In this document: positions 1 to 64,000 of the stretch, one piece after another
Layout of the letters: each line of letters opens with the position of its first letter
How positions within the stretch are numbered: position 1 is the stretch's first letter
NCBI RefSeq assembly: GCF_015277515.1
Contig: NZ_CP063767.1
Span: 1,178,001-1,242,000 of the forward strand
Source of the DNA: Thermophilibacter immobilis
GTDB taxonomy: Bacteria; Actinomycetota; Coriobacteriia; Coriobacteriales; Atopobiaceae
DNA length: 64,000 nt
Direction: 5' to 3'
The notes under the pieces: model-generated
Seen by the model: only the letters and a program-made list of their open reading frames with translations
Databases searched by the model: none
What the model was told of the DNA's origin: nothing
Position numbers and translations under genes: made by a program

Positions 1-915
1 GGGGTCGGCCGCGCACCAGTCGACGCGCTCGCAGGCGGCCTCCCAGCGATCCGGGTAGCTGAGGGCGTACTGGATGGGGGCGCGCATGTCCGAGCCGCCG
101 AGCTGGGCCTTCACGATCCCATCGACGAACTCCACCATCGAGTGGATTCTGCTCTGCTGGTGCACGAGGACGCGTATGCGGTCGATGGGCTGCTGGAAGA
201 GGTGGTGGGCCTCGATGACCTCGAGCCCCTTGTTCATGAGGGTCGCCGAGTCCACCGTAATCTTGGCGCCCATCCTCCACGTGGGGTGCGCCAGGGCCTC
301 GGCGACGCTCACGCCGGCGAGCTCAGCGCGGACGCGCCCGTAGAACGGCCCTCCCGAGCAGGTGAGCCAGATGCGGCTCACGTTCTGGGGGCTCTCCCCC
401 ACCAGACACTGGAAGATGGCGCTGTGCTCGGAGTCGACCGGCAGGAGCCTCCCCGGTCGGGCGAACGGCATGAGGAGGTCGCCCCCCACGACGATGGACT
501 CCTTGTTCGCGTAGGCGAGAACCTTGCCGGCGGCGAGCGCGGCGTAGCCGGCGTGGATGCCCGCGAAGCCTACGAGGGCGTTGACCACAACGTCGACGTC
601 GGGAAGCGAGGCGAGCGCGGTGGCGGCGGCGGGACCGGACGAGAGCACGCAGCCGGCGGGCAGCCCCTCGAGGGCGCCGTCGTGCGCGCGGGCGGGGTCG
701 GCCACCGCCACGTGCGCGCAGCCGAACTCGCGCGCGGAGGCGCAGAGCCTCTCGGTCGAGGACCTCACCGAGAGGGCGACCACGCGCAGTCGGTCGGCGT
801 GGCGGCGGCAGACGTCGAGCGTCTGGGAGCCGATCGAGCCCGAGCAGCCGAGAACGGCGACGCGCAGCGGGTAGGTGCGGGGGGAGCGAGGAGCGGTGTC
901 CTCGAAGATGGTCAC
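1..915 (-). CDS. dxr: 1-deoxy-D-xylulose 5-phosphate reductoisomerase, 3' end outside window
   Basis: DXR converts DXP to 2-C-methyl-D-erythritol 4-phosphate using NADPH and a divalent metal, the committed step of the MEP isoprenoid pathway. Translation from a GTG start gives an N-terminal Rossmann motif (VLGCSGSIGSQTLDV), then ANKESIVVGG, PVDSEHSAIFQCL and the catalytic-loop region with TCSGGPF, followed by HPTWRMGAKITVDSATLMNKGLE, all hallmarks of the family. 305 codons are visible of about 385-400 expected; the C-terminal domain lies beyond base 1. The GTG overlaps the stop of cdsA as GTGA, so the two are probably translationally coupled. Placed last in the pyrH-frr-uppS-cdsA-dxr series, it supplies precursors for the undecaprenyl diphosphate made by uppS. 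Confidence 0.95.
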   Translation of the reverse strand, partial: MTIFEDTAPRSPRTYPLRVAVLGCSGSIGSQTLDVCRRHADRLRVVALSVRSSTERLCASAREFGCAHVAVADPARAHDGALEGLPAGCVLSSGPAAATALASLPDVDVVVNALVGFAGIHAGYAALAAGKVLAYANKESIVVGGDLLMPFARPGRLLPVDSEHSAIFQCLVGESPQNVSRIWLTCSGGPFYGRVRAELAGVSVAEALAHPTWRMGAKITVDSATLMNKGLEVIEAHHLFQQPIDRIRVLVHQQSRIHSMVEFVDGIVKAQLGGSDMRAPIQYALSYPDRWEAACERVDWCAADP

Positions 916-1862
916 AGAAGGACACCTCCGAACAGGAGCAGGAAGTAGGCGGTCATGCACCCGAAGAGCAGGGAGTCGGAGCGGTCGAGCAGGCCCCCGT
1001 GGCCCGGGAGCAGGTTGCCCGAGTCCTTGACGCCCACGCCGCGCTTGACGCGCGACTCGAAGAGGTCGCCTATCACGCCGGCAAGCCCCACGACGAGGCC
1101 AAAGACCATGCAGGTGGCGACGCCAAGCTCGGGCACGACGAAGGTGCCCAGAAGCGCCCAGATGGCGACGGAGCCCACGATGCCCCCCACGAGCCCCTCG
1201 ACGCTCTTGTGCGGCGAGATGCGCGGGGCGAGCTTGTGAGCGCCGATCGACGAGCCCACGAAGTAGGCCAGGGCATCGTTGGCCCAGATTGACAGCATAA
1301 CGCCCAGGGTGAGCAGCGCCCCGCCCAGGCCGGGGTCGGACACCCGCAGCAAGACGACGCTCGAGAAGGCGAGCGAGGTGTACAGGGGTCCGAAGGCCGT
1401 GACCGCGACGTCGGCGATGCTCGCGCGCGGGTTGAAGACGAACCAGATCGCGCAGCCCATGAGCAGCACAAAGACGACGAGCGTCAGGGCGAGAAGGCCG
1501 CGCACGCGCGCCGCCACGGGGAAGAGCAGGGCCGCGGCCAGACCGAGGGTCTCGTTGGGCATGCGCCCGCCCAGCCGGCAGACGCGGAAGAACTCGGAGC
1601 AGCACAGCCACGCCTCGGCGACGATGAGCAGGGTCGTCATCCAGGGGCCCGCGAACAGGCACGCGAGCGTCGCGACCGCGTAGATGACCCCCGAGGTCGT
1701 GCGCGTGAGGAGCTTCTCGGCGGTGCCGCGCACCTTCTGCGCGGGAAGGCTCCCCTCGCTCCTGCGGTCCTCCTTGGAGGCGCGCCGCGCCTCGAGGCGG
1801 TCGATCTGTCGGTCGAGGCCCGCCCCCGAGACGGGGCCCTCGTCCTCGCGGCGCTTGGTCAC
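912..1862 (-). CDS. cdsA: phosphatidate cytidylyltransferase
   Basis: Makes CDP-diacylglycerol from CTP and phosphatidic acid in the cytoplasmic membrane, the branch point to all phospholipids. The protein is 316 residues with several hydrophobic segments from about residue 55 onward. The C-terminal CDP-alcohol signature is clear: SRVKRGVGVKDSGNLLPGH followed by GGLLDRSD. The first ~50 residues are charged (many R/E/K) and form a cytosolic extension longer than in typical CdsA. The GTG start overlaps the uppS stop by 4 nt (GTGA), and its own stop overlaps the dxr start in the same way. Confidence 0.95.
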   Translation of the reverse strand: MTKRREDEGPVSGAGLDRQIDRLEARRASKEDRRSEGSLPAQKVRGTAEKLLTRTTSGVIYAVATLACLFAGPWMTTLLIVAEAWLCCSEFFRVCRLGGRMPNETLGLAAALLFPVAARVRGLLALTLVVFVLLMGCAIWFVFNPRASIADVAVTAFGPLYTSLAFSSVVLLRVSDPGLGGALLTLGVMLSIWANDALAYFVGSSIGAHKLAPRISPHKSVEGLVGGIVGSVAIWALLGTFVVPELGVATCMVFGLVVGLAGVIGDLFESRVKRGVGVKDSGNLLPGHGGLLDRSDSLLFGCMTAYFLLLFGGVLL

Positions 1863-2644
1863 GAGCCCACCACTCCCCCGAAGCGCCGCGCGCGCCCCTG
1901 GTAGGACGCCACGGCGCGCAGGAGATCCCAGCGCGAGAAATCGGGCCAGAGCGTGTCCGTGACGTAGAACTCGGTGTAGGCGAGCTGCCAGAGCAGGTAG
2001 TTCGAGAGCCTGAGCTCGCCGGAGGTCCTGACGAGCAGATCGGGGTCGGGCAGGCCCCTCGTGTAGAGGCGCTCTGCGAGCGCGGACTCGTCCACCTGGT
2101 CGGGCGAGAGGGTCCCCGCCCGGACCTCCCGCGCGATCTGGCGCGCCGCGCGGGCAATCTCGGCGCGCGAGCCGTAGTTGACGGCGAGCGCGAAGGTCAT
2201 GCCCGTGTGGTCTCGGGTCGCGTCGAGGCCGCTCTGGAAGACGCGGCGCGTCTTGTCGGGAAGCCCGTCGAGGTCCCCCAGGAAGCGCAGGCGCACGTTC
2301 TCCTGGTGAAAGAGGGGCAGCTCGTTCACGAGCGTCGTCGCGAAGAGGTGCATGAGGAGATCAACCTCGCGCTGGGGCCGCCGCCAGTTCTCGGTGGAGA
2401 AGGCGTAGACCGACAAGACGTCGAGGCCCAGGCGAACGCTCGTCGTGACGGCCTCGCGCAGGGAGTCGACGCCGGCCACGTGGCCGCGCGAGCGGTCGAG
2501 GCCGCGCGCGGTCGCCCAGCGGCCGTTGCCGTCCATGATGACGGAGACGTGGGAGGGAATGCGGTCGAGGTCCACGTCCTCAAGGCGGATATCGGAGGGT
2601 GCCTCGGCGTAGTACTCCCGTAGCTTGTCAAGATCGGGCAGCAC
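1859..2644 (-). CDS. uppS: isoprenyl (undecaprenyl) diphosphate synthase
   Basis: Cis-prenyltransferase condensing isopentenyl diphosphate onto farnesyl diphosphate to make the C55 carrier lipid for peptidoglycan and wall polymers. Visible family motifs are VSVIMDGNGRWA near residue 35 (catalytic Asp), the AFSTENWRRP block, and LLVRTSGELRLSNYLLWQ followed by YVTDTLWPDF near the C-terminus. The length of 261 residues is normal. The GTG start abuts the frr stop with no gap. It is the cytosolic step between the MEP pathway (dxr) and wall synthesis. Confidence 0.95.
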   Translation of the reverse strand: MLPDLDKLREYYAEAPSDIRLEDVDLDRIPSHVSVIMDGNGRWATARGLDRSRGHVAGVDSLREAVTTSVRLGLDVLSVYAFSTENWRRPQREVDLLMHLFATTLVNELPLFHQENVRLRFLGDLDGLPDKTRRVFQSGLDATRDHTGMTFALAVNYGSRAEIARAARQIAREVRAGTLSPDQVDESALAERLYTRGLPDPDLLVRTSGELRLSNYLLWQLAYTEFYVTDTLWPDFSRWDLLRAVASYQGRARRFGGVVGS

Positions 2645-3190
2645 CTAGATCTCCATGACCTCGGCCGTCTTGGCCTTGAGGAGCTCGTCGATCAGGGCGA
2701 CGTGGGAGTCGGTCAGCTTCTGGATGGCCTTCTTCTCGCGCGTCTGCACGTCCTCGGGCAGCTCCTCGTCGCGCTCCACCTTGCCGTTCGCCTCGCGGCG
2801 GACGTTGCGCACGGCGACGCGGCCCTCCTCGGCCATCTGGCTGCACTCCTTGGCGAGCTCGCGGCGACGCTCCTCGGTGGGCTTGGGGAAGGGCAGGCGG
2901 ATGCAGGCGCCGTCGTTGGAGGGCGTGATGCCGAGGTCGGAGGTCTCAATGGCCTTCTCGATCGCCTTGAGGGAGGTCTTGTCCCACGGCTCGACGACGA
3001 GCATGGAGGCCTCGGGGACCTTCACGCCCGCGAGCTGGGTGACGGGGGTGGGCTGGCCGTAGTAGTCGACCCTGATGGAGTCGAGGATGTGCGGGTTTGC
3101 GCGCCCCGTGCGCACGCGGGAGAAGTTGGCCTTGAGGGCCTCGATGCACTTGTCCATCGACTTGCTTGCGTTGTCCGTGTACTGGCTCAT
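2645..3190 (-). CDS. frr: ribosome recycling factor
   Basis: Splits post-termination ribosomes together with EF-G. The 181-residue product is the usual length and carries the RRF signatures [12 protein letters not shown] and [14 protein letters not shown] in the first 60 residues, then the long helical C-terminal part rich in E, K and R. Its ATG overlaps the pyrH stop as ATGA, so it is probably translated together with pyrH, as in many bacteria where pyrH-frr is a conserved pair. Confidence 0.96.
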
Positions 3191-3915
3191 TGTTCGTCCT
3201 CCTCGACGACGGTGGTTCCCACGCTCTCACCGCAGATGGCCTTCATGAAGACGCCCGGGTGGTTGATGTCGAACACCATGATGGGCATCTTGTTGTCATG
3301 GCACAGGGCCGTCGACGTGGAGTCCATGACCTTGAGGTCGCGGCGCAGGACCTCGCGATAGGTGATGGTGTCGAAGCGTACGGCGTCCGGGTGCGTCTTG
3401 GGGTCTGCGTCGTAGATGCCGTCGACGTTGGTGGCCTTCATGAGGACCTCGGCGTTGACCTCGCACGCGCGCAGGGCGGCCGCCGTGTCGGTCGTGAAGT
3501 AGGGGTTGCCGGTCCCGGCCGCGAAGATCGTGACGCGGCCCTTCTCGAGGTGGCGGATGGCGCGGCGACGGATGTAGGGCTCGGCGATCTGGCGCATCTC
3601 GATGGCGCTCATGACGCGGCAGTCCATGCCGTTGCGCTCGAAGCAATCTTGCAAGGACAGGGAGTTGATGACCGTCGCGAGCATGCCCATGTTGTCGCCC
3701 TGGGCGCGGTCCATGCCCGCCGCGGCACCCGACAGGCCACGAAAGATGTTGCCGCCGCCCACGACGATGGCGACCTGCGTGCCGGCCTCGTAGACGGGAC
3801 GTATCTCCTCGGCGAGCCGCTGGGGGACCGCGGGGTCGATGCCAAAGGACTGGCCTCCCATCAAGGCCTCGCCGGAGAGCTTGAGCAGCACGCGCTTGTA
3901 CCTGATGTCAGACAA
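3187..3915 (-). CDS. pyrH: UMP kinase
   Basis: Hexameric bacterial UMP kinase, making UDP for pyrimidine nucleotides. The amino-acid-kinase fold is shown by [15 protein letters not shown] at the N-terminus, [11 protein letters not shown], the [15 protein letters not shown] loop and [11 protein letters not shown] longer open frame runs upstream to 4032, but a TTG at 3915 is preceded by GGAGG at a 5-nt spacing and gives the normal 242-residue length, so I chose it; a GTG four codons upstream overlaps that ribosome site. A weak -10 (TAGAAT, 3971-3976) lies ~50 nt upstream, but I see no matching -35. Confidence 0.93.
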
Positions 3916-4035
3916 GCCAACCTCCACTCGATTGTCTGAGTCGCGCACACGCGGCTCGATCCACCCAACGATTCTACCAGAGCCCACCCGGCCTTCCCAC
4001 CCGACGCGGGCGAGCGTGGTAAGCGTGCACACAAA

Positions 4036-4065
4036 GGGGGCCGGCGAAGCGCTTCGCCGGCCCCC
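4036..4065 (-). terminator. GC-rich hairpin after tsf
   Basis: A perfect 15-bp inverted repeat (GGGGGCCGGCGAAGC and its complement) begins 20 nt after the tsf stop. On the minus strand it is followed only by TTTGTGT, so the U-tract is weak. It probably marks the end of rpsB-tsf and separates it from pyrH. Confidence 0.6.
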
Positions 4066-4085
4066 GGACGTGCCTGGACCAAAAG

Positions 4086-4961
4086 CTACTCGGCGTCGCC
4101 GAAGGTGTAGCGCACGAAGCTCATGACCTCGACCTGGCCGCCGAGGGTCTTGGAGACCTTCTGGGCGAGCTGGGAGATGGTAAGGGAGCCATCCTTGACG
4201 AACTCCTGCTCGGTGAGGACGTTCTCCTTGAAGTACTTCTCGAGACGTCCCTGGGCCATGCGCTCCTGGATGGCCTCGGGCTTGCCGGACTCGGCGGCCT
4301 GAGCCTTGTAGATGGCAAGCTCGTGGTCGATGACGTCGGCGGGGACGTCATCGCGGCGCGCGGCGACGGGAGCCGCCGCGGCGACCTGCATGGCAACGTC
4401 ATGGGCGAAGGCCTTGAACTCCGCGGACGCGGCGAACGCGTCGTCGGAGAGCTTGAAGGCCACGAGGTCGGCGAGCTTGCCGCCCAGGTGGATGTAGCCG
4501 CCCAGGGCACCGTCCGCGGCGCTCACGCGCTGGAAGCGGGCGATCTTCATGTTCTCGCCGATGACGTGGATCATCTCGGTGAGCTCGTCGCCCACGGTGG
4601 CGCCGTTCATCGGACAGGCCTTGAGGGCCTCGACGTCGGCGGGGTCGCTCGTGGCGACGACCTGCGCGAGCTCGGCGGCGAAGCCGGTGAACTTGGGGTT
4701 GGTGCCCACGAAGTCCGTCTCGCAGGTGAGCTCGAGGATCGCGCCGACCTTGGCGTCGTCGGAGACGTAGGTGGCGATGGTACCCTCGTTGGTGTCGCGG
4801 CCGGCGCGCTTGACGGCCTTGGCGACGCCCATGGTGCGCAGGATGTCGACGGCCTTCTCGATGTCGCCGTCCGCCTCGACAAGGGCCTTCTTGCACTCCA
4901 TCATCGGAGAGTCGGTCATCTCGCGGAGCTGCTTGACGAGCGCGGCAGTAACCTGTGCCAT
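4086..4961 (-). CDS. tsf: translation elongation factor Ts
   Basis: Nucleotide exchange factor for EF-Tu. The N-terminal UBA-like region ([20 protein letters not shown]) and the core signature ([15 protein letters not shown]) are both present, and the C-terminal dimerisation part is complete at 291 residues. It lies 31 nt after rpsB in the conserved rpsB-tsf operon, with a clear AGGAG-type site upstream of the ATG. Confidence 0.97.
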
Positions 4962-4992
4962 TTGTGCTTCTCCTTTGCTTCTTAGGGGGTAA

Positions 4993-5799
4993 CTACTCGG
5001 CCGCGGGGGCGGGAGCTGCCTCGGGAGCGGGAGCCGCCGCAGGGGCGGGCGCCTCGGCGACGGGAGCCTCGGAGGCGGGCGCGGCGGGGGTGGCCATCTC
5101 CTCGGCGGTGATCTGCTCCTTGCCGGTGCCAGCCAGGACCGCGTCGGCGGCGAGCTCGCACATCAGCGAGACGGAGCGGATGGCGTCATCGTTGGCGGGG
5201 ACGCCGTAGTCGATGACGTCGGGGTCGGAGTTGGTGTCGAGCAGGCCCACGACGGGGATGTGCAGGCGGTTTGCCTCGCGTACGCCGATCTCCTCGCGCT
5301 TGGTGTCGACGACGAAGATGGCCTGCGGAAGCGCGGTCATGTCGCGGACGCCGCCGAGGTTCTTCTGGAGCTTGTCGAGCTCCTTGCCGAGAAGCGCCTG
5401 CTCCTTCTTGGGCAGGGTGGCCATGCGACCGTCCTCGACCATGGCCTCGAGCTCCTCCATGCGCGTGATGCGGGAGCGCATGGTCACGAAGTTGGTGAGC
5501 ATGCCGCCGAGCCAGCGCTGGCTGATGTAGGGCATGCCGCAGCGCGCCGCCTGGGTCGCGATAGGCTCCTGCGCCTGCTTCTTGGTGCCAACGAACAGGA
5601 TGGTGCCGCCCTTGGCGGCGGTGTCCTTGAGGAAGGTGTAGGCCCTGTCGGCGCCCAGCATGGTCTGCTTGAGGTCGAGGATGTAGATCCCGTTGCGGTC
5701 GCCGAAGATGTAGGGCTTCATCTTGGGGTCCCAGCGACGGGTCTGGTGGCCGTAGTGGCAGCCGGCGTCGAGCAGGGTCTGGATGGTGATCTTAGCCAT
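4993..5799 (-). CDS. rpsB: 30S ribosomal protein S2
   Basis: Structural protein of the small subunit. The S2 motifs are plain: LLDAGCHYGHQTRRWDPKM at the N-terminus, VGTKKQAQEPIA, QRWLGGMLTNF and the VVGLLDTNSDPD block. The last ~33 residues form an Ala/Pro/Glu-rich low-complexity tail absent from compact S2 proteins; such tails occur in high-GC actinobacteria but their role is unknown to me. Transcribed from the promoter at 5959-5987 through an unusually long ~150-nt leader. Confidence 0.97.
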   Translation of the reverse strand: MAKITIQTLLDAGCHYGHQTRRWDPKMKPYIFGDRNGIYILDLKQTMLGADRAYTFLKDTAAKGGTILFVGTKKQAQEPIATQAARCGMPYISQRWLGGMLTNFVTMRSRITRMEELEAMVEDGRMATLPKKEQALLGKELDKLQKNLGGVRDMTALPQAIFVVDTKREEIGVREANRLHIPVVGLLDTNSDPDVIDYGVPANDDAIRSVSLMCELAADAVLAGTGKEQITAEEMATPAAPASEAPVAEAPAPAAAPAPEAAPAPAAE

Positions 5800-5952
5800 G
5801 GTAACCTCCTGTGGTTGGTCCTCCGCGTGAGGTCATCCCCGAGACGCCACCCGGGACCTGGCTGTTAGTCCCGAGCACCACGGCGGGCGGGTCGTCACGC
5901 GTGCGAAATGGTGCCGCGCTCGTGCGCGACACGTCGTGCCTCAGCACAACGG
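5800..5952 (-). promoter_or_regulatory. long 5' leader of rpsB-tsf
   Basis: If transcription starts about 7 nt after the -10 box, the rpsB mRNA carries ~150 untranslated nt. The leader is G+C-rich and ends in AGGAGGT just before the ATG. I did not identify a known riboswitch or leader family in it. Length and position fit an S2 autoregulatory leader, but that is inference from other bacteria. Confidence 0.45.
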
Positions 5953-5958
5953 GGGAAA

Positions 5959-5987
5959 AGTATACAGGCTCATCAGGGACTTGTCGA
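5959..5987 (-). promoter_or_regulatory. sigma-70-type promoter of rpsB-tsf
   Basis: On the minus strand, TCGACA (-35, 5982-5987) and TATACT (-10, 5959-5964) are separated by exactly 17 nt, in the gap between xerC and rpsB. This is one of the best matches to the consensus in the window. Confidence 0.75.
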
Positions 5988-6000
5988 GAAAAATGTGCTT

Positions 6001-6957
6001 CTACGAGCGTGGGTGCGCGCCGCGCGTGGCGTCCTTCAGGCGCTCGACGGACAGGTGGGTGTAGATCTGCGTCGTGGCGAGGCTCGCGTGGCCGAGCAGC
6101 TCCTGGACGCTCCTGAGGTCGGCTCCCCCCGTGAGGAGCTCGGTGGCAAAGGCGTGGCGCATCGCGTGCGGCGTGAGGGCGGGGTCGAGGCCGGCCTGGG
6201 CGACCCGACGCTCGAAGCGGGTGCGCAGGGCGTCCGCGGACATGGGGTTGCCGCGCGCCGAGAGGAACAGGGCGTCCGTGACCCGGCGCGCATGGGCCGC
6301 GAGCGCCGGGCGCGCCTCGTCAAGGTAGGCCCCCAGCGCGTCGAGCGCCGCCTCGTAGACGGGCACGATGCGCTCCTTGGAGCCCTTGCCGAAGAGCCGC
6401 ACCTGGGCCTGGGAGAAGTCCACGTCGCCGACGCGAAGCGCCGACGCCTCCGAGACACGCGCGCCCGTGGCGTAGAGCAGCTCGAGAAAGGCGCGGTCAC
6501 GCCGGCTCGCGGGGTCATCGGCCCCGCAGGTGGCGAGAAGGGCGCGCACCTCCTCGTCGGACATGGCCAGAGGCAGCACGCGCGGCGCCTTGGGGCTCGC
6601 AAGCGCCGAGACGGCCTCGCGCTCGCAGACCCCCTCGAGCACCATCCACCGGTAGAGGCCGCGCAGGGCGCTGAGGTGGCGGTCGACCGTGCGCGCGCAG
6701 TAGCCGGCGCGGGAGAGCTCGGCGAGGTAGCGCCTGAGGTCTCGATGGGTGATGGAGAGGGGCCTCACGCCCTCGCGGCGCACCCAGTCGGAAAAAGCGC
6801 CCAGGTCCGAGCGATAGGCGCGCACGGTGTTGTCCGAGAGGTTGCGGGCCACGCCGAGGTGGCGGCAGAATCGCTCCGCGCTTTGGTCGAGAAGGTCGGC
6901 CTCGTCCGCGCGCCCGCGCGCCTCCGCGGTCGGCTCGACGGGGTCTGAGGCGCCCAT
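6001..6957 (-). CDS. xerC: tyrosine recombinase XerC/CodV type
   Basis: Site-specific tyrosine recombinase, probably resolving chromosome dimers at dif. The N-terminal SAM-like core-binding domain spans roughly residues 20-115 and the catalytic domain 135-310. All catalytic residues are visible: Arg in ATGARVSEA, Lys in FGKGSKER, the HAMRHAFAT box, His in [10 protein letters not shown] and the nucleophile Tyr in QIYTHLS. It follows trmFO by 3 nt, matching the trmFO-codV order of Bacillus, which argues for a housekeeping Xer protein rather than a mobile-element integrase. The 318-residue length is normal. Confidence 0.88.
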
Positions 6958-6960
6958 GCG

Positions 6961-8301
6961 CTAAGCCTCCCGCGAGCCGGCGTCCCCGAAGAGGTCGGGG
7001 CGCGCGGCGAGGTAGGCGTCGAAGTCCGCGCGGGCGCGCTCGGCCAGGGCGTGGCGTTTCTCGGCCTTGTTGCGCGGCGGGTCGGCCAGCGGCGCAAAGA
7101 GCCCGAAGTTCACGTGCATGGGCTGGTAGTCCACCGTCTGGGGGTCGGTCGCGTAGGCAACCAGAGACCCAAGGGCCCCGGTGCGGGGAAGGTCCACGGG
7201 GGCCTGCCCCGAAAGCGCCGCGTAGGTGTTGAGCGCCGCGAGGAGCCCCGACGCGATGGCCTCGACGTAGCCCTCGGTCCCCGTGATCTGGCCGGCCAGG
7301 CGCGTGCTCGTGCCGGGCACGGCGAAGGTGCGGTCGAGCGCGCGCGGCGCGTCGACGAAGGAGTTGCGGTGCATGACGCCATAGCGCAGGAAGTCCGCCT
7401 GACCGAGGCCGGCGATCATGCGAAAGACGCGCCGCTGCTCGGGCCAGGTGAGGTTGGTCTGGAACCCCACGAGGTTGTAGGCCGTCCGCGCCTCGTTCTC
7501 GGCGCGCAGCTGGACGGCGGCCCAGGGCCTGCGCCCCGTGCGCGGGTCCGTGAGCCCCACGGGCTTGAGCGCCCCGAAGCGCAGGGAGTCGTGGCCCGTG
7601 CGCGCGACCTCCTCGACGGGCTGGCAGGCGCAGAAGAGATCGGACTGCTCGAAGTCGCGGGCGAGGACGCGCTCGGCCGAGACGAGCGCGTCCACGAAGG
7701 CGTCGTACTCGTCCCTGTTCAGGGGGCAGTTGAGGTAGTCGCCCGTCGACTGTTCCTCGTAGCGCGACTGGGAGAAGGCGACCTCCCGGTCGATCGAGTC
7801 CGCGTCCACGATGGGGGCGGCGGCGTCGAAGAAGCTCATGCGGGACCCGCCCAGGACGGCCGAAACGGCGTCGAAGAGCGCCTCTGAGCACAGCGGCCCC
7901 GCTGCGATGACCGAGGGGCCCTCCGGGAGGCGCGTGACCTCCTTGCGGACGACCTCGATCAGGGGGCTCGCCTCGACGCGCTCGCCCACCAGCCGCGAGA
8001 AGGCGGCCCGGTCGACGGCGAGGGCCCCTCCCGCCGGAACGGACGCCTGACGTGCGCACCCCAGAAGCTCGCTGCCCATCCGGTCGAGCTCACGCTTGAG
8101 GAGCCCCGCCGCGACGTCGGGCTTGGTCGACTTGAGGGAGTTGGAGCACACGAGCTCGGCGAAGCCGGCGGTGTGGTGCGCGGGCGAGGCATGGGTCGGC
8201 CGTTGCTCGTACAGGCGCACCCCCACGCCCCTTCTCGCCAGCTGCAGGGCGCACTCGCACCCCGCGAGCCCCGCCCCGACGACCGTCACGCGCTGCCCCA
8301 T
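6961..8301 (-). CDS. trmFO: methylenetetrahydrofolate-tRNA-(uracil-54-C5)-methyltransferase
   Basis: Folate- and FAD-dependent enzyme that makes 5-methyluridine at position 54 of tRNA. The N-terminus carries the dinucleotide motif VTVVGAGLAGCECALQLA, then TAGFAELVCSNSLKS and later GVMHRNSFVDAP and GQITGTEGYVEA, which are TrmFO/Gid signatures. An open frame runs further upstream, but the ATG at 8301 is preceded by GGGGAG at 7 nt and gives 446 residues, the family length. It sits between dprA and xerC as in Firmicutes. Confidence 0.94.
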   Translation of the reverse strand: MGQRVTVVGAGLAGCECALQLARRGVGVRLYEQRPTHASPAHHTAGFAELVCSNSLKSTKPDVAAGLLKRELDRMGSELLGCARQASVPAGGALAVDRAAFSRLVGERVEASPLIEVVRKEVTRLPEGPSVIAAGPLCSEALFDAVSAVLGGSRMSFFDAAAPIVDADSIDREVAFSQSRYEEQSTGDYLNCPLNRDEYDAFVDALVSAERVLARDFEQSDLFCACQPVEEVARTGHDSLRFGALKPVGLTDPRTGRRPWAAVQLRAENEARTAYNLVGFQTNLTWPEQRRVFRMIAGLGQADFLRYGVMHRNSFVDAPRALDRTFAVPGTSTRLAGQITGTEGYVEAIASGLLAALNTYAALSGQAPVDLPRTGALGSLVAYATDPQTVDYQPMHVNFGLFAPLADPPRNKAEKRHALAERARADFDAYLAARPDLFGDAGSREA

Positions 8302-8389
8302 GTGTCGTCTCCCCTCGCGTCGCGAGCGTGCCCCTCTCGCTCCCTTGCCCACCCACCTTAGCATGAAGCCGACGCGCGCTCGCGCAGGC

Positions 8390-9298
8390 TCAGGGCGAGC
8401 CCTCCCACGCGCGCCCACTCTCGAGGAGAAAGGCACGCGTGGGGGCGTACCTGCCGTCCGGCAGGCGCTCCACGATCCCGGAGGCCTCGTAGTCCGTGAG
8501 GGTGCGGAGCAGCGTGAGGACCCCCTCGTTGAGGCGGGAGGCGAGCTCGTCGGGCCGCGCGGGGGAGGCCACCAGGGCCGCCATGACGGGACCCATGGGG
8601 GCGCGCTCTCCCGCGTGCGCGAAGCGGGCGACGCCGTAATCGAGCGAGATCGCGAGCTCGAGGGAGCGCTCGTCCACGATGACGCGCGCACCCTCCGAGG
8701 CCAGGCGGTTGGTCCCGCTCGAGGTGGGCGAGAAGATCGAGCCCGGCACGGCGTAGACGGTGCGGTCGAGCTCGAGGGCGGCGTCTGCGGTGGACATCGT
8801 GCCCGAGCGCATCCCGGCCTCGGTCACGACGAGCACCTGGGAGAGGGCCGCGATGAGGGCGTTTCTGCGCGGGAAGGTCCAGCGGCGCGGCCCCGCCCCC
8901 CAGGGCTCGGCGGACACCACCGCCCCGCCTGCGCGAACCGCGCCCGCGAAGACGTCCGCCGAGCTCGCGGGGTAGGTGACGTCGGCTCCGCAGCCCGAGA
9001 CGACGACGGTGGTCCCTCCCGCCGCGAGCGCCGCGCGCCCGGCGGCGCAGTCGCAGCCCATCGCCCCGCCCGAGACGACGGTGACGCCGCACTCGGCCGC
9101 GACCCGCGCCGCCATCTCGGCCACCGCGAGCCCGTAGGGCGTGGCCCGCCGAGCCCCCACGATCGAGATGCAGGGCCCCTCGAGGGCCCCGGGGCTCCCG
9201 CGCCCGTAGAGCGACGCGGGAGGCGACGAGAGCTCCATGAGCGTGCTCGGGTAGCCTTCCTCCCCCGCGTCCAGCTTCCATCGCTCAGTCGACTCCAT
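8390..9298 (-). CDS. dprA: DNA-processing protein DprA
   Basis: Binds incoming single-stranded DNA and loads RecA in natural transformation; also kept in many non-competent bacteria. The Rossmann core is shown by SIVGARRATPYG, VVSGGAMGCDCAAG, the GGTTVVVSGCG strand-turn and the EAGMRSGTMSTADAA block around residues 45-200. The last ~70 residues resemble the winged-helix DprA C-terminal domain. The 302-residue length lacks the long N-terminal SAM region of some homologues. The gene lies 12 nt after comM, another competence-associated gene. Confidence 0.93.
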   Translation of the reverse strand: MESTERWKLDAGEEGYPSTLMELSSPPASLYGRGSPGALEGPCISIVGARRATPYGLAVAEMAARVAAECGVTVVSGGAMGCDCAAGRAALAAGGTTVVVSGCGADVTYPASSADVFAGAVRAGGAVVSAEPWGAGPRRWTFPRRNALIAALSQVLVVTEAGMRSGTMSTADAALELDRTVYAVPGSIFSPTSSGTNRLASEGARVIVDERSLELAISLDYGVARFAHAGERAPMGPVMAALVASPARPDELASRLNEGVLTLLRTLTDYEASGIVERLPDGRYAPTRAFLLESGRAWEGSP

Positions 9299-9310
9299 GC
9301 TCTTCTCCTC

Positions 9311-10804
9311 TCATGAGCTCGCTCGGGCGCGCAGCCCCACGGCCTCGACGACGTCGTCGGGCTCAACGCGCTCGTGCTCGGCAAGATCCGCGATCGTCCG
9401 CGCGACGCGGGCGACGCGCACGATAGCGCGGCCCCCGAGCGCGAGGCCCGCGGCGAGACGCTCGAAGGTTGAGCGCGCCTCTCCGGTGAGGTCTGCCTGC
9501 GTGACGGGGTCGCTGTCGGCAGAGCGGCGACGGGAGCGTCGCCAGTCGGCGAAGGCGCGCGCGGCGCTCACCTGGGACTCCATCTCGGACGACCCCGTCC
9601 CCTGCTGGCCCTGGATGACCCGGGAGCTCATCGGGCGGGCCACGTCGACCACGACGTCGATGCGGTCTATGAGGGGGCCTCCGATGCGCGCCTGGTAGGC
9701 GCTCACCTTGGCGGGCGGGCAGGTGCACGCGTGGCCCGGGTCGCCGAGGTGGCCGCAGGGGCAGGGGTTGGCCGCCGCGACAAGCTGAAAGTCGCAGGGA
9801 AAGGCGTAGACGCCGTCGACGCGCACGATCCTCACCTCGTGGTCCTCGAGCGGCTGCCGCAGCGCCTGCAGGGCGCCGCGCGTGAACTCCGGCAGCTCGT
9901 CGAGGAAGAGAATGCCCCTGTCGGCGAGGGAGACCTCCCCGGGCAGGACGGGCCTGCCCCCTCCCACCAGGCCACCGACCGAGATGGAGTGATGCGGCGC
10001 GCGGAAGGGCCGTTCCCCGCGCGAGAGGGCGTCGATGGGCTGGCCGGCCACGGAGTGGACGAGCATGGCCTCGGCGGCCTCGCGCCCCTCGAGGGGCGGC
10101 AGTATCGTGGGCATGCGGCGGGCGAGCATGGTCTTGCCGGCCCCGGGCGGCCCCACCATGAGCATGCCGTGACGTCCCGCCGCCGCGACGACGAGCGCCC
10201 GCTTCGCCAGCTCCTGGTCCACGACGTCCGAGAAGTCGAGCCGCGCGCCCTGGGCGTCGAGGCCCGTCTGGGAGCTCTTGACCCCGAGGGGCGCAAGCTC
10301 TCGCACTCCTCCCTTGAGCTGCGCGAGCGTCTGGATCCCGCGCGCCTCGTCGTGCCACGCCGCCGAGAGCGGGCTCGCGGCGGCCGTCACGAGGGTGCTC
10401 CCTTCTCTCTGCGCGAGGAGGGCGTAGGCCACGTCCCCTCGCACGGGGCACACCGATCCGTCGAGCGCCAGCTCGCCGACGAAGAGGCTGTCCCGTGCGA
10501 CCTCCGGGGAGAGCTGGTGGGTGGCCATGAGAATGGCGACGGCCATGGGCAGGTCGAATCCGGTGCCCGACTTGCGCATCTCGCTGGGCGCAAGGTTGAT
10601 CGTGACGTGCAGCCGCGGGAGCGTGAAGCCGCTCGAGCGCAGCGCGCAGCGCACGCGCGAGCGCGCCTCGAGGACGGCTGAGTCGGGCATGCCCACGATG
10701 TCCAGGCCGGGGATACCTCCTGAGGTGCTGACCTCGACGGTGACGGGGAGCGCCTCCACGCCCCTCAGCGCCGCCGTTCGCACGCTCGCGGACCCGGTGT
10801 CCAT
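9311..10804 (-). CDS. comM: YifB/ComM family Mg-chelatase-like AAA+ ATPase
   Basis: ComM is a hexameric branch-migration helicase that helps integrate transforming DNA; YifB homologues are broadly distributed. The N-terminal ChlI-like (Lon-protease-fold) domain covers about residues 20-140 (GIPGLDIVGMPD, NLAPSEMRKSG). The AAA+ core has Walker A GPPGAGKTML, Walker B GILFLDELPEF, and sensor ANPCPCG followed by a Cys-rich GHACTCPP loop. The 497-residue length is normal. Its ATG overlaps the yraN stop by one base (TGATG), and dprA follows directly, so a small recombination/competence set is co-transcribed. Confidence 0.93.
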   Translation of the reverse strand: MDTGSASVRTAALRGVEALPVTVEVSTSGGIPGLDIVGMPDSAVLEARSRVRCALRSSGFTLPRLHVTINLAPSEMRKSGTGFDLPMAVAILMATHQLSPEVARDSLFVGELALDGSVCPVRGDVAYALLAQREGSTLVTAAASPLSAAWHDEARGIQTLAQLKGGVRELAPLGVKSSQTGLDAQGARLDFSDVVDQELAKRALVVAAAGRHGMLMVGPPGAGKTMLARRMPTILPPLEGREAAEAMLVHSVAGQPIDALSRGERPFRAPHHSISVGGLVGGGRPVLPGEVSLADRGILFLDELPEFTRGALQALRQPLEDHEVRIVRVDGVYAFPCDFQLVAAANPCPCGHLGDPGHACTCPPAKVSAYQARIGGPLIDRIDVVVDVARPMSSRVIQGQQGTGSSEMESQVSAARAFADWRRSRRRSADSDPVTQADLTGEARSTFERLAAGLALGGRAIVRVARVARTIADLAEHERVEPDDVVEAVGLRARASS

Positions 10805-11343
10805 CAGTCGTCCAGGGAGAAGGCGCCAAACAGGTGGCGCAGGCGTGCCGAGCCATCGCCCACGACGTTCAGGGCGATGACGTCGAAGCGGATCGAGAAG
10901 ACCTCGGGGTGCTCCATGAGGTAGGCGAGGGCGAGGCGGCGGTAGCGAAACCTCTTGTGGGCGTCCACAGCCAGCTCGGGCATCGCGTCGGCGCGCTCAC
11001 CCAGCGCGAGGCGCGTTTTCACCTCAACGAGGACGACGGTGTCGTTGTCATCGTCGTCGGAGTCCTGCGCGACGATGTCCGCCTCGCCGTAGGGGCAGCG
11101 CCAGTTGCGCTCGAGCAGCCGCCAGCCGCGGCGCTCGAGGTAGGACGCCGCCATCTCCTCCCCCTTGCGCCCCAGCTCGCGCGGGGTGAGATCGGCCGCG
11201 CCCCGAGCGTCCGGCTCTCCTTCGTCCTTCTCGTCCTTCTCGTCCTTCTCGTCCTTCTCGTCCTTCTCGTCCGCCCCCTCGGCGAGATACTCCTCGTCCG
11301 GGTCCTCCTCGTAGTCGCACGTGCGCTCATAGCCGTCCTGCAT
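10804..11343 (-). CDS. yraN: YraN family (UPF0102) putative endonuclease
   Basis: Conserved nuclease-fold protein of unknown cellular role. The core from about residue 55 has the family motifs LGRKGEEMAASYLERRGW, GEADIVAQ and VVLVEVKTR, the last two carrying the D...E.K catalytic signature of PD-(D/E)xK enzymes. The first ~50 residues are an unusual acidic extension containing five tandem Asp-Glu-Lys units encoded by a 9-bp DNA repeat. GAGGGAGG precedes the ATG. Located between rnhB and comM, as in many Firmicutes and actinobacteria. Confidence 0.9.
   Translation of the reverse strand: MQDGYERTCDYEEDPDEEYLAEGADEKDEKDEKDEKDEKDEGEPDARGAADLTPRELGRKGEEMAASYLERRGWRLLERNWRCPYGEADIVAQDSDDDDNDTVVLVEVKTRLALGERADAMPELAVDAHKRFRYRRLALAYLMEHPEVFSIRFDVIALNVVGDGSARLRHLFGAFSLDD
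11228..11272 (-). repeat. 9-bp tandem repeat (5 copies) inside yraN
   Basis: Five perfect copies of TTCTCGTCC on the plus strand encode five Asp-Glu-Lys units in the YraN N-terminus, preceded by a partial copy. The unit is a multiple of three, so slippage would change the length of the acidic arm without breaking the frame. Confidence 0.9.
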
Positions 11344-11524
11344 GACTGCCTCCCTCGGTCCGCCCTGTGTTCAGACGAGGGTGACAGAGGGGGTGTGCAG
11401 CTCTCTTTCTGGTGTCTTTCATCTTGCCGACCGATGCCTGACCGTTCAGCGAAGCGCGCCCGCCGCCCTCGTCGATGACGTAGGACGCAAGCGACGAGAC
11501 AAAAAGCGCGTCAAAAGCATTCCC

Positions 11525-12307
11525 TCAAAAAAGAGGCATAGTATCCATGAAGTTTCCACAAAAGGAGACGCGATGCAGGGGGGTGAGGCCCCGCGCGCGG
11601 ATGGCGGCGATGTGCTCCGGGGAGCCGTAGCCCTTCGACTCGGCCAGGTGATAGCCCGGATACTCCTCGTCGTAGGCGACCATAAGGGCGTCGCGGGTGA
11701 CCTTGGCCACGATGGAGGCGCAGGCGATGGCGGCGACGCGCGCGTCCCCCTTCACGAGGCTCTTCTCGGCGGGATGGACGTGCATCGGGTTTCCGTCGAG
11801 CAACACGCAGTCGGGCTCGACGCCCGTGTCGGCGATCGCGGCGGCCATCGCGTGGCGCAGCGCACTCGCCATGCCCACGGCGTCTATGGACGCGGGCTCC
11901 ACGTGCGCGATCCCTATGGCCACGGCGACCTCGGCGATCGTGGCCGCGAGCGCCTCCCGGTGCGCGGGGGTGAGCTGCTTGGAGTCGTTGATGCCCCAAA
12001 TGACGGGGTCGTCCGGCAGCACCACGGCCCCCACCGTGAGGGGACCCGCGAGGGATCCCCGGCCCACCTCGTCGACGCCCACGATCACGCCGTCGCCTCC
12101 GAGCTCGTGCTGGAGGGCGTACATGCCGCGCACGCGCTCGCGCTCCGCGTCCTCGCGCTCGACGCGGCGACGCGCCACCTCGACGGCGTGGCGGACCTGC
12201 TTGCGGGGGTCCTCGGCATAGCGCCCGACGAGCGCGCGCGCCTCCTCGAGGGGGGCGGAGGCTATCGTGGCCGTAACCTCGCGGGCCGTCACGGGACGAA
12301 CGGACAT
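11525..12307 (-). CDS. rnhB: ribonuclease HII
   Basis: Removes ribonucleotides and RNA from RNA-DNA hybrids. The catalytic domain begins near residue 75 with GVDEVGRGSLAGPLTVGAV, followed by NDSKQLT, LDGNPMH and the SIVAKVTRD block, giving the DEDD acidic set. About 70 residues precede it (rich in E/R), an extension also found in Bacillus-type RNase HII. The ATG has GGAAGGA upstream, behind a short hairpin. It is located near rplS, as in Firmicutes. Confidence 0.95.
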   Translation of the reverse strand: MSVRPVTAREVTATIASAPLEEARALVGRYAEDPRKQVRHAVEVARRRVEREDAERERVRGMYALQHELGGDGVIVGVDEVGRGSLAGPLTVGAVVLPDDPVIWGINDSKQLTPAHREALAATIAEVAVAIGIAHVEPASIDAVGMASALRHAMAAAIADTGVEPDCVLLDGNPMHVHPAEKSLVKGDARVAAIACASIVAKVTRDALMVAYDEEYPGYHLAESKGYGSPEHIAAIRARGLTPLHRVSFCGNFMDTMPLF

Positions 12308-12495
12308 GGCTGTCTTCCTTCCGCGAGGTTACCCTCGCCATTGCGGCCGCACCGGACACCGTCTTGCGACTGACAAAAACCCTCACTCGTCTACCTGCAG
12401 AAATATCAGGCGTCTCTCATCACGCTACGCCATCTCGCCTTTTTGCGGCCGCACGGAGGCAACGGTGGGCGGTGCGTGCCCCCGCCGCGCCCCGA
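12308..12495 (-). promoter_or_regulatory. rnhB upstream region with repeated palindrome
   Basis: The palindromic word TTGCGGCCGCAC occurs twice, at 12341-12352 and 12443-12454, about 102 bp apart. Nearer the start codon, GCGAGG-GTAA-CCTCGC forms a small hairpin directly before the ribosome site. I could not assign a -10/-35 pair with confidence. The repeats could be operators; nothing else coding is visible. Confidence 0.35.
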
Positions 12496-12524
12496 CAAAA
12501 AAAGCCGCCCCCGCAGGGACGGCT
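12496..12524 (-). terminator. intrinsic terminator of rplS
   Basis: On the minus strand AGCCGTCCC-loop-GGGGCGGCT is followed by seven T residues, ~24 nt after the rplS stop. A textbook Rho-independent terminator that separates rplS from rnhB. Confidence 0.85.
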
Positions 12525-12547
12525 CGTGACGCGCGCGGGGCGAGGCT

Positions 12548-12892
12548 CTAGTCGCGCTTCTCGCGGATGCGCGCGGCCTTGCCGACGCGATCGCGCAGAT
12601 AGTAAAGTTTGGCGCGGTGGACGTCGCCGTGGCGGACGACCTCGAGCTTGGCGATCTTGGGACTGTGGAGCGGGAAGGTGCGCTCGACGCCGACGCTGAA
12701 GCTGATCTTGCGCACGGTGAACGTCTCGCGCGACCCGGAGCCGCTCATGCGGATGACGTCGCCCTCGAAGACCTGCTCGCGGGTGCGCTCACCCTCGACG
12801 ATGCGATAGTGAACCTTGACGCGATCGCCAACGCGGACAGCGGGGATGTCCTCGCGAATCTGCTGGCGCTCGATGGCGCGAATGTAGTCCAT
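12548..12892 (-). CDS. rplS: 50S ribosomal protein L19
   Basis: Large-subunit protein at the subunit interface. The 114-residue product has [14 protein letters not shown], a [12 protein letters not shown] strand and the C-terminal signature [15 protein letters not shown] followed by KLYYLRDR. It is transcribed alone, from a clear promoter at 12963-12991 to the terminator at 12496-12524. In Firmicutes rplS follows trmD; here it has been separated from that block. Confidence 0.97.
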
Positions 12893-12962
12893 GCTCTTTC
12901 CTTGTCTCCTCTAGAGGTGTCGACGCTGGGCGAGCGACACATAGGCTTACACACAGCGTTCG

Positions 12963-12991
12963 ATTATAGGACACCGCGCACCTTGGAACAA
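12963..12991 (-). promoter_or_regulatory. sigma-70-type promoter of rplS
   Basis: On the minus strand, TTGTTC (-35, 12986-12991) and a perfect TATAAT (-10, 12963-12968) are separated by 17 nt, about 65 nt upstream of the rplS start. Confidence 0.8.
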
Positions 12992-13045
12992 GGTTCTTCT
13001 TTAGGCGTCGTGGGACGGGCCCCTCTTCGCCGGCGCGCATCGCCC

Positions 13046-13987
13046 CTAGAGGCAGAACCCCACGACCACCCCGGAGTCCGCGTCGGCCTCGCCCGTTGAG
13101 GAGGGGAAGCCCGAGCTCATGACCTGGTAGAAGTAGCGCGCGTCATCACCCGTGAACGAGTACGGGTAGGGGGTGCGATACCACCAGGCGGACCCGAGCG
13201 CGAGCACGTGGGCGGGGTCCGAGGAGCCCGTGACGCCGACCTGGGCGAAGTAGGCGTACTGCTCCCCCTCCCCCGACAGCAGCGCGTCATAGGCCGAGAA
13301 GTCCACATAGCCCGTCGCCGCCGAGGGAGCGGCCCCGTACTCGTCCTCGAACCAGGTGAGGCTCCCGCAGACCTCGCTGGCCGAGAAGAGCCACAGGGCG
13401 TCCGAGGTCGTCGTGACGCTCGCCACGTCGTCGGTCACGCCCACGTTGTTGGTGAGCTTGTCGACCGGCACCACGAGCGGGGAGAGCTCGGCGGGCAGAA
13501 GAGCGCGCCCGTCGTCCGCCAGCCAGGCCCTGAGGCCGCTGGCCTGCCATCCGCCCTCGCTGGTCGATGGGGGCTCCATGGGCCGCATGCCGATTGGTGA
13601 GGTCATGAACGTGAGCCCCGCCACGCCCGAGCCATCCGAGCGCACGTCCTGCCTGACCCCCACGACGCGGACCTCAACCGCCACGTCGTTGCCCAGCACG
13701 AGCTGCCTCGACGAGCCGACCCCGAGGTTGTAGTCCCCCGCGATCTGGGCGCCCTCCTCGTCGCTTCCGGCCGCGGCGACCCTCTGGGCGACCTGGGCGA
13801 CGTCCTGCCAGGAGTAGTCCTCGAAGGCGGCGGGCGCGAGCTCTGGCGCGGCGGGCGCGTCGGGCGCGCTCGCCGGGCCCCCGCCCGTTGCGACGAGCCG
13901 CAGAAGGCCCGCCGCGGCGATGACGAACGCGAGCGAGAGCACCACCGCAACGACCGTCAGGCCGCGGCCACCCCTGCGTCTGGACAT
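13046..13987 (-). CDS. membrane-anchored protein with DUF6273-like domain
   Basis: Function unknown. From the ATG at 13987 the product is 313 residues: a basic start (SRRRGGRG), one hydrophobic segment at about residues 11-32 that would anchor it with the bulk outside, an Ala/Pro linker, and a C-terminal extracytoplasmic region. That region has GGWQASGLRAWL, LPAELSPLVVPVDK, a TTSDALWLFSASEV block and WWYRTPYP, a pattern I associate with DUF6273. The open frame extends 40 codons further, but the start chosen is next to a run of ten G residues that would act as the ribosome site. No operon partner is evident. Confidence 0.7.
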   Translation of the reverse strand: MSRRRGGRGLTVVAVVLSLAFVIAAAGLLRLVATGGGPASAPDAPAAPELAPAAFEDYSWQDVAQVAQRVAAAGSDEEGAQIAGDYNLGVGSSRQLVLGNDVAVEVRVVGVRQDVRSDGSGVAGLTFMTSPIGMRPMEPPSTSEGGWQASGLRAWLADDGRALLPAELSPLVVPVDKLTNNVGVTDDVASVTTTSDALWLFSASEVCGSLTWFEDEYGAAPSAATGYVDFSAYDALLSGEGEQYAYFAQVGVTGSSDPAHVLALGSAWWYRTPYPYSFTGDDARYFYQVMSSGFPSSTGEADADSGVVVGFCL

Positions 13988-13990
13988 GTT

Positions 13991-14000
13991 CCCCCCCCCC
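13991..14000 (-). promoter_or_regulatory. G10 homopolymer serving as ribosome-binding site
   Basis: Ten consecutive G (minus strand) end 3 nt before the ATG of the anchored DUF6273-like protein. No other purine-rich Shine-Dalgarno is present, so the tract itself must pair with 16S rRNA. Its length could vary by slippage and alter translation. Confidence 0.55.
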
Positions 14001-14180
14001 GTCGTCTCTCTCCACCCGAGGGTAGCAGACTCGGGCGGGCGCGACGCGGCCAGGGGACGCTCAGGAATCGGGGGCTGAGACAGGCGAGAGGCCCCGTTGC
14101 TCAACAAAACGGACCTGGGGCAGGCGCTCGACGACCGTTTCGTGCCCCGCCCCCGGATTCATGAGCGCGGGGAACAATGC

Positions 14181-15221
14181 CTAGCGACGCCAGGACTGCG
14201 GAATCTTGAGCCGCTCGTAGGTGCGCACGGCATAGCGGTCGGTCATGCCGGCCACGAAGTCGGCGACCTGCACCTCGAGTGCGTCGTCGTGGACGCAATA
14301 CTCCTCGGGCACCTCGTCGGGATGGGCCACGAAGTGGTCAAAGAGCTCCTCGAGCATGGCGTAGGCCTTGGGCTCCTCCCACTTGGCGTCGCCGCGCTCG
14401 TAGAGGTTCGCGAACAGGAAGGAGCGCGTCGCCATCATGGCATCCCAGATGGGCCCGGACATGCCCACGTCGCCCGTCTCGGCGCTCCTCTCGACCACGT
14501 CGCGCACCATGGTCTCGATGCGCTCCGACGAGCTCGCTCCCAGGACCTCGTGGGCGACGGCAGGCAGGTTGGCCTCAGAGAGCAGACCCGCACGCTCGGC
14601 GTCGTCGATGTCGTGGCAGACATAGGCGATGCGGTCGGCCAGGCCCACGATGCGGCCCTCGGGCGTGGCCGCGTGCCGGGTGCCAGAGTGGTTTCGGATG
14701 CCGTCGACGACCTCGAAGGTGAGGTTGAGGCCGGCCCCGTCGCGCTCGAGCAGCTCCACGATGCGGGCGCTCTGCTCGTTGTGCTCAAAGAGCCGCCCGC
14801 TGGTGGGCTCATCGGGGTCGAGACCCCGGTAGCGCGCGATCGCGTGTGACAAGGCGCGCTCTCCGACGTGGCCGAAGGGCGTGTGGCCCAGGTCGTGGCC
14901 AAGGGCCACGGCCTCCGTGAGGTCCTCGTTGAGTCCCAGGGGGCGGGCGATGGAGCGCGCCACCTGGGCCACCTCGAGCGTGTGGATGAGGCGGGTGCGG
15001 TAGTGGTCTCCCTCGGGGGCGAGAAAAACCTGCGTCTTGTGGGCCAGCCGACGGAAGCTCTTGCTGTGCAGGATCCGGTCGCGGTCGCACTGGAAGCAGG
15101 TCCTCAGCAGGTCCGACTCCTCGGGTCGCGGACGGCCGCGCGACGCGTCGGCGAACGTGGCGTCCGCCGAGAGCGTCTCGTGCTCCGAGCGCTCGAGCTC
15201 CTTGCGTCCTCGCATGCGCAT
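14181..15221 (-). CDS. dgt: deoxyguanosinetriphosphate triphosphohydrolase-like protein
   Basis: HD-domain dNTP triphosphohydrolase, converting dNTPs (typically dGTP) to nucleoside and triphosphate. The N-terminal FRRLAHKTQVFLAPEGDHYRTR, the metal-binding GHDLGHTPFGHVGE and the NHSGTRHAATPEGRIV / LADRIAYVCHDIDD blocks are typical of the dGTPase-like group 2. At 346 residues it matches that subgroup rather than the ~500-residue E. coli Dgt. Two Met codons lie two residues apart at the start; I use the first. It follows ppdK by 69 nt after a UUCG hairpin. Confidence 0.9.
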   Translation of the reverse strand: MRMRGRKELERSEHETLSADATFADASRGRPRPEESDLLRTCFQCDRDRILHSKSFRRLAHKTQVFLAPEGDHYRTRLIHTLEVAQVARSIARPLGLNEDLTEAVALGHDLGHTPFGHVGERALSHAIARYRGLDPDEPTSGRLFEHNEQSARIVELLERDGAGLNLTFEVVDGIRNHSGTRHAATPEGRIVGLADRIAYVCHDIDDAERAGLLSEANLPAVAHEVLGASSSERIETMVRDVVERSAETGDVGMSGPIWDAMMATRSFLFANLYERGDAKWEEPKAYAMLEELFDHFVAHPDEVPEEYCVHDDALEVQVADFVAGMTDRYAVRTYERLKIPQSWRR

Positions 15222-15245
15222 GATGGCTCCTCGTCCCTAAAGGAA

Positions 15246-15267
15246 GAGGGGGACCGAAGTCCCCCTC
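15246..15267 (-). terminator. UUCG hairpin between ppdK and dgt
   Basis: On the minus strand GAGGGGGAC-TTCG-GTCCCCCTC forms a perfect 9-bp stem closed by a C(UUCG)G tetraloop, 23 nt after the ppdK stop. There is no long U-tract (CTTCCTTTAG), so it may attenuate or protect the transcript end rather than stop all transcription into dgt. Confidence 0.55.
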
Positions 15268-15290
15268 CCCCTCTCATCTGAGATCGACGG

Positions 15291-18056
15291 CTAGGCGCGC
15301 TTCTTCGCGCCGCCGTTCGAGACGATCTTGGCCTGGGCCGCCGCGAGGCGTGCGATGGGCACGCGGTACGGCGAGCAGGACACGTAGTCGAGACCGAGGT
15401 CGTAGTACATCTGGATCGAGTCGGGGTCTCCGCCCGTCTCTCCGCAGACGCCGCAGACAATCTTGTCGTTGGCCTCGTGGCCCCCCTCGACGCCGAGCTT
15501 CACGAGCTTGGCGACGCCCGCGTCGAGCGTCTCGAACGGGTTGGCCTTGAGGATCTTCTTGCTAAGGTACAGCGGAATGAAGGCGCTCTCGACGTCGTCG
15601 CGCGAGAAGCCGAAGCCCATCTGGGTGAGGTCGTTCGTACCGAAGGAGAAGAAGTCGGCGTACTCACCGATCTCGTCGGCGGTGACGGCGGCGCGCGGGA
15701 TCTCGATCATGCATCCCACGGGGATGGAGAGCTCGACGCCGGTCTGCTCGCACACGCCCTCGATGACGTCCCCGATCTGCTCGCGCACGACCTTGAGCTC
15801 CTCGACGGTGGAGACGAGTGGGACCATGATCTCGGGCTTGGGGTTCAGGCCGCGCTTCTTGAGCTGCGCGGCCGCGCCGGCAATGGCGCGGACCTGCATC
15901 TCGGTGAGCTCGGGGTACACGATGCCCAAACGACAGCCGCGCAGGCCGAGCATGGGGTTGACCTCCTGGAAGGAGTCGAGACGAGCGAGCATGTCGCGAC
16001 GGGCCTTGAGCTGGATGCGGCTCTCGCCGCGATCCTCCGCGTGCGCGAGGTCGATGGCGTAGGCGCGCGGGTCGTCGAGGAACTCATGCAGGGGCGGGTC
16101 GAGCAGGCGCACGATCACGGCCTTGCCGTCCATGGCCTCGAACATGCCGAGGAAGTCCTCGGTCTGGACCTTGAGGAGCTGGCCCAAGGCCTGCTGCTTG
16201 GCACCCGGCTCGTCGGCGAGGATGAAGGACTGGATGATCTCCTTGCGGTCCCCCAGGAACATGTGCTCGGTGCGGTCGAGGCCGATGCCCTCGGCGCCGA
16301 AGTCGCGGGACAGCTTGGCGTCGGCGGGGTTGTCGGCGTTGGCGCGCACGCCTATGTTGCGGCCGCGCGAGGCGTCGACGCGCACAGCGTCGGCCCACTC
16401 GAGGATGGTCTCGAGGTCTCCGGTGAGCTCGGGGCGGGTCAGGGTGACGGCACCCAAGATGACGTCGCCGGTTGTGCCGTTGATGGAGATGACGTCGCCC
16501 TCGTGGAGCACGACGTCGGTGCCGGAGACGGCGACCTCCTTGTTCCTGGCGTCGATGCGCAGCGCCTCGGCACCGCAGACGCAGGGGGCGCCCATGCCGC
16601 GAGCGATGACGGCCGCGTGGCTCGTCTTGCCTCCGTGGCTCGTGAGGATGCCCTCGGCCGCGACCATGCCCTTGAGGTCATCGGGCGTGGTCTCCCAGCG
16701 CACGAGGATGCAGGGCTGGTCCTTGTTGGCGCAGTGGACGGCGTCGTCGGCCGAGAAGACGATCTGTCCCACGGCGGCGCCCGGCGAGGCGTTCATGCCC
16801 TTGGTGAGGACCTTGAAGTCGGCCTTCGGGTCGAACTGCGGGTGCAGGAGCTGGTCGAGCTGGGACGGGGCGACCCGCATGACCGCCTGCTCCTTGGAGA
16901 TGCGGCCCTCCTTCTCGAACTGCATGGCGATGGCGAGCGCGGCCATGGCGGTGCGCTTGCCCACGCGGGTCTGGAGCATCCAGAGCTTGCCCTGCTCGAT
17001 GGTGAACTCGATGTCCATCATGTCGCGGTAGTGCTCCTCAAGCGTGAGGAAGATCTCGTCGAGCTGCTTGCCCGCCTCCTCGAGGCCCTCGACGTGCTTG
17101 AGGTCGGCGATGGGCTCGGTGTTGCGGATGCCCGCCACGACGTCCTCGCCCTGGGCGTTGACCAGGAAGTCGCCGTAGAACTCCTTGGTGCCGTCGGCGG
17201 GGTTGCGCGTGAAGGCCACGCCCGTCGCGGAGGTGTCGCCCTTGTTGCCGAAGACCATGACCTGGACGTTGACGGCCGTGCCGAGCTCGTCGGAGATCTT
17301 GTTCTGCTTGCGGTAGATGATGGCGCGCTCGTTCATCCAGCTGCCGAAGACGGCCTCGATGGAGAGGCGCAGCTGCAGCTTGGGATCCTGCGGGAACTCC
17401 GCGCGCCCGTCGACGGTGACCTCGGGGTGGGCATGCGAGTCGACGTTGACCGCGAAGATCTGCTTGAAGGTCTGCGCGAGGTCCTCGAGGTCATCAGCCG
17501 AGAGCTCGGTGTCGAGCTTGACGCCGACCTCGGCCTTCTTGGCGTTGATGGCATCCTCGAAGAGCTGGCCGTCGACGCCCATGACGACGCCGGAGAACAT
17601 CTGGATGAAGCGACGGTAGGAGTCCCAGCCAAAGCGGGCGTTGCCGGTCTGCTCGATGATGCCGTGGACCGAGACGTCGTTCAGGCCGAGGTTCAAGACC
17701 GTGTCCATCATGCCCGGCATGGAGAAGGGCGCGCCGGAGCGCACGGAGACGAGCAGCGGGTCGGTGGGGTCGCCGAGCTGCTTGCCCATGCGCCCCTCGA
17801 GGTCAACGCGGGCGGCGTCAATCTCGTCGAGGACGCCGGCGGGCCAGGTGTTGTCCGAGGTGGAGTACGCGACGCAGGTCTGGCAGGTGATGGAGAATCC
17901 CGGGGGGACCGGGAGGCCGATGCGGGCCATCTCGGCGAGGTTGGCGCCCTTGCCACCGACGATCCACTTCGAGACGTCGACGGTCTCGCCCGCCAGCTCG
18001 GTGGCGTCCACGCCGTCGGCACCGACGCCGAAGCGGTACACGTGCTTTTCAGCCAT
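15291..18056 (-). CDS. ppdK: pyruvate, phosphate dikinase
   Basis: Interconverts pyruvate + ATP + Pi with PEP + AMP + PPi. The N-terminal ATP-grasp part (VGGKGANLAEMARIGLPVPPG) spans about residues 1-370. The swivelling phosphohistidine domain carries the catalytic His480 in GGKTSHAAVIARG, and the C-terminal TIM barrel has FFSFGTNDLTQM and the active-site Cys871 in GVCGETGG. At 921 residues it is somewhat longer than the 874-residue clostridial enzyme. The regulatory gene ppsR lies upstream but is only half length. In this anaerobe it could supply PEP for the PTS and for the aro pathway, or run glycolytically on PPi (inference). Confidence 0.96.
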   Translation of the reverse strand: MAEKHVYRFGVGADGVDATELAGETVDVSKWIVGGKGANLAEMARIGLPVPPGFSITCQTCVAYSTSDNTWPAGVLDEIDAARVDLEGRMGKQLGDPTDPLLVSVRSGAPFSMPGMMDTVLNLGLNDVSVHGIIEQTGNARFGWDSYRRFIQMFSGVVMGVDGQLFEDAINAKKAEVGVKLDTELSADDLEDLAQTFKQIFAVNVDSHAHPEVTVDGRAEFPQDPKLQLRLSIEAVFGSWMNERAIIYRKQNKISDELGTAVNVQVMVFGNKGDTSATGVAFTRNPADGTKEFYGDFLVNAQGEDVVAGIRNTEPIADLKHVEGLEEAGKQLDEIFLTLEEHYRDMMDIEFTIEQGKLWMLQTRVGKRTAMAALAIAMQFEKEGRISKEQAVMRVAPSQLDQLLHPQFDPKADFKVLTKGMNASPGAAVGQIVFSADDAVHCANKDQPCILVRWETTPDDLKGMVAAEGILTSHGGKTSHAAVIARGMGAPCVCGAEALRIDARNKEVAVSGTDVVLHEGDVISINGTTGDVILGAVTLTRPELTGDLETILEWADAVRVDASRGRNIGVRANADNPADAKLSRDFGAEGIGLDRTEHMFLGDRKEIIQSFILADEPGAKQQALGQLLKVQTEDFLGMFEAMDGKAVIVRLLDPPLHEFLDDPRAYAIDLAHAEDRGESRIQLKARRDMLARLDSFQEVNPMLGLRGCRLGIVYPELTEMQVRAIAGAAAQLKKRGLNPKPEIMVPLVSTVEELKVVREQIGDVIEGVCEQTGVELSIPVGCMIEIPRAAVTADEIGEYADFFSFGTNDLTQMGFGFSRDDVESAFIPLYLSKKILKANPFETLDAGVAKLVKLGVEGGHEANDKIVCGVCGETGGDPDSIQMYYDLGLDYVSCSPYRVPIARLAAAQAKIVSNGGAKKRA

Positions 18057-18239
18057 ACTGTCCTCTTTTGCTTTCCTGGGTTCCAGACACGCCCGCGGGG
18101 ACGTGCACTTACTACGGGTTCACGCGCAGGGGCCCAACCCCGCGCCATCTGAATATGGTAGCAAGCTCACCTGCTCAGAGCTGCTCATTTAGATATTCGG
18201 TCACTGATGGCGGGTAAACGGCCGTCCGCGAACAAAGAG

Positions 18240-18266
18240 CAGGCCCAGGCGTGCAGCCTGGGCCTG
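18240..18266 (-). terminator. hairpin after ppsR
   Basis: Perfect 11-bp stem (CAGGCCCAGGC / GCCTGGGCCTG) with a 5-nt loop, starting 28 nt after the ppsR stop on the minus strand and followed by CTCTTTGTTC. Probably a Rho-independent terminator or attenuator ahead of ppdK. The rest of the 18057-18294 gap is A+T-richer and probably holds the ppdK promoter, but I could not pick one pair of boxes. Confidence 0.6.
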
Positions 18267-18294
18267 ATGGTAGTAATATGGAGCTGATTTTCGA

Positions 18295-18696
18295 TTATTT
18301 GCCCTCGGGCTCCTCGTTGAAGACGGCACCAATCGCATGGGTAGGCTCCTCACCCGTGAGGGTGGAGAGCACCGTGACCGCCGGGCCCAGAAGGTCAATC
18401 GAGGGGATGCCGCGCCGGTCGAGCTCACGGCGAATCTCGCGCCGCAGGATGCCGTTGGCAAAGGTGTGAAACACCGCGCTCGGGCGGTCCGGGTCGAAGT
18501 CCTCGTCGAAGTAGGCGCGTACGGTATTGACGTCCTTGACGTTCGAGAGGCGTCTGATCTCGACGGACCCGTCGCCGAACTGGGCCGCGGCCGCCATGAC
18601 GACCGTGTTGGCCGTCTCGCCGCGCGAGTCCGACAAGACGTAGATGAGCGGAACCGCCTGCTCGAAGGCATCGTCGTCCAAATCAAGCGTAGTCAT
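18295..18696 (-). CDS. ppsR: PPDK regulatory protein, N-terminal half only
   Basis: Full-length PpsR/PDRP (DUF299, about 270 residues) is a bifunctional kinase/pyrophosphorylase that switches PPDK off and on. This 133-residue product aligns with the N-terminal half: IYVLSDSRGETANTVV, an AAAAQF helix, RRLSNVKDVNTV, and a recognisable RRGIPSIDLLGPAV. It then stops after GAVFNEEPEGK. The C-terminal half with the P-loop (typically GVSRTSKTP) is missing, and no remnant is visible in any frame of the next 200 nt. I chose the ATG at 18696 because AGGAGG lies 7 nt before it; an earlier in-frame ATG covers that site. Either a decayed gene or a shortened regulator that no longer phosphorylates. Confidence 0.75.
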   Translation of the reverse strand: MTTLDLDDDAFEQAVPLIYVLSDSRGETANTVVMAAAAQFGDGSVEIRRLSNVKDVNTVRAYFDEDFDPDRPSAVFHTFANGILRREIRRELDRRGIPSIDLLGPAVTVLSTLTGEEPTHAIGAVFNEEPEGK

Positions 18697-18755
18697 CGCG
18701 AGTCCTCCTGTAGCCGTGGTCATGCCTGGGCGCGGATGCCCGAGCCCACCCTATC

Positions 18756-20855
18756 CTACTTCTTACGCGAGAGCGCGCCAATATCGGCGACGCCCACGAA
18801 GACTTCAACGAAGCGGTTGAGCAGGCGCAGGCGGTTCTCTCGCTTCGCAGTATCCTCATCCATGACGAGGACGTCGTCGAAGAATCGGTCGATGGGCGCC
18901 TTGAGCCCGGCAAGGGCCCCCAGACAGCCCGCGAAGTCTCCGGCTGCCAGGAGGCGCGCGACCTCTGACGAGCCCCGCTCGCACGCCGCGAGCAGCGCGC
19001 GCTCGGCCCCGCCGAGAAGCCCCGCGTCCACGGAGGTGCCCAGGCTCGCGTCGGCGAGGTGGGCGGCGCGGGCGTAGGCCTGCGCGAGGTCCTCGAAGAG
19101 CTCCGGGCTCGTGCGGCGCGCGTCCTCGAGGGCGTGGGCCCGAGAGAGGAAGACGGAGGGGTCGACGACGCCGGCCGCCGAGACGGCCTCGACGGTGTCC
19201 GGCGAGACGTGCTCGTCGCGCGCGATCGAGGCGAGGCGTCCCTGGAAGTAGGTCGCGACGGCCCGCTCGGCGGTGCCGCGATCGAAGGCGAGGCCCTGCT
19301 CCTCGTAGGCGTCGAGCGCGCAAAACACCAGGGCGGCCAGGTTGGCGAGAGGCGCCTCGCGCAGCATGGCGATCACGCCGATGGTGCTGCGGCGCACCGC
19401 AAAGGGGTCCGACGAGCCCGTGGGCGGCTGCTCGATGGCGAACATGCCGCAGATCGTGTCGAGCTTGTCGGCGACGGCCACGCAGGTCCCCACGGGGCCC
19501 TGGGGCAGGCGGTCCCCCGCGAAGCGCGGGCGATACTGGTCGCGGATGGCCCGGGCGACCTCGACGGGCTCGCCGTCGTGCGCGGCGTAGTAGCCGCCCA
19601 TGACGCCCTGCTGGCTCGTGAACTCGACGACCGCCTGCGTCACGAGGTCGGCCTTGGCGAGCAGCGCCGCGCGGCCGGCCTGGGCGGCCTGGGCCTCGTC
19701 AAGCAGAAGCGAGCGGCGGGCGACCTCGGGGGCGAGGCGCTCCATGCGCTCAGCCTTCTGGAGCATGGAGCCGAGCCGCTCCTGGAAGGTGACCTCGGCG
19801 AGGCGGGGCAGGTAGGCCTCGAGCGGACGCTTGAGGTCCTCCTCGTAGAAGAACTTGGCGTCGTCGAGGCGGGCGCGCACGACGCGCTCGTTGCCGTCGA
19901 CGACGCGCGCGCTGTTCTCGGGACGCGTGTTGGAGACGACCACGAACTCGCGCGTGAGGGCGCCAGAGGCGTCGTAGATCGGGAAGTAGCGCTGGTTGGA
20001 GAGCATCGACTCGCAGATGATCTCGTGGGGCACCTCGAGGAACTCGGCGTCGAAGGTTCCCACGACGACCGTCGGCCACTCGCAGAGGTTCACGACCTCG
20101 TCAAGGACCTTCTTGGGGGTGTCGACGCGCGAGCCGGGGCGCGCGGCCTCGACCCCGGCGATACCGGCCGCGATGGCCGAGCGCCGGCGCTCCTCCGAGA
20201 GCACGCCCGCTGCCTCGAGGACCCCCTCGTAGGCGGCCGGCTCGCAGACCACGTGCTCCCCCGGGCCCAGGACGCGATGGCCGCGGGTGGTGTTGGAGCT
20301 CGTCACGTCCGCATAGGTGACGGGCACGACCTCGCTGCCGAGAAGGGCGCAGATCCAGCGGATCGGGCGCACGAAGGTCTGGTGCTGGGTGCCCCAGCGC
20401 TGGCTGCGGTAGTTGGGCCACTCGAGGGAGCCGATGAGGCGCTCCGAGAGCGCGGAGAGGATGGGCAGCGCGGGCGCGGAGGCGATGCTCTTCTCGGCGA
20501 AGACGTACTCGCGGCCGTCGGAGTCCTGGCGGCGCACGAGCGCCTCGGCGCCCACGCCGCACTTGCGGGCGAAGCCGGCGGCGGCCCTGGTGGGCGCGCC
20601 GGACTCGTCGAAGGCGATCTTGGCGGCCGGGCCGCGCTTTACTTCGTGGACCTCCTCGGTCGCGCAGGCGACGTCCGCCACGAGGGCGGCGAGCCGGCGC
20701 GGGCTCGAGATCACGCGCACCTCCCCGTGCGCGAGGCCCGCCTCGTCGAGGCCGTCGCGCACGAGCCTCTCGAGCTGGCGCACCGCGCCCATGAGCGGCG
20801 CCGAGGGCATCTCCTCGCAGCCGATCTCGAGCAGGAAGTCACGGGTCTCAGCCAT
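18756..20855 (-). CDS. glyS: glycine-tRNA ligase beta subunit
   Basis: Large subunit of the alpha2beta2 bacterial glycyl-tRNA synthetase, involved in tRNA binding and required for aminoacylation. The start LLEIGCEEMPSAPL, then SPRRLAAL, KRGPAAKIAFDE, RWGTQHQTFVRPIRW and the VGTCVAVADKLDTICGMF block are typical. The C-terminal part resembles an anticodon-binding domain. The length of 699 residues is normal. The ATG directly abuts the glyQ stop codon with no gap. Confidence 0.96.
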   Translation of the reverse strand: MAETRDFLLEIGCEEMPSAPLMGAVRQLERLVRDGLDEAGLAHGEVRVISSPRRLAALVADVACATEEVHEVKRGPAAKIAFDESGAPTRAAAGFARKCGVGAEALVRRQDSDGREYVFAEKSIASAPALPILSALSERLIGSLEWPNYRSQRWGTQHQTFVRPIRWICALLGSEVVPVTYADVTSSNTTRGHRVLGPGEHVVCEPAAYEGVLEAAGVLSEERRRSAIAAGIAGVEAARPGSRVDTPKKVLDEVVNLCEWPTVVVGTFDAEFLEVPHEIICESMLSNQRYFPIYDASGALTREFVVVSNTRPENSARVVDGNERVVRARLDDAKFFYEEDLKRPLEAYLPRLAEVTFQERLGSMLQKAERMERLAPEVARRSLLLDEAQAAQAGRAALLAKADLVTQAVVEFTSQQGVMGGYYAAHDGEPVEVARAIRDQYRPRFAGDRLPQGPVGTCVAVADKLDTICGMFAIEQPPTGSSDPFAVRRSTIGVIAMLREAPLANLAALVFCALDAYEEQGLAFDRGTAERAVATYFQGRLASIARDEHVSPDTVEAVSAAGVVDPSVFLSRAHALEDARRTSPELFEDLAQAYARAAHLADASLGTSVDAGLLGGAERALLAACERGSSEVARLLAAGDFAGCLGALAGLKAPIDRFFDDVLVMDEDTAKRENRLRLLNRFVEVFVGVADIGALSRKK

Positions 20856-21758
20856 CTAGGCCACCTCTTCGTTCGATGTGCGCGCGCCGGCGACCTCTTC
20901 GAGGTAGGCCTCGCAGCAGGCCTTGGCGACGGCGCGCACGCGCAGGATGTAGTTGGCGCGTTCGACGGCGGACAGGGCGCCGCGGGCGTCGAGCAGGTTG
21001 AAGGCGTGGGAGCACTTCATGACGCAGTCGTAGGCCGGCAGGGGCAGGCGGCGCTCGAGGCAGCTTTGGCACTCCCCCTCGTAGTCGTCGAACTTCTGCC
21101 GCATCATCCCCACGTTGGCGACCTCGAAGTTGTAGGTCGAGAACTCTCGCTCGTTCTCCAGGAAGACGTCGCCGTAGGTCATAGGGGTGCCGTCGGGCAG
21201 ATAGCTCCACACGAGGTCGTAGACCGAGCTCACGCCCTGGGCGTACATGGCGATGCGCTCGAGGCCATAGGTGATCTCGACGGGCACGGGGTCGACCTCG
21301 ATGCCGCCCACCTGCTGGAAGTAGGTGAACTGCGTCACCTCCATGCCGTTGAGCCAGACCTCCCAGCCCAGCCCCCACGCGCCCAGGGTGGGGCTTTCCC
21401 AGTCGTCCTCGACGAAGCGCACGTCATGAAGGTCGGGGTCGAGCCCGATGGCCGCCAGCGAGCCGAGGTAGAGGTCCTGGGAGTCGGCGGGGGACGGCTT
21501 GAGCAGGACCTGGAACTGGTAGTAGTGCTGAAGGCGGTTGGGGTTCTCGCCGTAGCGTCCGTCGGCGGGGCGGCGGCACGGCTGAGGGTAGCAGGTGCGC
21601 CACGCGGAGGGGCCCAGCGAGCGCAGGGTCGTGGCCGTGTGGAAGGTGCCCGCGCCCACCTCGGAGTCGTAGGGCTGCATGAGCGTGCACCCCTGTACCG
21701 CCCAGTAGCGCTCGAGCGCAAGAATCATGTCTTGGAACGTAAGCGCGTTGTCGCTCAT
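20856..21758 (-). CDS. glyQ: glycine-tRNA ligase alpha subunit
   Basis: Catalytic class II synthetase subunit forming glycyl-adenylate. [15 protein letters not shown] at the N-terminus, [43 protein letters not shown] and [14 protein letters not shown] are the family's active-site blocks. The 300-residue length is normal. It lies 30 nt after lepB and immediately before glyS, so glyQS continues the rpsP-to-lepB series. Confidence 0.97.
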
Positions 21759-21788
21759 ATCGTCCTTTTCCTGTTTGATCCGACGCGC

Positions 21789-22340
21789 CTAGAGCCCGGC
21801 GACGTCGGCGAGGGGCCAGTAGATGAAAAGCGCCCTCGATGTTACGTCATCGACGCTCACGGCGCCGAAGTAGCGCGAGTCCTTCGAGTTGGTGCGGTTG
21901 TCGCCCATGACCCAGACGCAGCTGGCCGGGACCGTGTAGGGATAGGTGATCTGCGCTGCGCCCGCGAGGTCCGACAGGGAGTAGCTGAGCTTGCCGAGGG
22001 TGTAGGGCTCGTCAAGGGCGACGCCGTCCACGTACACGAAGCCGTCTCTGAGGTCCACGCTCTGGCCCGCGACCGCGATGACGCGTTTGATGAGGGTCTG
22101 GTCGTCAAGCGGGCTGTCGAAGGTCACGATGTCGCCGGGCTGGGGACCCTCGAAGTGAAGCGTCACCCGCTCCCCGACGAGCAGGTCGCCTTCCTGGATG
22201 GTCTCGAGCATGGAGCCCGAGGGGACCAGGTAGGTGCCAAAGACGAAGGTCCGCAGCAGAAGGGCCGCAGCGAGGGCAAGCCCGACGCACCCCACGAGCC
22301 ACCAGACGCCGCCCGTGCCCCTTCGGTCACGCTCGGCCAT
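21789..22340 (-). CDS. lepB: signal peptidase I
   Basis: Membrane serine protease that cleaves Sec and Tat signal peptides. From the ATG at 22340 (GGGAGG 8 nt upstream) the product has 183 residues: a basic start, one transmembrane segment at about residues 12-33, then the outer catalytic domain. The Ser/Lys dyad is visible in VPSGSMLETI and DDQTLIKRVIA, followed by WVMGDNRTNSKDSR. The start lies 14 nt inside the trmD 3' end, so translation is probably coupled. Compact Gram-positive-type architecture. Confidence 0.93.
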   Translation of the reverse strand: MAERDRRGTGGVWWLVGCVGLALAAALLLRTFVFGTYLVPSGSMLETIQEGDLLVGERVTLHFEGPQPGDIVTFDSPLDDQTLIKRVIAVAGQSVDLRDGFVYVDGVALDEPYTLGKLSYSLSDLAGAAQITYPYTVPASCVWVMGDNRTNSKDSRYFGAVSVDDVTSRALFIYWPLADVAGL

Positions 22341-23079
22341 CGCAGGGACCTCCCTCTCTCCGGGCCTCGCGCGCGCGGGCCCACTCGTCGTCCGTGAGCC
22401 CCGCGCCGTCGAGCAGGTCGGGCCTCCAGCGAGCGGTGCGCTCAAGCGCGTCGGCGCGGCGCCAGGCGTCCACGCGGGCGTGGTCGCCCGAGAGCAGGAC
22501 CTCGGGGACGTCCATCCCGCGATAGCTCGCCGGGCGCGTGTACTGCGCGTACTCGAGCAGGCTCGCCGAGAAGGACTCGTCCTGGGCGCTCGCCTCGTCT
22601 CCCAGGGCCCCGGGCAGAAGCCGCACGCAGGCGTCGATGAGGACGAGCGCCGCGAGCTCGCCCCCGGTCAGGACGTAGTCGCCCAGGGAGACGACGTCGT
22701 CGGCCAGGGAGTAGGCGCGCTCGTCGACGCCCTCGTAGCGCGCGCAGACGAGCAGCACGCGCGGCGTGCGGGCGAGGTCGGCGGCATAGCCCTGATCGAA
22801 GGGGCGGCCACAGGGCGAGAAGAACACCACGCGCGGCCGCGCCTCGCCGCGCGCGCTGAGGTCCTCGACGGCCTCGAAGATCGGCGCGGGCTTCATGAGC
22901 ATGCCGGGGCCCCCGCCGAAGGGGGCGTCATCGACCGTCCGATGGCGATCATGGGTCCAGTCTCGCAGGTCATGGGCCTGAAATGAGAAGATCCGCGCCC
23001 TTCTCGCGCGCCCCATGATGGAAGCGTCGAGGTAGGGGTCGAAGACCTCGGGGAAGACGGAGAGGGCCTCGAAGCGCAT
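22327..23079 (-). CDS. trmD: tRNA (guanine-37-N1)-methyltransferase
   Basis: SPOUT methyltransferase making m1G37, which prevents +1 frameshifting. From the ATG at 23079 the 250-residue product shows LSVFPEVFDPYLDASI, DDAPFGGGPGMLMKP, the SAM-binding knot CARYEGVDERA and SLGDYVLTGGELAALVLID. The longer upstream open frame is rejected because the ATG overlaps the rimM stop as TGATG, the common coupling arrangement in this window. Its 3' end overlaps lepB by 14 nt. Confidence 0.94.
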   Translation of the reverse strand: MRFEALSVFPEVFDPYLDASIMGRARRARIFSFQAHDLRDWTHDRHRTVDDAPFGGGPGMLMKPAPIFEAVEDLSARGEARPRVVFFSPCGRPFDQGYAADLARTPRVLLVCARYEGVDERAYSLADDVVSLGDYVLTGGELAALVLIDACVRLLPGALGDEASAQDESFSASLLEYAQYTRPASYRGMDVPEVLLSGDHARVDAWRRADALERTARWRPDLLDGAGLTDDEWARAREARREGGPCDGRA

Positions 23080-23612
23080 CAGAGTCCGTCCTTTCCGCCC
23101 GGCCACGTCAGGCCGTCCGGCACGCGCAGCGTGATGGGGCCGGACTCGGGAAGCGCGGAGACGACCTCGTCGATGACGGGCAGGATCACCTCTCCGGCGG
23201 GCGTGCGCACGCACCAGGCGTCATTTGCGGGGCCGACCATGATCTCCTCGATCCATCCGCACTCGTCGGTGCCCTCCACGCGCACCTCGCGCCCCACGAG
23301 CGCGGACGCGTCGTGCAGGGCGAGGTCGGCCGGTAGGTCGCTCGCGCGGGCGAGCAGGGTCTTTCCCACGAGCCCCTCGGCGTCGCCGAGCGTGGTCGCT
23401 CCCGAGAGGGCAACGAGCTGGCCCGAGCGACCGCCGTCGGAGCAGGCGTCCACGACGTGCCAGCGCCCGTCCCCGAGCGCGGGCGGCACGACGGCCACCT
23501 CGAGCCCCGCGCGCACAAGCGAGGGAAGGCCGTCCACGCAAACCGTGACGACCTCCCCCTTTCTCCCATGCGGCTTGACCACGCGGGCTATGGCTCTGAA
23601 GCGCTCGTACAT
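23079..23612 (-). CDS. rimM: 16S rRNA processing protein RimM
   Basis: Assembly factor for the 30S head that binds S19. The N-terminal RimM domain begins ARVVKPHGRKGEVVT, close to the usual I.K.HGL.GE.V motif, and the C-terminal PRC-barrel has GWIEEIMVGPANDAWCV. The 177-residue length is normal. It sits between khpA and trmD in the conserved rpsP-khpA-rimM-trmD order. Confidence 0.92.
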   Translation of the reverse strand: MYERFRAIARVVKPHGRKGEVVTVCVDGLPSLVRAGLEVAVVPPALGDGRWHVVDACSDGGRSGQLVALSGATTLGDAEGLVGKTLLARASDLPADLALHDASALVGREVRVEGTDECGWIEEIMVGPANDAWCVRTPAGEVILPVIDEVVSALPESGPITLRVPDGLTWPGGKDGL

Positions 23613-23618
23613 GCGGTC

Positions 23619-23909
23619 CTAGCCTACGACCTCAACCTCGACCGCCGTGCCCACGCGCTGACCGAGGGCGCGGGCGAGGGTGCGAATGGCCTTGATGGTA
23701 CGGCCCTTGCGCCCGATGACGCGACCGGCGTCCTGCTCGGAGCAGGTGACCTCGATGAGCGAGCCCGCCTCGGAGTCCGTCACGTCCAAGGTGACCGAGT
23801 CCTCGTCGTCGACGAGCCCGCATACGATGAACTCGACGAGGTCGCAGACCTTGTCGGAGGGCAGCTCGGACTCATTCACGCCCGTGGGGGCCTCGTCTGT
23901 GGCTTCCAT
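23619..23909 (-). CDS. khpA: KH-domain RNA-binding protein KhpA
   Basis: Small single-KH RNA-binding protein that works with KhpB in several Gram-positive bacteria. From the ATG at 23909 it has 96 residues; the KH motif with its GxxG loop is RVIGRKGRTIKAIRTLARA. The first ~20 residues are an acidic lead-in before the DLVEFIVCGLVDD block typical of the family. A GTG three codons upstream is an alternative start. Neither start has a strong ribosome site, so it is likely translated by coupling to rpsP, whose stop is 10 nt upstream. Confidence 0.9.
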   Translation of the reverse strand: MEATDEAPTGVNESELPSDKVCDLVEFIVCGLVDDEDSVTLDVTDSEAGSLIEVTCSEQDAGRVIGRKGRTIKAIRTLARALGQRVGTAVEVEVVG

Positions 23910-23919
23910 CCGGGCCACG

Positions 23920-24240
23920 CTACTCGGCGTCGGCCTTGGCAGCCGCCGCCTTGGCAGCGGCCTTCTTGGAGAGCTTGGCCTTCTTCTCCACGACGGGCTG
24001 GCCGTTGCGCACGACGTCGACGAGATGGGAGACGGCACTGGAGGGCTGGGCGCCCTTGGAGACCCACTCGTCGACCTTCTCGAGGTTGATGTCGATGGTC
24101 TTGGGGTTGGTCAGCGGGTTGTAGCGACCGATCTCCTCGATGTAGCGACCGTCGCGTGGCATGCGGCCGTCGCAGACGACGACGCGGTAGTACGGGCGCT
24201 TCTTGGCACCGTGACGGGCCAGGCGAATCTTAACTGCCAA
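23920..24240 (-). CDS. rpsP: 30S ribosomal protein S16
   Basis: Small-subunit protein. [20 protein letters not shown] at the start, [13 protein letters not shown] and the [12 protein letters not shown] block identify S16. The best start is a TTG at 24240 with GGAGG 8 nt upstream, giving 106 residues with an Ala/Lys-rich tail. It is the first gene of a long minus-strand series (rpsP-khpA-rimM-trmD-lepB-glyQ-glyS) read from a promoter at 24315-24342. Confidence 0.95.
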
Positions 24241-24314
24241 TGAAAACTCCTCCAGACGAGCGATGCGCGTAGTGGGTAGGTTGGCCGCACCGCAAAGCCA
24301 CAAAACAGTTACTC

Positions 24315-24342
24315 ATCATACGACTCTTCACGACGGCCGCAA
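24315..24342 (-). promoter_or_regulatory. probable promoter of the rpsP operon
   Basis: On the minus strand TTGCGG (-35, 24337-24342) and TATGAT (-10, 24315-24320) are 16 nt apart, ~70 nt before the rpsP start. The rest of the divergent gap (24343-24460) must hold the regulator's promoter on the plus strand, but I could not assign it. Confidence 0.55.
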
Positions 24343-24466
24343 GATGCAGTTTTTGTGAACCGGGCCCCCGCGCGTCGAGCCGGCGCGCTGCGGTTCAGTG
24401 CCCTTTAAGGGTTGATGGGTAGGATAGCACACACGACGTAGCCAGCAACCGTGCGGAGGGATGGCC

Positions 24467-25144
24467 ATGAACATACTTGTCGTCGAGGACGAGCGCAACC
24501 TTGCCGATGCGATCGTGCGCATCTTGAGCGACGCCTCGTACAACGCCGAAGCCGTCTACGACGGGAAGGCTGCCCTGCGCTCCGCGCTCTCGGACGCCTA
24601 CGACGCCATCGTCCTCGACGTGATGCTTCCCGGCATGAACGGCAACGAGGTCGTCCACGAGATGCGCCGCCAGAACGTGAGCACCCCGGTTCTGCTGCTC
24701 ACCGCGCGCACCTCCACCTCCGACAAGGTCGAGGGGCTCGACGCAGGCGCGGACGACTACATGACCAAGCCCTTTGAGGCCCCCGAGCTGCTCGCGCGCC
24801 TGCGCGCCCTCACGCGCCGGCGCGGCGAGGTCCTGCTCGACGAGGTCAGCTTCGCCGACGTCACCCTCGACCTCACCACGCACGACCTCGCGTGCGAGGA
24901 CCACTCGGTGCACCTGTCGGGCAAGGAGTTCGAGGTGATGAGCATCCTCATGAGCTCGAGCGCCCGCGTGGTCTCCAAGCAGGACCTGCTCACCCGCGTC
25001 TGGGGCGCCGACGCGGAGGCGTCGGAGAACTCCGTCGAGGCCTACGTCTCCTTCCTGCGCAAGAAGCTCGGCCACATCGGGTCCAAGGTCCAGATCACCA
25101 CGCTCAGGATGCTCGGCTATCGTCTCGAGGTCTTCGACGACTAG
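24467..25144 (+). CDS. OmpR/PhoB-family response regulator
   Basis: Transcription factor of a two-component system. The receiver domain (about residues 1-115) has the acidic pair in VVEDERN, the phospho-acceptor Asp51 in IVLDVMLPGMNG, the Thr in LLLTARTS and Lys in MTKPFEAPE. The C-terminal winged helix (about 130-225) has LSGKEFEVMSILM and the SVEAYVSFLRKKLG recognition region. GGAGGG lies 6 nt before the ATG at 24467; an ATG two codons earlier is too close to that site. The partner kinase follows after 15 nt. The stimulus is unknown; BLAST-level resemblance is to CutR/QseB-like regulators only in general form. Confidence 0.92.
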   Translation: MNILVVEDERNLADAIVRILSDASYNAEAVYDGKAALRSALSDAYDAIVLDVMLPGMNGNEVVHEMRRQNVSTPVLLLTARTSTSDKVEGLDAGADDYMTKPFEAPELLARLRALTRRRGEVLLDEVSFADVTLDLTTHDLACEDHSVHLSGKEFEVMSILMSSSARVVSKQDLLTRVWGADAEASENSVEAYVSFLRKKLGHIGSKVQITTLRMLGYRLEVFDD

Positions 25145-25159
25145 CGTCGAGGAGACGTC

Positions 25160-26383
25160 ATGCTCACCAAGCTGCGCCATGAGTTCGTAGCCATCACGAT
25201 GGCCCTCGTGGGCGTGGTGCTCGTCGTCGCCCTGGGCTCGACGCTGCTCGCGAGTGCCTCGCGTCAGCGCTCTCTCACCCGCGAGAGTCTCGAGCGCGCC
25301 CTGGACGAGCAGTTCGCCCCGCAGTTTGGAGACTCGAGCGGGCGGCAGGGAGGCGACGCGGCCCTCACCATGACCGTCGACGTGAGCGCCGACGGCACGG
25401 TGCTGGCGCGCAGCGACTCCCCCGTCCAGATTCCCACCGACACCCTCTACGACGTCATAGTCGAGGCCCTGGGTTCCGACCAGAACTCGGGGCACAGCGA
25501 CGACTACCCCATCGCCTGGATGCGCGCGGACACCGGCGACGGCTTCAGGATCGCCCTCGCCGACACCTACTCGCGCGACTCCGGCTTGCGCGACCAGGCC
25601 ACGACCGACCTCGTGATCGTCACGGTGTCCATGGGGGCGCTCTACGTGGTGGCGTGGCTCCTGTCCGGCTGGGTCCTGCGCCCCGTGCGCGAGGCCTGGG
25701 AGCGCCAGCGGCGCTTCGTCTCGGACGCCTCCCACGAGCTCAAGACCCCGCTTGCCGTCATCGTCGCAAACACGCAGATACTCGGCTCCGAGGGCGCCCT
25801 GCCCGAAGGGGCCCGACGCTGGGTCGAGAGCACCAGCGAGGAGGCGAGCCACATGAAGAGCCTCGTGGAGGACCTCCTCACGCTCGCCCGCGCCGACGAG
25901 GGCCGCAGCCTGGGGTCGGGCGATTGCCCCGTGCGCGAGGACGTCGACCTCACGGCCCTCGTGGAGGGCTGCGCCCTGGAGTTTGACGCGGTCGCCTTCG
26001 AGCGGGGCTGCTCCATCGAGTGCGACCTCGCGCCTTGGGTGCACGTGACCGGAGACCCCTCCCAGCTCGGGCGCATGGTGCGCACGCTCGTGGACAACGC
26101 GACGAAGTACGCCCAGCGCGACACCCCCGTGCGCGTGCGCCTCGCCTACGACGCGCGCCGCGTTCGCCTCACGGTCTCCAACTCCGGCGAGCCCATCGCG
26201 GCCGAGGACCTCGAGCACCTCTTCGATCGCTTCTACCGCACCGACAGAGCCCGGGAGCGCCAGGAGAACGGGGGCTTCGGCCTCGGCCTCGCCATCGCAA
26301 AAAGCATCGTCGAGGCGCAGGGGGGAAAGATCTCCGCCGCGTCCACGCCCGAGGGAACCACGACCTTCACCGTGCTCCTATAA
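25160..26383 (+). CDS. sensor histidine kinase (EnvZ/PhoR type)
   Basis: Membrane sensor paired with the response regulator just upstream. Two transmembrane segments (about residues 10-32 and 150-172) flank a ~115-residue extracytoplasmic sensor region. Then come the dimerisation helix with the phospho-acceptor His in FVSDASHELKTPLAV and an ATP-binding domain with LVDNATKYA (N box), the LFDRFYRTDRA F box and GGFGLGLAIAKSI (G box). The 407-residue length is typical. The sensor region has no match I recognise. Its TAA stop is embedded in a TATAAT that may drive dinB. Confidence 0.93.
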   Translation: MLTKLRHEFVAITMALVGVVLVVALGSTLLASASRQRSLTRESLERALDEQFAPQFGDSSGRQGGDAALTMTVDVSADGTVLARSDSPVQIPTDTLYDVIVEALGSDQNSGHSDDYPIAWMRADTGDGFRIALADTYSRDSGLRDQATTDLVIVTVSMGALYVVAWLLSGWVLRPVREAWERQRRFVSDASHELKTPLAVIVANTQILGSEGALPEGARRWVESTSEEASHMKSLVEDLLTLARADEGRSLGSGDCPVREDVDLTALVEGCALEFDAVAFERGCSIECDLAPWVHVTGDPSQLGRMVRTLVDNATKYAQRDTPVRVRLAYDARRVRLTVSNSGEPIAAEDLEHLFDRFYRTDRARERQENGGFGLGLAIAKSIVEAQGGKISAASTPEGTTTFTVLL

Positions 26384-26384
26384 T
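26379..26384 (+). promoter_or_regulatory. possible leaderless -10 box of dinB
   Basis: A perfect TATAAT whose last base is 7 nt from the A of the dinB ATG, placing +1 on the start codon itself, the geometry of leaderless actinobacterial transcripts. There is no convincing -35, and it overlaps the kinase stop codon. Confidence 0.35.
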
Positions 26385-26390
26385 CGGGGC

Positions 26391-27674
26391 ATGACGAACC
26401 CAGCCGACAGGGGCCTCATGGGCGCAGGCTCCCCGTTCACGTGGGAGGGCCCCGCCATCGGTCTGCTCGACCTCGACGCCTTCTTCGCGTCGGTCGAGCA
26501 GCTCGACCATCCCTCGTGGCGGGGCAAGCCCGTCATCGTGGGCGGCTCCTCGTCCAAGCGAGGCGTGGTCTCCACGGCCTCCTACGAGGCCCGTCGCTTT
26601 GGCGTGCACTCCGCGATGCCCTCGTTCACGGCCGAGCGCCTCTGCCCCGACGCCATCTGGACGCAGGGCAACTACGCGCGCTACCGCGAGATGAGCGATG
26701 CCGTCATGGCCCTCGTGGACGCCGAGACCCCCCTCGTGCAGCAGGTCTCCATCGACGAGGCCTTCTTCGACGTCACGCCGGGGCGCTTCTCGCGCGAGAG
26801 CCCGGTCGAGATCTGCCGCCGCCTCCAGGAGCGCGTCTCAGAGCTCGGCGTGACCTGCTCGATCGGCCTGGGGACCAGCAAGACCGTGGCCAAGGTAGCC
26901 TCGGAGCGCGAGAAGCCCCGCGGGCTCACCGTGGTCTTCCCCGGCACCGAGCGCGCGTTTCTCGCCCCGCTCGGCGTGGGAGCCATGAGCGGCGTGGGGT
27001 CGGCGACCGAGAAGCGCCTCGCCCAGATGGGAATCACCACCCTGGGCGAGCTGGCCCGCGCGGACGTGTGCGCGCTGGAGCGCGCGTTCGGGGTGCTGGG
27101 ACCGCGCATGGCCCAGCGGGCGGCCGGGCTCGAGAGGAGCCCCGTGAGCGCTGCGGCGGCGCCCGACGAAGTCAAGTCCGTCTCGAACGAGCGCACCTTC
27201 GAGCACGACCTCACGAGCGAGGCGGAGGTGCACGCCGCCGTGCGCCACATCGCCTCCCTCGTGGGACGGCGCCTGCGCAAGAGGGGGCTCCGGGGCTCGA
27301 CCGTCACCCTCAAGCTCAAGTACGACGCCCTGAGCGGGCGCTCCGCGCAGAGGGCGCTCGCGCACCCGACCGACGACGAGCGCGTCTTCGGGGCGGTGGC
27401 GGTGGAGCTCGCGGGCGAGCTCTGGCACGAGGGCGCCCCCGTGCGCCTTCTGGGCGTGGGGGTCTCGGGCTTCGACGCGAGGCGGCCCGAACAGCTCGAG
27501 CTGTTCGGCGCGGGTGAGCCAGGCGCGCCGGAGGGCGAAGGTGGCTCGGCGCTGGGCCGCGTCACCGACGAGCTGCGCGAGCGCTTTGGCGACGACGCCG
27601 TGAGCTATGGGCGCGACCTGCGCTTCCGGGGACGCACGTCGGACACCACGCCCATGAACAAAAGCGACTTCTAG
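26391..27674 (+). CDS. dinB: DNA polymerase IV (Y family)
   Basis: Error-prone translesion polymerase. Palm residues are visible in IGLLDLDAFFASVEQ and VSIDEAFFDVT, with the steric region VVSTASYEARRFGVHSAMPS, the helix-hairpin-helix MSGVGSATEKRLAQMGI and a little-finger domain from about residue 250. A beta-clamp binding peptide QLELF is present near residue 370, and ~55 residues follow it. The 427-residue length is slightly long for DinB. It starts 7 nt after the kinase with no good ribosome site, so it is either coupled or leaderless. Confidence 0.93.
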   Translation: MTNPADRGLMGAGSPFTWEGPAIGLLDLDAFFASVEQLDHPSWRGKPVIVGGSSSKRGVVSTASYEARRFGVHSAMPSFTAERLCPDAIWTQGNYARYREMSDAVMALVDAETPLVQQVSIDEAFFDVTPGRFSRESPVEICRRLQERVSELGVTCSIGLGTSKTVAKVASEREKPRGLTVVFPGTERAFLAPLGVGAMSGVGSATEKRLAQMGITTLGELARADVCALERAFGVLGPRMAQRAAGLERSPVSAAAAPDEVKSVSNERTFEHDLTSEAEVHAAVRHIASLVGRRLRKRGLRGSTVTLKLKYDALSGRSAQRALAHPTDDERVFGAVAVELAGELWHEGAPVRLLGVGVSGFDARRPEQLELFGAGEPGAPEGEGGSALGRVTDELRERFGDDAVSYGRDLRFRGRTSDTTPMNKSDF

Positions 27675-27683
27675 GCACCGGGG

Positions 27684-28058
27684 CTACGCGTCGCCGTTCG
27701 CGCCCGCAAGGTCCAGCTCGACGCGGTCGGCGTCGCCCCAGAGGCTCTCGAGGCGATAGAAGGCGCGGGCCTCGGGCTGGAACACGTGGACGACCACGGA
27801 GCCGTAGTCCAGGAGCACCCAGGAGAGCTGGGCGCGGCCCTCGCACGAGAGGGGCGAGACGGCGCAGTTCGCGTGCACGCGCTCGCGCACCTCGTCGACG
27901 ATGGCGTCGACCTGCCGGGCGGTCGCGCCCGTGCAGATGAGGAAGTAGTCGCAGACGTCGGTCTTGGACGAGAGGTCGAGCAGGACGATGTCGGCGGCCT
28001 TCTTGGCGTCGGCGGCGAGCGCGGCGACGCGCGCGAGCTCGAGCGGGGTTTGGGGCAT
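27684..28058 (-). CDS. rsfS: ribosomal silencing factor RsfS
   Basis: Binds L14 and blocks subunit joining when nutrients are scarce. The 124-residue product has LALAADAKKA-like start, DIVLLDLSSKTDVCDYFLICTG-type core (residues 22-44), SWVLLDYGSVVVHVF and the RLESLWGDA C-terminal block. It is last in the nadD-yqeK-rsfS set, 12 nt after yqeK, and meets dinB tail to tail with a 9-nt gap. Confidence 0.94.
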   Translation of the reverse strand: MPQTPLELARVAALAADAKKAADIVLLDLSSKTDVCDYFLICTGATARQVDAIVDEVRERVHANCAVSPLSCEGRAQLSWVLLDYGSVVVHVFQPEARAFYRLESLWGDADRVELDLAGANGDA

Positions 28059-28070
28059 GAGGTCTCCTTG

Positions 28071-28700
28071 CTAGCGTGTGCGCGCGCGACCTGCCGCGAG
28101 CGCGTTGTATATGTCGATGCTACCCGGATAGAGGTAGCGACCCTCCTCGAGGACGTAGACGATTCCCCCCACAAACGAGCTCCAGAACACGTCATCGAGA
28201 GGGGCCGCGCCCACGAGAGCGCGCGTCTTCTCGATTCCGGGAGCCGGTGGCCTGAGGGGCTCGATGCCGTCCGCGACGAAGAGGACCTCGTCGAGGGGAG
28301 ACATCTCGGGCGCCGCCGTGGTGTGCACCGCGATCGCATGCCAGACCTCGTCGGGGAGCTCGGGATAGCGGGCGGGCAGCTCGCGCGCGGCCACGATCCC
28401 GTGCAGAAGCGGTCGGACGAGGCCGAGGTCCACGCCCATCTCCACGCCCAGCCGCCGCGCACGGGCCACGAGCTCGTCCTCGGCGACGACCTTGTCCCAG
28501 TCGTGCAGGATGCCGGCGACGCGGGCCCAGAGCGGGTCGACCCCGTAGGTCAGCGCGAGGTCCTCGGCCGTGCGCGCCACGGAGAGCGAGTGCGCGAGAC
28601 GGCACGGCTTGGGGGCGAGCTGGGCCTTCAGGTCCGCCTCGAGGCGCGCCACGAGGGCGCGCTCCTGCGCCGTGTAGAGCCCCCCGTCCTCCCCCGCCAT
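28071..28700 (-). CDS. yqeK: YqeK-family HD hydrolase (Ap4A hydrolase type)
   Basis: HD-domain phosphohydrolase; characterised YqeK proteins cleave diadenosine tetraphosphate symmetrically. The motifs are HSLSVARTAEDLA, the metal-binding ILHDWDKV, a LLHGIVAA His, AIAVHTTAAPEMSPLDEVLFVAD-type segment and EPLRPPAPGIEK. The ATG at 28700 overlaps the nadD stop (TGATG) and gives 209 residues; a GTG three codons earlier is possible. The acid/His spacing matches the nadD-linked family rather than general HD proteins. Confidence 0.9.
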   Translation of the reverse strand: MAGEDGGLYTAQERALVARLEADLKAQLAPKPCRLAHSLSVARTAEDLALTYGVDPLWARVAGILHDWDKVVAEDELVARARRLGVEMGVDLGLVRPLLHGIVAARELPARYPELPDEVWHAIAVHTTAAPEMSPLDEVLFVADGIEPLRPPAPGIEKTRALVGAAPLDDVFWSSFVGGIVYVLEEGRYLYPGSIDIYNALAAGRARTR

Positions 28701-29407
28701 CAGGACCACGCCCCGCCGCCGCAGATGCGCGGCACGGCCTGCGCCCCGTACAGTCCGTGCTTGTGGAGGTAGCCGGTGACGGGGGCGGGCGTGAGGTAGC
28801 GCAGGCTCTGCCCGGCCCCCACGCGCTCGCGCAGGTGGCTCGACGAGATGGCGAGCGCCGGGACCGAGAGGTACGTGACATCGAACGCGACCCCGGAGGC
28901 CTCCACCACGTCCCAGGCGCGGTCGAGGTCGTAGCCGGGGCGCGTGGCCGCCACGAGGTGCGCGAGGCGGGCGATGTCAGCGGCGTCGCGCCACCCGACG
29001 ATCTCGGTGATCGCGTCGGTGCCCGTGATGAAGTAGAACTCCACGTTGTCCGGATAGGCCTTCCTGAGCAGGCGTAGCGTGTCGGCGGTGTAGGTGACGC
29101 CCGCGCGGTCAACCTCGAAGCGCGAGGCCACGAAGTGGGGGTTGTCCGCCGTGGCGAGCAGCGTCATGGCGTAGCGGTCCTCCCCCGGGCTCACGTCGCG
29201 GTCGAGCTTGAAGGCCGGGCGCCCAGCGGGCATGAAGACCACGAGGTCGAGGTCGAGGTCGCAGTAGGCCTGCTCGGCGGCCACGAGGTGACCGTTGTGG
29301 ATGGGGTCGAACGTGCCCCCCATGACGCCGAGCCGATAGGTCCTGCCCTCATCGCCGCCCAGGATGGGAAGGTCGAGGTCGCGCAGGGCCTGGGCGTCCA
29401 CGCTCAT
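28700..29407 (-). CDS. nadD: nicotinate-nucleotide adenylyltransferase
   Basis: Adenylates nicotinate mononucleotide in NAD synthesis. GVMGGTFDPIHNGHLVAAEQ carries the nucleotidyltransferase HxGH motif, and ISSSHLRERV the second phosphate-binding motif. About 25 residues precede the first strand, a short extension. The 235-residue length is normal. Its ATG overlaps the proA stop as ATGA, and its own end overlaps yqeK. Confidence 0.95.
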   Translation of the reverse strand: MSVDAQALRDLDLPILGGDEGRTYRLGVMGGTFDPIHNGHLVAAEQAYCDLDLDLVVFMPAGRPAFKLDRDVSPGEDRYAMTLLATADNPHFVASRFEVDRAGVTYTADTLRLLRKAYPDNVEFYFITGTDAITEIVGWRDAADIARLAHLVAATRPGYDLDRAWDVVEASGVAFDVTYLSVPALAISSSHLRERVGAGQSLRYLTPAPVTGYLHKHGLYGAQAVPRICGGGAWS

Positions 29408-30663
29408 CGGATTTGCCCCTCCCCGCGTATAAGGTACTTGGTCGTGGTGAGCGCGCGGGCGCCCATGGGCCCTCGGGCGTGGAGCTTCTGGGTCGAGATG
29501 CCGATCTCCCCGCCCAGGCCGAAGATGCCTCCGTCGGTGAAGCGCGTCGAGGCATTGGCGTAGACCGCCGAAGCGTCCACGCGCGCGAGAAACGCCTCGC
29601 AGGCGGCGTAGGACTCGCTCACGATGGCCTCGGAGTGACCCGTCCCGTAGCGATTGATGTGCGCCACGGCGTCGTCGAGGCCACCCACGCAGGCAACGGA
29701 CATCTTGAGGTCCAGGTACTCCCGGCCCCAGTCATCGGTCGTGGCGAAGCTCATGGCAACCCCGCAGGAGGCGGCCACGGCGCACGCGCGCGCGTCGCCC
29801 ACGAGCTCGACGCCGCGCTCGGACAGGCGACGCAGGACGGGGGGCAGGAGGCGCTCGGCGGCGGGCTCGTCCACGAGCAGGGACTCGGCGGCGTTGCACA
29901 CGCCGGGCCTCGAGCACTTGGCGTTCTCCACGATACGTGCGGCCTTCTCGGGGTCGGCGGCCTCATGCAGGTAGATGTGGCAGTTGCCCGTTCCCGTCTG
30001 GATCGTGGGCACCGTGGCGTTCTCCACGCAGAAGCGTATGAGCGAGGCGCCGCCACGGGGTATGAGCACGTCGACGAGGCCGGTCGCGCCGATGAGCTCG
30101 CGCGTGGCGGTGTGGGAGGCGTCGTCGGAGACGTACTGGAGGGCGTCCGCGGGCAGTCCGGAGGCGCCGAGCGCCGAGCGGCAGGCGTCGGCGAGGGCCG
30201 CGCAGGACTCCTGGGCTGCCGAGCCCCCCTTGAGCACGCAGGCGTCACCGGCGCGAAGGCACAGCGCGAAGGCGTCCGCCGTCACGTTGGGCCTGGCCTC
30301 GTAGACGATCGCCACGACGCCGAGGGGGACCGTGACCTGCTCGACGCGCAGGCCCGAGTCGAGGGTGCGTCCCCCCACCACGAGGCCGAGCGGGTCGTCC
30401 TGGGCGGCGATCTCGTCAAGCGACGAGGCGATCGCGGCCAGGCGCCCCTCGTCAAGCATGAGCCGGTCAAGGAGGGGCTCCGGCATGTGCGCCTCGCGCG
30501 CGCGGGCCAGATCCCGGCCGTTGGCCGCGAGAATCTGGCCCGCGCGCTCGATGATGGTGCGACCCGCGCGCGCTATCGCCTTCGAGCGACGTGCGCGAGA
30601 AGCCCGCCCGAGCTCGGCGGCGACGGCGTGCGCGAGCGCCGCCTTGGTGCGTGCCTCTGACAT
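29404..30663 (-). CDS. proA: glutamate-5-semialdehyde dehydrogenase (gamma-glutamyl phosphate reductase)
   Basis: Second step of proline synthesis, reducing gamma-glutamyl phosphate with NADPH. Aldehyde-dehydrogenase fold: VTVPLGVVAIVYEARPNVT, CVLKGGSAA, IPRGGASLIRF, TGTGNCHIYLHEAAD and the catalytic Cys in RPGVCNAAESLLV. The 419-residue length is normal. It follows proB by 12 nt. No proC is in the window, so the last step is encoded elsewhere. Confidence 0.96.
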   Translation of the reverse strand: MSEARTKAALAHAVAAELGRASRARRSKAIARAGRTIIERAGQILAANGRDLARAREAHMPEPLLDRLMLDEGRLAAIASSLDEIAAQDDPLGLVVGGRTLDSGLRVEQVTVPLGVVAIVYEARPNVTADAFALCLRAGDACVLKGGSAAQESCAALADACRSALGASGLPADALQYVSDDASHTATRELIGATGLVDVLIPRGGASLIRFCVENATVPTIQTGTGNCHIYLHEAADPEKAARIVENAKCSRPGVCNAAESLLVDEPAAERLLPPVLRRLSERGVELVGDARACAVAASCGVAMSFATTDDWGREYLDLKMSVACVGGLDDAVAHINRYGTGHSEAIVSESYAACEAFLARVDASAVYANASTRFTDGGIFGLGGEIGISTQKLHARGPMGARALTTTKYLIRGEGQIR

Positions 30664-30675
30664 GATCTCTCCCTC

Positions 30676-33347
<2,672 letters not shown>

Positions 33348-33596
33348 TTAGGCCTCGCGGACGTGCACCTTGTGCTGGACGCCCTGGGTGAACTCGACGG
33401 TGCCGGCGGTGAGGGCGAACAGGGTGTCGTCCTTGCCGATGCCCACGTTGTCACCGGGATGGATGCGCGTGCCGCGCTGACGGACGAGAATCTCGCCGGC
33501 CTTCACGGCCTGGCCGGCGTAGCGCTTGGTGCCCAGGCGCTGGGAGTTGGAATCGCGACCGTTGCGAGACGAGCCGAGACCTTTCTTGTGAGCCAT
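33348..33596 (-). CDS. rpmA: 50S ribosomal protein L27
   Basis: Large-subunit protein near the peptidyl-transferase centre. The 82-residue product begins directly with [15 protein letters not shown], so there is no Firmicutes-type N-terminal extension needing Prp protease. [23 protein letters not shown]-type core and [17 protein letters not shown] complete the family. It follows rplU by 37 nt. Confidence 0.97.
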
Positions 33597-33633
33597 GGAA
33601 GAACCTGCCTTCTACTCGAGGAAGAGACGAGAA

Positions 33634-33942
33634 CTACGCGGGAATCTCAACGACCTTGACCTTCGTCAGCATCTGGCGATGACCATTGGCGCGATGGTAG
33701 CGCTTGCGCTTCTTGAGCTTGAAGACGAGAACCTTCTCTCCCTTGAACTGCTCGACGACCTCGACGGTGACCTTCTTGTCCTGGAGAGGGGCAGAGCCAA
33801 CGATGGTCTTGGCGCCGTCGTTCAGGAGAAGGACGGGGAGCTCGACCTTGTCGCCAGGCTGCGCGTCGAGCTTCTCGACGTCGATGACGTCGCCCTTGGC
33901 AACCTTATACTGCTTGCCACCAGTTGCTACGATTGCGTACAT
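33634..33942 (-). CDS. rplU: 50S ribosomal protein L21
   Basis: Large-subunit protein. The ATG at 33942 (GAAGGG 7 nt upstream) gives 102 residues with MYAIVATGGKQYKVAKGD at the start and KLKKRKRYHRANGHRQ near the end, the L21 signatures. It is first of the rplU-rpmA pair, transcribed from the strong promoter at 33982-34010. Confidence 0.97.
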   Translation of the reverse strand: MYAIVATGGKQYKVAKGDVIDVEKLDAQPGDKVELPVLLLNDGAKTIVGSAPLQDKKVTVEVVEQFKGEKVLVFKLKKRKRYHRANGHRQMLTKVKVVEIPA

Positions 33943-33981
33943 GTGGGAACCCTTCATTGCTTGTGAGTGCAACAGTCCTTC

Positions 33982-34010
33982 ATATTACTAGCAGCGCCTT
34001 GGCTCGTCAA
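33982..34010 (-). promoter_or_regulatory. sigma-70-type promoter of rplU-rpmA
   Basis: On the minus strand TTGACG (-35, 34005-34010) and TAATAT (-10, 33982-33987) are exactly 17 nt apart, giving a ~35-nt leader to rplU. Confidence 0.8.
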
Positions 34011-34022
34011 CAAAAAGTTGAC
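34006..34022. promoter_or_regulatory. inverted repeat overlapping the rplU -35 box
   Basis: GTCAAC-AAAAA-GTTGAC, a perfect 6-bp inverted repeat with a 5-nt A/T spacer, covers the -35 box of the rplU promoter. It could be an operator, or chance. Confidence 0.35.
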
Positions 34023-34066
34023 ATGACCTGCGAAACCGTAAGGGAAAAGACGGGTGCGGGCCGTGC

Positions 34067-34083
34067 CGGGGCGCGAAGCCCCG
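34067..34083 (-). terminator. weak hairpin after the DUF697 gene
   Basis: CGGGGC-loop-GCCCCG, about 80 nt downstream of the gene's stop on the minus strand, followed some 20 nt later by TCTTTTCCC. It may end the mre-rodA series; the evidence is weak. Confidence 0.3.
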
Positions 34084-34163
34084 CTAAGGATACTGATACG
34101 CGCGCGTCCGGCCCGAACGTCGGGGTCGGCTCCACAAGACGCCCATCTTCTGCGCGCAACCCC

Positions 34164-35102
34164 TCAGGCGCGCTCGTTGCCGATCGTGACGTAGCCGTCA
34201 CGCGCGTCGGCGGCCTCGCGAAAGGAGGGTCGCTGGACGGAGGCTCCTGCGTCACCCGTGGCTGCGGGGGCGCGGCGGTGCTCGTCTGCTGCCTCGAAGC
34301 GCAGGCGCAGCGCATGGCCCGTGAGCAGGGTGCCCGAGTACCCCACGCCGGCCTTGAGCGCGCCCCCGAGGCCGGGGATCAGCTCGAGAGCCGTGCGCGC
34401 GACAGCGCGATAGGCAAAGCCCGCCCCCACGACCCCGGCGAGCTCGACCGCGCGCGCGGGTGCGAGGGCGCGCCCGTATGCCGCCGCGATGTCGAGCGCG
34501 AGGGTTGCCTGGTTGGCGCACATGAGCGGGAGGTCGGAGCCGGGAACGAGGCTCACGGCCCCCACGGCCGCGTTCTCGAGCGCGCAGCGCCGGACGAGAG
34601 CGTCGACCACGGCACGCCGACAGAAGGCGAAGTTGGCGGCGAGGGCGAGGCGCTTGTCGCTGACCGAGGCAAGCCAGGCGCCGAGCTTGTCGGTGAGCGC
34701 GGATGCGCTCGATGCGGCGACGACGCCGACGCGGGCAGACGAGCGCTCGTCCAGTCCCAGGTCGGGTGCGTCGAGGGCGCCCTCGACGACCAGGCCCACG
34801 AAGACGCCCGCGCGCGCGTACGACGCCACGAGCGAGGAGACGTCCGAGGAGCCCACGAGCACGAGCGCCACGTCAGGCGCCGGGTCCAGGGCGGGCGCGC
34901 CGACAAGGCCCCTGACCTCGACCACGCCGCCCGGCCTCTCGGCGACGAGGGAGCCCTTGACGGCGAGCGCGAGCTCGCGAGGGCACGTGGGGTCCACGTG
35001 GACGCGCACGACGATGGCCTCGTCCTGCCCCCTGAAGGCGTCCTTGCCCGAGGAGAGCACCTCAAAGAACCTCGTCGCCGTAGCCGTCTTCTTTTTTGCC
35101 AT
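34164..35102 (-). CDS. DUF697-like protein of the mre-rodA operon
   Basis: Function unknown. The 312-residue product begins AKKKTATATRFFEVL and has an N-terminal region of about 170 residues resembling the nucleotide-binding fold of small GTPase-like proteins but without a P-loop that I can see. The C-terminal half has AAVGAVSLVPGSDLPLM, NQATLALDIAAAYG and ARTALELIPGLGGALKAGVGY, a pattern I recognise from DUF697 membrane-associated domains. It lies 33 nt after rodA, last in the cell-shape series, which suggests an envelope role (inference). Confidence 0.7.
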   Translation of the reverse strand: MAKKKTATATRFFEVLSSGKDAFRGQDEAIVVRVHVDPTCPRELALAVKGSLVAERPGGVVEVRGLVGAPALDPAPDVALVLVGSSDVSSLVASYARAGVFVGLVVEGALDAPDLGLDERSSARVGVVAASSASALTDKLGAWLASVSDKRLALAANFAFCRRAVVDALVRRCALENAAVGAVSLVPGSDLPLMCANQATLALDIAAAYGRALAPARAVELAGVVGAGFAYRAVARTALELIPGLGGALKAGVGYSGTLLTGHALRLRFEAADEHRRAPAATGDAGASVQRPSFREAADARDGYVTIGNERA

Positions 35103-35135
35103 ACGAGTCCCTCCCTTCGGGGCCGCGCCCCTTTC

Positions 35136-36335
35136 CTAGGCCGCCTTCTGACGGTGCCGCCACACGGACTGGACCACCCCGACGGATGCGAGCTGCGTGA
35201 TCATCGAGGACGAGCCGTAGCTCACGAACGGCAGCGGGATGCCCGTGATGGGCATCATACCAATGCACATGCCCACGTTCTCAAGAACCTGGAACGTCCA
35301 CATGGCCACGCACCCCACGAGCACGAGCTTGGAGAAGGTCGACTCCATCCTCATCGCGAGCAGGACGGTGGAGAAGATCATCCAGGCGAACAGGCCCAGG
35401 AGCACGATCGACCCCAAAAAGCCAAACTCCTCGGCGAACAGCGCGAAGACGAAGTCGGTGTGCGCCTCGGGCAAAAAGCCGCCTGCGGCCTGCGTGGCGT
35501 TTCCCACCCCCTTGCCGAAGAAGCCCCCCGACCCCACGGCGATCTTGGCCTGCAGGAGGTTGTAGCCGTCATCGGAGGTGTCGGAGGCCGGGTCCATGAA
35601 GACGGTGAGACGCTTGAGCTGGTACTCCTTAAGGATGTGAGGGAGCCCGTCGATCATGGAGGTTATGACCACGAAGACCGCTCCCCCCACGATGAGCGCG
35701 ATCGTCGCGATTACCCAGCGGCGCGGCGCACCGCTGCAGATGATGATCGCCGCCCCGATGACGAAGATGATGAGGCCCGTCCCCAGGTCGTAGGACAAGA
35801 TCATGACGAGGGGGACGAGCAGCGTCGCGCAGAGCTTGGCGTAGTCCCTGAAGGTCTCGATCTTGCCGTTGTACTGCGCCGCGGCCGAGGCCATGAGGAA
35901 GACGGTCACGACCTTGGCCGGCTCCGAGGGCTGGAAGCGAATCGGCCCGACCTTGGCCCAGCCGACCATACCCTTGGCCTCCCAGCCCACTCCCGGGACC
36001 TTGGGTAGGAGGAACAGGGCGCAGGCGAGGACGAACAGAGCCACCGTCATGTTGGAGAGCGCGCGGTAGTCGTAGCGCCATATGACGACGGCGACCGCCA
36101 GGCCCAGGGCGATGCCGGCGAGGTAGCTCACGAAGTTGGCGTCGGAGATCGTGAGCGAGGCGGACCAGATCGTGACGATGCCGACGATCACCGTGAGCAG
36201 GGCCGGAATCAGCTGCGAGAGGTAGAGGCGGTCGAGCCTGCCGCGCCTGCCGCTCACGCGGGCGTGGGCGGCCCCCCTCGAGCCTCCGCCAAAGCGTGCG
36301 AGGAGCCCTGCGGGACCTGCGATGTCACGTGCCAT
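35136..36335 (-). CDS. rodA: SEDS peptidoglycan glycosyltransferase RodA
   Basis: Polymerises lipid II for side-wall growth together with PBP2. The 399-residue protein has about ten hydrophobic segments. SEDS signatures are visible: RFQPSEPAKVVTVFLMAS, SYDLGTGLIIF, LPEAHTDFVFALFAEEFGF and PITGIPLPFVSYGSSSM, with the conserved Asp in the second loop. The first ~35 residues are a basic cytosolic tail. It follows mrdA by 12 nt, the standard cognate pair. Confidence 0.95.
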   Translation of the reverse strand: MARDIAGPAGLLARFGGGSRGAAHARVSGRRGRLDRLYLSQLIPALLTVIVGIVTIWSASLTISDANFVSYLAGIALGLAVAVVIWRYDYRALSNMTVALFVLACALFLLPKVPGVGWEAKGMVGWAKVGPIRFQPSEPAKVVTVFLMASAAAQYNGKIETFRDYAKLCATLLVPLVMILSYDLGTGLIIFVIGAAIIICSGAPRRWVIATIALIVGGAVFVVITSMIDGLPHILKEYQLKRLTVFMDPASDTSDDGYNLLQAKIAVGSGGFFGKGVGNATQAAGGFLPEAHTDFVFALFAEEFGFLGSIVLLGLFAWMIFSTVLLAMRMESTFSKLVLVGCVAMWTFQVLENVGMCIGMMPITGIPLPFVSYGSSSMITQLASVGVVQSVWRHRQKAA

Positions 36336-36347
36336 GGCGGCTCCTCC

Positions 36348-38387
36348 CTAGTCAGCGTTCGAGGTCGACTCGGACGACGTGTCCGGCTCTCCGTAGATGG
36401 CCCCGAAGACGTCGCGCACCACGTACATGGCCGAGCTCGCCCCCTGCAGGACGCGGTCCATGTTGGCGCCCACGACGTACTTGGGGTCGTCGGCGGGCGC
36501 GTAGCCCACGAACCACCCGATGGGGTCGCCGGTGGGCTGCTCGGCCGTGCCGGTCTTGCCGCGCACGGTGACGCTGAGGTTGGTCCAGTGGGAGGCCTGG
36601 GCGCTGTCCTCCTCGTAGACGACCCCGTACATGCCCTGGGCCACGAGGTCGCGCCACTCCTGGTCCTCGTCGACCGTGCGCGTGGTGGTGGTGCGGTACT
36701 CGGAGACGAAGCCCTCCCCGAGCCGGCTGCGCACCCCCCTCATGACGTGCGGCTGCCAGACGGGGCCTGCGTTGGCGATGCCGCAGTAGCTGCAGGCCAT
36801 CTGCAGGCAGGTCACGAGCATGTCTCCCTGGCCGATGGCGATGTTGCAGTTGTCGCCGCCCTTCCAGGTGCAGTCCTCGTCCGCGTAGCCCAGGGCCTTG
36901 AAGTAGTCCCACTTCCAGGCGGCGTCGGGGACGCGCCCGGCGGCCTCCCCAGGCAGGTCGATGCCCGTGGCCGATCCCAGGCCGTAGGCGCGGAAGGTCT
37001 CCTGCATGCCCTCGGGGTTGTCCGAGTAGTAGAAGCCCTTGCCGATCTCGTAGAAGACGACGTCGCACGAGAAGGTGATGCCGTTCGGGAGGTCTATGGA
37101 CCCGTGCCCCGACGTCCACCAGCACTTCATGACCGTCGAGTCGTCGGCGCTGCCCGACCACGTCCAGGTGCCCGTGCAGTACCAGCTGGAGCCTGCGTTG
37201 GCGATGCCGTTGCCGAGCGCCGCAAAGGAGGTGAGGGGCTTGATGACCGAGCCCGAGGGGTACTGCCCCGCGATGGCACGGTTCATGAGCGGGTAGTGGG
37301 CATCCTCGGCCGACAGGGAGTCCCAGTCTGCCCCGGAGATGCCGCCCGTGAAGACGGAGGGCGAGAAGGTCGGGGCGCTCGCCAGGGCGATGACCTCCCC
37401 GTTGGTGCAGTCGATCGCCACCACGCAGCCGCCCGTGGCGTCGTAGCCCTCCTGGCGCACCTGCTCCATGACGCGCGCGAGGGACTCCTCGGCGGCCGTC
37501 TGGACACCGAGGTCCAAGGTGAGCACGAGGTCCGAGCCCGCCTGGGGCTCGATGCTCGTGGCGTAGTCGAGCACGTTGCCATTCGCGTCCACGTGAACGG
37601 TCTGCTCGCCGCGCACTCCCGCGAGCACGCTCTCGTACTCGAGCTCGACGCCCGACTGGCCCACGACGTCGCCCGAGCGGTAGGTGATGGCGCCCTCCTC
37701 GGCGTCGGCGCTCGCGGCCAGCTGGTCGGAGGTGACCGTGCCGGTGTAGCCCACCACGTGCGCGGCGAGCGACCCATGCGGGTAGGAGCGCTGGGTGCGC
37801 TGCTGGATCACGACGCCGGGAAAGCTCTGCGCGTGCTCGCCGACGAACGCGACGACCCTCCTCGAGACGTCCACCGAGATCGTGCGCAGGCTCTGGTAGC
37901 CCTCGCTCGTGTCCTGAGCCTTGCGGCGCACGGCCTGGCAGGGCATGCCGATGAGATTTCCCAGGAGCTGCATCTCGACCTCGTCGTCGAGGATCTCCGA
38001 GCCGGCCACGACCGTGAGGCTCGGGCGGTTGGTGACGATCTCGGCCCCGTTGCGGTCCAGGATGCGCCCGCGGGGGGCCTGCGTGTAGACGGTCCCCGTG
38101 CGGTTGGACTCGGCCTGCTGGGAGTACTCGTCCGTCGAGACGAGCTGCATGGACCAGAGCTTGGCGAGAAGCGCCGCGAAGACCGCCCCCACGCTCACGG
38201 CGAGCCCCGTGAGCCGCGCCGACAGGGTCTTCTCGACGGAGGAGTCCGAGCCGCCCTGGGCGCGCGGCGAGGCGCCGCCGATGTCAATGGTGAAGTTGAC
38301 CTCAGAGCGCCCGTAGACGAGAAAGACCACGAGCAGCACGAGCGCGACGAGGGCGCAGACGATGACGATGACGAGGGAGAGGTTCAT
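36348..38387 (-). CDS. mrdA: penicillin-binding protein 2 (class B transpeptidase)
   Basis: Cross-links peptidoglycan in the elongasome. The pedestal domain has RGRILDRNGAEIVTNRPSL; the transpeptidase has Ser380 in PSGSVIKPLT (SxxK), the FSCDVVFYEI motif (SCD, usual for PBP2) and VRGKTGTAEQ. Unusually there appear to be two N-terminal membrane segments (about residues 3-25 and 60-80) with a 35-residue hydrophilic loop between, where most PBP2 proteins have one. The 679-residue length is normal. Several Cys residues occur in the transpeptidase domain (about residues 400-530), which may form disulfides outside the cell. Confidence 0.94.
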   Translation of the reverse strand: MNLSLVIVIVCALVALVLLVVFLVYGRSEVNFTIDIGGASPRAQGGSDSSVEKTLSARLTGLAVSVGAVFAALLAKLWSMQLVSTDEYSQQAESNRTGTVYTQAPRGRILDRNGAEIVTNRPSLTVVAGSEILDDEVEMQLLGNLIGMPCQAVRRKAQDTSEGYQSLRTISVDVSRRVVAFVGEHAQSFPGVVIQQRTQRSYPHGSLAAHVVGYTGTVTSDQLAASADAEEGAITYRSGDVVGQSGVELEYESVLAGVRGEQTVHVDANGNVLDYATSIEPQAGSDLVLTLDLGVQTAAEESLARVMEQVRQEGYDATGGCVVAIDCTNGEVIALASAPTFSPSVFTGGISGADWDSLSAEDAHYPLMNRAIAGQYPSGSVIKPLTSFAALGNGIANAGSSWYCTGTWTWSGSADDSTVMKCWWTSGHGSIDLPNGITFSCDVVFYEIGKGFYYSDNPEGMQETFRAYGLGSATGIDLPGEAAGRVPDAAWKWDYFKALGYADEDCTWKGGDNCNIAIGQGDMLVTCLQMACSYCGIANAGPVWQPHVMRGVRSRLGEGFVSEYRTTTTRTVDEDQEWRDLVAQGMYGVVYEEDSAQASHWTNLSVTVRGKTGTAEQPTGDPIGWFVGYAPADDPKYVVGANMDRVLQGASSAMYVVRDVFGAIYGEPDTSSESTSNAD

Positions 38388-38394
38388 GGCGCCC

Positions 38395-38940
38395 CTAGAG
38401 CCCCCGCCGCGAGAAGTGACCGCCCTGCCCGCCGAGGCTGGGGCCGGAGGTGCGCACCCGGGCGTAGTAGTAGGCGAACGGCAGGAAGGCCACGATGGAG
38501 AGCGCCGCGGTGGGCAGCGTCCTGAAGATCAGGACGTCTATGAGCGAGCTCGCCTGTCCCACGAGCAGCATGGCGAGGTGGTAGGCGAACGAGACCGCGA
38601 GCGCTGAGGCCGAGAAGAGCATCATCGAGTTGGCGAGGTCGCCGGCCATGCGGTTTCTCCCCTCGAGGCCGAGCACGTAGGAGGTGACGGTCAGGCAGAA
38701 GGCCATGAGCCCGATCGGCCCCGTGGTGGAGAGGTCGAAGAAGAGCCCCGCCAGAAAGCCGCAGACGACGCCGCGCCGCCCGCCCAGGGAGAGCGCAACG
38801 CACGCCGTGAAGACGAGGGCGAAGTTGGCCCGCCCGTTGCCGAGGCCCACGTTGGGTGCCAGGGCCAGCTGGAGCACCGCGCAGCCGATGGCGAGAAGCG
38901 TCACGCCCTTCGTTTCTCGGTTCTTGTTCGCAACCTGCAT
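38395..38940 (-). CDS. mreD: rod shape-determining protein MreD
   Basis: Integral membrane protein of the elongasome. The ATG at 38940 is preceded by GGGGAGGGG and yields 181 residues with about five hydrophobic segments. The family is poorly conserved, but FALVFTACVALSLGG and GLMAFCLTVTSYVLGL, together with the position between mreC and mrdA, support the call. A longer open frame upstream overlaps mreC and lacks a ribosome site. Confidence 0.88.
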   Translation of the reverse strand: MQVANKNRETKGVTLLAIGCAVLQLALAPNVGLGNGRANFALVFTACVALSLGGRRGVVCGFLAGLFFDLSTTGPIGLMAFCLTVTSYVLGLEGRNRMAGDLANSMMLFSASALAVSFAYHLAMLLVGQASSLIDVLIFRTLPTAALSIVAFLPFAYYYARVRTSGPSLGGQGGHFSRRGL

Positions 38941-38950
38941 GGCCCCTCCC

Positions 38951-39961
38951 CTACTCCGTCGTCGCGGTGGTCGCGGTGCCCTCGGCCGACGCGTCCGTCG
39001 TGGCGGCCGCGTCGGCATCGGTCTCGGCCTGCGCCGAGGCGGCGTCGTCGTTCTCCTGCGCGTCCGCGGCCGTTATGTCGTCGGCGGTGGCCTTTTGCTC
39101 CTCGGTGAGCGAGGTGATCACGAGGACCTCCTCGTAGGAGCCGCTCTGGGCGAGGGGCTCCACGACGACGCTGAGGTAGAGCGACCCGGGGCTGTTCTCC
39201 ACGCTCGTGACCTTACCGATGGGCAGGCCCTTGGGGAACACCCCACCCAGGCCGCTCGTGACGACCACGTCTCCCACCGACACCGACTGGCTCGTCCGCA
39301 CGAGCGTGAGGTTGACCTGACCCGACGCCGAGCCGCACAGCATGCCCTGGGCGCGGCTCGACTGGGTCATCGCGGAGATCGCCGAGTTCTCGTCGGTGAG
39401 CAGCCGCACGGTCGAGGTGGTGGCGCCGCAGGTGACGATCTGGCCGATCACGCCGCTCTCGGAGGTCACGGGCATGCCCGCCGAGAGCCCCGAGGAGGTT
39501 CCCTTGTCGATGGTCACCGTGGTGCTCCAGGAGTCGGTCGACCCCGAGATGATGCGCGCGGCCGTGGACTGCAGGTTGTTCGCGTCGGAGAGGTCGAGCA
39601 GGCCACGCAGGCGCTCGGCCTCCTGCTCGGCCTCCTCGAGCTCGACGTTTCTGGCCTGGAGCTGCGCGTTTTGGTCCTGGAGCTCCGAGAGCGTGGCCTG
39701 GTCGGCGGTCAGGTTGGTCACGACGTTGCCGATGCCCTGGAAGGGCGCCGCCACCGTCGCGCCGAGGTAGCGCACGGGGGTGGTGACGAGCGAGAAGGCC
39801 CCCCGCACGCCCTCCAGGGGGCCGCTCGCCCCCATCCGGACGCTCAGGGTGAAGAGCGCGAGCGAGATCGCGACGCAGGCCGCGAGGGTGCGGGTGCCGC
39901 TCGACTGCCGGTTGCTGCCGATGGTCGGCGACGCCGTCCGACCCCTTCCGGAGTAAGGCAC
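38951..39961 (-). CDS. mreC: rod shape-determining protein MreC
   Basis: Bitopic scaffold that activates PBP2/RodA from outside. One membrane segment (about residues 26-45) is followed by a coiled coil (about 80-115, LSELQDQNAQLQARNVELEE) and the beta-rich domain with AARIISGSTDSWSTTVTIDKG, SGVIGQIV and VVVTSGLGGVFPKGLPIG. The last ~45 residues are an Ala/Asp/Thr-rich low-complexity tail. I chose the GTG at 39961, 2 nt after the mreB stop; the longer open frame upstream overlaps mreB. 336 residues. Confidence 0.92.
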   Translation of the reverse strand: MPYSGRGRTASPTIGSNRQSSGTRTLAACVAISLALFTLSVRMGASGPLEGVRGAFSLVTTPVRYLGATVAAPFQGIGNVVTNLTADQATLSELQDQNAQLQARNVELEEAEQEAERLRGLLDLSDANNLQSTAARIISGSTDSWSTTVTIDKGTSSGLSAGMPVTSESGVIGQIVTCGATTSTVRLLTDENSAISAMTQSSRAQGMLCGSASGQVNLTLVRTSQSVSVGDVVVTSGLGGVFPKGLPIGKVTSVENSPGSLYLSVVVEPLAQSGSYEEVLVITSLTEEQKATADDITAADAQENDDAASAQAETDADAAATTDASAEGTATTATTE

Positions 39962-39963
39962 GC

Positions 39964-41007
39964 CTACTGGCCCGCGCTCTGGACGAAGCCGCCGGACAGG
40001 GCGTTGGCCTCGAGGACCTTGGCGCAGCCGTTGACGACGTTTTCCAGGGCGGTCGGGCTCACGTTGACGGGAACCCCGGTCTCCTCGCGCAGGCGCTGGT
40101 CGAGACCGCGCAAAAGGCCGCCGCCGCCCGTGAGCAGGATGCCGTAGTACATGAGGTCCGAGGCGAGGTCCGGCGGCGTCACGTCGAGGGCGTCCTTGAC
40201 GGCCTTGGTGACCTCGTCGAGGGGACGGTCGAGGGCGCGGCGGATCTCCTCGCTCTCGATGCGCACGGTCTTGGGCAGGCCGCTCATGACGTCGCGGCCG
40301 TTGACCTCGACGTCGAGCTCCTCGGCGAGCGAGGATGCGGAGCCGACCTTGATCTTGATGTCCTCGGCCGTGCGCTCGCCGATGGAGAGGTTGTAGGCGT
40401 CGCGGACGTGCTCCAGGATCGTCTGGTCGAACTCGTCGCCGGCCGTGCGGATAGACTGGGAGACCACGATGCCGCCCATCGAGATGACGGCGACCTCGGT
40501 GGTGCCGCCCCCGATGTCGACGACCATGGAGCCCGTCGGGTCCTCGATGGGCAGGTCGGCGCCGATGGCAGCGGCCATGGGCTCCTCGATGAGGTAGGCC
40601 TGGCGCGCCCCGGCCTGGATGGTGGCCTCGAAGACGGCGCGCTTCTCGACGGAGGTGACGCCCGAGGGCACGCACACGACGACGCGCGGCCGGGGCGACC
40701 ACGGATAGTGACGGTCGCGGGCCTTCTCGATGAAGTAGCGCAGCATCACCTCGGTGACGTCGAAGTCGGCGATGACGCCGTCCTTGAGCGGGCGCTCCGC
40801 GATGATGGAGCCGGGTGTGCGGCCGATCATGCGCTTGGCGTCGGCGCCCACCGCCAGAACGCGGCTCTCGGACTTGTCGATGGCCACGACCGAGGGCTCG
40901 TTGATGACGATGCCCTGGCCACGCACCGCGACGAGCGTGTTGGCGGTGCCGAGGTCGATCGCGAGGTCGCCGCCGTACTCTCCAAAGAGGGAGTCAAAGA
41001 TTGACAT
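39964..41007 (-). CDS. mreB: rod shape-determining actin-like protein MreB
   Basis: Actin homologue that directs side-wall synthesis. Phosphate-binding and nucleotide motifs are visible: LAIDLGTANTLV, PSGVTSVEKRAV, VVDIGGGTTEVAVIS and YYGILLTGGGGLL. The 347-residue length is normal. It lies 10 nt after the TPR-protein gene and starts the mreB-C-D-mrdA-rodA elongasome set, indicating a rod-shaped or elongating cell. Confidence 0.97.
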   Translation of the reverse strand: MSIFDSLFGEYGGDLAIDLGTANTLVAVRGQGIVINEPSVVAIDKSESRVLAVGADAKRMIGRTPGSIIAERPLKDGVIADFDVTEVMLRYFIEKARDRHYPWSPRPRVVVCVPSGVTSVEKRAVFEATIQAGARQAYLIEEPMAAAIGADLPIEDPTGSMVVDIGGGTTEVAVISMGGIVVSQSIRTAGDEFDQTILEHVRDAYNLSIGERTAEDIKIKVGSASSLAEELDVEVNGRDVMSGLPKTVRIESEEIRRALDRPLDEVTKAVKDALDVTPPDLASDLMYYGILLTGGGGLLRGLDQRLREETGVPVNVSPTALENVVNGCAKVLEANALSGGFVQSAGQ

Positions 41008-41017
41008 TGCCTTGGTC

Positions 41018-42325
41018 CTAGTCAGTCGAGGTGTTGCCTGATCCAGACTGGGAGGCGTACTCGGGCGTGACCGAGGCGACCTTCCAGCTGATGCCGTCGC
41101 GCTTCATCGAGATGACGTAGTCCTGCTCCCCGCCCGAGGCGAGAGCGGCGGTGAGATGGACCGTCGAGTCGGTCATGGTCTGGTCGACCCCGTTGACGGA
41201 GACGGTGGCACCCGAGGGCAGGGCGTCGCTCATCTCCTGGATCTGCTCGGTCGAGGTGCCGCTCACGACGTAGGAGGCCAGGTCCGACCCGCTCGTCTTG
41301 GCGGCAAAGAGCTCCTCGGAGACGGCCTGCTGCGTGGGCCAGCCGTAGCCCCTCGTGTAGGCGAAGACCGAGGCACCCACGGCGAGCAGGAGCACGACGA
41401 GAATCGCGATGAAGACCTTGAGTCCCGTGTGGCGGTGCTTCTTCCTGACCTTGCGCTCCTTCTTGTCGGCGGCCATGAGGTCCTCCTCGGTGACCGAGAA
41501 GAAGCCCGTGTCCTCCGGAGACGGCATGAGCTCGCCCGAGGAGCCCGTGGGGTCGAGCGGGTCGTAGCCCGCCCCGTAGCCCGCGGCGGCGAGAAAGGCG
41601 TCGGTCTCGGAGGGGCGGCGATCGCCCAAGGAGGCCACGGCCTTACGCGCCGCGTCATAGGAGGCCTGGGCCTCCGGCGAGAACGTGAACGAGGTGTCGG
41701 AGGCGGCGTGCGCGAAGGCGTCCACGGCCTCGGACATGCGGTTTGCCGCGACGTAGGCCAAGCCGAGGTCGCACCAGACCCTCGACTGGCTCTCGAGCGG
41801 GGTCGTGAAGTCGAGCGCGGTGCGGTAGGCCTCGACGGCGTCGACGGAGCGACCGAGCCGCATGAAGCAGCTGCCCAGCTTGGAGAGGGACACGGCGGGC
41901 GCGGGGTTGGTCTCGTCGATGGCGGCGCTGCGGTAGGCGATGCCCGCGCTGCGCGCGTCGCCGGAGCGCTCATAGGCTGAGCCGAGAGCCAGGTAGGCCT
42001 TGTAGGGGGTCGCGTAGGAGGTGTCGGCCACGGACTCGGTGAGGGCCGCGATCGCCTCGGGGAGGTGCCCGGCGGCGAGCAGGGCGCGTCCGCGGTTGCA
42101 GCTGAGCGCCCCTCGCTTGCCGTAGGCGCCGTCGGCGAGCGCAGAGCCATAGGCCGCGGCCGCCGCGTCGAACTGCCCGAGCTTCATGTAGGCGTTGCCG
42201 CGCAGGTGGTCGACCTCGCCGGAGACCTCGCCGGGGCGGACGGCCTCGCCGAGGTGCGTCACGGCGCCCAGCCAGTCCGCGCTCTGGTAGGCGCGCTTTC
42301 CGGATTCGTATGCCTGTTGGTTCAC
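41018..42325 (-). CDS. TPR-repeat protein with single membrane anchor
   Basis: Function unknown. The N-terminal ~230 residues form tetratricopeptide-like helical repeats (KRAYQSADWLGAVTHLGEA, AYMKLGQFDAAAAAYGSAL, GLAYVAANRMSEAVDAFAHA). Then come an acidic linker, a basic stretch KKERKVRKKHRHTG, one membrane segment at about residues 305-328 and a ~110-residue outer domain. The cytosolic TPR part could bind MreB or other elongasome proteins (inference from position 10 nt before mreB). The GTG at 42325 has GGAGG 5 nt upstream; a TTG four codons earlier covers that site. 435 residues. Confidence 0.78.
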   Translation of the reverse strand: MNQQAYESGKRAYQSADWLGAVTHLGEAVRPGEVSGEVDHLRGNAYMKLGQFDAAAAAYGSALADGAYGKRGALSCNRGRALLAAGHLPEAIAALTESVADTSYATPYKAYLALGSAYERSGDARSAGIAYRSAAIDETNPAPAVSLSKLGSCFMRLGRSVDAVEAYRTALDFTTPLESQSRVWCDLGLAYVAANRMSEAVDAFAHAASDTSFTFSPEAQASYDAARKAVASLGDRRPSETDAFLAAAGYGAGYDPLDPTGSSGELMPSPEDTGFFSVTEEDLMAADKKERKVRKKHRHTGLKVFIAILVVLLLAVGASVFAYTRGYGWPTQQAVSEELFAAKTSGSDLASYVVSGTSTEQIQEMSDALPSGATVSVNGVDQTMTDSTVHLTAALASGGEQDYVISMKRDGISWKVASVTPEYASQSGSGNTSTD

Positions 42326-42355
42326 GATGCCCTCCAAGACTGTGCGAGCGCGCGG

Positions 42356-42904
42356 CTAGGCGCGGCCGTGCTCGATTCTAACGGAGTTGATGGTGTCACC
42401 CTGGCGCAGCGCGCCGATGACGTCGGCGCCCTCGAGGGTGGTGCCGAAGACCGTGTAGCCCGAGTCGAGGCCGTGCTGGGCCCCGAGACAGAAGTAGAAC
42501 TGGGAGCCCGCGGAGTCGGGGTCCGCCGAGCGGGCCATGGCCAGCGCGCGGTCGACGTGGGAGTTGCGCGGGTTGGTCGCGTACTCCTGGCGGATGCGGT
42601 AGCCGGGGCCGCCCGTGCCGGGAAGCCCGGTGGGACCGGAGGCCCCCGCGGCCACCTGCTCGCTCGTCATGTCGCGCGTGTGGGGGCAGCCCCCCTGGAT
42701 GACGAAGCCGGGGACGTGGCGGTGGAACTTCAGGCCGTCGTAGAAGCCCGCCTCGGCAAGCTCGCAGAAGTTGGCGACGTGAACGGGGGCGCCCTCGGCG
42801 TCGAGCGCCACGCGGATGGTGCCCCGCGCGGTGTCGAACACGGCGACCTCGTCTCCCGTGGTCTTGTAGGACGGCGTGTAGAGCGGGTCTTGGATGAAGC
42901 CCAT
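42356..42904 (-). CDS. cyclophilin-type peptidyl-prolyl cis-trans isomerase
   Basis: Folding catalyst. The 182-residue protein has GTIRVALDAEGAPVHVANF, the active-site GLKFHRHVPGFVIQGGCP and GSQFYFCLGAQHGLDSGYTVFG, standard cyclophilin blocks. No signal peptide is visible, so it is cytosolic. CAGGAGGGG precedes the ATG. It lies 30 nt upstream of the TPR gene and may share a transcript with the mre operon. The ~220-nt upstream gap (42905-43128) contains A/T-rich promoter-like sequence but no box pair I can defend. Confidence 0.92.
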   Translation of the reverse strand: MGFIQDPLYTPSYKTTGDEVAVFDTARGTIRVALDAEGAPVHVANFCELAEAGFYDGLKFHRHVPGFVIQGGCPHTRDMTSEQVAAGASGPTGLPGTGGPGYRIRQEYATNPRNSHVDRALAMARSADPDSAGSQFYFCLGAQHGLDSGYTVFGTTLEGADVIGALRQGDTINSVRIEHGRA

Positions 42905-43128
42905 GTCCCCTCCTGATTCGAGCGTGGCGCATGCGCGTCCACCCTTTGGCTGTAACTATGCAATCTTAGCAGGAAGTCCGGTGTTTCACACATTTGGCAG
43001 ACGTGGGCGACGTGCGACGCGCCCGGGCCTGCCCCCATGCGCACAACGACATGCGGGGGCCCGATCCGTGCGCAGAGGCAGGCTCGCCGCGAAGATGGGG
43101 GCCGAGCGCGGTGCGCCCGCGCAGCGGC

Positions 43129-44142
43129 CTAGGAGCTCTGGGGCTCCCAGGACGCGTAGCTCTGCGAGAAGAGCGTCGCGTAGCTCTGCGCGGCCTCCGC
43201 CGGGGCGAGGATCTTCTCGCGGTCGGAGACGGGGTCCGCCGAGGCGACGGAGATCGACCACGACCTGCCCAGGGCGTCGCAGCGGTTGCGCAGCCAGTTG
43301 CCGAGCGTCTCGAGGTTGTCGATCGTCGACGTGTAGGCGCCCGCGCCGTCGTCGAGCGACTGGATCTGCGAGATGAGGTTGGATACCTCGATCGAGAGGT
43401 CGGCCGCGTCGGCCTGGCCGGAGGCGCGCGCGTCGGCGTCGGCGGAGACGCCGTCGGAGCGCAGGCTCTCCTCGTTGGCGTCCACGCGCGCGGAGAGGTC
43501 CCCCAGGCTCTCGTAGGCCGCCGAGATGGCCGAGAAGACCTCGTCCGTGTCGGCGGTCGAGGCCGCGTCGGACGCGTCCGAGGAGGAGGCCGCCTCGGAG
43601 CGGTCCTGGCCGCTGAGCAGGTCAAGGAAGCCGGGAAAGCCCGACTGGGAGGTATCGGCGGGGGTCGTCGCCTTGGTCTGCGTGGCGTCGGGATCCCAGG
43701 GATGCGTGATCAGTAGGGTCGCCCCTCCCACCACCACGACGGCGGCGAGCGCCGCGAAGAGGAAGACGCGGGTGCGGGGCATGCGGTCGTGGCGGGCCGC
43801 CGGCGACGAGTCGGCGTCGCCGGCGGGGATGGCGCTCTCGATGCGGGTGATGACCCCCGTCTTGCCGGCGTCGTCGGCGAGCGCGCGCATCTCGCTCGTG
43901 TTTCCGATCTGGGGCAGGTCGAGGTCGCGTGTGGCGCGCGCCGCCGGCTCCCGGGGAAGGGCCGAGCCGCACTTGGGGCACGTCTCGGCGCCGGGGGCGA
44001 CGAGCGCGCCGCAGGTTGGGCACCACGAGGCCTCGCCGAGCGATATCTTCTGCGTGAGCCCGAGGTCGGCGTGGCACCACGGGCAGCTGAGGGAGCCGTC
44101 CGGCACCCTCATGCCGCAGCTGGGACAGCGCATGGACGACAC
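43129..44142 (-). CDS. double zinc-ribbon protein with membrane anchor
   Basis: Function unknown. Two zinc ribbons lie in the first ~60 residues (CPSCG...CPWCH and CPTCG...CPKCG), then a linker, one membrane segment (about residues 125-148, FLFAALAAVVVVGGATLLI) and a ~190-residue outer region rich in Ser/Ala/Asp with helical character. The layout (cytosolic zinc ribbon, single span, outer domain) is repeated by the broken gene at 61040. I use the GTG at 44142, with GGAGG 8 nt before it; an ATG three codons later (44133) gives the more typical MRCPSCG start, and a GTG five codons earlier is also open. Confidence 0.72.
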   Translation of the reverse strand: MSSMRCPSCGMRVPDGSLSCPWCHADLGLTQKISLGEASWCPTCGALVAPGAETCPKCGSALPREPAARATRDLDLPQIGNTSEMRALADDAGKTGVITRIESAIPAGDADSSPAARHDRMPRTRVFLFAALAAVVVVGGATLLITHPWDPDATQTKATTPADTSQSGFPGFLDLLSGQDRSEAASSSDASDAASTADTDEVFSAISAAYESLGDLSARVDANEESLRSDGVSADADARASGQADAADLSIEVSNLISQIQSLDDGAGAYTSTIDNLETLGNWLRNRCDALGRSWSISVASADPVSDREKILAPAEAAQSYATLFSQSYASWEPQSS

Positions 44143-44157
44143 CTTCTCCCCCTCCAC

Positions 44158-46830
44158 CTAGGCCAGATTGTCCAGGACGTACGGAAGAATACCACCCCGG
44201 GCGAGGAAGGCCCCCTCCATTGGGGTGTCGACGCGCACAACGCACGCGAAGCTGAAGGAAGTCTGGTCGCCGCGCGTGGCGCGCACCGTGAGCGTCCGGG
44301 GGCGGGGCAGCCCTCGGGAGAAGTCAACCGGTTCGAGGTCGAAGGTCTCCTCGCCCGTGATGCCGAGGCTCTGGGCGCCCTGGCCCTCCAGGAACTGGAG
44401 CGGCAGGATGCCCATCTGGACGAGGTTCGAGCGATGGATGCGCTCGAAGCTCTGCGCGATGACAGCTCGCACGCCCAGGAGCAGCGGGCCCTTGCCGGCC
44501 CAGTCTCGGCTCGACCCGGACCCGTAGAGCCTGCCGGCCACGACCACGAGGGGGACGCCGGCCTGCCGATAGCCCCGGGCCGCGTCGAAGATGGGCACGA
44601 TCTCGCCAGAGGTGAGGTCCCGCGTCCAGCCGCCCACGCGACCCTCGGCGAGCGCGTTTCTGAGCTTGACGTTGGCGAAGGTGCCGCGCGCCATCACCTC
44701 GTGGTTTCCGCGCCTCGAGCCGTAGGTGTTGAAGTCCGCCGGTGCCACGCCGCGCTCCTCGAGGTAGCGCGCCGCCGGGGAGTCCTGCGCGATGGAGCCG
44801 GCCGGGGATATGTGGTCGGTCGTCACGAAGTCGCCGAGAAGCGCCAGCGCGCGGGCCCCCCTGACCTCGATGACGTCTGACGCGTGCGCGAGCTCGAAGT
44901 ACGGGGCGCGCCTCACGTAGGTGGAGCCCCCGTCCCACGGGAAGGTCGCCGAGCGGGTGGCCTCGATCCTCCTCCAGGTGGCGGAGCCCTCGAAGAGACC
45001 GGCCGTCCCCTCGGCGTAGAGCGTCCGATCGAGGTGCGCGGACAGAAGGGCGCGCACCTCCTCGTCGGTGGGCATGAGCTCGCAGAGCATGACGGGCGCA
45101 CCGTCCGCGCCCACGCCCACCGGCTCGCTCGTGAGGTCGACGTCGACGGTGCCGGCGAGCGCGTAGGCGACCACGAGGGCCGGCTGGCAGAGGTAGTTCT
45201 GGCTCACGTCGACAGAGATGCGCCCCTCGAAGTTGCGGTTCCCCGACAGGACGCTCGCGAGCTCAAGCTCGCCGGCGTGCGCCTTGAGGCAGGCCTTGAT
45301 CTCCCCCGAGTTGCCGATGCAGCTCATGCACCCAAAGCCGCAGGTGAAAAAGCCCAGCTCCCGCAGGGGGCCCAGCAGCTCGCAGCGCTCGAGCAAAAGC
45401 TCGGTGGCGTGGCTTCCGGGCGCGAGGATCCTCTTGACCCAGGGCTTGGCAAGAAGCCCGCGCTCGCGGGCGCGGCGGGCGAGCAAACCCGCGGCGACCA
45501 TCATGGCCGGGTCCGTGGCAGTGGTGCAGCTCGTGATCGCGGCGATGGCCACGGCACCATGGGCCAGGGGCCCCACCCCCTCCACCTCGACCGTCTGCCC
45601 GGGCGTGCGCCCGTTCGCGCGAGCGCAGGACTCGAAGCGCTCCTTGAGCCCCGCCACGCCCACGCGGTCGTGCGGGCGCGAGGGGCCGGCGAGCGAGGGC
45701 TCCACGCGGGCGAGGTCGAGCGCGAGCGTGCGCGCGTAGGTGCGGCCCGGGGCGTCGCCGAAGGTCCCCTGCGCCTCGAGGTAGGCGCGGGCGAACGCGA
45801 CCTTCTGGGCGTCGCGGCCCGTGAGGGCGAGGTAGTCGCAGGTAACGTCGTCCACGGGGAAGAGGGTCGCGGTGGCCCCGTACTCCGGCGTCATGTTGGC
45901 CACGCAGGCGCGCTGCGTGGCGGACAGCGAGCGCGAGCCCGGCCCCGTGACCTCGACGAGCGCGCCGACGACGCCCTGGGCGCGCAGGAGCTCGGCCACG
46001 CTGAGGGCGAGGTCCATGCCCGAGACGCCAGCGCAAAGTGCGCCCTCGAGCCTGAGCTCGACGACGGGGGGCACGAGCAGGGAGATGGGCTGGCCGAGCG
46101 AGGCCGCCTCCGCCTCGATGCCGCCGACCCCCCAGCCCAGGACCCCCAGGCCGTTGGCCGTGGTGGTGTGAGAGTCAGTCCCCACGAGTGTGTCAAAGCA
46201 GGCCACGGGGAGCTCTTCTCTCGCCTGCGCATCGGTGGTCACGACCTCGCAGAAGCGCTCGATGTTAAGCTGGTGGCAGATGCCCTCGCCGGGGGGCACA
46301 ATCTGGACGTTCTCGAACGAGGAGGCCGCCCACTTGAGAAACGAGAAGCGCTCGCGGTTGCGCGCAGCCTCGAGCTCCTGGTTCTTCTCGACGGCCGAAG
46401 GGCACTCGGCGACGTCGGCGATGACGGAGTGGTCGACGATGAGGGTGCACGGTATCTGTGGGTTGACGCGCATCGGGTCTCCCCCGCGCTCGACCATGGC
46501 GTCGCGCATGGCGGCGAAGTCCACGAAGACGGGGACGCCGGTGAAGTCCTGGAAGAGCACACGCGCCGGCATGAACGAGACCTCCGCCCCGGACGCGCCC
46601 GCGAGCCCGGCCGACACCACGGCGTCAGCCATGCGGATGGCGTCGTCGTCAGTCTCGGCGCGGCGCACCACGTTCTCGAGCAGGCACACGAGCGCGCGCG
46701 GGAGCCGCTCGGCACCGGGAATGGCGCCGACGCGATAGACGAGCCGCTCGATACCGGCCTCCTCGATGCGCACGGGCCGGCGCGCGGTGCGTACCGCGTC
46801 GCTAAAGTCCACGGTTTCTGCGATGGTCAT
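44158..46830 (-). CDS. acnA: aconitate hydratase A
   Basis: [4Fe-4S] aconitase interconverting citrate and isocitrate. Cluster ligands are visible in AITSCTTATDP and GFGCMSCIGNSG; substrate-site blocks VGTDSHTTTANGLGVLGWGVGG, GSRRGNHEVM and LYGSGSSRDWAGKGP are intact. 890 residues from the ATG at 46830 (GGAGG 6 nt upstream), the normal AcnA length. The start lies 29 nt inside the ctpE 3' end. No citrate synthase or isocitrate dehydrogenase is in the window, so its pathway context (partial TCA, glutamate supply) is open. Confidence 0.95.
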   Translation of the reverse strand: MTIAETVDFSDAVRTARRPVRIEEAGIERLVYRVGAIPGAERLPRALVCLLENVVRRAETDDDAIRMADAVVSAGLAGASGAEVSFMPARVLFQDFTGVPVFVDFAAMRDAMVERGGDPMRVNPQIPCTLIVDHSVIADVAECPSAVEKNQELEAARNRERFSFLKWAASSFENVQIVPPGEGICHQLNIERFCEVVTTDAQAREELPVACFDTLVGTDSHTTTANGLGVLGWGVGGIEAEAASLGQPISLLVPPVVELRLEGALCAGVSGMDLALSVAELLRAQGVVGALVEVTGPGSRSLSATQRACVANMTPEYGATATLFPVDDVTCDYLALTGRDAQKVAFARAYLEAQGTFGDAPGRTYARTLALDLARVEPSLAGPSRPHDRVGVAGLKERFESCARANGRTPGQTVEVEGVGPLAHGAVAIAAITSCTTATDPAMMVAAGLLARRARERGLLAKPWVKRILAPGSHATELLLERCELLGPLRELGFFTCGFGCMSCIGNSGEIKACLKAHAGELELASVLSGNRNFEGRISVDVSQNYLCQPALVVAYALAGTVDVDLTSEPVGVGADGAPVMLCELMPTDEEVRALLSAHLDRTLYAEGTAGLFEGSATWRRIEATRSATFPWDGGSTYVRRAPYFELAHASDVIEVRGARALALLGDFVTTDHISPAGSIAQDSPAARYLEERGVAPADFNTYGSRRGNHEVMARGTFANVKLRNALAEGRVGGWTRDLTSGEIVPIFDAARGYRQAGVPLVVVAGRLYGSGSSRDWAGKGPLLLGVRAVIAQSFERIHRSNLVQMGILPLQFLEGQGAQSLGITGEETFDLEPVDFSRGLPRPRTLTVRATRGDQTSFSFACVVRVDTPMEGAFLARGGILPYVLDNLA

Positions 46831-49204
46831 GGGTGCCCTCCAGTCTGCTGACGAGGCGCGTAAAGCGCTCGTCCGTCTCGTAGCTCGCGAGCGAGCGATC
46901 GTAGAGCCAGTTGAAGAATGCCACCGCGGGAGCCCCGGCGGCAAGGGATACGACCACCATGTTAGTGCGGAGGTGAGCAATCTCGAAGAACGGGGCGTGG
47001 AGTATACACCCACCCGCAACAATGCCGATGACCACGGCGAGAAGAAGCACGCGCAGGGGGGTGAGGGGCTGGGAGATGCGCCAGATGAGCACCACACCCA
47101 CGGCCGTCACCAAGATCGTGCCGACGGTCGAGATCTCCTCGAACGAGTAGCCCAGCGCGCGGGCGCAGACGAGCTCCACGAACAGGCCGCAGACGATGGC
47201 GGCCGAGGCGGGAAGCGAGCGCGCGAGCACGTTTGCCAGAAAGCCCCCGCGCACCCGCTCGTGGTTGGGCTCGAGCGCCAGGACGAAGGACGGCAGACCG
47301 ATGATGGCCACCGAGATGAGCGACATCTGGATCGGGAGGAACGGGTAGGGCGGCATGATGATGCAGATGAGCGCGAGGGCCGCCGTGAAGACGGTCTTGA
47401 CGAGGAAGAGCACGGCCGAGCGCTGCAGGTTGTTGATCGAGCGACGGCCCTCGGCGACGACCTCGGGCATGTGCGCGAAGTCGTTGTCGACGAGCACTAT
47501 CTCCGAGACGTTACGCGCCGCGGCCGAGCCCGAGGCCAGGCAGACCGAGCAGTCCGCCTCGCGCAGGGCGAGCACGTCGTTCACGCCGTCGCCCGTCATG
47601 GCGACCGTGCGCCCGTGCTCGTGCAGGGCGCGGACCAGGTCGCGCTTCTGCTGCGGCGTCACGCGCCCGAAGACGCGACAGGTGCGCGCGGCCTCGGCGA
47701 GGGCCTCGGGCGTGCCGAGCGTGGTCGCGTCCACGAAGCGCTCCGCGTCGGGCACGCCGACGCGCGCGGCAATCGCCGAGACCGTGCGCGGGTCGTCCCC
47801 GGAGATAACCCTGAGCTCGACGCCCTGCTCGCGGAAGTAGCGCATGGTCTCGGCGGCCGTGTCGCGGATCTGGTCGCGTATGGCCACGCACCCGAGCAGG
47901 CGCACGTCCCCCTCGAGCCCACCGTCCGCGGAGAGGCCGGGGACCTCCCCGACCACGAGCACCCGCTCGGTCGCGTCGAAGGCCCGCGCGAGCGCATCGG
48001 CCTCGTGCGCGCGCTCGGCTCCGAGCACGAAGGATGCAGCTCCCATCACCAGGGCGCGACCGTCCTCGCAGACGCAGCCCGAGTACTTGCGCGCCGAGCA
48101 GAAGGCCACGCGACGCCGCGCGCTCAGCGCTCGCACGCCGCGCTCGGCGGCATAGCACAGAAGGGCGCGGTCCGTGTCGTTCGCGTCCTCCCGGTTCGCC
48201 GTCGAGATGCTGACGAGGGCGCACTCGGCATCGGCCTCGTCGACGCCCACGGCCGGGACGATCGAGGAGACCTCCATCTCGCCCGTGGTGATCGTGCCGG
48301 TCTTGTCGAGGCACAGCGTGTCCACGCGCGCGAGGGCCTCGACGCAGTAGAGCTGCTGGACGAGGACGTTTCTTCTCCCCAGGCGCGTCGTGGCGATGGC
48401 GAGGATGGAGGAGGTGAGCAGCATGAGCCCCTGTGGGATCATGCCGAGCACGGCGGCCACGGCGGCCAGGATCGCATCCTCGACCGTGGCGGCGTCCATG
48501 AGCAGCGTGCGCAGGAACAGCCCCAGGCCCAGGGGCACGAGCGCAACGCTGGCCAGCTTGATGATCGCCTGGAGGGTCTCAAGGATCTCGGAGGCCACGG
48601 GCTTGACGTACTTGGCCTCGGCGTTGATGCGCGCCGCGTAGCCTTCGGCGCCCACGCGGTTGACGCGGCACACGAGGCTGCCGGCGTCGAGGAAGCTCCC
48701 CGAGAGCAGCTCGTCCCCCGGGCCCTTGGAGACCGGCTTGGCCTCGCCCGTGAGCAGGCTCTCGTCGACGCTCACGTAGCCCGAGACGATGACGGCATCG
48801 GCGGGGACCTGGTCGCCGTGGGACAGGCGCACCAGGTCGTCCAGGACCAGGTCGTGGGGGTCGAGGGAGCGCTCGCCCTCGGCGCGGACGACCGTGACCT
48901 CCTGCTGCGTGAGGATCGTGAGCTTGTCGACCGTGCGCTTGGCGCGTAGCTCCTGCACGACGCCGATCAGGAGGTTCGCCGCGACCACGACCATGAAGAA
49001 CAGGTTCTTGGGCTCGCCGGCCAGGATGACGAGAAGCGCCAGGGCCAGGTTCACGCCGTTGAAGAGCGTGAGGGTGTGCTCGGCCACGATCTCGCCGGTT
49101 GGCTTGGTCCTGACGTCGGTGTTCGCGTTCGTGCGCCCCGCGGCCACCCGCTCGGCCACCTCGGCCTCGCTGAGACCGGCGAGTCCGCCCTCTCTCTCTC
49201 GCAT
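46802..49204 (-). CDS. ctpE: CtpE-like P-type cation ATPase
   Basis: Cation-pumping P-type ATPase of the CtpE group; mycobacterial CtpE is linked to calcium uptake, so substrate here is inference. Motifs: actuator SVDESLLTGEAKPVSKG (TGEA rather than TGES), phosphorylation site CLDKTGTITTGEM, hinge TGDGVNDVLALREADC, and about eight to ten membrane segments. The ATG at 49204 (AGAGGGG upstream) puts the family start GLSEAEVAERVAAGRTN ~10 residues in; the open frame runs 28 codons further into a hairpin region. 800 residues. Symbol by subfamily resemblance. Confidence 0.85.
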   Translation of the reverse strand: MREREGGLAGLSEAEVAERVAAGRTNANTDVRTKPTGEIVAEHTLTLFNGVNLALALLVILAGEPKNLFFMVVVAANLLIGVVQELRAKRTVDKLTILTQQEVTVVRAEGERSLDPHDLVLDDLVRLSHGDQVPADAVIVSGYVSVDESLLTGEAKPVSKGPGDELLSGSFLDAGSLVCRVNRVGAEGYAARINAEAKYVKPVASEILETLQAIIKLASVALVPLGLGLFLRTLLMDAATVEDAILAAVAAVLGMIPQGLMLLTSSILAIATTRLGRRNVLVQQLYCVEALARVDTLCLDKTGTITTGEMEVSSIVPAVGVDEADAECALVSISTANREDANDTDRALLCYAAERGVRALSARRRVAFCSARKYSGCVCEDGRALVMGAASFVLGAERAHEADALARAFDATERVLVVGEVPGLSADGGLEGDVRLLGCVAIRDQIRDTAAETMRYFREQGVELRVISGDDPRTVSAIAARVGVPDAERFVDATTLGTPEALAEAARTCRVFGRVTPQQKRDLVRALHEHGRTVAMTGDGVNDVLALREADCSVCLASGSAAARNVSEIVLVDNDFAHMPEVVAEGRRSINNLQRSAVLFLVKTVFTAALALICIIMPPYPFLPIQMSLISVAIIGLPSFVLALEPNHERVRGGFLANVLARSLPASAAIVCGLFVELVCARALGYSFEEISTVGTILVTAVGVVLIWRISQPLTPLRVLLLAVVIGIVAGGCILHAPFFEIAHLRTNMVVVSLAAGAPAVAFFNWLYDRSLASYETDERFTRLVSRLEGTHDHRRNRGL

Positions 49205-49592
49205 GCGCCCCTCTTCCCTCGCGTGTGCCGAGACCTGTCCGAAAGCCTTCTCATTCTCGCGGTTGCGCGTCCGCGCGCGCGGCGTCACGGGGCAACCTTA
49301 CGAGAACGTCAGAATGATGCCACGAGCGGACGGAGGCCTCCCGCCGCGCCGCGCCCCCGGCATCTGCGACTTTTGTGAGAGCGCGGGTGAAATATATGCA
49401 CCAAGTCTCGAGAACAACGGGGCATTCGAGAATCTCTATACATTCCAGCAGGCAGTGCTTTCACAAAAGTGAGAACTTATCGGCGCGAGAAGCCGAGCAG
49501 GTGAGGTCAGACGTCGGCGCGCAGCCGCCACCGCAGCGATTTTGGCGAGCTCCCCCGCCGAGCGCCCGATTGGGTATACTAGCTCACGCATT
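49205..49592. other. 388-nt divergent gap between ctpE and tRNA-Arg
   Basis: No convincing gene. It holds (i) a long imperfect hairpin upstream of ctpE, TTCTCG-C-GGTTGC paired with GCAACC-TTA-CGAGAA (49254-49306); (ii) a perfect 10-bp inverted repeat ACTTTTGTGA / TCACAAAAGT at 49369-49378 and 49461-49470 around an A+T-rich pocket; (iii) the -10 box of the tRNA gene. Small open frames here look like chance. Confidence 0.6.
49575..49580 (+). promoter_or_regulatory. -10 box of tRNA-Arg
   Basis: TATACT 12 nt before the mature 5' end of the tRNA. No good -35 at 16-18 nt; TTGGCG is present but 27 nt away. Confidence 0.5.
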
Positions 49593-49666
49593 GCGCCCAT
49601 AGCTCAGTGGATGAGAGCGTCTGCCTCCGGAGCAGAAGGTCGTGGGTTCGAATCCCCCTGGGCGCA
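49593..49666 (+). tRNA. tRNA-Arg(CCG)
   Basis: 74-nt cloverleaf. The acceptor arms GCGCCCA / TGGGCGC pair perfectly; the anticodon stem TCTGC / GCAGA closes the loop CTCCGGA, giving anticodon CCG (reads CGG); the T arm contains GGTTCGAATCC. The discriminator is A and CCA is not encoded. It is followed at once by a terminator, so it is a single-gene transcript. Confidence 0.97.
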
Positions 49667-49677
49667 CCTGCATGCTT

Positions 49678-49716
49678 GCGCCCCGAACACCCTCCGGTGT
49701 CCGGGGCGCTTTTTTG
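49678..49716 (+). terminator. intrinsic terminator of tRNA-Arg
   Basis: GCGCCCCG-A-ACACC / GGTGT-C-CGGGGCGC stem with CTCC loop, followed by TTTTTTG, starting 11 nt after the tRNA. Confidence 0.9.
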
Positions 49717-49871
49717 TTCCCGCACAGGTTCTGCCCTGGGCCCCCGACTCCGAGCCCCTCACGAAGAGCTCGTCGTAGGCTTCGAGCGCCGGGACGCCCC
49801 ACGTAACCGGCGCGCAACGACGCTATGATACTATCCACTAACTTTTCGCAGAAGAGCCACGGGAGAGCACA

Positions 49872-50891
49872 ATGATCGCAGTCGTCAAGAACACGGCCAC
49901 GCCCGAGCAGATCGCCCACTTCGTCGGGTGGATTGAGAGCAAGGGCCTCAAGACGGACATCTCCAGGGGAGACAACACCACCATCATCGGGCTGGTGGGT
50001 GACACCACGCTCATCGACCCCTACCTCATCGAGGGCATGGACATCGTCGAGCGCGTCCAACGCGTCTCGGAGCCGTTCAAGAAGGCCAACCGCAAGTTCC
50101 ACCCGCACGACACCGTCATAGACTGCGGCCGCGGCGTCCTGGTGGGCGCCGGCCACTTCCAGGTCATCGCTGGCCCGTGCTCGGTCGAGGGCGAAAGCCT
50201 CATCCGCATCGCGCGCGAGGTCAAGGCCGCCGGCGCCACCATGCTGCGCGGGGGTGCCTACAAGCCCCGCACCTCCCCCTACTCCTACCAGGGCATGGGC
50301 ACCGAGGGCCTCGACCTGCTCTGCGAGGCGCGCGCCGAGCTGGACATGCCCGTCGTGACCGAGATCATGGACCCGCGCGACGTGGGGGCGTTCCTAGACC
50401 GCAAGATCGAGGTCTGGCAGATAGGGGCCCGCAACTCCCAGAACTTCCCCCTGCTCAAGGAGGTCGGCAAGACCGACGCCGTCATCCTGCTCAAGCGCGG
50501 CATCGCCGGCACGATCGACGAGCTGCTCATGGCCGCCGAGTACGTCATGAGCGAGGGCAACCCCAACGTGATCGTCTGCGAGCGGGGCATCCGCTCCTTC
50601 GAGACCCGCACGAGGAACACCTTCGACCTTAACGCCGTGCCGGTGCTGCACGACCTCACGCACCTACCCGTCTGCGCCGACCCGAGTCACGCGACCGGCC
50701 ACACGCGCTACGTGGGCCCCATGGCGCTGGCCGCCACGGCAGCAGGGGCCGACTGCCTAGAGATCGAGGTGCACGACGACCCCAAGCACGCCTGGTCGGA
50801 CGGTGCCCAGGCGCTCACGCCCGCGCAGTTTGCCGACACCATGACTCGCGTCGCCAAGGTGCGCGAGGCAATCATGATGGAGGTCGAGTAG
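49872..50891 (+). CDS. aroF: 3-deoxy-7-phosphoheptulonate synthase, type I-beta with regulatory domain
   Basis: Condenses PEP and erythrose-4-phosphate, the entry to the shikimate pathway. The N-terminal ~70 residues (VVKNTATPEQIAHFVGWI... ISRGDNTTIIGLVGD) form the ferredoxin-like regulatory domain of the Thermotoga-type enzyme, usually the site of Tyr/Phe feedback. The TIM barrel follows with IAGPCSVEGES, LRGGAYKPRTSPYSYQG, QIGARNSQNFPLL, LLKRGIAGTIDE and ADPSHATG. 339 residues. GGGAGAG lies before the ATG; a TATGAT (-10-like) at 49824-49829 gives a ~36-nt leader, without a clear -35. First gene of the aro cluster. Confidence 0.95.
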   Translation: MIAVVKNTATPEQIAHFVGWIESKGLKTDISRGDNTTIIGLVGDTTLIDPYLIEGMDIVERVQRVSEPFKKANRKFHPHDTVIDCGRGVLVGAGHFQVIAGPCSVEGESLIRIAREVKAAGATMLRGGAYKPRTSPYSYQGMGTEGLDLLCEARAELDMPVVTEIMDPRDVGAFLDRKIEVWQIGARNSQNFPLLKEVGKTDAVILLKRGIAGTIDELLMAAEYVMSEGNPNVIVCERGIRSFETRTRNTFDLNAVPVLHDLTHLPVCADPSHATGHTRYVGPMALAATAAGADCLEIEVHDDPKHAWSDGAQALTPAQFADTMTRVAKVREAIMMEVE

Positions 50892-50894
50892 CCC

Positions 50895-51794
50895 ATGGCG
50901 CAAGACGCTCAGAGCCCCGCCGAGAAGAGCGGCGTCGTCGCCGGGCGCGTGGGCGTCGTGGGCCTCGGGCTCATCGGCGGCTCAATCGCCCGTGCGCTGT
51001 CACGCGCAGGCCGCGAGGTCTACGCTCTCGACCTCGACGAGGACATCGAGCGCTTCGCGGCCATAGAGACCACGGCCGGCACGCTCACCGACGAGCTCGT
51101 GGGCACCTGCGAGCTCGTCGTGCTCGCCTGCTACCCTGAGGGCTGCGTGGACTGGCTGCACGCGCACGCCGACCTCGTGAGCGCGCACGCCATCGTCATC
51201 GACACGGGCGGCGTCAAGCGCTCGGTCTGCGAGCCCTGCTTCGAGATCGCGCGCGCGGCCGGCATCACCTTTCTGGGATGCCACCCCATGGCCGGCACGC
51301 AGTTCTCCGGCTACGCGCACTCCCGGGCAGATATGTTCGAGGGCGCGCCCCTGGTCGTGTGCCCGCCGCCCGAGGTGCGCGGCGTGACCTGCCTCGCGCT
51401 CGTCGACCGCCTCGAGGGCCTGTTGGCCCCCTGCGGCTTCGGGCGCCTCACCGTCACCACACCCGAGCGCCACGACGAGGTCATCGCCTACACCTCGCAG
51501 CTCGCCCACGTGGTCTCCAGCGCCTACGTCAAGAGCCCCACGCTCGCGCGGCACGAGGGGTTCTCGGCGGGGTCGTACAAGGACCTCACGCGCGTGGCAC
51601 GGCTCAACCCCCAGATGTGGTGCGAGCTGTTCCTGGACGACGCCGACAACCTCGCATCCGAGATCGGCACCCTCGTGGGCGCGCTCAACCGCTACAAGGA
51701 GGCCCTCGAGGCGCGCGACGCCGAGCGCCTCACCGAGCTCCTCGCCGAGGGGGACCGCCTCAAGCGCTCCGACGAGAGGGAGGACGAGGTCTGA
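50895..51794 (+). CDS. tyrA: prephenate dehydrogenase
   Basis: NAD(P)-dependent oxidation of prephenate to 4-hydroxyphenylpyruvate for tyrosine. The Rossmann start VGVVGLGLIGGSIARALS, GGVKRSVCEP, the substrate block GCHPMAGTQFSGYAHS and YTSQLAHVVSSAYV are diagnostic. 299 residues, without a C-terminal ACT domain, so feedback control is likely elsewhere. It starts 3 nt after aroF and overlaps aroB by one base. Confidence 0.93.
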   Translation: MAQDAQSPAEKSGVVAGRVGVVGLGLIGGSIARALSRAGREVYALDLDEDIERFAAIETTAGTLTDELVGTCELVVLACYPEGCVDWLHAHADLVSAHAIVIDTGGVKRSVCEPCFEIARAAGITFLGCHPMAGTQFSGYAHSRADMFEGAPLVVCPPPEVRGVTCLALVDRLEGLLAPCGFGRLTVTTPERHDEVIAYTSQLAHVVSSAYVKSPTLARHEGFSAGSYKDLTRVARLNPQMWCELFLDDADNLASEIGTLVGALNRYKEALEARDAERLTELLAEGDRLKRSDEREDEV

Positions 51795-52915
51795 TGACAC
51801 TCGAGAACAAACAATGTGCCGAGAAGAGCGTCATCCACGTGGACACGAGCTCGCGCCCCTATGATGTCCACGTGGGTGCCGGGAACCTCTGCCAGCTGGG
51901 AGCGATCGCCCGTGCCAGCGCAGGCGGCGCGCGCTGCTGCGTGATCTCGGAGACCAACGTTGCCCCCCTCTACGCGGACGCGGCCGAGAAGTCCCTCGCC
52001 GCCGCCGGCTACGACGTCGCCGAGCGCCTCGTCTTCGCGGCCGGGGAGGGCTCCAAGCGACTCCCCGTCCTCGCCGACCTGCTCGAGGGCCTCGCCGCGC
52101 GCGAGCTCGGGCGCGCAGACGTCGTCATCGCCCTGGGCGGCGGCGTCACCGGAGACATCGCGGGGCTCGCGGCCGCGCTGTACCTGCGCGGCTGCGAGGT
52201 CGTCCAGGTTCCCACGTCGCTGCTCGCGATGGTCGACTCGTCGGTCGGTGGCAAGACCGCCGTTGACCTGGCGGCCGGCAAGAACCTCGTGGGGGCCTTC
52301 TGGCAGCCCGCGGCCGTCGTGGCCGACGTGCGCTGCCTCTCCACGGTCTCGCCTGCGCTGCTCACGGACTCCTGCGGCGAGGTGATAAAGCACGCGGTCC
52401 TCGACGACGCCGCGCTCCTCGACGAGCTCGCGCGAAGCCCCCTCAACGGCCCCGAGACCGACGAGAGCCGCATGGCCCGGGTGGTCGCGAGAAACGTCTC
52501 CATCAAGAGGGACGTCGTCGCGGCCGACGAACGCGAGAGCGGCCTGCGCCAGACGCTCAACCTCGGCCACACGATCGGCCACGCCATCGAGGCCGCGAGC
52601 GACTTCTCGCTCGGCCACGGATCCTGCGTCGCGGCGGGCCTGTGCTGCATGGCGCGCGCCTCCGAGCGCAGGGGGTGGTGCTCGCCGCAGACCTGCGAGC
52701 GCATCGAGCGCTGCGTGATCGCTCACGGCTTGCCCGCGGACACCGAGCTTTCCCACGACGTCCTCATGGGCTATGTCGCCCACGACAAGAAACGTCACGG
52801 TGCCACGGTCAGCATCGTCGTGCCCGAGGAGATCGCCCGCGTCCGCCTGCGCACCGTAAGCCTCGAGGAGCTGGCACAGCTCGTGGAGCTCGGCTGCGGG
52901 GTGCGAGGCGCATGA
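51794..52915 (+). CDS. aroB: 3-dehydroquinate synthase
   Basis: Cyclises DAHP to 3-dehydroquinate with NAD and a metal. ALGGGVTGDIAGLAAALYLRG, VPTSLLAMVDSSVGGKTAVD, KNLVGAFWQP, CGEVIKHAVL and NLGHTIGHAIEAA supply the NAD- and metal-binding residues. 373 residues from the ATG of TGATG, which overlaps the tyrA stop; the frame is open much further upstream, but only as antiphase reading of tyrA. Confidence 0.95.
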   Translation: MTLENKQCAEKSVIHVDTSSRPYDVHVGAGNLCQLGAIARASAGGARCCVISETNVAPLYADAAEKSLAAAGYDVAERLVFAAGEGSKRLPVLADLLEGLAARELGRADVVIALGGGVTGDIAGLAAALYLRGCEVVQVPTSLLAMVDSSVGGKTAVDLAAGKNLVGAFWQPAAVVADVRCLSTVSPALLTDSCGEVIKHAVLDDAALLDELARSPLNGPETDESRMARVVARNVSIKRDVVAADERESGLRQTLNLGHTIGHAIEAASDFSLGHGSCVAAGLCCMARASERRGWCSPQTCERIERCVIAHGLPADTELSHDVLMGYVAHDKKRHGATVSIVVPEEIARVRLRTVSLEELAQLVELGCGVRGA

Positions 52916-54225
52916 ACCTCGTCATCGACCCCGGAGCCCTGACGGGCGAGGTCCGGGCGCCCTCGTCCAAGTCGGAGGCGCACCGCCTGCTCATCTGCGC
53001 CGCCCTCTCGGCGGACACCACCGACGTCGACTGCGCGACCACCTCGGCCGACATCGACGCCACCGTCTCGTGCCTCGAGGCCCTCGGCGCGCACGTGGCC
53101 CGCACGAGGCGCGGCTTTCGCGTGGTGGGCCTGCCCCGCGACGCCTCGGGGCGGCCCCGTCCCGCGCAGGGCGCGCTTCTCGACTGCGGCGAGTCCGGCT
53201 CCACCCTGCGCTTCCTTTTGCCCGTCGCCTGCGCCCTCGGCGCCGAGGCGCGCCTCACGGGCCGCGGTCGGCTCCCTGAGCGGCCACTCTCCCCGCTCTA
53301 CGAGGGGCTCGTCGCCCACGGCTGCGAGCTCTCGGCGCAGGGGCGGATGCCGCTCGCCACGGGGGGCCGCCTGGGGGCCGGCCGCTTCGAGCTGCCCGGA
53401 GACGTCTCGTCGCAGTACGTGAGCGGTCTGCTCATGGCGGCCCCCCTCACCGGCGGCGCCGTCGAGGTCCTGGTGAGCGAGCCGGTCGAGTCGCGCCCGT
53501 ACGTGGGCCTGACCATGGACGCGCTGTCCCGTTTCGGCGTCGAGGTGGGCGAGGGGCCCGCGACCACCAAGGGCGGCAGCCCCGCGCGGCTCTTCGTCGT
53601 CGACGCACCGTGCGGCTTCGTCTCCCCCGGCACGGTCGAGGTGGGCGGGGACTGGTCCAACGCCGCGTTCTGGCTCGCGGCCGGCGCCCTGGGCGCCGAC
53701 GGCGTCGCCGTCACCGGTGCAGACGTGCAGAGCGCACAGGGCGACCGCCAGATCCTGGGGGCCCTGGCCCTGCTCGGCGCGCGCATCGTGCGCAGCAGGG
53801 CCAGCGTGGCCTGCGCCCCGGACCACCTGGCGGGGCGCATCCTCGACGTGAAGAGCTGCCCCGACCTCGTGCCTCCCCTGGCCGCGGTGGCCGCCGTCGC
53901 CACGGGCACCACGCACGTCGTGGGGGCCGCGCGGCTGCGCCTCAAGGAGTCCGACCGCCTTGCCACCGTCTCGGCCGCCGTCAACGCCCTGGGCGGGTGC
54001 GCCGAGGTCACGGGCGACGGCCTTGTCATAGAGGGCACCGACGAGCTCGCCGGCGGCACCGTCGACGCCGCCAACGACCACCGCATCGCCATGATGGCCG
54101 CCGTTCTCGCCACGCGCTGCTCGGGCCCCACCACCATCGTGGGCGCCGAGTGCGTCTCCAAGTCGTATCCCGCCTTCTTCGAGGACTTCGCCACCCTGGG
54201 CGGAGCCGTCAGAAAGGAGAGCTGA
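52912..54225 (+). CDS. aroA: 3-phosphoshikimate 1-carboxyvinyltransferase (EPSP synthase)
   Basis: Adds the enolpyruvyl group of PEP to shikimate-3-phosphate. APSSKSEAHRLLICAALS at the N-terminus, LDCGESGSTLRFLLPV, GDVSSQYVSGLLMAAPL, RLRLKESDRLATV and AANDHRIAMMAAVLA are the substrate-site blocks. 437 residues, normal. The ATG overlaps the aroB stop by 4 nt (ATGA). Confidence 0.95.
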   Translation: MNLVIDPGALTGEVRAPSSKSEAHRLLICAALSADTTDVDCATTSADIDATVSCLEALGAHVARTRRGFRVVGLPRDASGRPRPAQGALLDCGESGSTLRFLLPVACALGAEARLTGRGRLPERPLSPLYEGLVAHGCELSAQGRMPLATGGRLGAGRFELPGDVSSQYVSGLLMAAPLTGGAVEVLVSEPVESRPYVGLTMDALSRFGVEVGEGPATTKGGSPARLFVVDAPCGFVSPGTVEVGGDWSNAAFWLAAGALGADGVAVTGADVQSAQGDRQILGALALLGARIVRSRASVACAPDHLAGRILDVKSCPDLVPPLAAVAAVATGTTHVVGAARLRLKESDRLATVSAAVNALGGCAEVTGDGLVIEGTDELAGGTVDAANDHRIAMMAAVLATRCSGPTTIVGAECVSKSYPAFFEDFATLGGAVRKES

Positions 54226-55340
54226 TGCCGTCTTCTCTGGGCTGCGCCCTCAAGGTCACGATCTTCGGCCAGTCCCACTCCGCCGCCGTCGGATGCGTCA
54301 TCGAGGGCCTGCCAGCCGGCCTGCGCGTGGACCAGGGGGCCCTCGCGGCCTTCGTGGCCCGGCGCGCCCCCGGCAAGGCCCCCTGGGGCACCCCGCGCAA
54401 GGAGCCAGACGTCCCGCGCATCGTGAGCGGCCTCAACCCACGCGGCGAGACCTGCGGCGCGCCCCTGGCCGCCCTCATCGAGAACACCAACACGCGCTCG
54501 GCCGACTACAACAACCTCATGGCCGTCCCGCGCCCGGGCCACGCCGACTTCGCCGCCTGGGCCAAGTGGCACGGCGCCCAGGACGTCCCCGGGGGCGGGC
54601 ACTTCTCGGGTCGCCTGACCGGGCCCCTGTGCCTGGCAGGGGGTCTGGCCCTGCAGTGGCTCGCCACCCAGGGCGTCGACGTGCGCGCCCACGTCGCCGA
54701 GCTCGCGGGCATCGCCGACGAGCCCCTCCGCGCCCTCGACAACTCCCCCGCCGCCCAGGCCGAGCTCGCCCGCCAGATGGCAGCGCTAGCCGACGGCCGT
54801 GACTTCCCCACGATCGACGAGGGGGCCGGACGGCGCATGGCCGAGGCCGTCATGGACGCCCGCTCGAAGAAGGACACCGTGGGCGGCGTCATCGAGTGCG
54901 TGGCCACGGGGCTTCCCGCCGGCGTGGGCTCGCCCATGTTCGACGGCATGGAGAACACCCTCGCGCGCGCCCTGTTTGGCATCCCCACGGTCAAGGGCGT
55001 GGAGTTCGGGCGCGGCTTCGAGGTCGCGCGCCTGCGCGGAACCCAGAACAACGACCCCTACGAGGTGCGCGACGGCACCTGCGTGCCGGCCACCAACAAC
55101 GCCGGGGGCATCCTCGGCGGCATCACCACGGGCGCGCCCCTGCACGTGCGCTGTGCCCTCAAGCCCATCTCGAGCGTGATGGTCGAGCAGGACTCCGTCG
55201 ACCTGACCACCATGGAGCCCGCCAAGCTCAAGATCCATGGCCGCCACGACACCACCGCCGTCATCCGCGCCGTCCCCGTGGTCGAGGGCGTCTGCGCCCT
55301 GGCCGTGGCCGACGCGCTTCTCGCCTGGCCCGCCGAGTAG
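54225..55340 (+). CDS. aroC: chorismate synthase
   Basis: FMNH2-dependent formation of chorismate from EPSP. The N-terminal block reads VTIFGQSHSAAVG, the variant with Gln and Ser in place of GESHG seen in clostridial-type enzymes. RPGHADFAAWAKW, GGGHFSGRLT, a DSVD-containing C-terminal block and HDTTAVIRAVPVVE complete the family. 371 residues. TGATG overlap with aroA. Confidence 0.94.
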   Translation: MPSSLGCALKVTIFGQSHSAAVGCVIEGLPAGLRVDQGALAAFVARRAPGKAPWGTPRKEPDVPRIVSGLNPRGETCGAPLAALIENTNTRSADYNNLMAVPRPGHADFAAWAKWHGAQDVPGGGHFSGRLTGPLCLAGGLALQWLATQGVDVRAHVAELAGIADEPLRALDNSPAAQAELARQMAALADGRDFPTIDEGAGRRMAEAVMDARSKKDTVGGVIECVATGLPAGVGSPMFDGMENTLARALFGIPTVKGVEFGRGFEVARLRGTQNNDPYEVRDGTCVPATNNAGGILGGITTGAPLHVRCALKPISSVMVEQDSVDLTTMEPAKLKIHGRHDTTAVIRAVPVVEGVCALAVADALLAWPAE

Positions 55341-55385
55341 GCACGTCCCCGCACGCCCCCGCTTCCCCTGAAAGGCCTTGAGACC

Positions 55386-56537
55386 ATGGCAGAACTTCCC
55401 GAGCTCAGACAGGACATCGATCGTATCGACGCCCAGATATTCCGGCTCTTCGCCGAGCGCGCCGACACCTCCGAGGGCATCGCCGCCTACAAGAGGGAGC
55501 ACGGCCTACCCGTCTTCGACCCCACGCGCGAGCGGCAGAAGGTCGCCGGGGCCAGCGAGGGCGTCCCCGCCGACCTCAGGACCTACGCCCAGGTCCTCAT
55601 GGAGCTCCTCATGGAGGCCTCCCGCGCCCGCCAGCACGCGCTTCTCGACGCGGGCGAGAAGGACGACACCACGGCGCGCATCGCGGACGCCCGCGCGCGC
55701 ACGCCCGAGCTCTTCCCGCCGAGCTCCCACGTGGCCTGCCAGGGGGTCGAGGGCGCCTACTCGCAGATCGCGACCGAGCGCTTCTTCCGACATCCCTCCA
55801 TCAGCTACTTCGACTCCTTCGAGGGGGTCTTCCGCGCGGTCGAGCAGGGCTTCTCCGACTACGGCGTGCTGCCCGTGGAGAACTCCACGGCCGGCTCGGT
55901 CAACGAGGTCTTCGACCTCATGATGGAGCACTCCTTCTCCGTGGTGCGCACCACGCGCGTCAAGATCGACCACAACCTCCTGGCCAGGCCCGGGACCACC
56001 CTGTCGGAAGTGCGCGACGTCTACAGCCACGAGCAGGCCATCAACCAGTGCGGGGCCTTTCTCGCCGGGCTCGACGGGGTGCGCGTCCACGTCTGCGAGA
56101 ACACCGCGATGGCCGCCCGCCAGGTGGCCGAGTCCGACCGCGCGGACGTGGCCGCTCTCTCGTCGCGCTCCTGCGCCGGCCTCTACGGCCTCGACGTCCT
56201 CGCCGAGTCGGTCCAGGACCGCGACAACAACTACACCCGCTTCGCCTGCATCTCCAAGAGGCTCGAGATCTACCCCGGGGCCAACCGCACCTCGCTCATG
56301 ATCGTGCTCCCCCACGCCCCCGGCTCCCTCTACAAGCTGCTCGCCAAGTTCTACGCCCTCGACATCAACATCCTGAAGCTCGAGAGCCGCCCCATCCCCG
56401 AGCGCGACTTCGAGTTCATGTTCTACTTCGACGTCGACTGCCCCGTGGCCGCGCCCGAGTTCTCCACGCTCATGTCCACGATCGGCAGCCTCTGCCAGGA
56501 GTGCCGCTACCTGGGCAGCTACGCGGAGGTGCTCTGA
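55386..56537 (+). CDS. pheA: bifunctional chorismate mutase/prephenate dehydratase (P-protein)
   Basis: Converts chorismate to prephenate and on to phenylpyruvate. The N-terminal ~90 residues are an AroQ-type chorismate mutase helix bundle (LRQDIDRIDAQIFRLFAERA), then the dehydratase with VACQGVEGAYSQIA, LPVENSTAGSVNEV and the NNYTRFACIS loop, then a C-terminal ACT domain (SLMIVLPHAPGSLYKLLAKF, LESRPIPERDFEFMFY) for Phe feedback. 383 residues. It starts 45 nt after aroC, the largest gap within the cluster. Confidence 0.95.
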   Translation: MAELPELRQDIDRIDAQIFRLFAERADTSEGIAAYKREHGLPVFDPTRERQKVAGASEGVPADLRTYAQVLMELLMEASRARQHALLDAGEKDDTTARIADARARTPELFPPSSHVACQGVEGAYSQIATERFFRHPSISYFDSFEGVFRAVEQGFSDYGVLPVENSTAGSVNEVFDLMMEHSFSVVRTTRVKIDHNLLARPGTTLSEVRDVYSHEQAINQCGAFLAGLDGVRVHVCENTAMAARQVAESDRADVAALSSRSCAGLYGLDVLAESVQDRDNNYTRFACISKRLEIYPGANRTSLMIVLPHAPGSLYKLLAKFYALDINILKLESRPIPERDFEFMFYFDVDCPVAAPEFSTLMSTIGSLCQECRYLGSYAEVL

Positions 56538-57817
56538 TGAGCGAGAAGTCCGCCGTCCCGTACGGCCTCGTGGGGCGCACGCTCGGGCACAGCTGGTCGC
56601 CTCAGATCCACGCGCGCCTGGGCTCCGCGCCCTACGACCTCTTCGAGCTGGAGCCCGACGAGCTCGCCGGCTTCGTCCGCGGCGGCTCCTGGGCGGGCCT
56701 CAACGTCACCATCCCCTACAAGCACGAGGCCGCGCTTCTCGCTGACGTTCGCTCGACGCGCGTGGAGCGCCTCGGCGCGGCCAACACCCTCGTGCGCCAA
56801 CAGGACGGCTCCGTCCTGGCCGAGAACACCGACGTGCTCGGCTTCTCCTGGATGCTCGAGCGCTTCTGCCGGCGCGAGCTCGCGGGCGCACCCGCCGACG
56901 TGCTCGGGGGGCGCGACGTGCTGGTCCTGGGCGACGGGGGCGCCTCGAGCGCCGTGCGCGCGGCGCTCGAGGATGACGCCCGCGCACGGGTGAGCGTCAT
57001 CTCGCGCCATGGGAGGGACACCTACGACACGCTCCTCGAGCGCCATGCCGATGCCGCCCTCGTAGTGAACGCCACCCCCGTGGGGATGTACCCGTCGTGT
57101 CCCGCCTCGCCCCTCTCCGCCCAGACGCTCGACGGCCTCACGGGGCTTCTCGGCGTGCTGGACGTCGTGTACAACCCGGCCCGCACGGGGCTGTGCCTGG
57201 CCGCCGAGAGGCGCGGCCTGCCCTTCGAGAGCGGTCTTTCCATGCTCGTCGCCCAGGCGTTCCGCTCAAGCGAGCTCTTCCAGGGCCGCGCGCTCGACGA
57301 CGCGCTCGTGGGGCGGATTGCGGGCGAGATCTTCGCGCAGACGGAGAACGTGGTGCTCATCGGCATGCCGGGGGCGGGCAAGACGAGCTGCGGCCGGCGC
57401 TTCGCGCGCCTCTTGGGCCGTCCCTTCGTGGACGTCGACGAGGTCATCTCCACCGAGCAGGGCCGCAGGCCCGGCCAGATCATCCGCGAGGACGGCGAGA
57501 AGGCCTTTCGTGCCCTCGAGTCCGCGGCCACCGGTCGCTACGGCGCGCGCTCGGGCCTGGTCATCGCCTGCGGAGGCGGCGTCGTCACCCGCCCCGAGAA
57601 CTATGACCTGCTGCACCAGAACGGTCGCATCGTCTTTCTGGACCGTCCGCTCGCCGAGCTGAGCGCGCAGGGACGCCCCCTGTCGCAGGCCCGCGGCGTC
57701 GAGCAGCTCGCCGCCGAGCGCATGGGGTCCTATCGGGCGTGGGCGGACATCGTCGTGTCCTGCACCGGGTCCCCCGCCTCCGACGCGGAGCTGATCGCAA
57801 GCCTCCTGCGCGTCTAG
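56537..57817 (+). CDS. aroEK: shikimate dehydrogenase::shikimate kinase fusion
   Basis: One polypeptide of 426 residues with two consecutive shikimate-pathway activities. Residues ~1-265 are shikimate dehydrogenase: GLVGRTLGHSWSPQIHARLG, LNVTIPYKHEA, GAANTLV, VLVLGDGGASSAVRAAL and VVNATPVGMYP. Residues ~272-426 are shikimate kinase: VVLIGMPGAGKTSCGRRFA (P-loop), FVDVDEVI, FRALESAA and IACGGGVVTRPEN. The ATG of TGATG overlaps the pheA stop; the longer upstream frame is antiphase reading of pheA. The fusion orders the two steps that bracket free shikimate. Confidence 0.94.
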   Translation: MSEKSAVPYGLVGRTLGHSWSPQIHARLGSAPYDLFELEPDELAGFVRGGSWAGLNVTIPYKHEAALLADVRSTRVERLGAANTLVRQQDGSVLAENTDVLGFSWMLERFCRRELAGAPADVLGGRDVLVLGDGGASSAVRAALEDDARARVSVISRHGRDTYDTLLERHADAALVVNATPVGMYPSCPASPLSAQTLDGLTGLLGVLDVVYNPARTGLCLAAERRGLPFESGLSMLVAQAFRSSELFQGRALDDALVGRIAGEIFAQTENVVLIGMPGAGKTSCGRRFARLLGRPFVDVDEVISTEQGRRPGQIIREDGEKAFRALESAATGRYGARSGLVIACGGGVVTRPENYDLLHQNGRIVFLDRPLAELSAQGRPLSQARGVEQLAAERMGSYRAWADIVVSCTGSPASDAELIASLLRV

Positions 57818-57862
57818 CCGAGCGGTACCGCCGCCCCGTCCGCCGCGCCGCTCGGCGGTATG

Positions 57863-57880
57863 GCTTGTGCGCGAACAAGC
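57863..57880. promoter_or_regulatory. palindromic operator candidate before EIIB::aroQ
   Basis: GCTTGT-GCGCGA-ACAAGC, a perfect 6-bp inverted repeat with a 6-nt spacer, covers the whole -35 box (57865-57870). A repressor bound here would block the promoter. Confidence 0.5.
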
Positions 57881-57892
57881 GGCACGTATACT
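57865..57892 (+). promoter_or_regulatory. promoter of EIIB::aroQ
   Basis: TTGTGC (-35, 57865-57870) and TATACT (-10, 57887-57892) are 16 nt apart, in the 170-nt gap after aroEK. It gives the last aro gene its own transcript with a ~90-nt leader. Just upstream, at 57818-57860, mutually exclusive GC-rich repeats (CCGAGCGG/CCGCTCGG and TACCGCC/GGCGGTA) could end the aroF-aroEK transcript. Confidence 0.7.
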
Positions 57893-57987
57893 GGGGCGGA
57901 AAAACCAATCGGGGGTAGTCGCGCGACAGGTGAGTGGACGGGGCCCTAGCTCGCGATTCGATAGCAGGAGGGGATCGCGGAGTGAAC

Positions 57988-58926
57988 ATGCAGCAGATAG
58001 CGGAAGAGGTTCTTGCGGCGGTGGGTGGCAAGGACAACGTCAGGGCGAACGACATCTGCATGACCCGCCTCAGAATCCTCACCGAGGACCCCTCCCTCGT
58101 GGACACCGACATGCTCTCCTCCGCCCGGGGCGTCCTGGGCTTCGTGCGCCGCGGGACCAACGGCCTCGAGGTCGTCTTCGGTCCCGGCAAGGCCGAGGCC
58201 GTCCAGGAGGCGCTCGTGGGCCTCACGGGCATCGAGCCCTCCGACGAGGTCTTCGACGCGCTGAGGGGTGCCCCCGCGTCGTCGCTGCACGTCCACATCG
58301 CGCCCAACCCCCTGCGGCGCGCGGCGGACGCCCAGCGCACGGGGCAGCAAAAGGCGACCCTGCAGCTCGCGAAGGACGACGAGACAGACGTCAGCGAGCT
58401 GATGAGCATGCTCGACAAGATGGGCCCCGCTAGCGAGAAGGCCCCCTCCGACGAGCCGGACGCTTCCGGGGACGACGGAGGCCTCCGCGCGCGCGTGCTC
58501 GTGATCAACGGGCCCAACATCAACATGCTCGGCATCCGAGAGCCCGACATCTACGGGCACGACACCTATCAGGCCCTGCTTAAGACCTGCCGCGAGGCGG
58601 CACTCGAGGCGGGCTTCTCCGAGTGCTCCTGCTTCCAGTCCAACCACGAGGGCGACCTCGTCGACGCCATCCAGGACGCCTACGACGACTACGACGGGAT
58701 CGTCATCAACCCCGGTGCCTACACGCACACCTCGGTCGCGATCCTCGACGCCGCCAAGGCCGTCGCTCTTCCCATGGTCGAGGTGCACATATCCAAAATC
58801 GACGAGCGTGAGGAGTTTCGCCAGGTCTCCTACATCCGCGCCGCGTGCTTCGAGACGATCGCGGGCATGGGCATCGAGGGATACCGCAGGGCCCTCTTCG
58901 ACCTGGCCAAAAGGATCGGGCTCTAG
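57988..58926 (+). CDS. aroQ: PTS EIIB-like domain fused to type II 3-dehydroquinate dehydratase
   Basis: The C-terminal ~145 residues (from about 168) are a complete type II dehydroquinase: INGPNINMLGIREPDIYG with the catalytic Tyr, FQSNHEGDLVDAIQ, VINPGAYTHTSVAI and VEVHISKIDEREEFR with the catalytic His. The N-terminal ~80 residues match a glucose-family PTS EIIB: VLAAVGGKDNV, then DICMTRLRI with Cys24 where EIIB is phosphorylated, ending LEVVFGPGKAEAV. An ~85-residue acidic Ala/Asp/Ser-rich linker joins them. No EIIC or EIIA is nearby. GGAG lies 5 nt before the ATG at 57988; a GTG two codons earlier is possible. 312 residues against ~150 for ordinary AroQ. Confidence 0.88.
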   Translation: MQQIAEEVLAAVGGKDNVRANDICMTRLRILTEDPSLVDTDMLSSARGVLGFVRRGTNGLEVVFGPGKAEAVQEALVGLTGIEPSDEVFDALRGAPASSLHVHIAPNPLRRAADAQRTGQQKATLQLAKDDETDVSELMSMLDKMGPASEKAPSDEPDASGDDGGLRARVLVINGPNINMLGIREPDIYGHDTYQALLKTCREAALEAGFSECSCFQSNHEGDLVDAIQDAYDDYDGIVINPGAYTHTSVAILDAAKAVALPMVEVHISKIDEREEFRQVSYIRAACFETIAGMGIEGYRRALFDLAKRIGL

Positions 58927-58992
58927 GGCTCCGGGTTTGAGGGGCACTCCGGTCCGTCGCCCGTCCCCTCTCCGTGCCGTCGCCCCTTCTTG

Positions 58993-59121
58993 GATTGGGG
59001 CAAGTTTTTGATGTTCAGCCCTTCTCAGTGTTTCAAACGTCCACAAAACCCAGCACTTTTCGATAAAAACGAACGTAACGGCGCTGCGGCCGTTATCGGA
59101 CATCAAAAACTTGCCCCAATC
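58993..59121. repeat. 129-bp element bounded by 22-bp perfect inverted repeats
   Basis: The arms at 58993-59014 and 59100-59121 are exact reverse complements (starting GATTGGGGCAAGTTTTTG). They enclose 85 bp that are less G+C-rich than the surroundings and contain smaller palindromes (AACGGCGC...GCGGCCGTT). It sits between the convergent genes EIIB::aroQ and the cyclo-ligase gene. There is no transposase and no clear target duplication. It may be a MITE-like element, a bidirectional transcript-end structure or an invertible segment. Confidence 0.85.
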
Positions 59122-59220
59122 GTGGGAGGGTGACCACAGGGAGGGCAGAAGCGGGGCGAGGCTGGTCGCAGGACGCGGGCCGACCGGCGCGCGGTAGGTT
59201 CGGTCGCAGGACGCGCCAAC

Positions 59221-59814
59221 CTACCGGCAGCTCCAGACGCCGCTCTCGGTAGCGATGAAGTCGACGGCCACGTCATGGGCGTCGTGCGGGAGCGGGTTGG
59301 AGGAGATCTGCGCGAGGCGCGCCAGGCCGATCTTCTCGCCCGGATAAAACGCCAGGAAGCGGTCGTAGTAACCGCCGCCGTAGCCCACGCGCTGACCCTG
59401 GGCGTCGAAGACGAGACCCGGGACCAGGCAGGCGGAGCCGCCGAGCTCGGACACGCTCAGCGCGGGCGCGTCGGCGGCGGGCTCGAGCAGGCCGTGCGCG
59501 CCACGCGCGAGCTCGTCGAGGCCGAGAATCTCGCAGAACCCCAGCTGATGGCGGCTAACGTCGCAGCGCGGCACGCCGACGCGACGCCCCCGAGCGAGCA
59601 GCCCCTCAATCAGCGCGCGCGTGTCGACCTCGGAGCCGCACGAGACGTAGGAGAGCACGAGGGGCGCCTCGGCAGAGGGGGGAAAGCCGGCGAGGATGCG
59701 GCAAATGGCCGCGTCGGCGCCGCGCCGGGACGCTTGCGGGACGTCCTCGCGCATGCGACGGTAGGCGTCTCTGAGGGAGCGCTTGTCAGCGTCCGTACCG
59801 TATGAGCTTGCCAT
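59221..59814 (-). CDS. 5-formyltetrahydrofolate cyclo-ligase
   Basis: ATP-dependent conversion of 5-formyl-THF to 5,10-methenyl-THF, returning folate to the one-carbon pool. The basic N-terminal helix (KRSLRDAYRRMREDV), LSYVSCGSEVDTRALIEGLLARG-type core, and the C-terminal signature VPGLVFDAQGQRVGYGGGYYDRFL (with the ATP-binding GYGGGYYDR) identify the family. 197 residues from the ATG at 59814, with GGGAGGA upstream. Divergent from trpS, convergent with aroQ. Confidence 0.93.
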   Translation of the reverse strand: MASSYGTDADKRSLRDAYRRMREDVPQASRRGADAAICRILAGFPPSAEAPLVLSYVSCGSEVDTRALIEGLLARGRRVGVPRCDVSRHQLGFCEILGLDELARGAHGLLEPAADAPALSVSELGGSACLVPGLVFDAQGQRVGYGGGYYDRFLAFYPGEKIGLARLAQISSNPLPHDAHDVAVDFIATESGVWSCR

Positions 59815-59959
59815 GAGCGTTCCTCCCTCGGATTTCAGCCATCTCATTCTAGCAGGGTTTGCCGCTGAGCTTCCCACAGGAGACGTCGTTTGCCGTACCA
59901 TAGACCTCGTTGCGAAAAACGCGCGCGGGAGTGACCGCGCGTCACACGAAGGAGCCAGC

Positions 59960-61009
59960 ATGCCCAACGAGGGAAGCTATGAGGCGGCGCTCAGGCGCAG
60001 CGACGAGGTCCACGCCGACCTCGAGGTCAATTCCGGGGCCTACACCATGCTCACGGGCGACCGGCCCACGGGACGCCTGCACCTGGGACACTACTTTGGC
60101 ACCCTCGTCGACCGCGTGCGCCTCCAGGCGCTCGGCGTGCACGCCAATATCGTCATCGCCGACTACCAGGTCATCACCGATCGCGACACCACCGAGCACA
60201 TCCGCGACAACGTCTACAACATGGTCGTCGACTACCTCGCCTGCGGCATAGACCCCGACCGGACGCTCGTCTTCACTCACTCCGCCGTCCCCGAGCTCAA
60301 CCAGCTCATGCTGCCGTTCCTCTCGCTGGTGACCGAGTCCGAGATGGAGAGGAACCCCACGGTGAAGGCGGAGCAGGAGGCATCGGGCCACGCGCTCACC
60401 GGGCTCCTCCTCACCTATCCCGTCCACCAGGCCTGCGACATCCTCTTCTGCAAGGGAAACGTCGTCCCCGTGGGCCGCGACCAGCTCCCCCACGTCGAAA
60501 TCACGAGCAAGATCGCGCGGCGCTTCAACGAGCGCTACGCGCCGGTCTTTCCCGAGGTCACGGGGCTTCTCACCTCTACTCCGCTTCTGCCGGGACTCGA
60601 CGGGCGCAAGATGAGCAAGTCGTACGGCAACGCCATCTCCCTGTGCATGACGGCCGACGAGACCGCCCGACTCATCAAGAAGTCAAAGACCGACTCCGAG
60701 CGCAACATCACCTTCGACCCCGAGGGGCGCCCCGGCGTCGCCGCACTGCTTACTACCGCGGGCATCTGCACCGGGCGCGAGCCCGCCGAGATCGCCGCCG
60801 AGATCGGCATGGGCGGCTCGGGCCAGCTCAAGCGCTACGTCACCGAGGTCGTAAACGACTACTTCGCACCCATCCGCGAGCGTCGCCGCCGCTACGAGCA
60901 GGACATGGACTACGTCCGCGACGTCCTTACCGAGGGCAACGCGCGCGCCCGCAGAATCGCGGCCGCGACGCTCGACGAGGTCCGCGACGCCATGGGAATG
61001 ACCTACTAG
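59960..61009 (+). CDS. trpS: tryptophan-tRNA ligase
   Basis: Class I synthetase. The HIGH-type motif is in DRPTGRLHLGHYFG and the KMSKS motif in LDGRKMSKSYGNA; PVHQACDILFCKGNVVPVGRDQ contributes to the active site. 349 residues from the ATG at 59960, with GGAG 5 nt upstream. About 25 residues precede the first motif, slightly longer than compact TrpRS. Its codon pair with the aro cluster is only positional: no trp biosynthetic genes are here. Confidence 0.95.
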   Translation: MPNEGSYEAALRRSDEVHADLEVNSGAYTMLTGDRPTGRLHLGHYFGTLVDRVRLQALGVHANIVIADYQVITDRDTTEHIRDNVYNMVVDYLACGIDPDRTLVFTHSAVPELNQLMLPFLSLVTESEMERNPTVKAEQEASGHALTGLLLTYPVHQACDILFCKGNVVPVGRDQLPHVEITSKIARRFNERYAPVFPEVTGLLTSTPLLPGLDGRKMSKSYGNAISLCMTADETARLIKKSKTDSERNITFDPEGRPGVAALLTTAGICTGREPAEIAAEIGMGGSGQLKRYVTEVVNDYFAPIRERRRRYEQDMDYVRDVLTEGNARARRIAAATLDEVRDAMGMTY

Positions 61010-61039
61010 CTCGGGGGAGCCCGCGAAGGGAGCCTGCAC

Positions 61040-61393
61040 ATGATCTGTCCCCACTGCGGCAAGACGCTGGAGGACAACCCGAAGTTCTGTCCCTGGTGCG
61101 GAAGGCCGACCACCGCACCGGCGCCGACCGGCGCGGCCGGCGCGCCCCGGGAGAGGATCGCAGCAGCTCCCGCCGCGCCCCGCATGGGGCCGCCCCTCCC
61201 GCCCGGGACCTCGACCCCTTCCGCATCCGAGGTCCCCGACCCGGCGCAGAGGTCGACTCATACAAGGACGGGCCTGGTCGTGGGGGTCATCGTCGCGGTG
61301 GCTCTTGCGCTCGTCGCCGCGCTCAGCCCTTTGCCCGGCCTGCTCGACAGCACCCGCTGGAGTGGGCCGTCCCTCACCATCTCCCCCCCCTAG
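61040..61393 (+). CDS. zinc-ribbon membrane protein, N-terminal part before frameshift
   Basis: Function unknown. AAGGGAG precedes the ATG. The 117-residue product has one zinc ribbon (CPHCG...CPWCG), a Pro/Ala linker and one membrane segment (about residues 78-98), then stops at a TAG that immediately follows a run of eight C. Removing one C (or adding two) joins this frame to the 127 codons downstream, giving a ~244-residue protein with an outer domain like the zinc-ribbon protein at 43129. As read, it is truncated just outside the membrane. Confidence 0.75.
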   Translation: MICPHCGKTLEDNPKFCPWCGRPTTAPAPTGAAGAPRERIAAAPAAPRMGPPLPPGTSTPSASEVPDPAQRSTHTRTGLVVGVIVAVALALVAALSPLPGLLDSTRWSGPSLTISPP

Positions 61394-61775
61394 AGCCAGG
61401 AGCAGCGCGACGGGAACCTACTACGCCTTCTGGAACGACGGGGAGTCGATCGTGAGCTACACCTACGTCCTGGGCGAGGGCGGCACCGAGCCCCTGCCGC
61501 TCGCGGGGTACGACGCGACGGACCAGATAGCACAAGACGGCGTGGACGAGAACGAGGACTCAGAGGGGCCGCGCTGGGACGTCGACGACAACCTCGTGAG
61601 CCTCTCGTCCGCACCCGAGGAGCCGACCCTTCCCGACGGCGGCGTCTCCTACGAGGTCGACGGGCGTAGGGGTTCGCGCGTGCTCTCTCCGACGAGCTAT
61701 TCCCCGTTTTTGCATGAGACCCTCTACGAGGACTTCAGCAAGACGCTGGAGAACATGAGCGTATCGTCCTCCTAG
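61391..61775 (+). pseudogene. detached outer domain of the frameshifted zinc-ribbon protein
   Basis: An open frame shifted relative to the upstream part continues from the C8 tract (61383-61390) to a TAG at 61773-61775. Its product has coherent protein character (TGTYYAFWNDGESIVSYTYV, FLHETLYEDFSKTLENM) and no ribosome site or plausible start of its own. It is most likely the second half of the same gene, off at this tract length through mutation, phase variation or a homopolymer sequencing error. Confidence 0.65.
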
Positions 61776-61793
61776 TCGTCGGAGCAGGACAGA

Positions 61794-61828
61794 CGGGCCC
61801 CGGTATCTCCATCGGAGCCCGCTTTTTT
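61794..61828 (+). terminator. intrinsic terminator after the zinc-ribbon gene
   Basis: CGGGCCCCG-loop-CGGAGCCCG (one mismatch) followed by CTTTTTTGG, 18 nt after the stop codon. Directly downstream lies a second palindrome GGGCCCC-CT-GGGGCCC. Confidence 0.75.
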
Positions 61829-61860
61829 GGGCCCCCTGGGGCCCGTCTCAGTCAAAACGA

Positions 61861-61985
61861 GACTTGTCAATAGATTTTTACGAATACCCCAAGTAGCGCC
61901 AAAAACGACGCGCCCTCTACCTGCACGTTCTTTGGAGAAGTGACTTCTGATACTCGGAGGTGCGAAGAAAATCTATTGACAAGTC
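61861..61985. repeat. 125-bp element bounded by 18-bp perfect inverted repeats
   Basis: GACTTGTCAATAGATTTT at 61861-61878 and its exact complement at 61968-61985 enclose 89 bp containing GAAGT-G-ACTTC and AAAAACGA. Like the element at 58993, it lies between convergent genes (the zinc-ribbon gene and argF), and both its arms and its total size are similar, although the arm sequences differ. No transposase. Confidence 0.85.
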
Positions 61986-62004
61986 CCCCTCGGCCCAAAA
62001 AATC

Positions 62005-63006
62005 CTACTGCGGGTCCCTCAAAGTCGCGTACATCACCGCTTTTATGGTATGCAGGCGGTTCTCGGCCTCCTCGAAGACGCGCGAGCGTGGTCCCTCGAA
62101 GACCTCGTCGGTGACCTCGAGCTCGGGCAGGCCGAACTTCTGGTAGACCTCCTCGCCCACGTCGGTCTTGCGGTCGTGGAAGCTCGGCAGACAGTGCATG
62201 AAGATCGCGTCGGGGGCGGCCTCGCCCATGAGCCGCGCGTTCACCTGATAGGGCGAGAGGAGCTCGATGCGCTTGCCCCACAGCTCGGCAGGCTCGCCCA
62301 TGGAGACCCAGATGTCGGTGTAGATGACGGAGGCCCCGCGCGCCCCAGCGGCCACGTCCTCGGTCAGCTCGATCTTGGAGCCCGACTCCTCGGCAAGAGC
62401 GCGGCAGGTGCCCACGAGCGCGGAATCGGGCATCTGGGCGGCGGGGCCGCACGCGCAGAAGTCGATGCCGAGCTTGGCGCAGACCACCATGAGCGAGTTG
62501 CCCACGTTGTTGCCGGCGTCACCCATGAACGTGACCTTGCGCCCGCGCATCTCGCCGAACTCCTCCTGCATGGTAAGGACGTCGGCGAGCATCTGCGTGG
62601 GGTGGAACTCGGTGGTGAGGCCGTTCCAGACCGGCACGCCCGCGTGGGTGGCGAGGGTCTCGACGCGCTCCTGCCCGAACCCGCGGTACTCGATGCCGTC
62701 GAACATGCTCCCGAGCACGCGCGCGGTGTCCTCGATCGACTCCTTCTTGCCGATCTGCGAGGCCGAGGGGTCCAGGTAGACGGCGTGCATGCCGAGGTCG
62801 CGGGCACCCACCTCGAATGCGCAGCGCGTGCGCGTCGAGGTCTTCTCGAAGATGAGGGCGACGTTCTTGCCCTCGAGGTAGCGATGAGGCTCGCCCGCGC
62901 GCTTGGCGCGCTTGAGGTCGGCCGCGAGGTCGAGAAGGCCTCGGATCTCCTCGGGGGTGAAGTCGAGGAGCTTCAGAAAGCTGCGTCCGGAAAGGCTGGA
63001 TGCCAT
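62005..63006 (-). CDS. argF: ornithine carbamoyltransferase
   Basis: Interconverts ornithine + carbamoyl phosphate and citrulline; next to arcA it most likely runs catabolically (arcB role). [19 protein letters not shown] holds the carbamoyl-phosphate site, [15 protein letters not shown] and [13 protein letters not shown] the middle, and [10 protein letters not shown] the ornithine loop Cys. 333 residues from the ATG at 63006, with AAGGAGG upstream. It follows arcA by 81 nt. Confidence 0.93.
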
Positions 63007-63087
63007 GGTCCCTCCTTGTGGGCGCTCGGCGCCCGTCGTCGTGTGCTGGCGCAAGCGCCACCAGAAATTGTATCCCAGCCCCGGGGC

Positions 63088-64000
63088 CTAGAGCTCGTCG
63101 CGCCAGAAGGCCATGCTCATGCAGTGCGGGCCGCCGCGTCCGCGCGAGAGCTCGGCGGACGGCACCTCAAGCAGCTCGAGGCCGGCGCGGGAGAGGATGT
63201 CGTTGGTCACGGAGTTGCGCTGGTAGACGAAGATTCGACCCGGACGAACGCAGAGCGTGTTGGACCCGTCGTTCCACTGCTCGCGCGCACTCGCGATCTC
63301 GTCGCCCCCGCCGCACTTGATGAGCCGCACGCCGCCCACGCCCAGGGCCTGGGCGAGAATCGCGTCGAGGGTGCCGTCGAGCTGGCGGATGCGCACCTCG
63401 CCCGCGCATGCCCCGCGCGCGAGCTCGAAGACGCGCAGGGTCCCCAGGATGGCCGGATGCACGGTGAAGGTGTCCACGTCGACCTGGGTGAAGACCGTGT
63501 CGAGGTGCATGAAGGAGCGCTTGTGCGGAATGGAGAACGCGAAGACGCGCTCGACGCCGGAGGGGGGCTCCCCCCACAGGAGGCGGTGGGACAGGGAGTC
63601 AATCGCGGCGGGCTGGGTGCGCTCGGAGATGCCCACGCCAAGGACGCGGGGACCCAGCACGAGGATGTCGCCGCCCTCGATGTGGTAGGCAGAGCCGCTC
63701 TCGTGCCAGCGGGGCACGCCCGCGTAGGCGGGGTGATAGCGAAAGACGAAGTCACCAAAGATCGACTCGCGCCGCCGCGTCGCGCAGAGCATGCGATTCA
63801 TCGAGACGCCCCGCCCGATGACCGAGAAGGTGTCGCGCGTGAAGTAGGCGTTGGGGATGGGGTCCACGACCAGCGGGGAGACGGCGTTGCCGTGGGTGAG
63901 CATGAGGTCAGCGAGCGACAGGAGCGACGAGGGCGCGAGGTCGAGCTCGTCGGCGCGCACGCCCTCGATGCACTTGTCGACGAGGGCCGTGGTGTCCGCA
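63088..64000 (-). CDS. arcA: arginine deiminase, 5' end outside window
   Basis: Hydrolyses arginine to citrulline and ammonia, first step of the ATP-yielding and acid-resisting ADI pathway. The visible 304 codons include DPIPNAYFTRDTFSVIG, YHIEGGDILVLGP, the FMHLDTVFT His and the nucleophile Cys in RGGPHCMSMAFW near the C-terminus. The open frame continues to the window edge (ALVDKCIEGVRADEL), so about 100 N-terminal residues are missing. With argF it makes carbamoyl phosphate; the carbamate kinase gene (arcC) is not in view. Confidence 0.94.
   Translation of the reverse strand, partial: ADTTALVDKCIEGVRADELDLAPSSLLSLADLMLTHGNAVSPLVVDPIPNAYFTRDTFSVIGRGVSMNRMLCATRRRESIFGDFVFRYHPAYAGVPRWHESGSAYHIEGGDILVLGPRVLGVGISERTQPAAIDSLSHRLLWGEPPSGVERVFAFSIPHKRSFMHLDTVFTQVDVDTFTVHPAILGTLRVFELARGACAGEVRIRQLDGTLDAILAQALGVGGVRLIKCGGGDEIASAREQWNDGSNTLCVRPGRIFVYQRNSVTNDILSRAGLELLEVPSAELSRGRGGPHCMSMAFWRDEL

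Follow-up and report, generated by a model that had tools for sequence, protein, structure and literature searches.

A PTS EIIB domain fused to the shikimate enzyme AroQ across a bacterial family: a candidate link between sugar state and aromatic synthesis

Across the bacterial family of Thermophilibacter immobilis, the Atopobiaceae, a glucose-family EIIB domain of the phosphotransferase system (PTS) is joined to the type II dehydroquinase AroQ, and it makes a candidate PTS-shikimate link conserved across that family. Two genera provide a natural experiment: there AroQ has died or is missing, and the EIIB is still in place with its phospho-cysteine. From this pattern of conservation we conclude that the EIIB, here called aro-EIIB, has a selected job that does not depend on dehydroquinase activity and is nonetheless linked to the aromatic pathway. 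PEP is consumed by the PTS and at two points in the shikimate pathway, yet no protein that joins these systems directly is known to us. The family is one of gut and mouth bacteria. The window, by which we mean the whole stretch of DNA that was analysed, is 64,000 nucleotides long (NZ_CP063767.1, positions 1,178,001 to 1,242,000) and lies in a genome of 2.16 Mb assembled as a single contig; a DNA search of plasmids gave no match.

Results

The fusion is encoded by a single open reading frame (57988-58926, +) that opens with ATG 57988 and gives a product of 312 residues. Alignment with relatives indicates that GTG 57982, two codons upstream, may be the true start. The original prediction, made from the letters alone, had described an EIIB pattern at the N-terminus, and Pfam bears this out: PTS_EIIB (PF00367) matches residues 6-39 with E 2e-11 and 43.5 bits against a cut-off of 27. 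Taking Pfam, phmmer and the AlphaFold (AF2) model together, the glucose-family domain spans residues 1-82 (57988-58233, +). E. coli IIB-Glc (3bp3), the nearest solved EIIB by sequence, matches residues 3-66 (phmmer, E 3.6e-7), and in NCBIfam the window protein has partial matches to glucose-superfamily IIBC transporters. PF00367 also recognises relatives, scoring 41.2 bits on a protein of genus g31 and 35.3 bits on a standalone EIIB (cut-off 27). Residues 1-90 of the AlphaFold model run helix-strand-strand-helix-strand-strand-helix with a block-mean pLDDT of 92-98; the rows listed by fold searches with the fusion models are dehydroquinases, the queries having included AroQ.

The C-terminal part (58492-58923, +) is a complete type II 3-dehydroquinate dehydratase with its catalytic Tyr and His, just as had been read from the translation. 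DHquinase_II (PF01220) covers residues 169-304 (E 5e-55), the AroQ equivalog TIGR01088 scores 174.9 bits against a cut-off of 169.85, and from residue 167 onward the AlphaFold model has the dehydroquinase fold, with a VIA Z of 26.2 and 1.1 A over 145 residues to 8idr_D. Key residues were placed on the fusions by motif, in the numbering of the M. tuberculosis enzyme, whose catalytic and substrate residues are described in part of PMC6011038. Structural alignment to 1h05 gives the same residue offset as the motif placement (165 at the start, 166 at the end). In the window AroQ the catalytic Arg19, Tyr24, Asp88 and His101 and the substrate residues are all present, Tyr24 being Tyr189 of the fusion and His101 its His267. 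Overall, the model consists of two confident domains with a disordered linker between them, and Pfam, at E values up to 1, finds no domain in the window fusion beyond PF00367 and PF01220.

The linker (residues 83-168; 58234-58491, +) is mostly disordered, its block-mean pLDDT falling to 44 in the window protein, and it is acidic, a property also named in the original prediction: among 125 proteins the median net negative charge is 0.14 per residue and the median length 83 residues (range 60-177). Two short motifs recur within it, each counted with a regular expression made after seeing the linkers. A strand motif, LxVxI (residues 100-104; 58285-58299, +), coincides with a predicted strand at 100-104 and occurs in 98 of 128 linkers versus 11% of shuffles. 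The acidic helix motif [DE]xxxLxxLL (residues 134-143; 58387-58416, +) overlaps a predicted helix at 135-143, occurs in 116 of 128 linkers versus 7% of shuffles, and is a candidate docking motif. Stretches similar to both motifs are found in the standalone EIIBs.

Conservation of the EIIB is concentrated on its active motif. Cys24 (58057-58059, +), the predicted phosphorylated cysteine, is invariant along with Thr26, Arg27, Leu28 and Arg29 that follow it, and with Asn17 and Gly13-14, in all 124 fusions with a readable N-terminus, so the expected conservation of Cys24 among homologues is found. The counts exclude G110, in which a contig end cuts the EIIB. Cys24 is kept in 16/16 fusions of genus g31, in 5/5 AroD-bearing fusions of genus g35 and in five standalone copies; among 39 chosen sequences, the EIIB is as little as 37% identical to that of the window. 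The aro-EIIBs have the active motif in common with 30 further EIIBs from the family, most of which lie in frames as long as a transporter, and two features separate the groups. Residue 61 (58168-58170 in the window) is Glu or Asp in 124/124 aro-EIIBs versus Gln in 29 of the 30 others, and the loop preceding the last strand is longer by one residue, usually Arg55, in the aro-EIIBs than in those 30. The acidic residue at 61 could be a sign of lost phosphate transfer to sugar, and their sequences suggest that the aro-EIIBs are active, though specialised, EIIBs.

The family sample comprised 140 genomes from 35 genera. EIIB and AroQ (PF00367 and PF01220) share one frame in 125 of these genomes and in 31 of the 35 genera (genera counted by hand), which settles in favour of the original prediction that the fusion is real. 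The 125 come from 126 of the 137 loci examined, two loci being the same gene, and include G110 despite the contig end within its EIIB. Two further fusions are split, G037 at an N-containing stretch and G081 over two contig ends, and were taken as assembly breaks; in five genomes, all of genus g35 (G122, G131, G135, G137 and G139), EIIB and linker are present and AroQ was not found. Overall, aro-EIIB is carried by 132/132 genomes with a readable aro locus, a tally that leaves out G011, G053 and G082, in which AroC is present and contig ends lie inside the operon. One frame shared by 125 of 140 genomes can be neither an assembly artefact nor a chance juxtaposition. A chance fusion, a frameshift and an assembly artefact were rejected as origins on this ground, given the spread over 31/35 genera and the constant AroEK context.

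A scan of a named contig collection gave a similar picture: among the best 80 of 90 confirmed loci, 79 are fused and one is cut by a contig end. The scan used two peptide patterns from the window's family, and distant fusions would escape it. Titles among these best 80 of 90 name Thermophilibacter, Olsenella, Tractidigestivibacter, Lancefieldella rimae, Parafannyhessea umbonata, Atopobium and Olegusella massiliensis, the others being unspecific (Coriobacteriia, Coriobacteriales, Coriobacteriaceae, actinobacterium, 'bacterium OL-1'); NCBI taxonomy places Thermophilibacter, Olsenella, Tractidigestivibacter, Lancefieldella, Parafannyhessea and Atopobium within Atopobiaceae, and Olegusella is not listed there. 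In a phylum sample of 396 genomes searched at a strict E of 1e-22, 11 matched, of which 10 are family members that matched via aro-EIIB and the eleventh is a sister-family genome with a match in a 485-residue frame; three of the 10 family members have further matches in frames of 502-538 residues. In the sister families a plain AroQ lies directly downstream of AroE-AroK in nine of 10 loci, the tenth (L210) beginning at a contig end, and in an order-wide search of 395 genomes the matches listed outside the family start at residue 115 or later, with AroQ covered and EIIB not. The plain AroQ at sister loci implies that the EIIB was added to AroQ within the window's family, and the joining probably took place on the stem of that family.

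The immediate upstream neighbour of the fusion is an AroE-AroK fusion (56537-57817, +; PF08501 and PF01202). Before it lie PheA (55386-56537, +), with chorismate mutase (PF01817) and prephenate dehydratase (PF00800) domains and an ACT domain (PF01842) at 25.5 bits, just under the cut-off of 27, and the rest of the aromatic operon (49872-55340, +): DAHP synthase, TyrA, AroB, AroA and AroC, of which AroC was assigned by PF01264 and the others by eye from the translations. In 121 of 127 loci no other gene among those looked for lies closer upstream than AroE-AroK. As to the six others, in L053 the fusion faces away from AroEK, in L076 PheA is listed between the two, and L022, L041, L098 and L134 are without AroEK upstream within the stretch read. 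The gap from AroEK to the EIIB start has a median of 176 nt (119 loci); L079, L084, L123 and L126 stand apart, with 1.3 to 3.1 kb and not ~0.2 kb between AroEK and the fusion.

Within the gap a -10-like box, TATACT (57887-57892, +), marks a possible dedicated promoter. TATACT or TATAAT occurs no more than 150 nt upstream of the start in 88 of 124 loci versus 3.5% of dinucleotide shuffles and is absent in 36, and the TATACT box is invariant in 15 aligned members of the window's genus. Upstream of the fusion a sigma-70 consensus scan found no full promoter, and a -35/-10 regular expression showed no enrichment (4/124 versus 5.7% of shuffles). The long gap together with the -10-like box suggests that the fusion has a promoter of its own. 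Downstream of the box comes a conserved non-coding leader with two hairpins predicted by RNAalifold (57934-57981, +). From 57887 to 57981 the sequence is strongly conserved within the window's genus, the genus consensus reading TATACT, then GGAG-ACGGGG-CTCC, then the second hairpin, whose arms lie at 57952-57957 and 57974-57979 and which holds the likely ribosome-binding site. For 24 sequences, one of them from another genus, RNAalifold gave 13 pairs, three of them changed on both sides, with modest covariation (a term of only -0.64 kcal/mol); against Rfam the leader matched no family, the single snoRNA match being at chance level. The leader is possibly a regulatory RNA.

In two genera AroQ has decayed. 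In genus g31, Arg19, Tyr24, His81, Arg108 and Arg112 are each present in 0/16 fusions, Asp88 is left in 3/16 and His101 in 5/16, and the EIIB is intact; the pseudo-AroQ retains Asn9, Asn12 and Asn75 in 16/16. In genus g35, AroQ is altered at key residues in five genomes and was not found in five, and the EIIB is kept. Fusions outside g31 and the five AroD-bearing g35 genomes have the AroQ key residues in 104/104, with Ser103 changed to Thr in six. The type I dehydroquinase AroD is distributed in step with this: it was found in 24 of the 140 genomes, namely 15 of the 16 g31 genomes and nine of g35, and none elsewhere in the family, and in none of the 24 is AroQ unaltered: 20 have it changed at key residues, and in 4 it was not found. 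The g31 genome in which AroD was not found is 77% complete; the genomes with a dead or missing AroQ in which AroD was not found are G071 (77% complete) and G139 (73% complete). By sequence, the nine AroD-bearing g35 genomes form a series of AroQ decay: among the residues checked only Asn12 is changed in G126, Asn12 and Arg19 are lost in G130, Arg19 and Ser103 in G132, Arg19, His81, His101 and Ser103 in G133 and all save the asparagines in G129, and AroQ was not found in G122, G131, G135 and G137. The cysteine of the EIIB is present in every genome with a changed or missing AroQ. In G131 the AroD that replaces AroQ is an AroD-AroE fusion (L160 514-2247, -; PF01487 and PF08501), and this genome keeps AroE-AroK in its aro operon besides; the frame lengths around AroD in G132 and G135 are similar to those of G131.

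Rates of change are in keeping with continued selection. Mean identity of EIIB and AroQ is 0.70 and 0.53 within g31 and 0.50 and 0.69 elsewhere, and the EIIB is the more conserved domain in 118 of 120 g31 pairs versus 189 of 5253 pairs elsewhere, the pairs being non-independent. The dead AroQ of g31 is itself still constrained (dN/dS 0.06-0.12 in three pairs), so it may still do something, and the two domains may act together. Its model, at a modest mean pLDDT of 72, has 1d0i_E as its top Foldseek match (E 6.2e-12). The standalone form, an EIIB plus linker of 145-162 residues, lies between AroEK and YgfA in 5/5 genomes, and its dN/dS is 0.02-0.19 for the EIIB (nine of 10 pairs, the tenth being saturated) and 0.12-0.42 for the tail. 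We considered whether the EIIB is a relic domain and rejected this, given the invariant motif and the low dN/dS. It also should be considered how many times AroQ was lost. In a one-gene AroEK tree (133 of 134 sequences), g31 is one clade (16/16, support 0.99) and g35 is scattered, the five standalone genomes and G132 forming a group of six with support 0.83. The g35 AroDs are 45-55% identical to the AroD of G062, a similarity by which one AroD acquisition may be shared, and the AroQ losses may not be independent. The retention of an EIIB with its cysteine in 16/16 g31 genomes with a dead AroQ, and in five g35 genomes with no AroQ found, points to a function independent of dehydroquinase activity.

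The window's genome encodes EI, HPr and a glucose-type EIIA (EIIA_1). Across the family, a search for EI was positive in 126 of 140 genomes and in 35/35 genera; of the 14 genomes in which none was found, 12 retain aro-EIIB. These 14 are drafts of ~40 or more contigs and 68 to 91% complete (four of them 90-91%), and the missing EIs are likely assembly gaps. Besides aro-EIIB, the window's genome has six PF00367 domains, each in one open reading frame with an EIIC. Of six further EIICs, four come with PTS_IIB and two are EIIC-only, of lactose/cellobiose and fructose type (NCBIfam). As every other PF00367 is paired and the further EIICs are accounted for, there is no obvious EIIC for aro-EIIB in this genome, the one examined for an orphan glucose-family EIIC, and none was found. 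Chorismate synthase AroC is without a match in five of 140 genomes (G008, G009, G010, G030 and G138), which have apparently lost the aromatic pathway; completeness is below 90% in four of them, and some absences may be assembly gaps. All five are without aro-EIIB, and in every one of them a frame of 485-683 residues matches EIIB (the match in G030 crossing a stop). Since aro-EIIB adjoins the aromatic operon, its loss with the pathway could be a simple co-deletion.

Discussion

We propose that aro-EIIB is an active PTS EIIB which has left sugar transport and, as a receiver acting in trans, would report the PTS phosphorylation state to the aromatic pathway, a reading to which we give an even chance. 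In such a scheme EI, HPr and a glucose-type EIIA would charge Cys24 according to PEP and sugar state, the glucose-family EIIA handing on its phosphate at times of abundant PEP and slow sugar import. That an EIIA of this kind could serve aro-EIIB is consistent with B. subtilis, in which EIIA domains of the glucose family also phosphorylate EIIBs of that family other than their cognate ones (PMC6148471). Either the phosphorylated or the unphosphorylated EIIB would then bind a partner in the aromatic pathway, perhaps via the linker helix; both this partner and the direction of the effect are inferred, and the partner in trans would most likely be another component or a regulator of aromatic synthesis. 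AroQ would be the first carrier of the EIIB, possibly as an oligomeric scaffold, and not its sole target, since selection on the EIIB continues where AroQ has died or been deleted. We are more tentative, and lean slightly against, the fuller proposition of a new PTS output, in which a family-wide soluble EIIB receiver would let PEP and sugar state control the shikimate pathway in trans via the acidic docking helix, with AroQ as its original carrier, replaceable by AroD.

The original prediction had the EIIB modulating the dehydroquinase to which it is joined. The parts of it that stand are the domain, by profile a real glucose-family EIIB, its conserved phospho-cysteine and the family-wide fusion, and the genome encodes EI, HPr and a glucose-type EIIA as it would require; as a sole role, modulation is not supported, given g31 and g35, where the EIIB outlives AroQ. 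A regulator acting in cis, with phosphorylation of Cys24 altering the activity or assembly of AroQ, would fit the covalent fusion retained by the 104 genomes whose AroQ active site is intact and the fact that an EIIB without AroQ was seen in g35 only. A purely cis role, however, would leave nothing to select for in genomes with a dead or missing AroQ, and there the intact-Cys EIIB persists (16/16 g31, and five g35 with no AroQ found), so we consider this account unlikely. The data argue that tuning of this dehydroquinase is not the EIIB's only role, and where AroQ is alive the EIIB may act on it also. The pseudo-AroQ of g31 lends itself to another idea, that of a multimeric scaffold displaying EIIBs and working by avidity or by titrating a PTS protein or regulator, for which E. 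coli PtsG offers a parallel, its dephosphorylated EIIB titrating Mlc. The fold kept in a modest model, Asn9, Asn12 and Asn75 in 16/16 and the low dN/dS of three pairs would all agree with a scaffold, but the standalone EIIBs of g35 have none, and we regard it as quite improbable.

One could also imagine a soluble EIIB in sugar transport, serving an EIIC without its own EIIB, with AroQ as a passenger; the Cys, the Thr and both arginines of TRLR, invariant (124/124) as in the 30 other EIIBs, would agree with this. Against it stand the failure to find any orphan glucose-family EIIC in the one genome examined, that of the window, the Glu or Asp at residue 61 in 124/124 aro-EIIBs versus Gln in 29/30 others, and the five AroC-less genomes, from which aro-EIIB is missing though other EIIB matches stay; a role in sugar transport is to us highly unlikely. 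We give hardly any credence to the idea that the EIIB plays no part in signalling and is an N-terminal addition that is neutral or aids solubility. Its lower conservation than that of AroQ where AroQ is intact (mean identity 0.50 versus 0.69) is what such an addition might show, but not the invariant catalytic motif, the low dN/dS or the survival without AroQ. The receiver in trans that we prefer is open to direct test, as a partner of the EIIB can be sought with small soluble proteins, the standalone form among them.

The original prediction knew of no described EIIB-dehydroquinase fusion, and the literature searched, mostly at abstract level, likewise contains none that we found; nor did we find there a description of an EIIB tied to the shikimate pathway or surviving the loss of its fusion partner. 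The nearest relatives of aro-EIIB are the glucose-superfamily EIIBs (PF00367; E. coli IIB-Glc, B. subtilis SacX), which it resembles in domain match, phospho-cysteine and TRLR. Unlike transport EIIBs, it is joined to a biosynthetic enzyme and not to an EIIC, sits at an aromatic locus, has Glu61 for Gln and carries the extra residue, usually Arg55. SacX sets a precedent, being a protein with an EIIB that governs the regulator SacY through phosphate transfer, according to PMC6148471. With AroQ (TIGR01088, PF01220) the window protein shares the full-length match, the fold and the active site; it differs from a plain AroQ in its N-terminal EIIB and linker, and the g31 form differs also in being without catalytic residues. 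By the name of the model, a triosephosphate isomerase-EIIB fusion (NF011497, PRK14905) likewise places an EIIB of the same superfamily on a soluble metabolic enzyme, but there the EIIB is in the C-terminal part of the model and the enzyme is glycolytic, and the window protein scores 20.9 bits over the EIIB part only, against a cut-off of 485 bits. PRD/Mga-type regulators (MafR, Mga, AtxA) also have an EIIB-like domain outside transport, as part of PMC10773906 describes, joined in their case to DNA-binding domains, of which Pfam found none in the window fusion. EIIB-like domains outside transport are thus already known, and aro-EIIB points to an unrecognised link between sugar state and aromatic synthesis.
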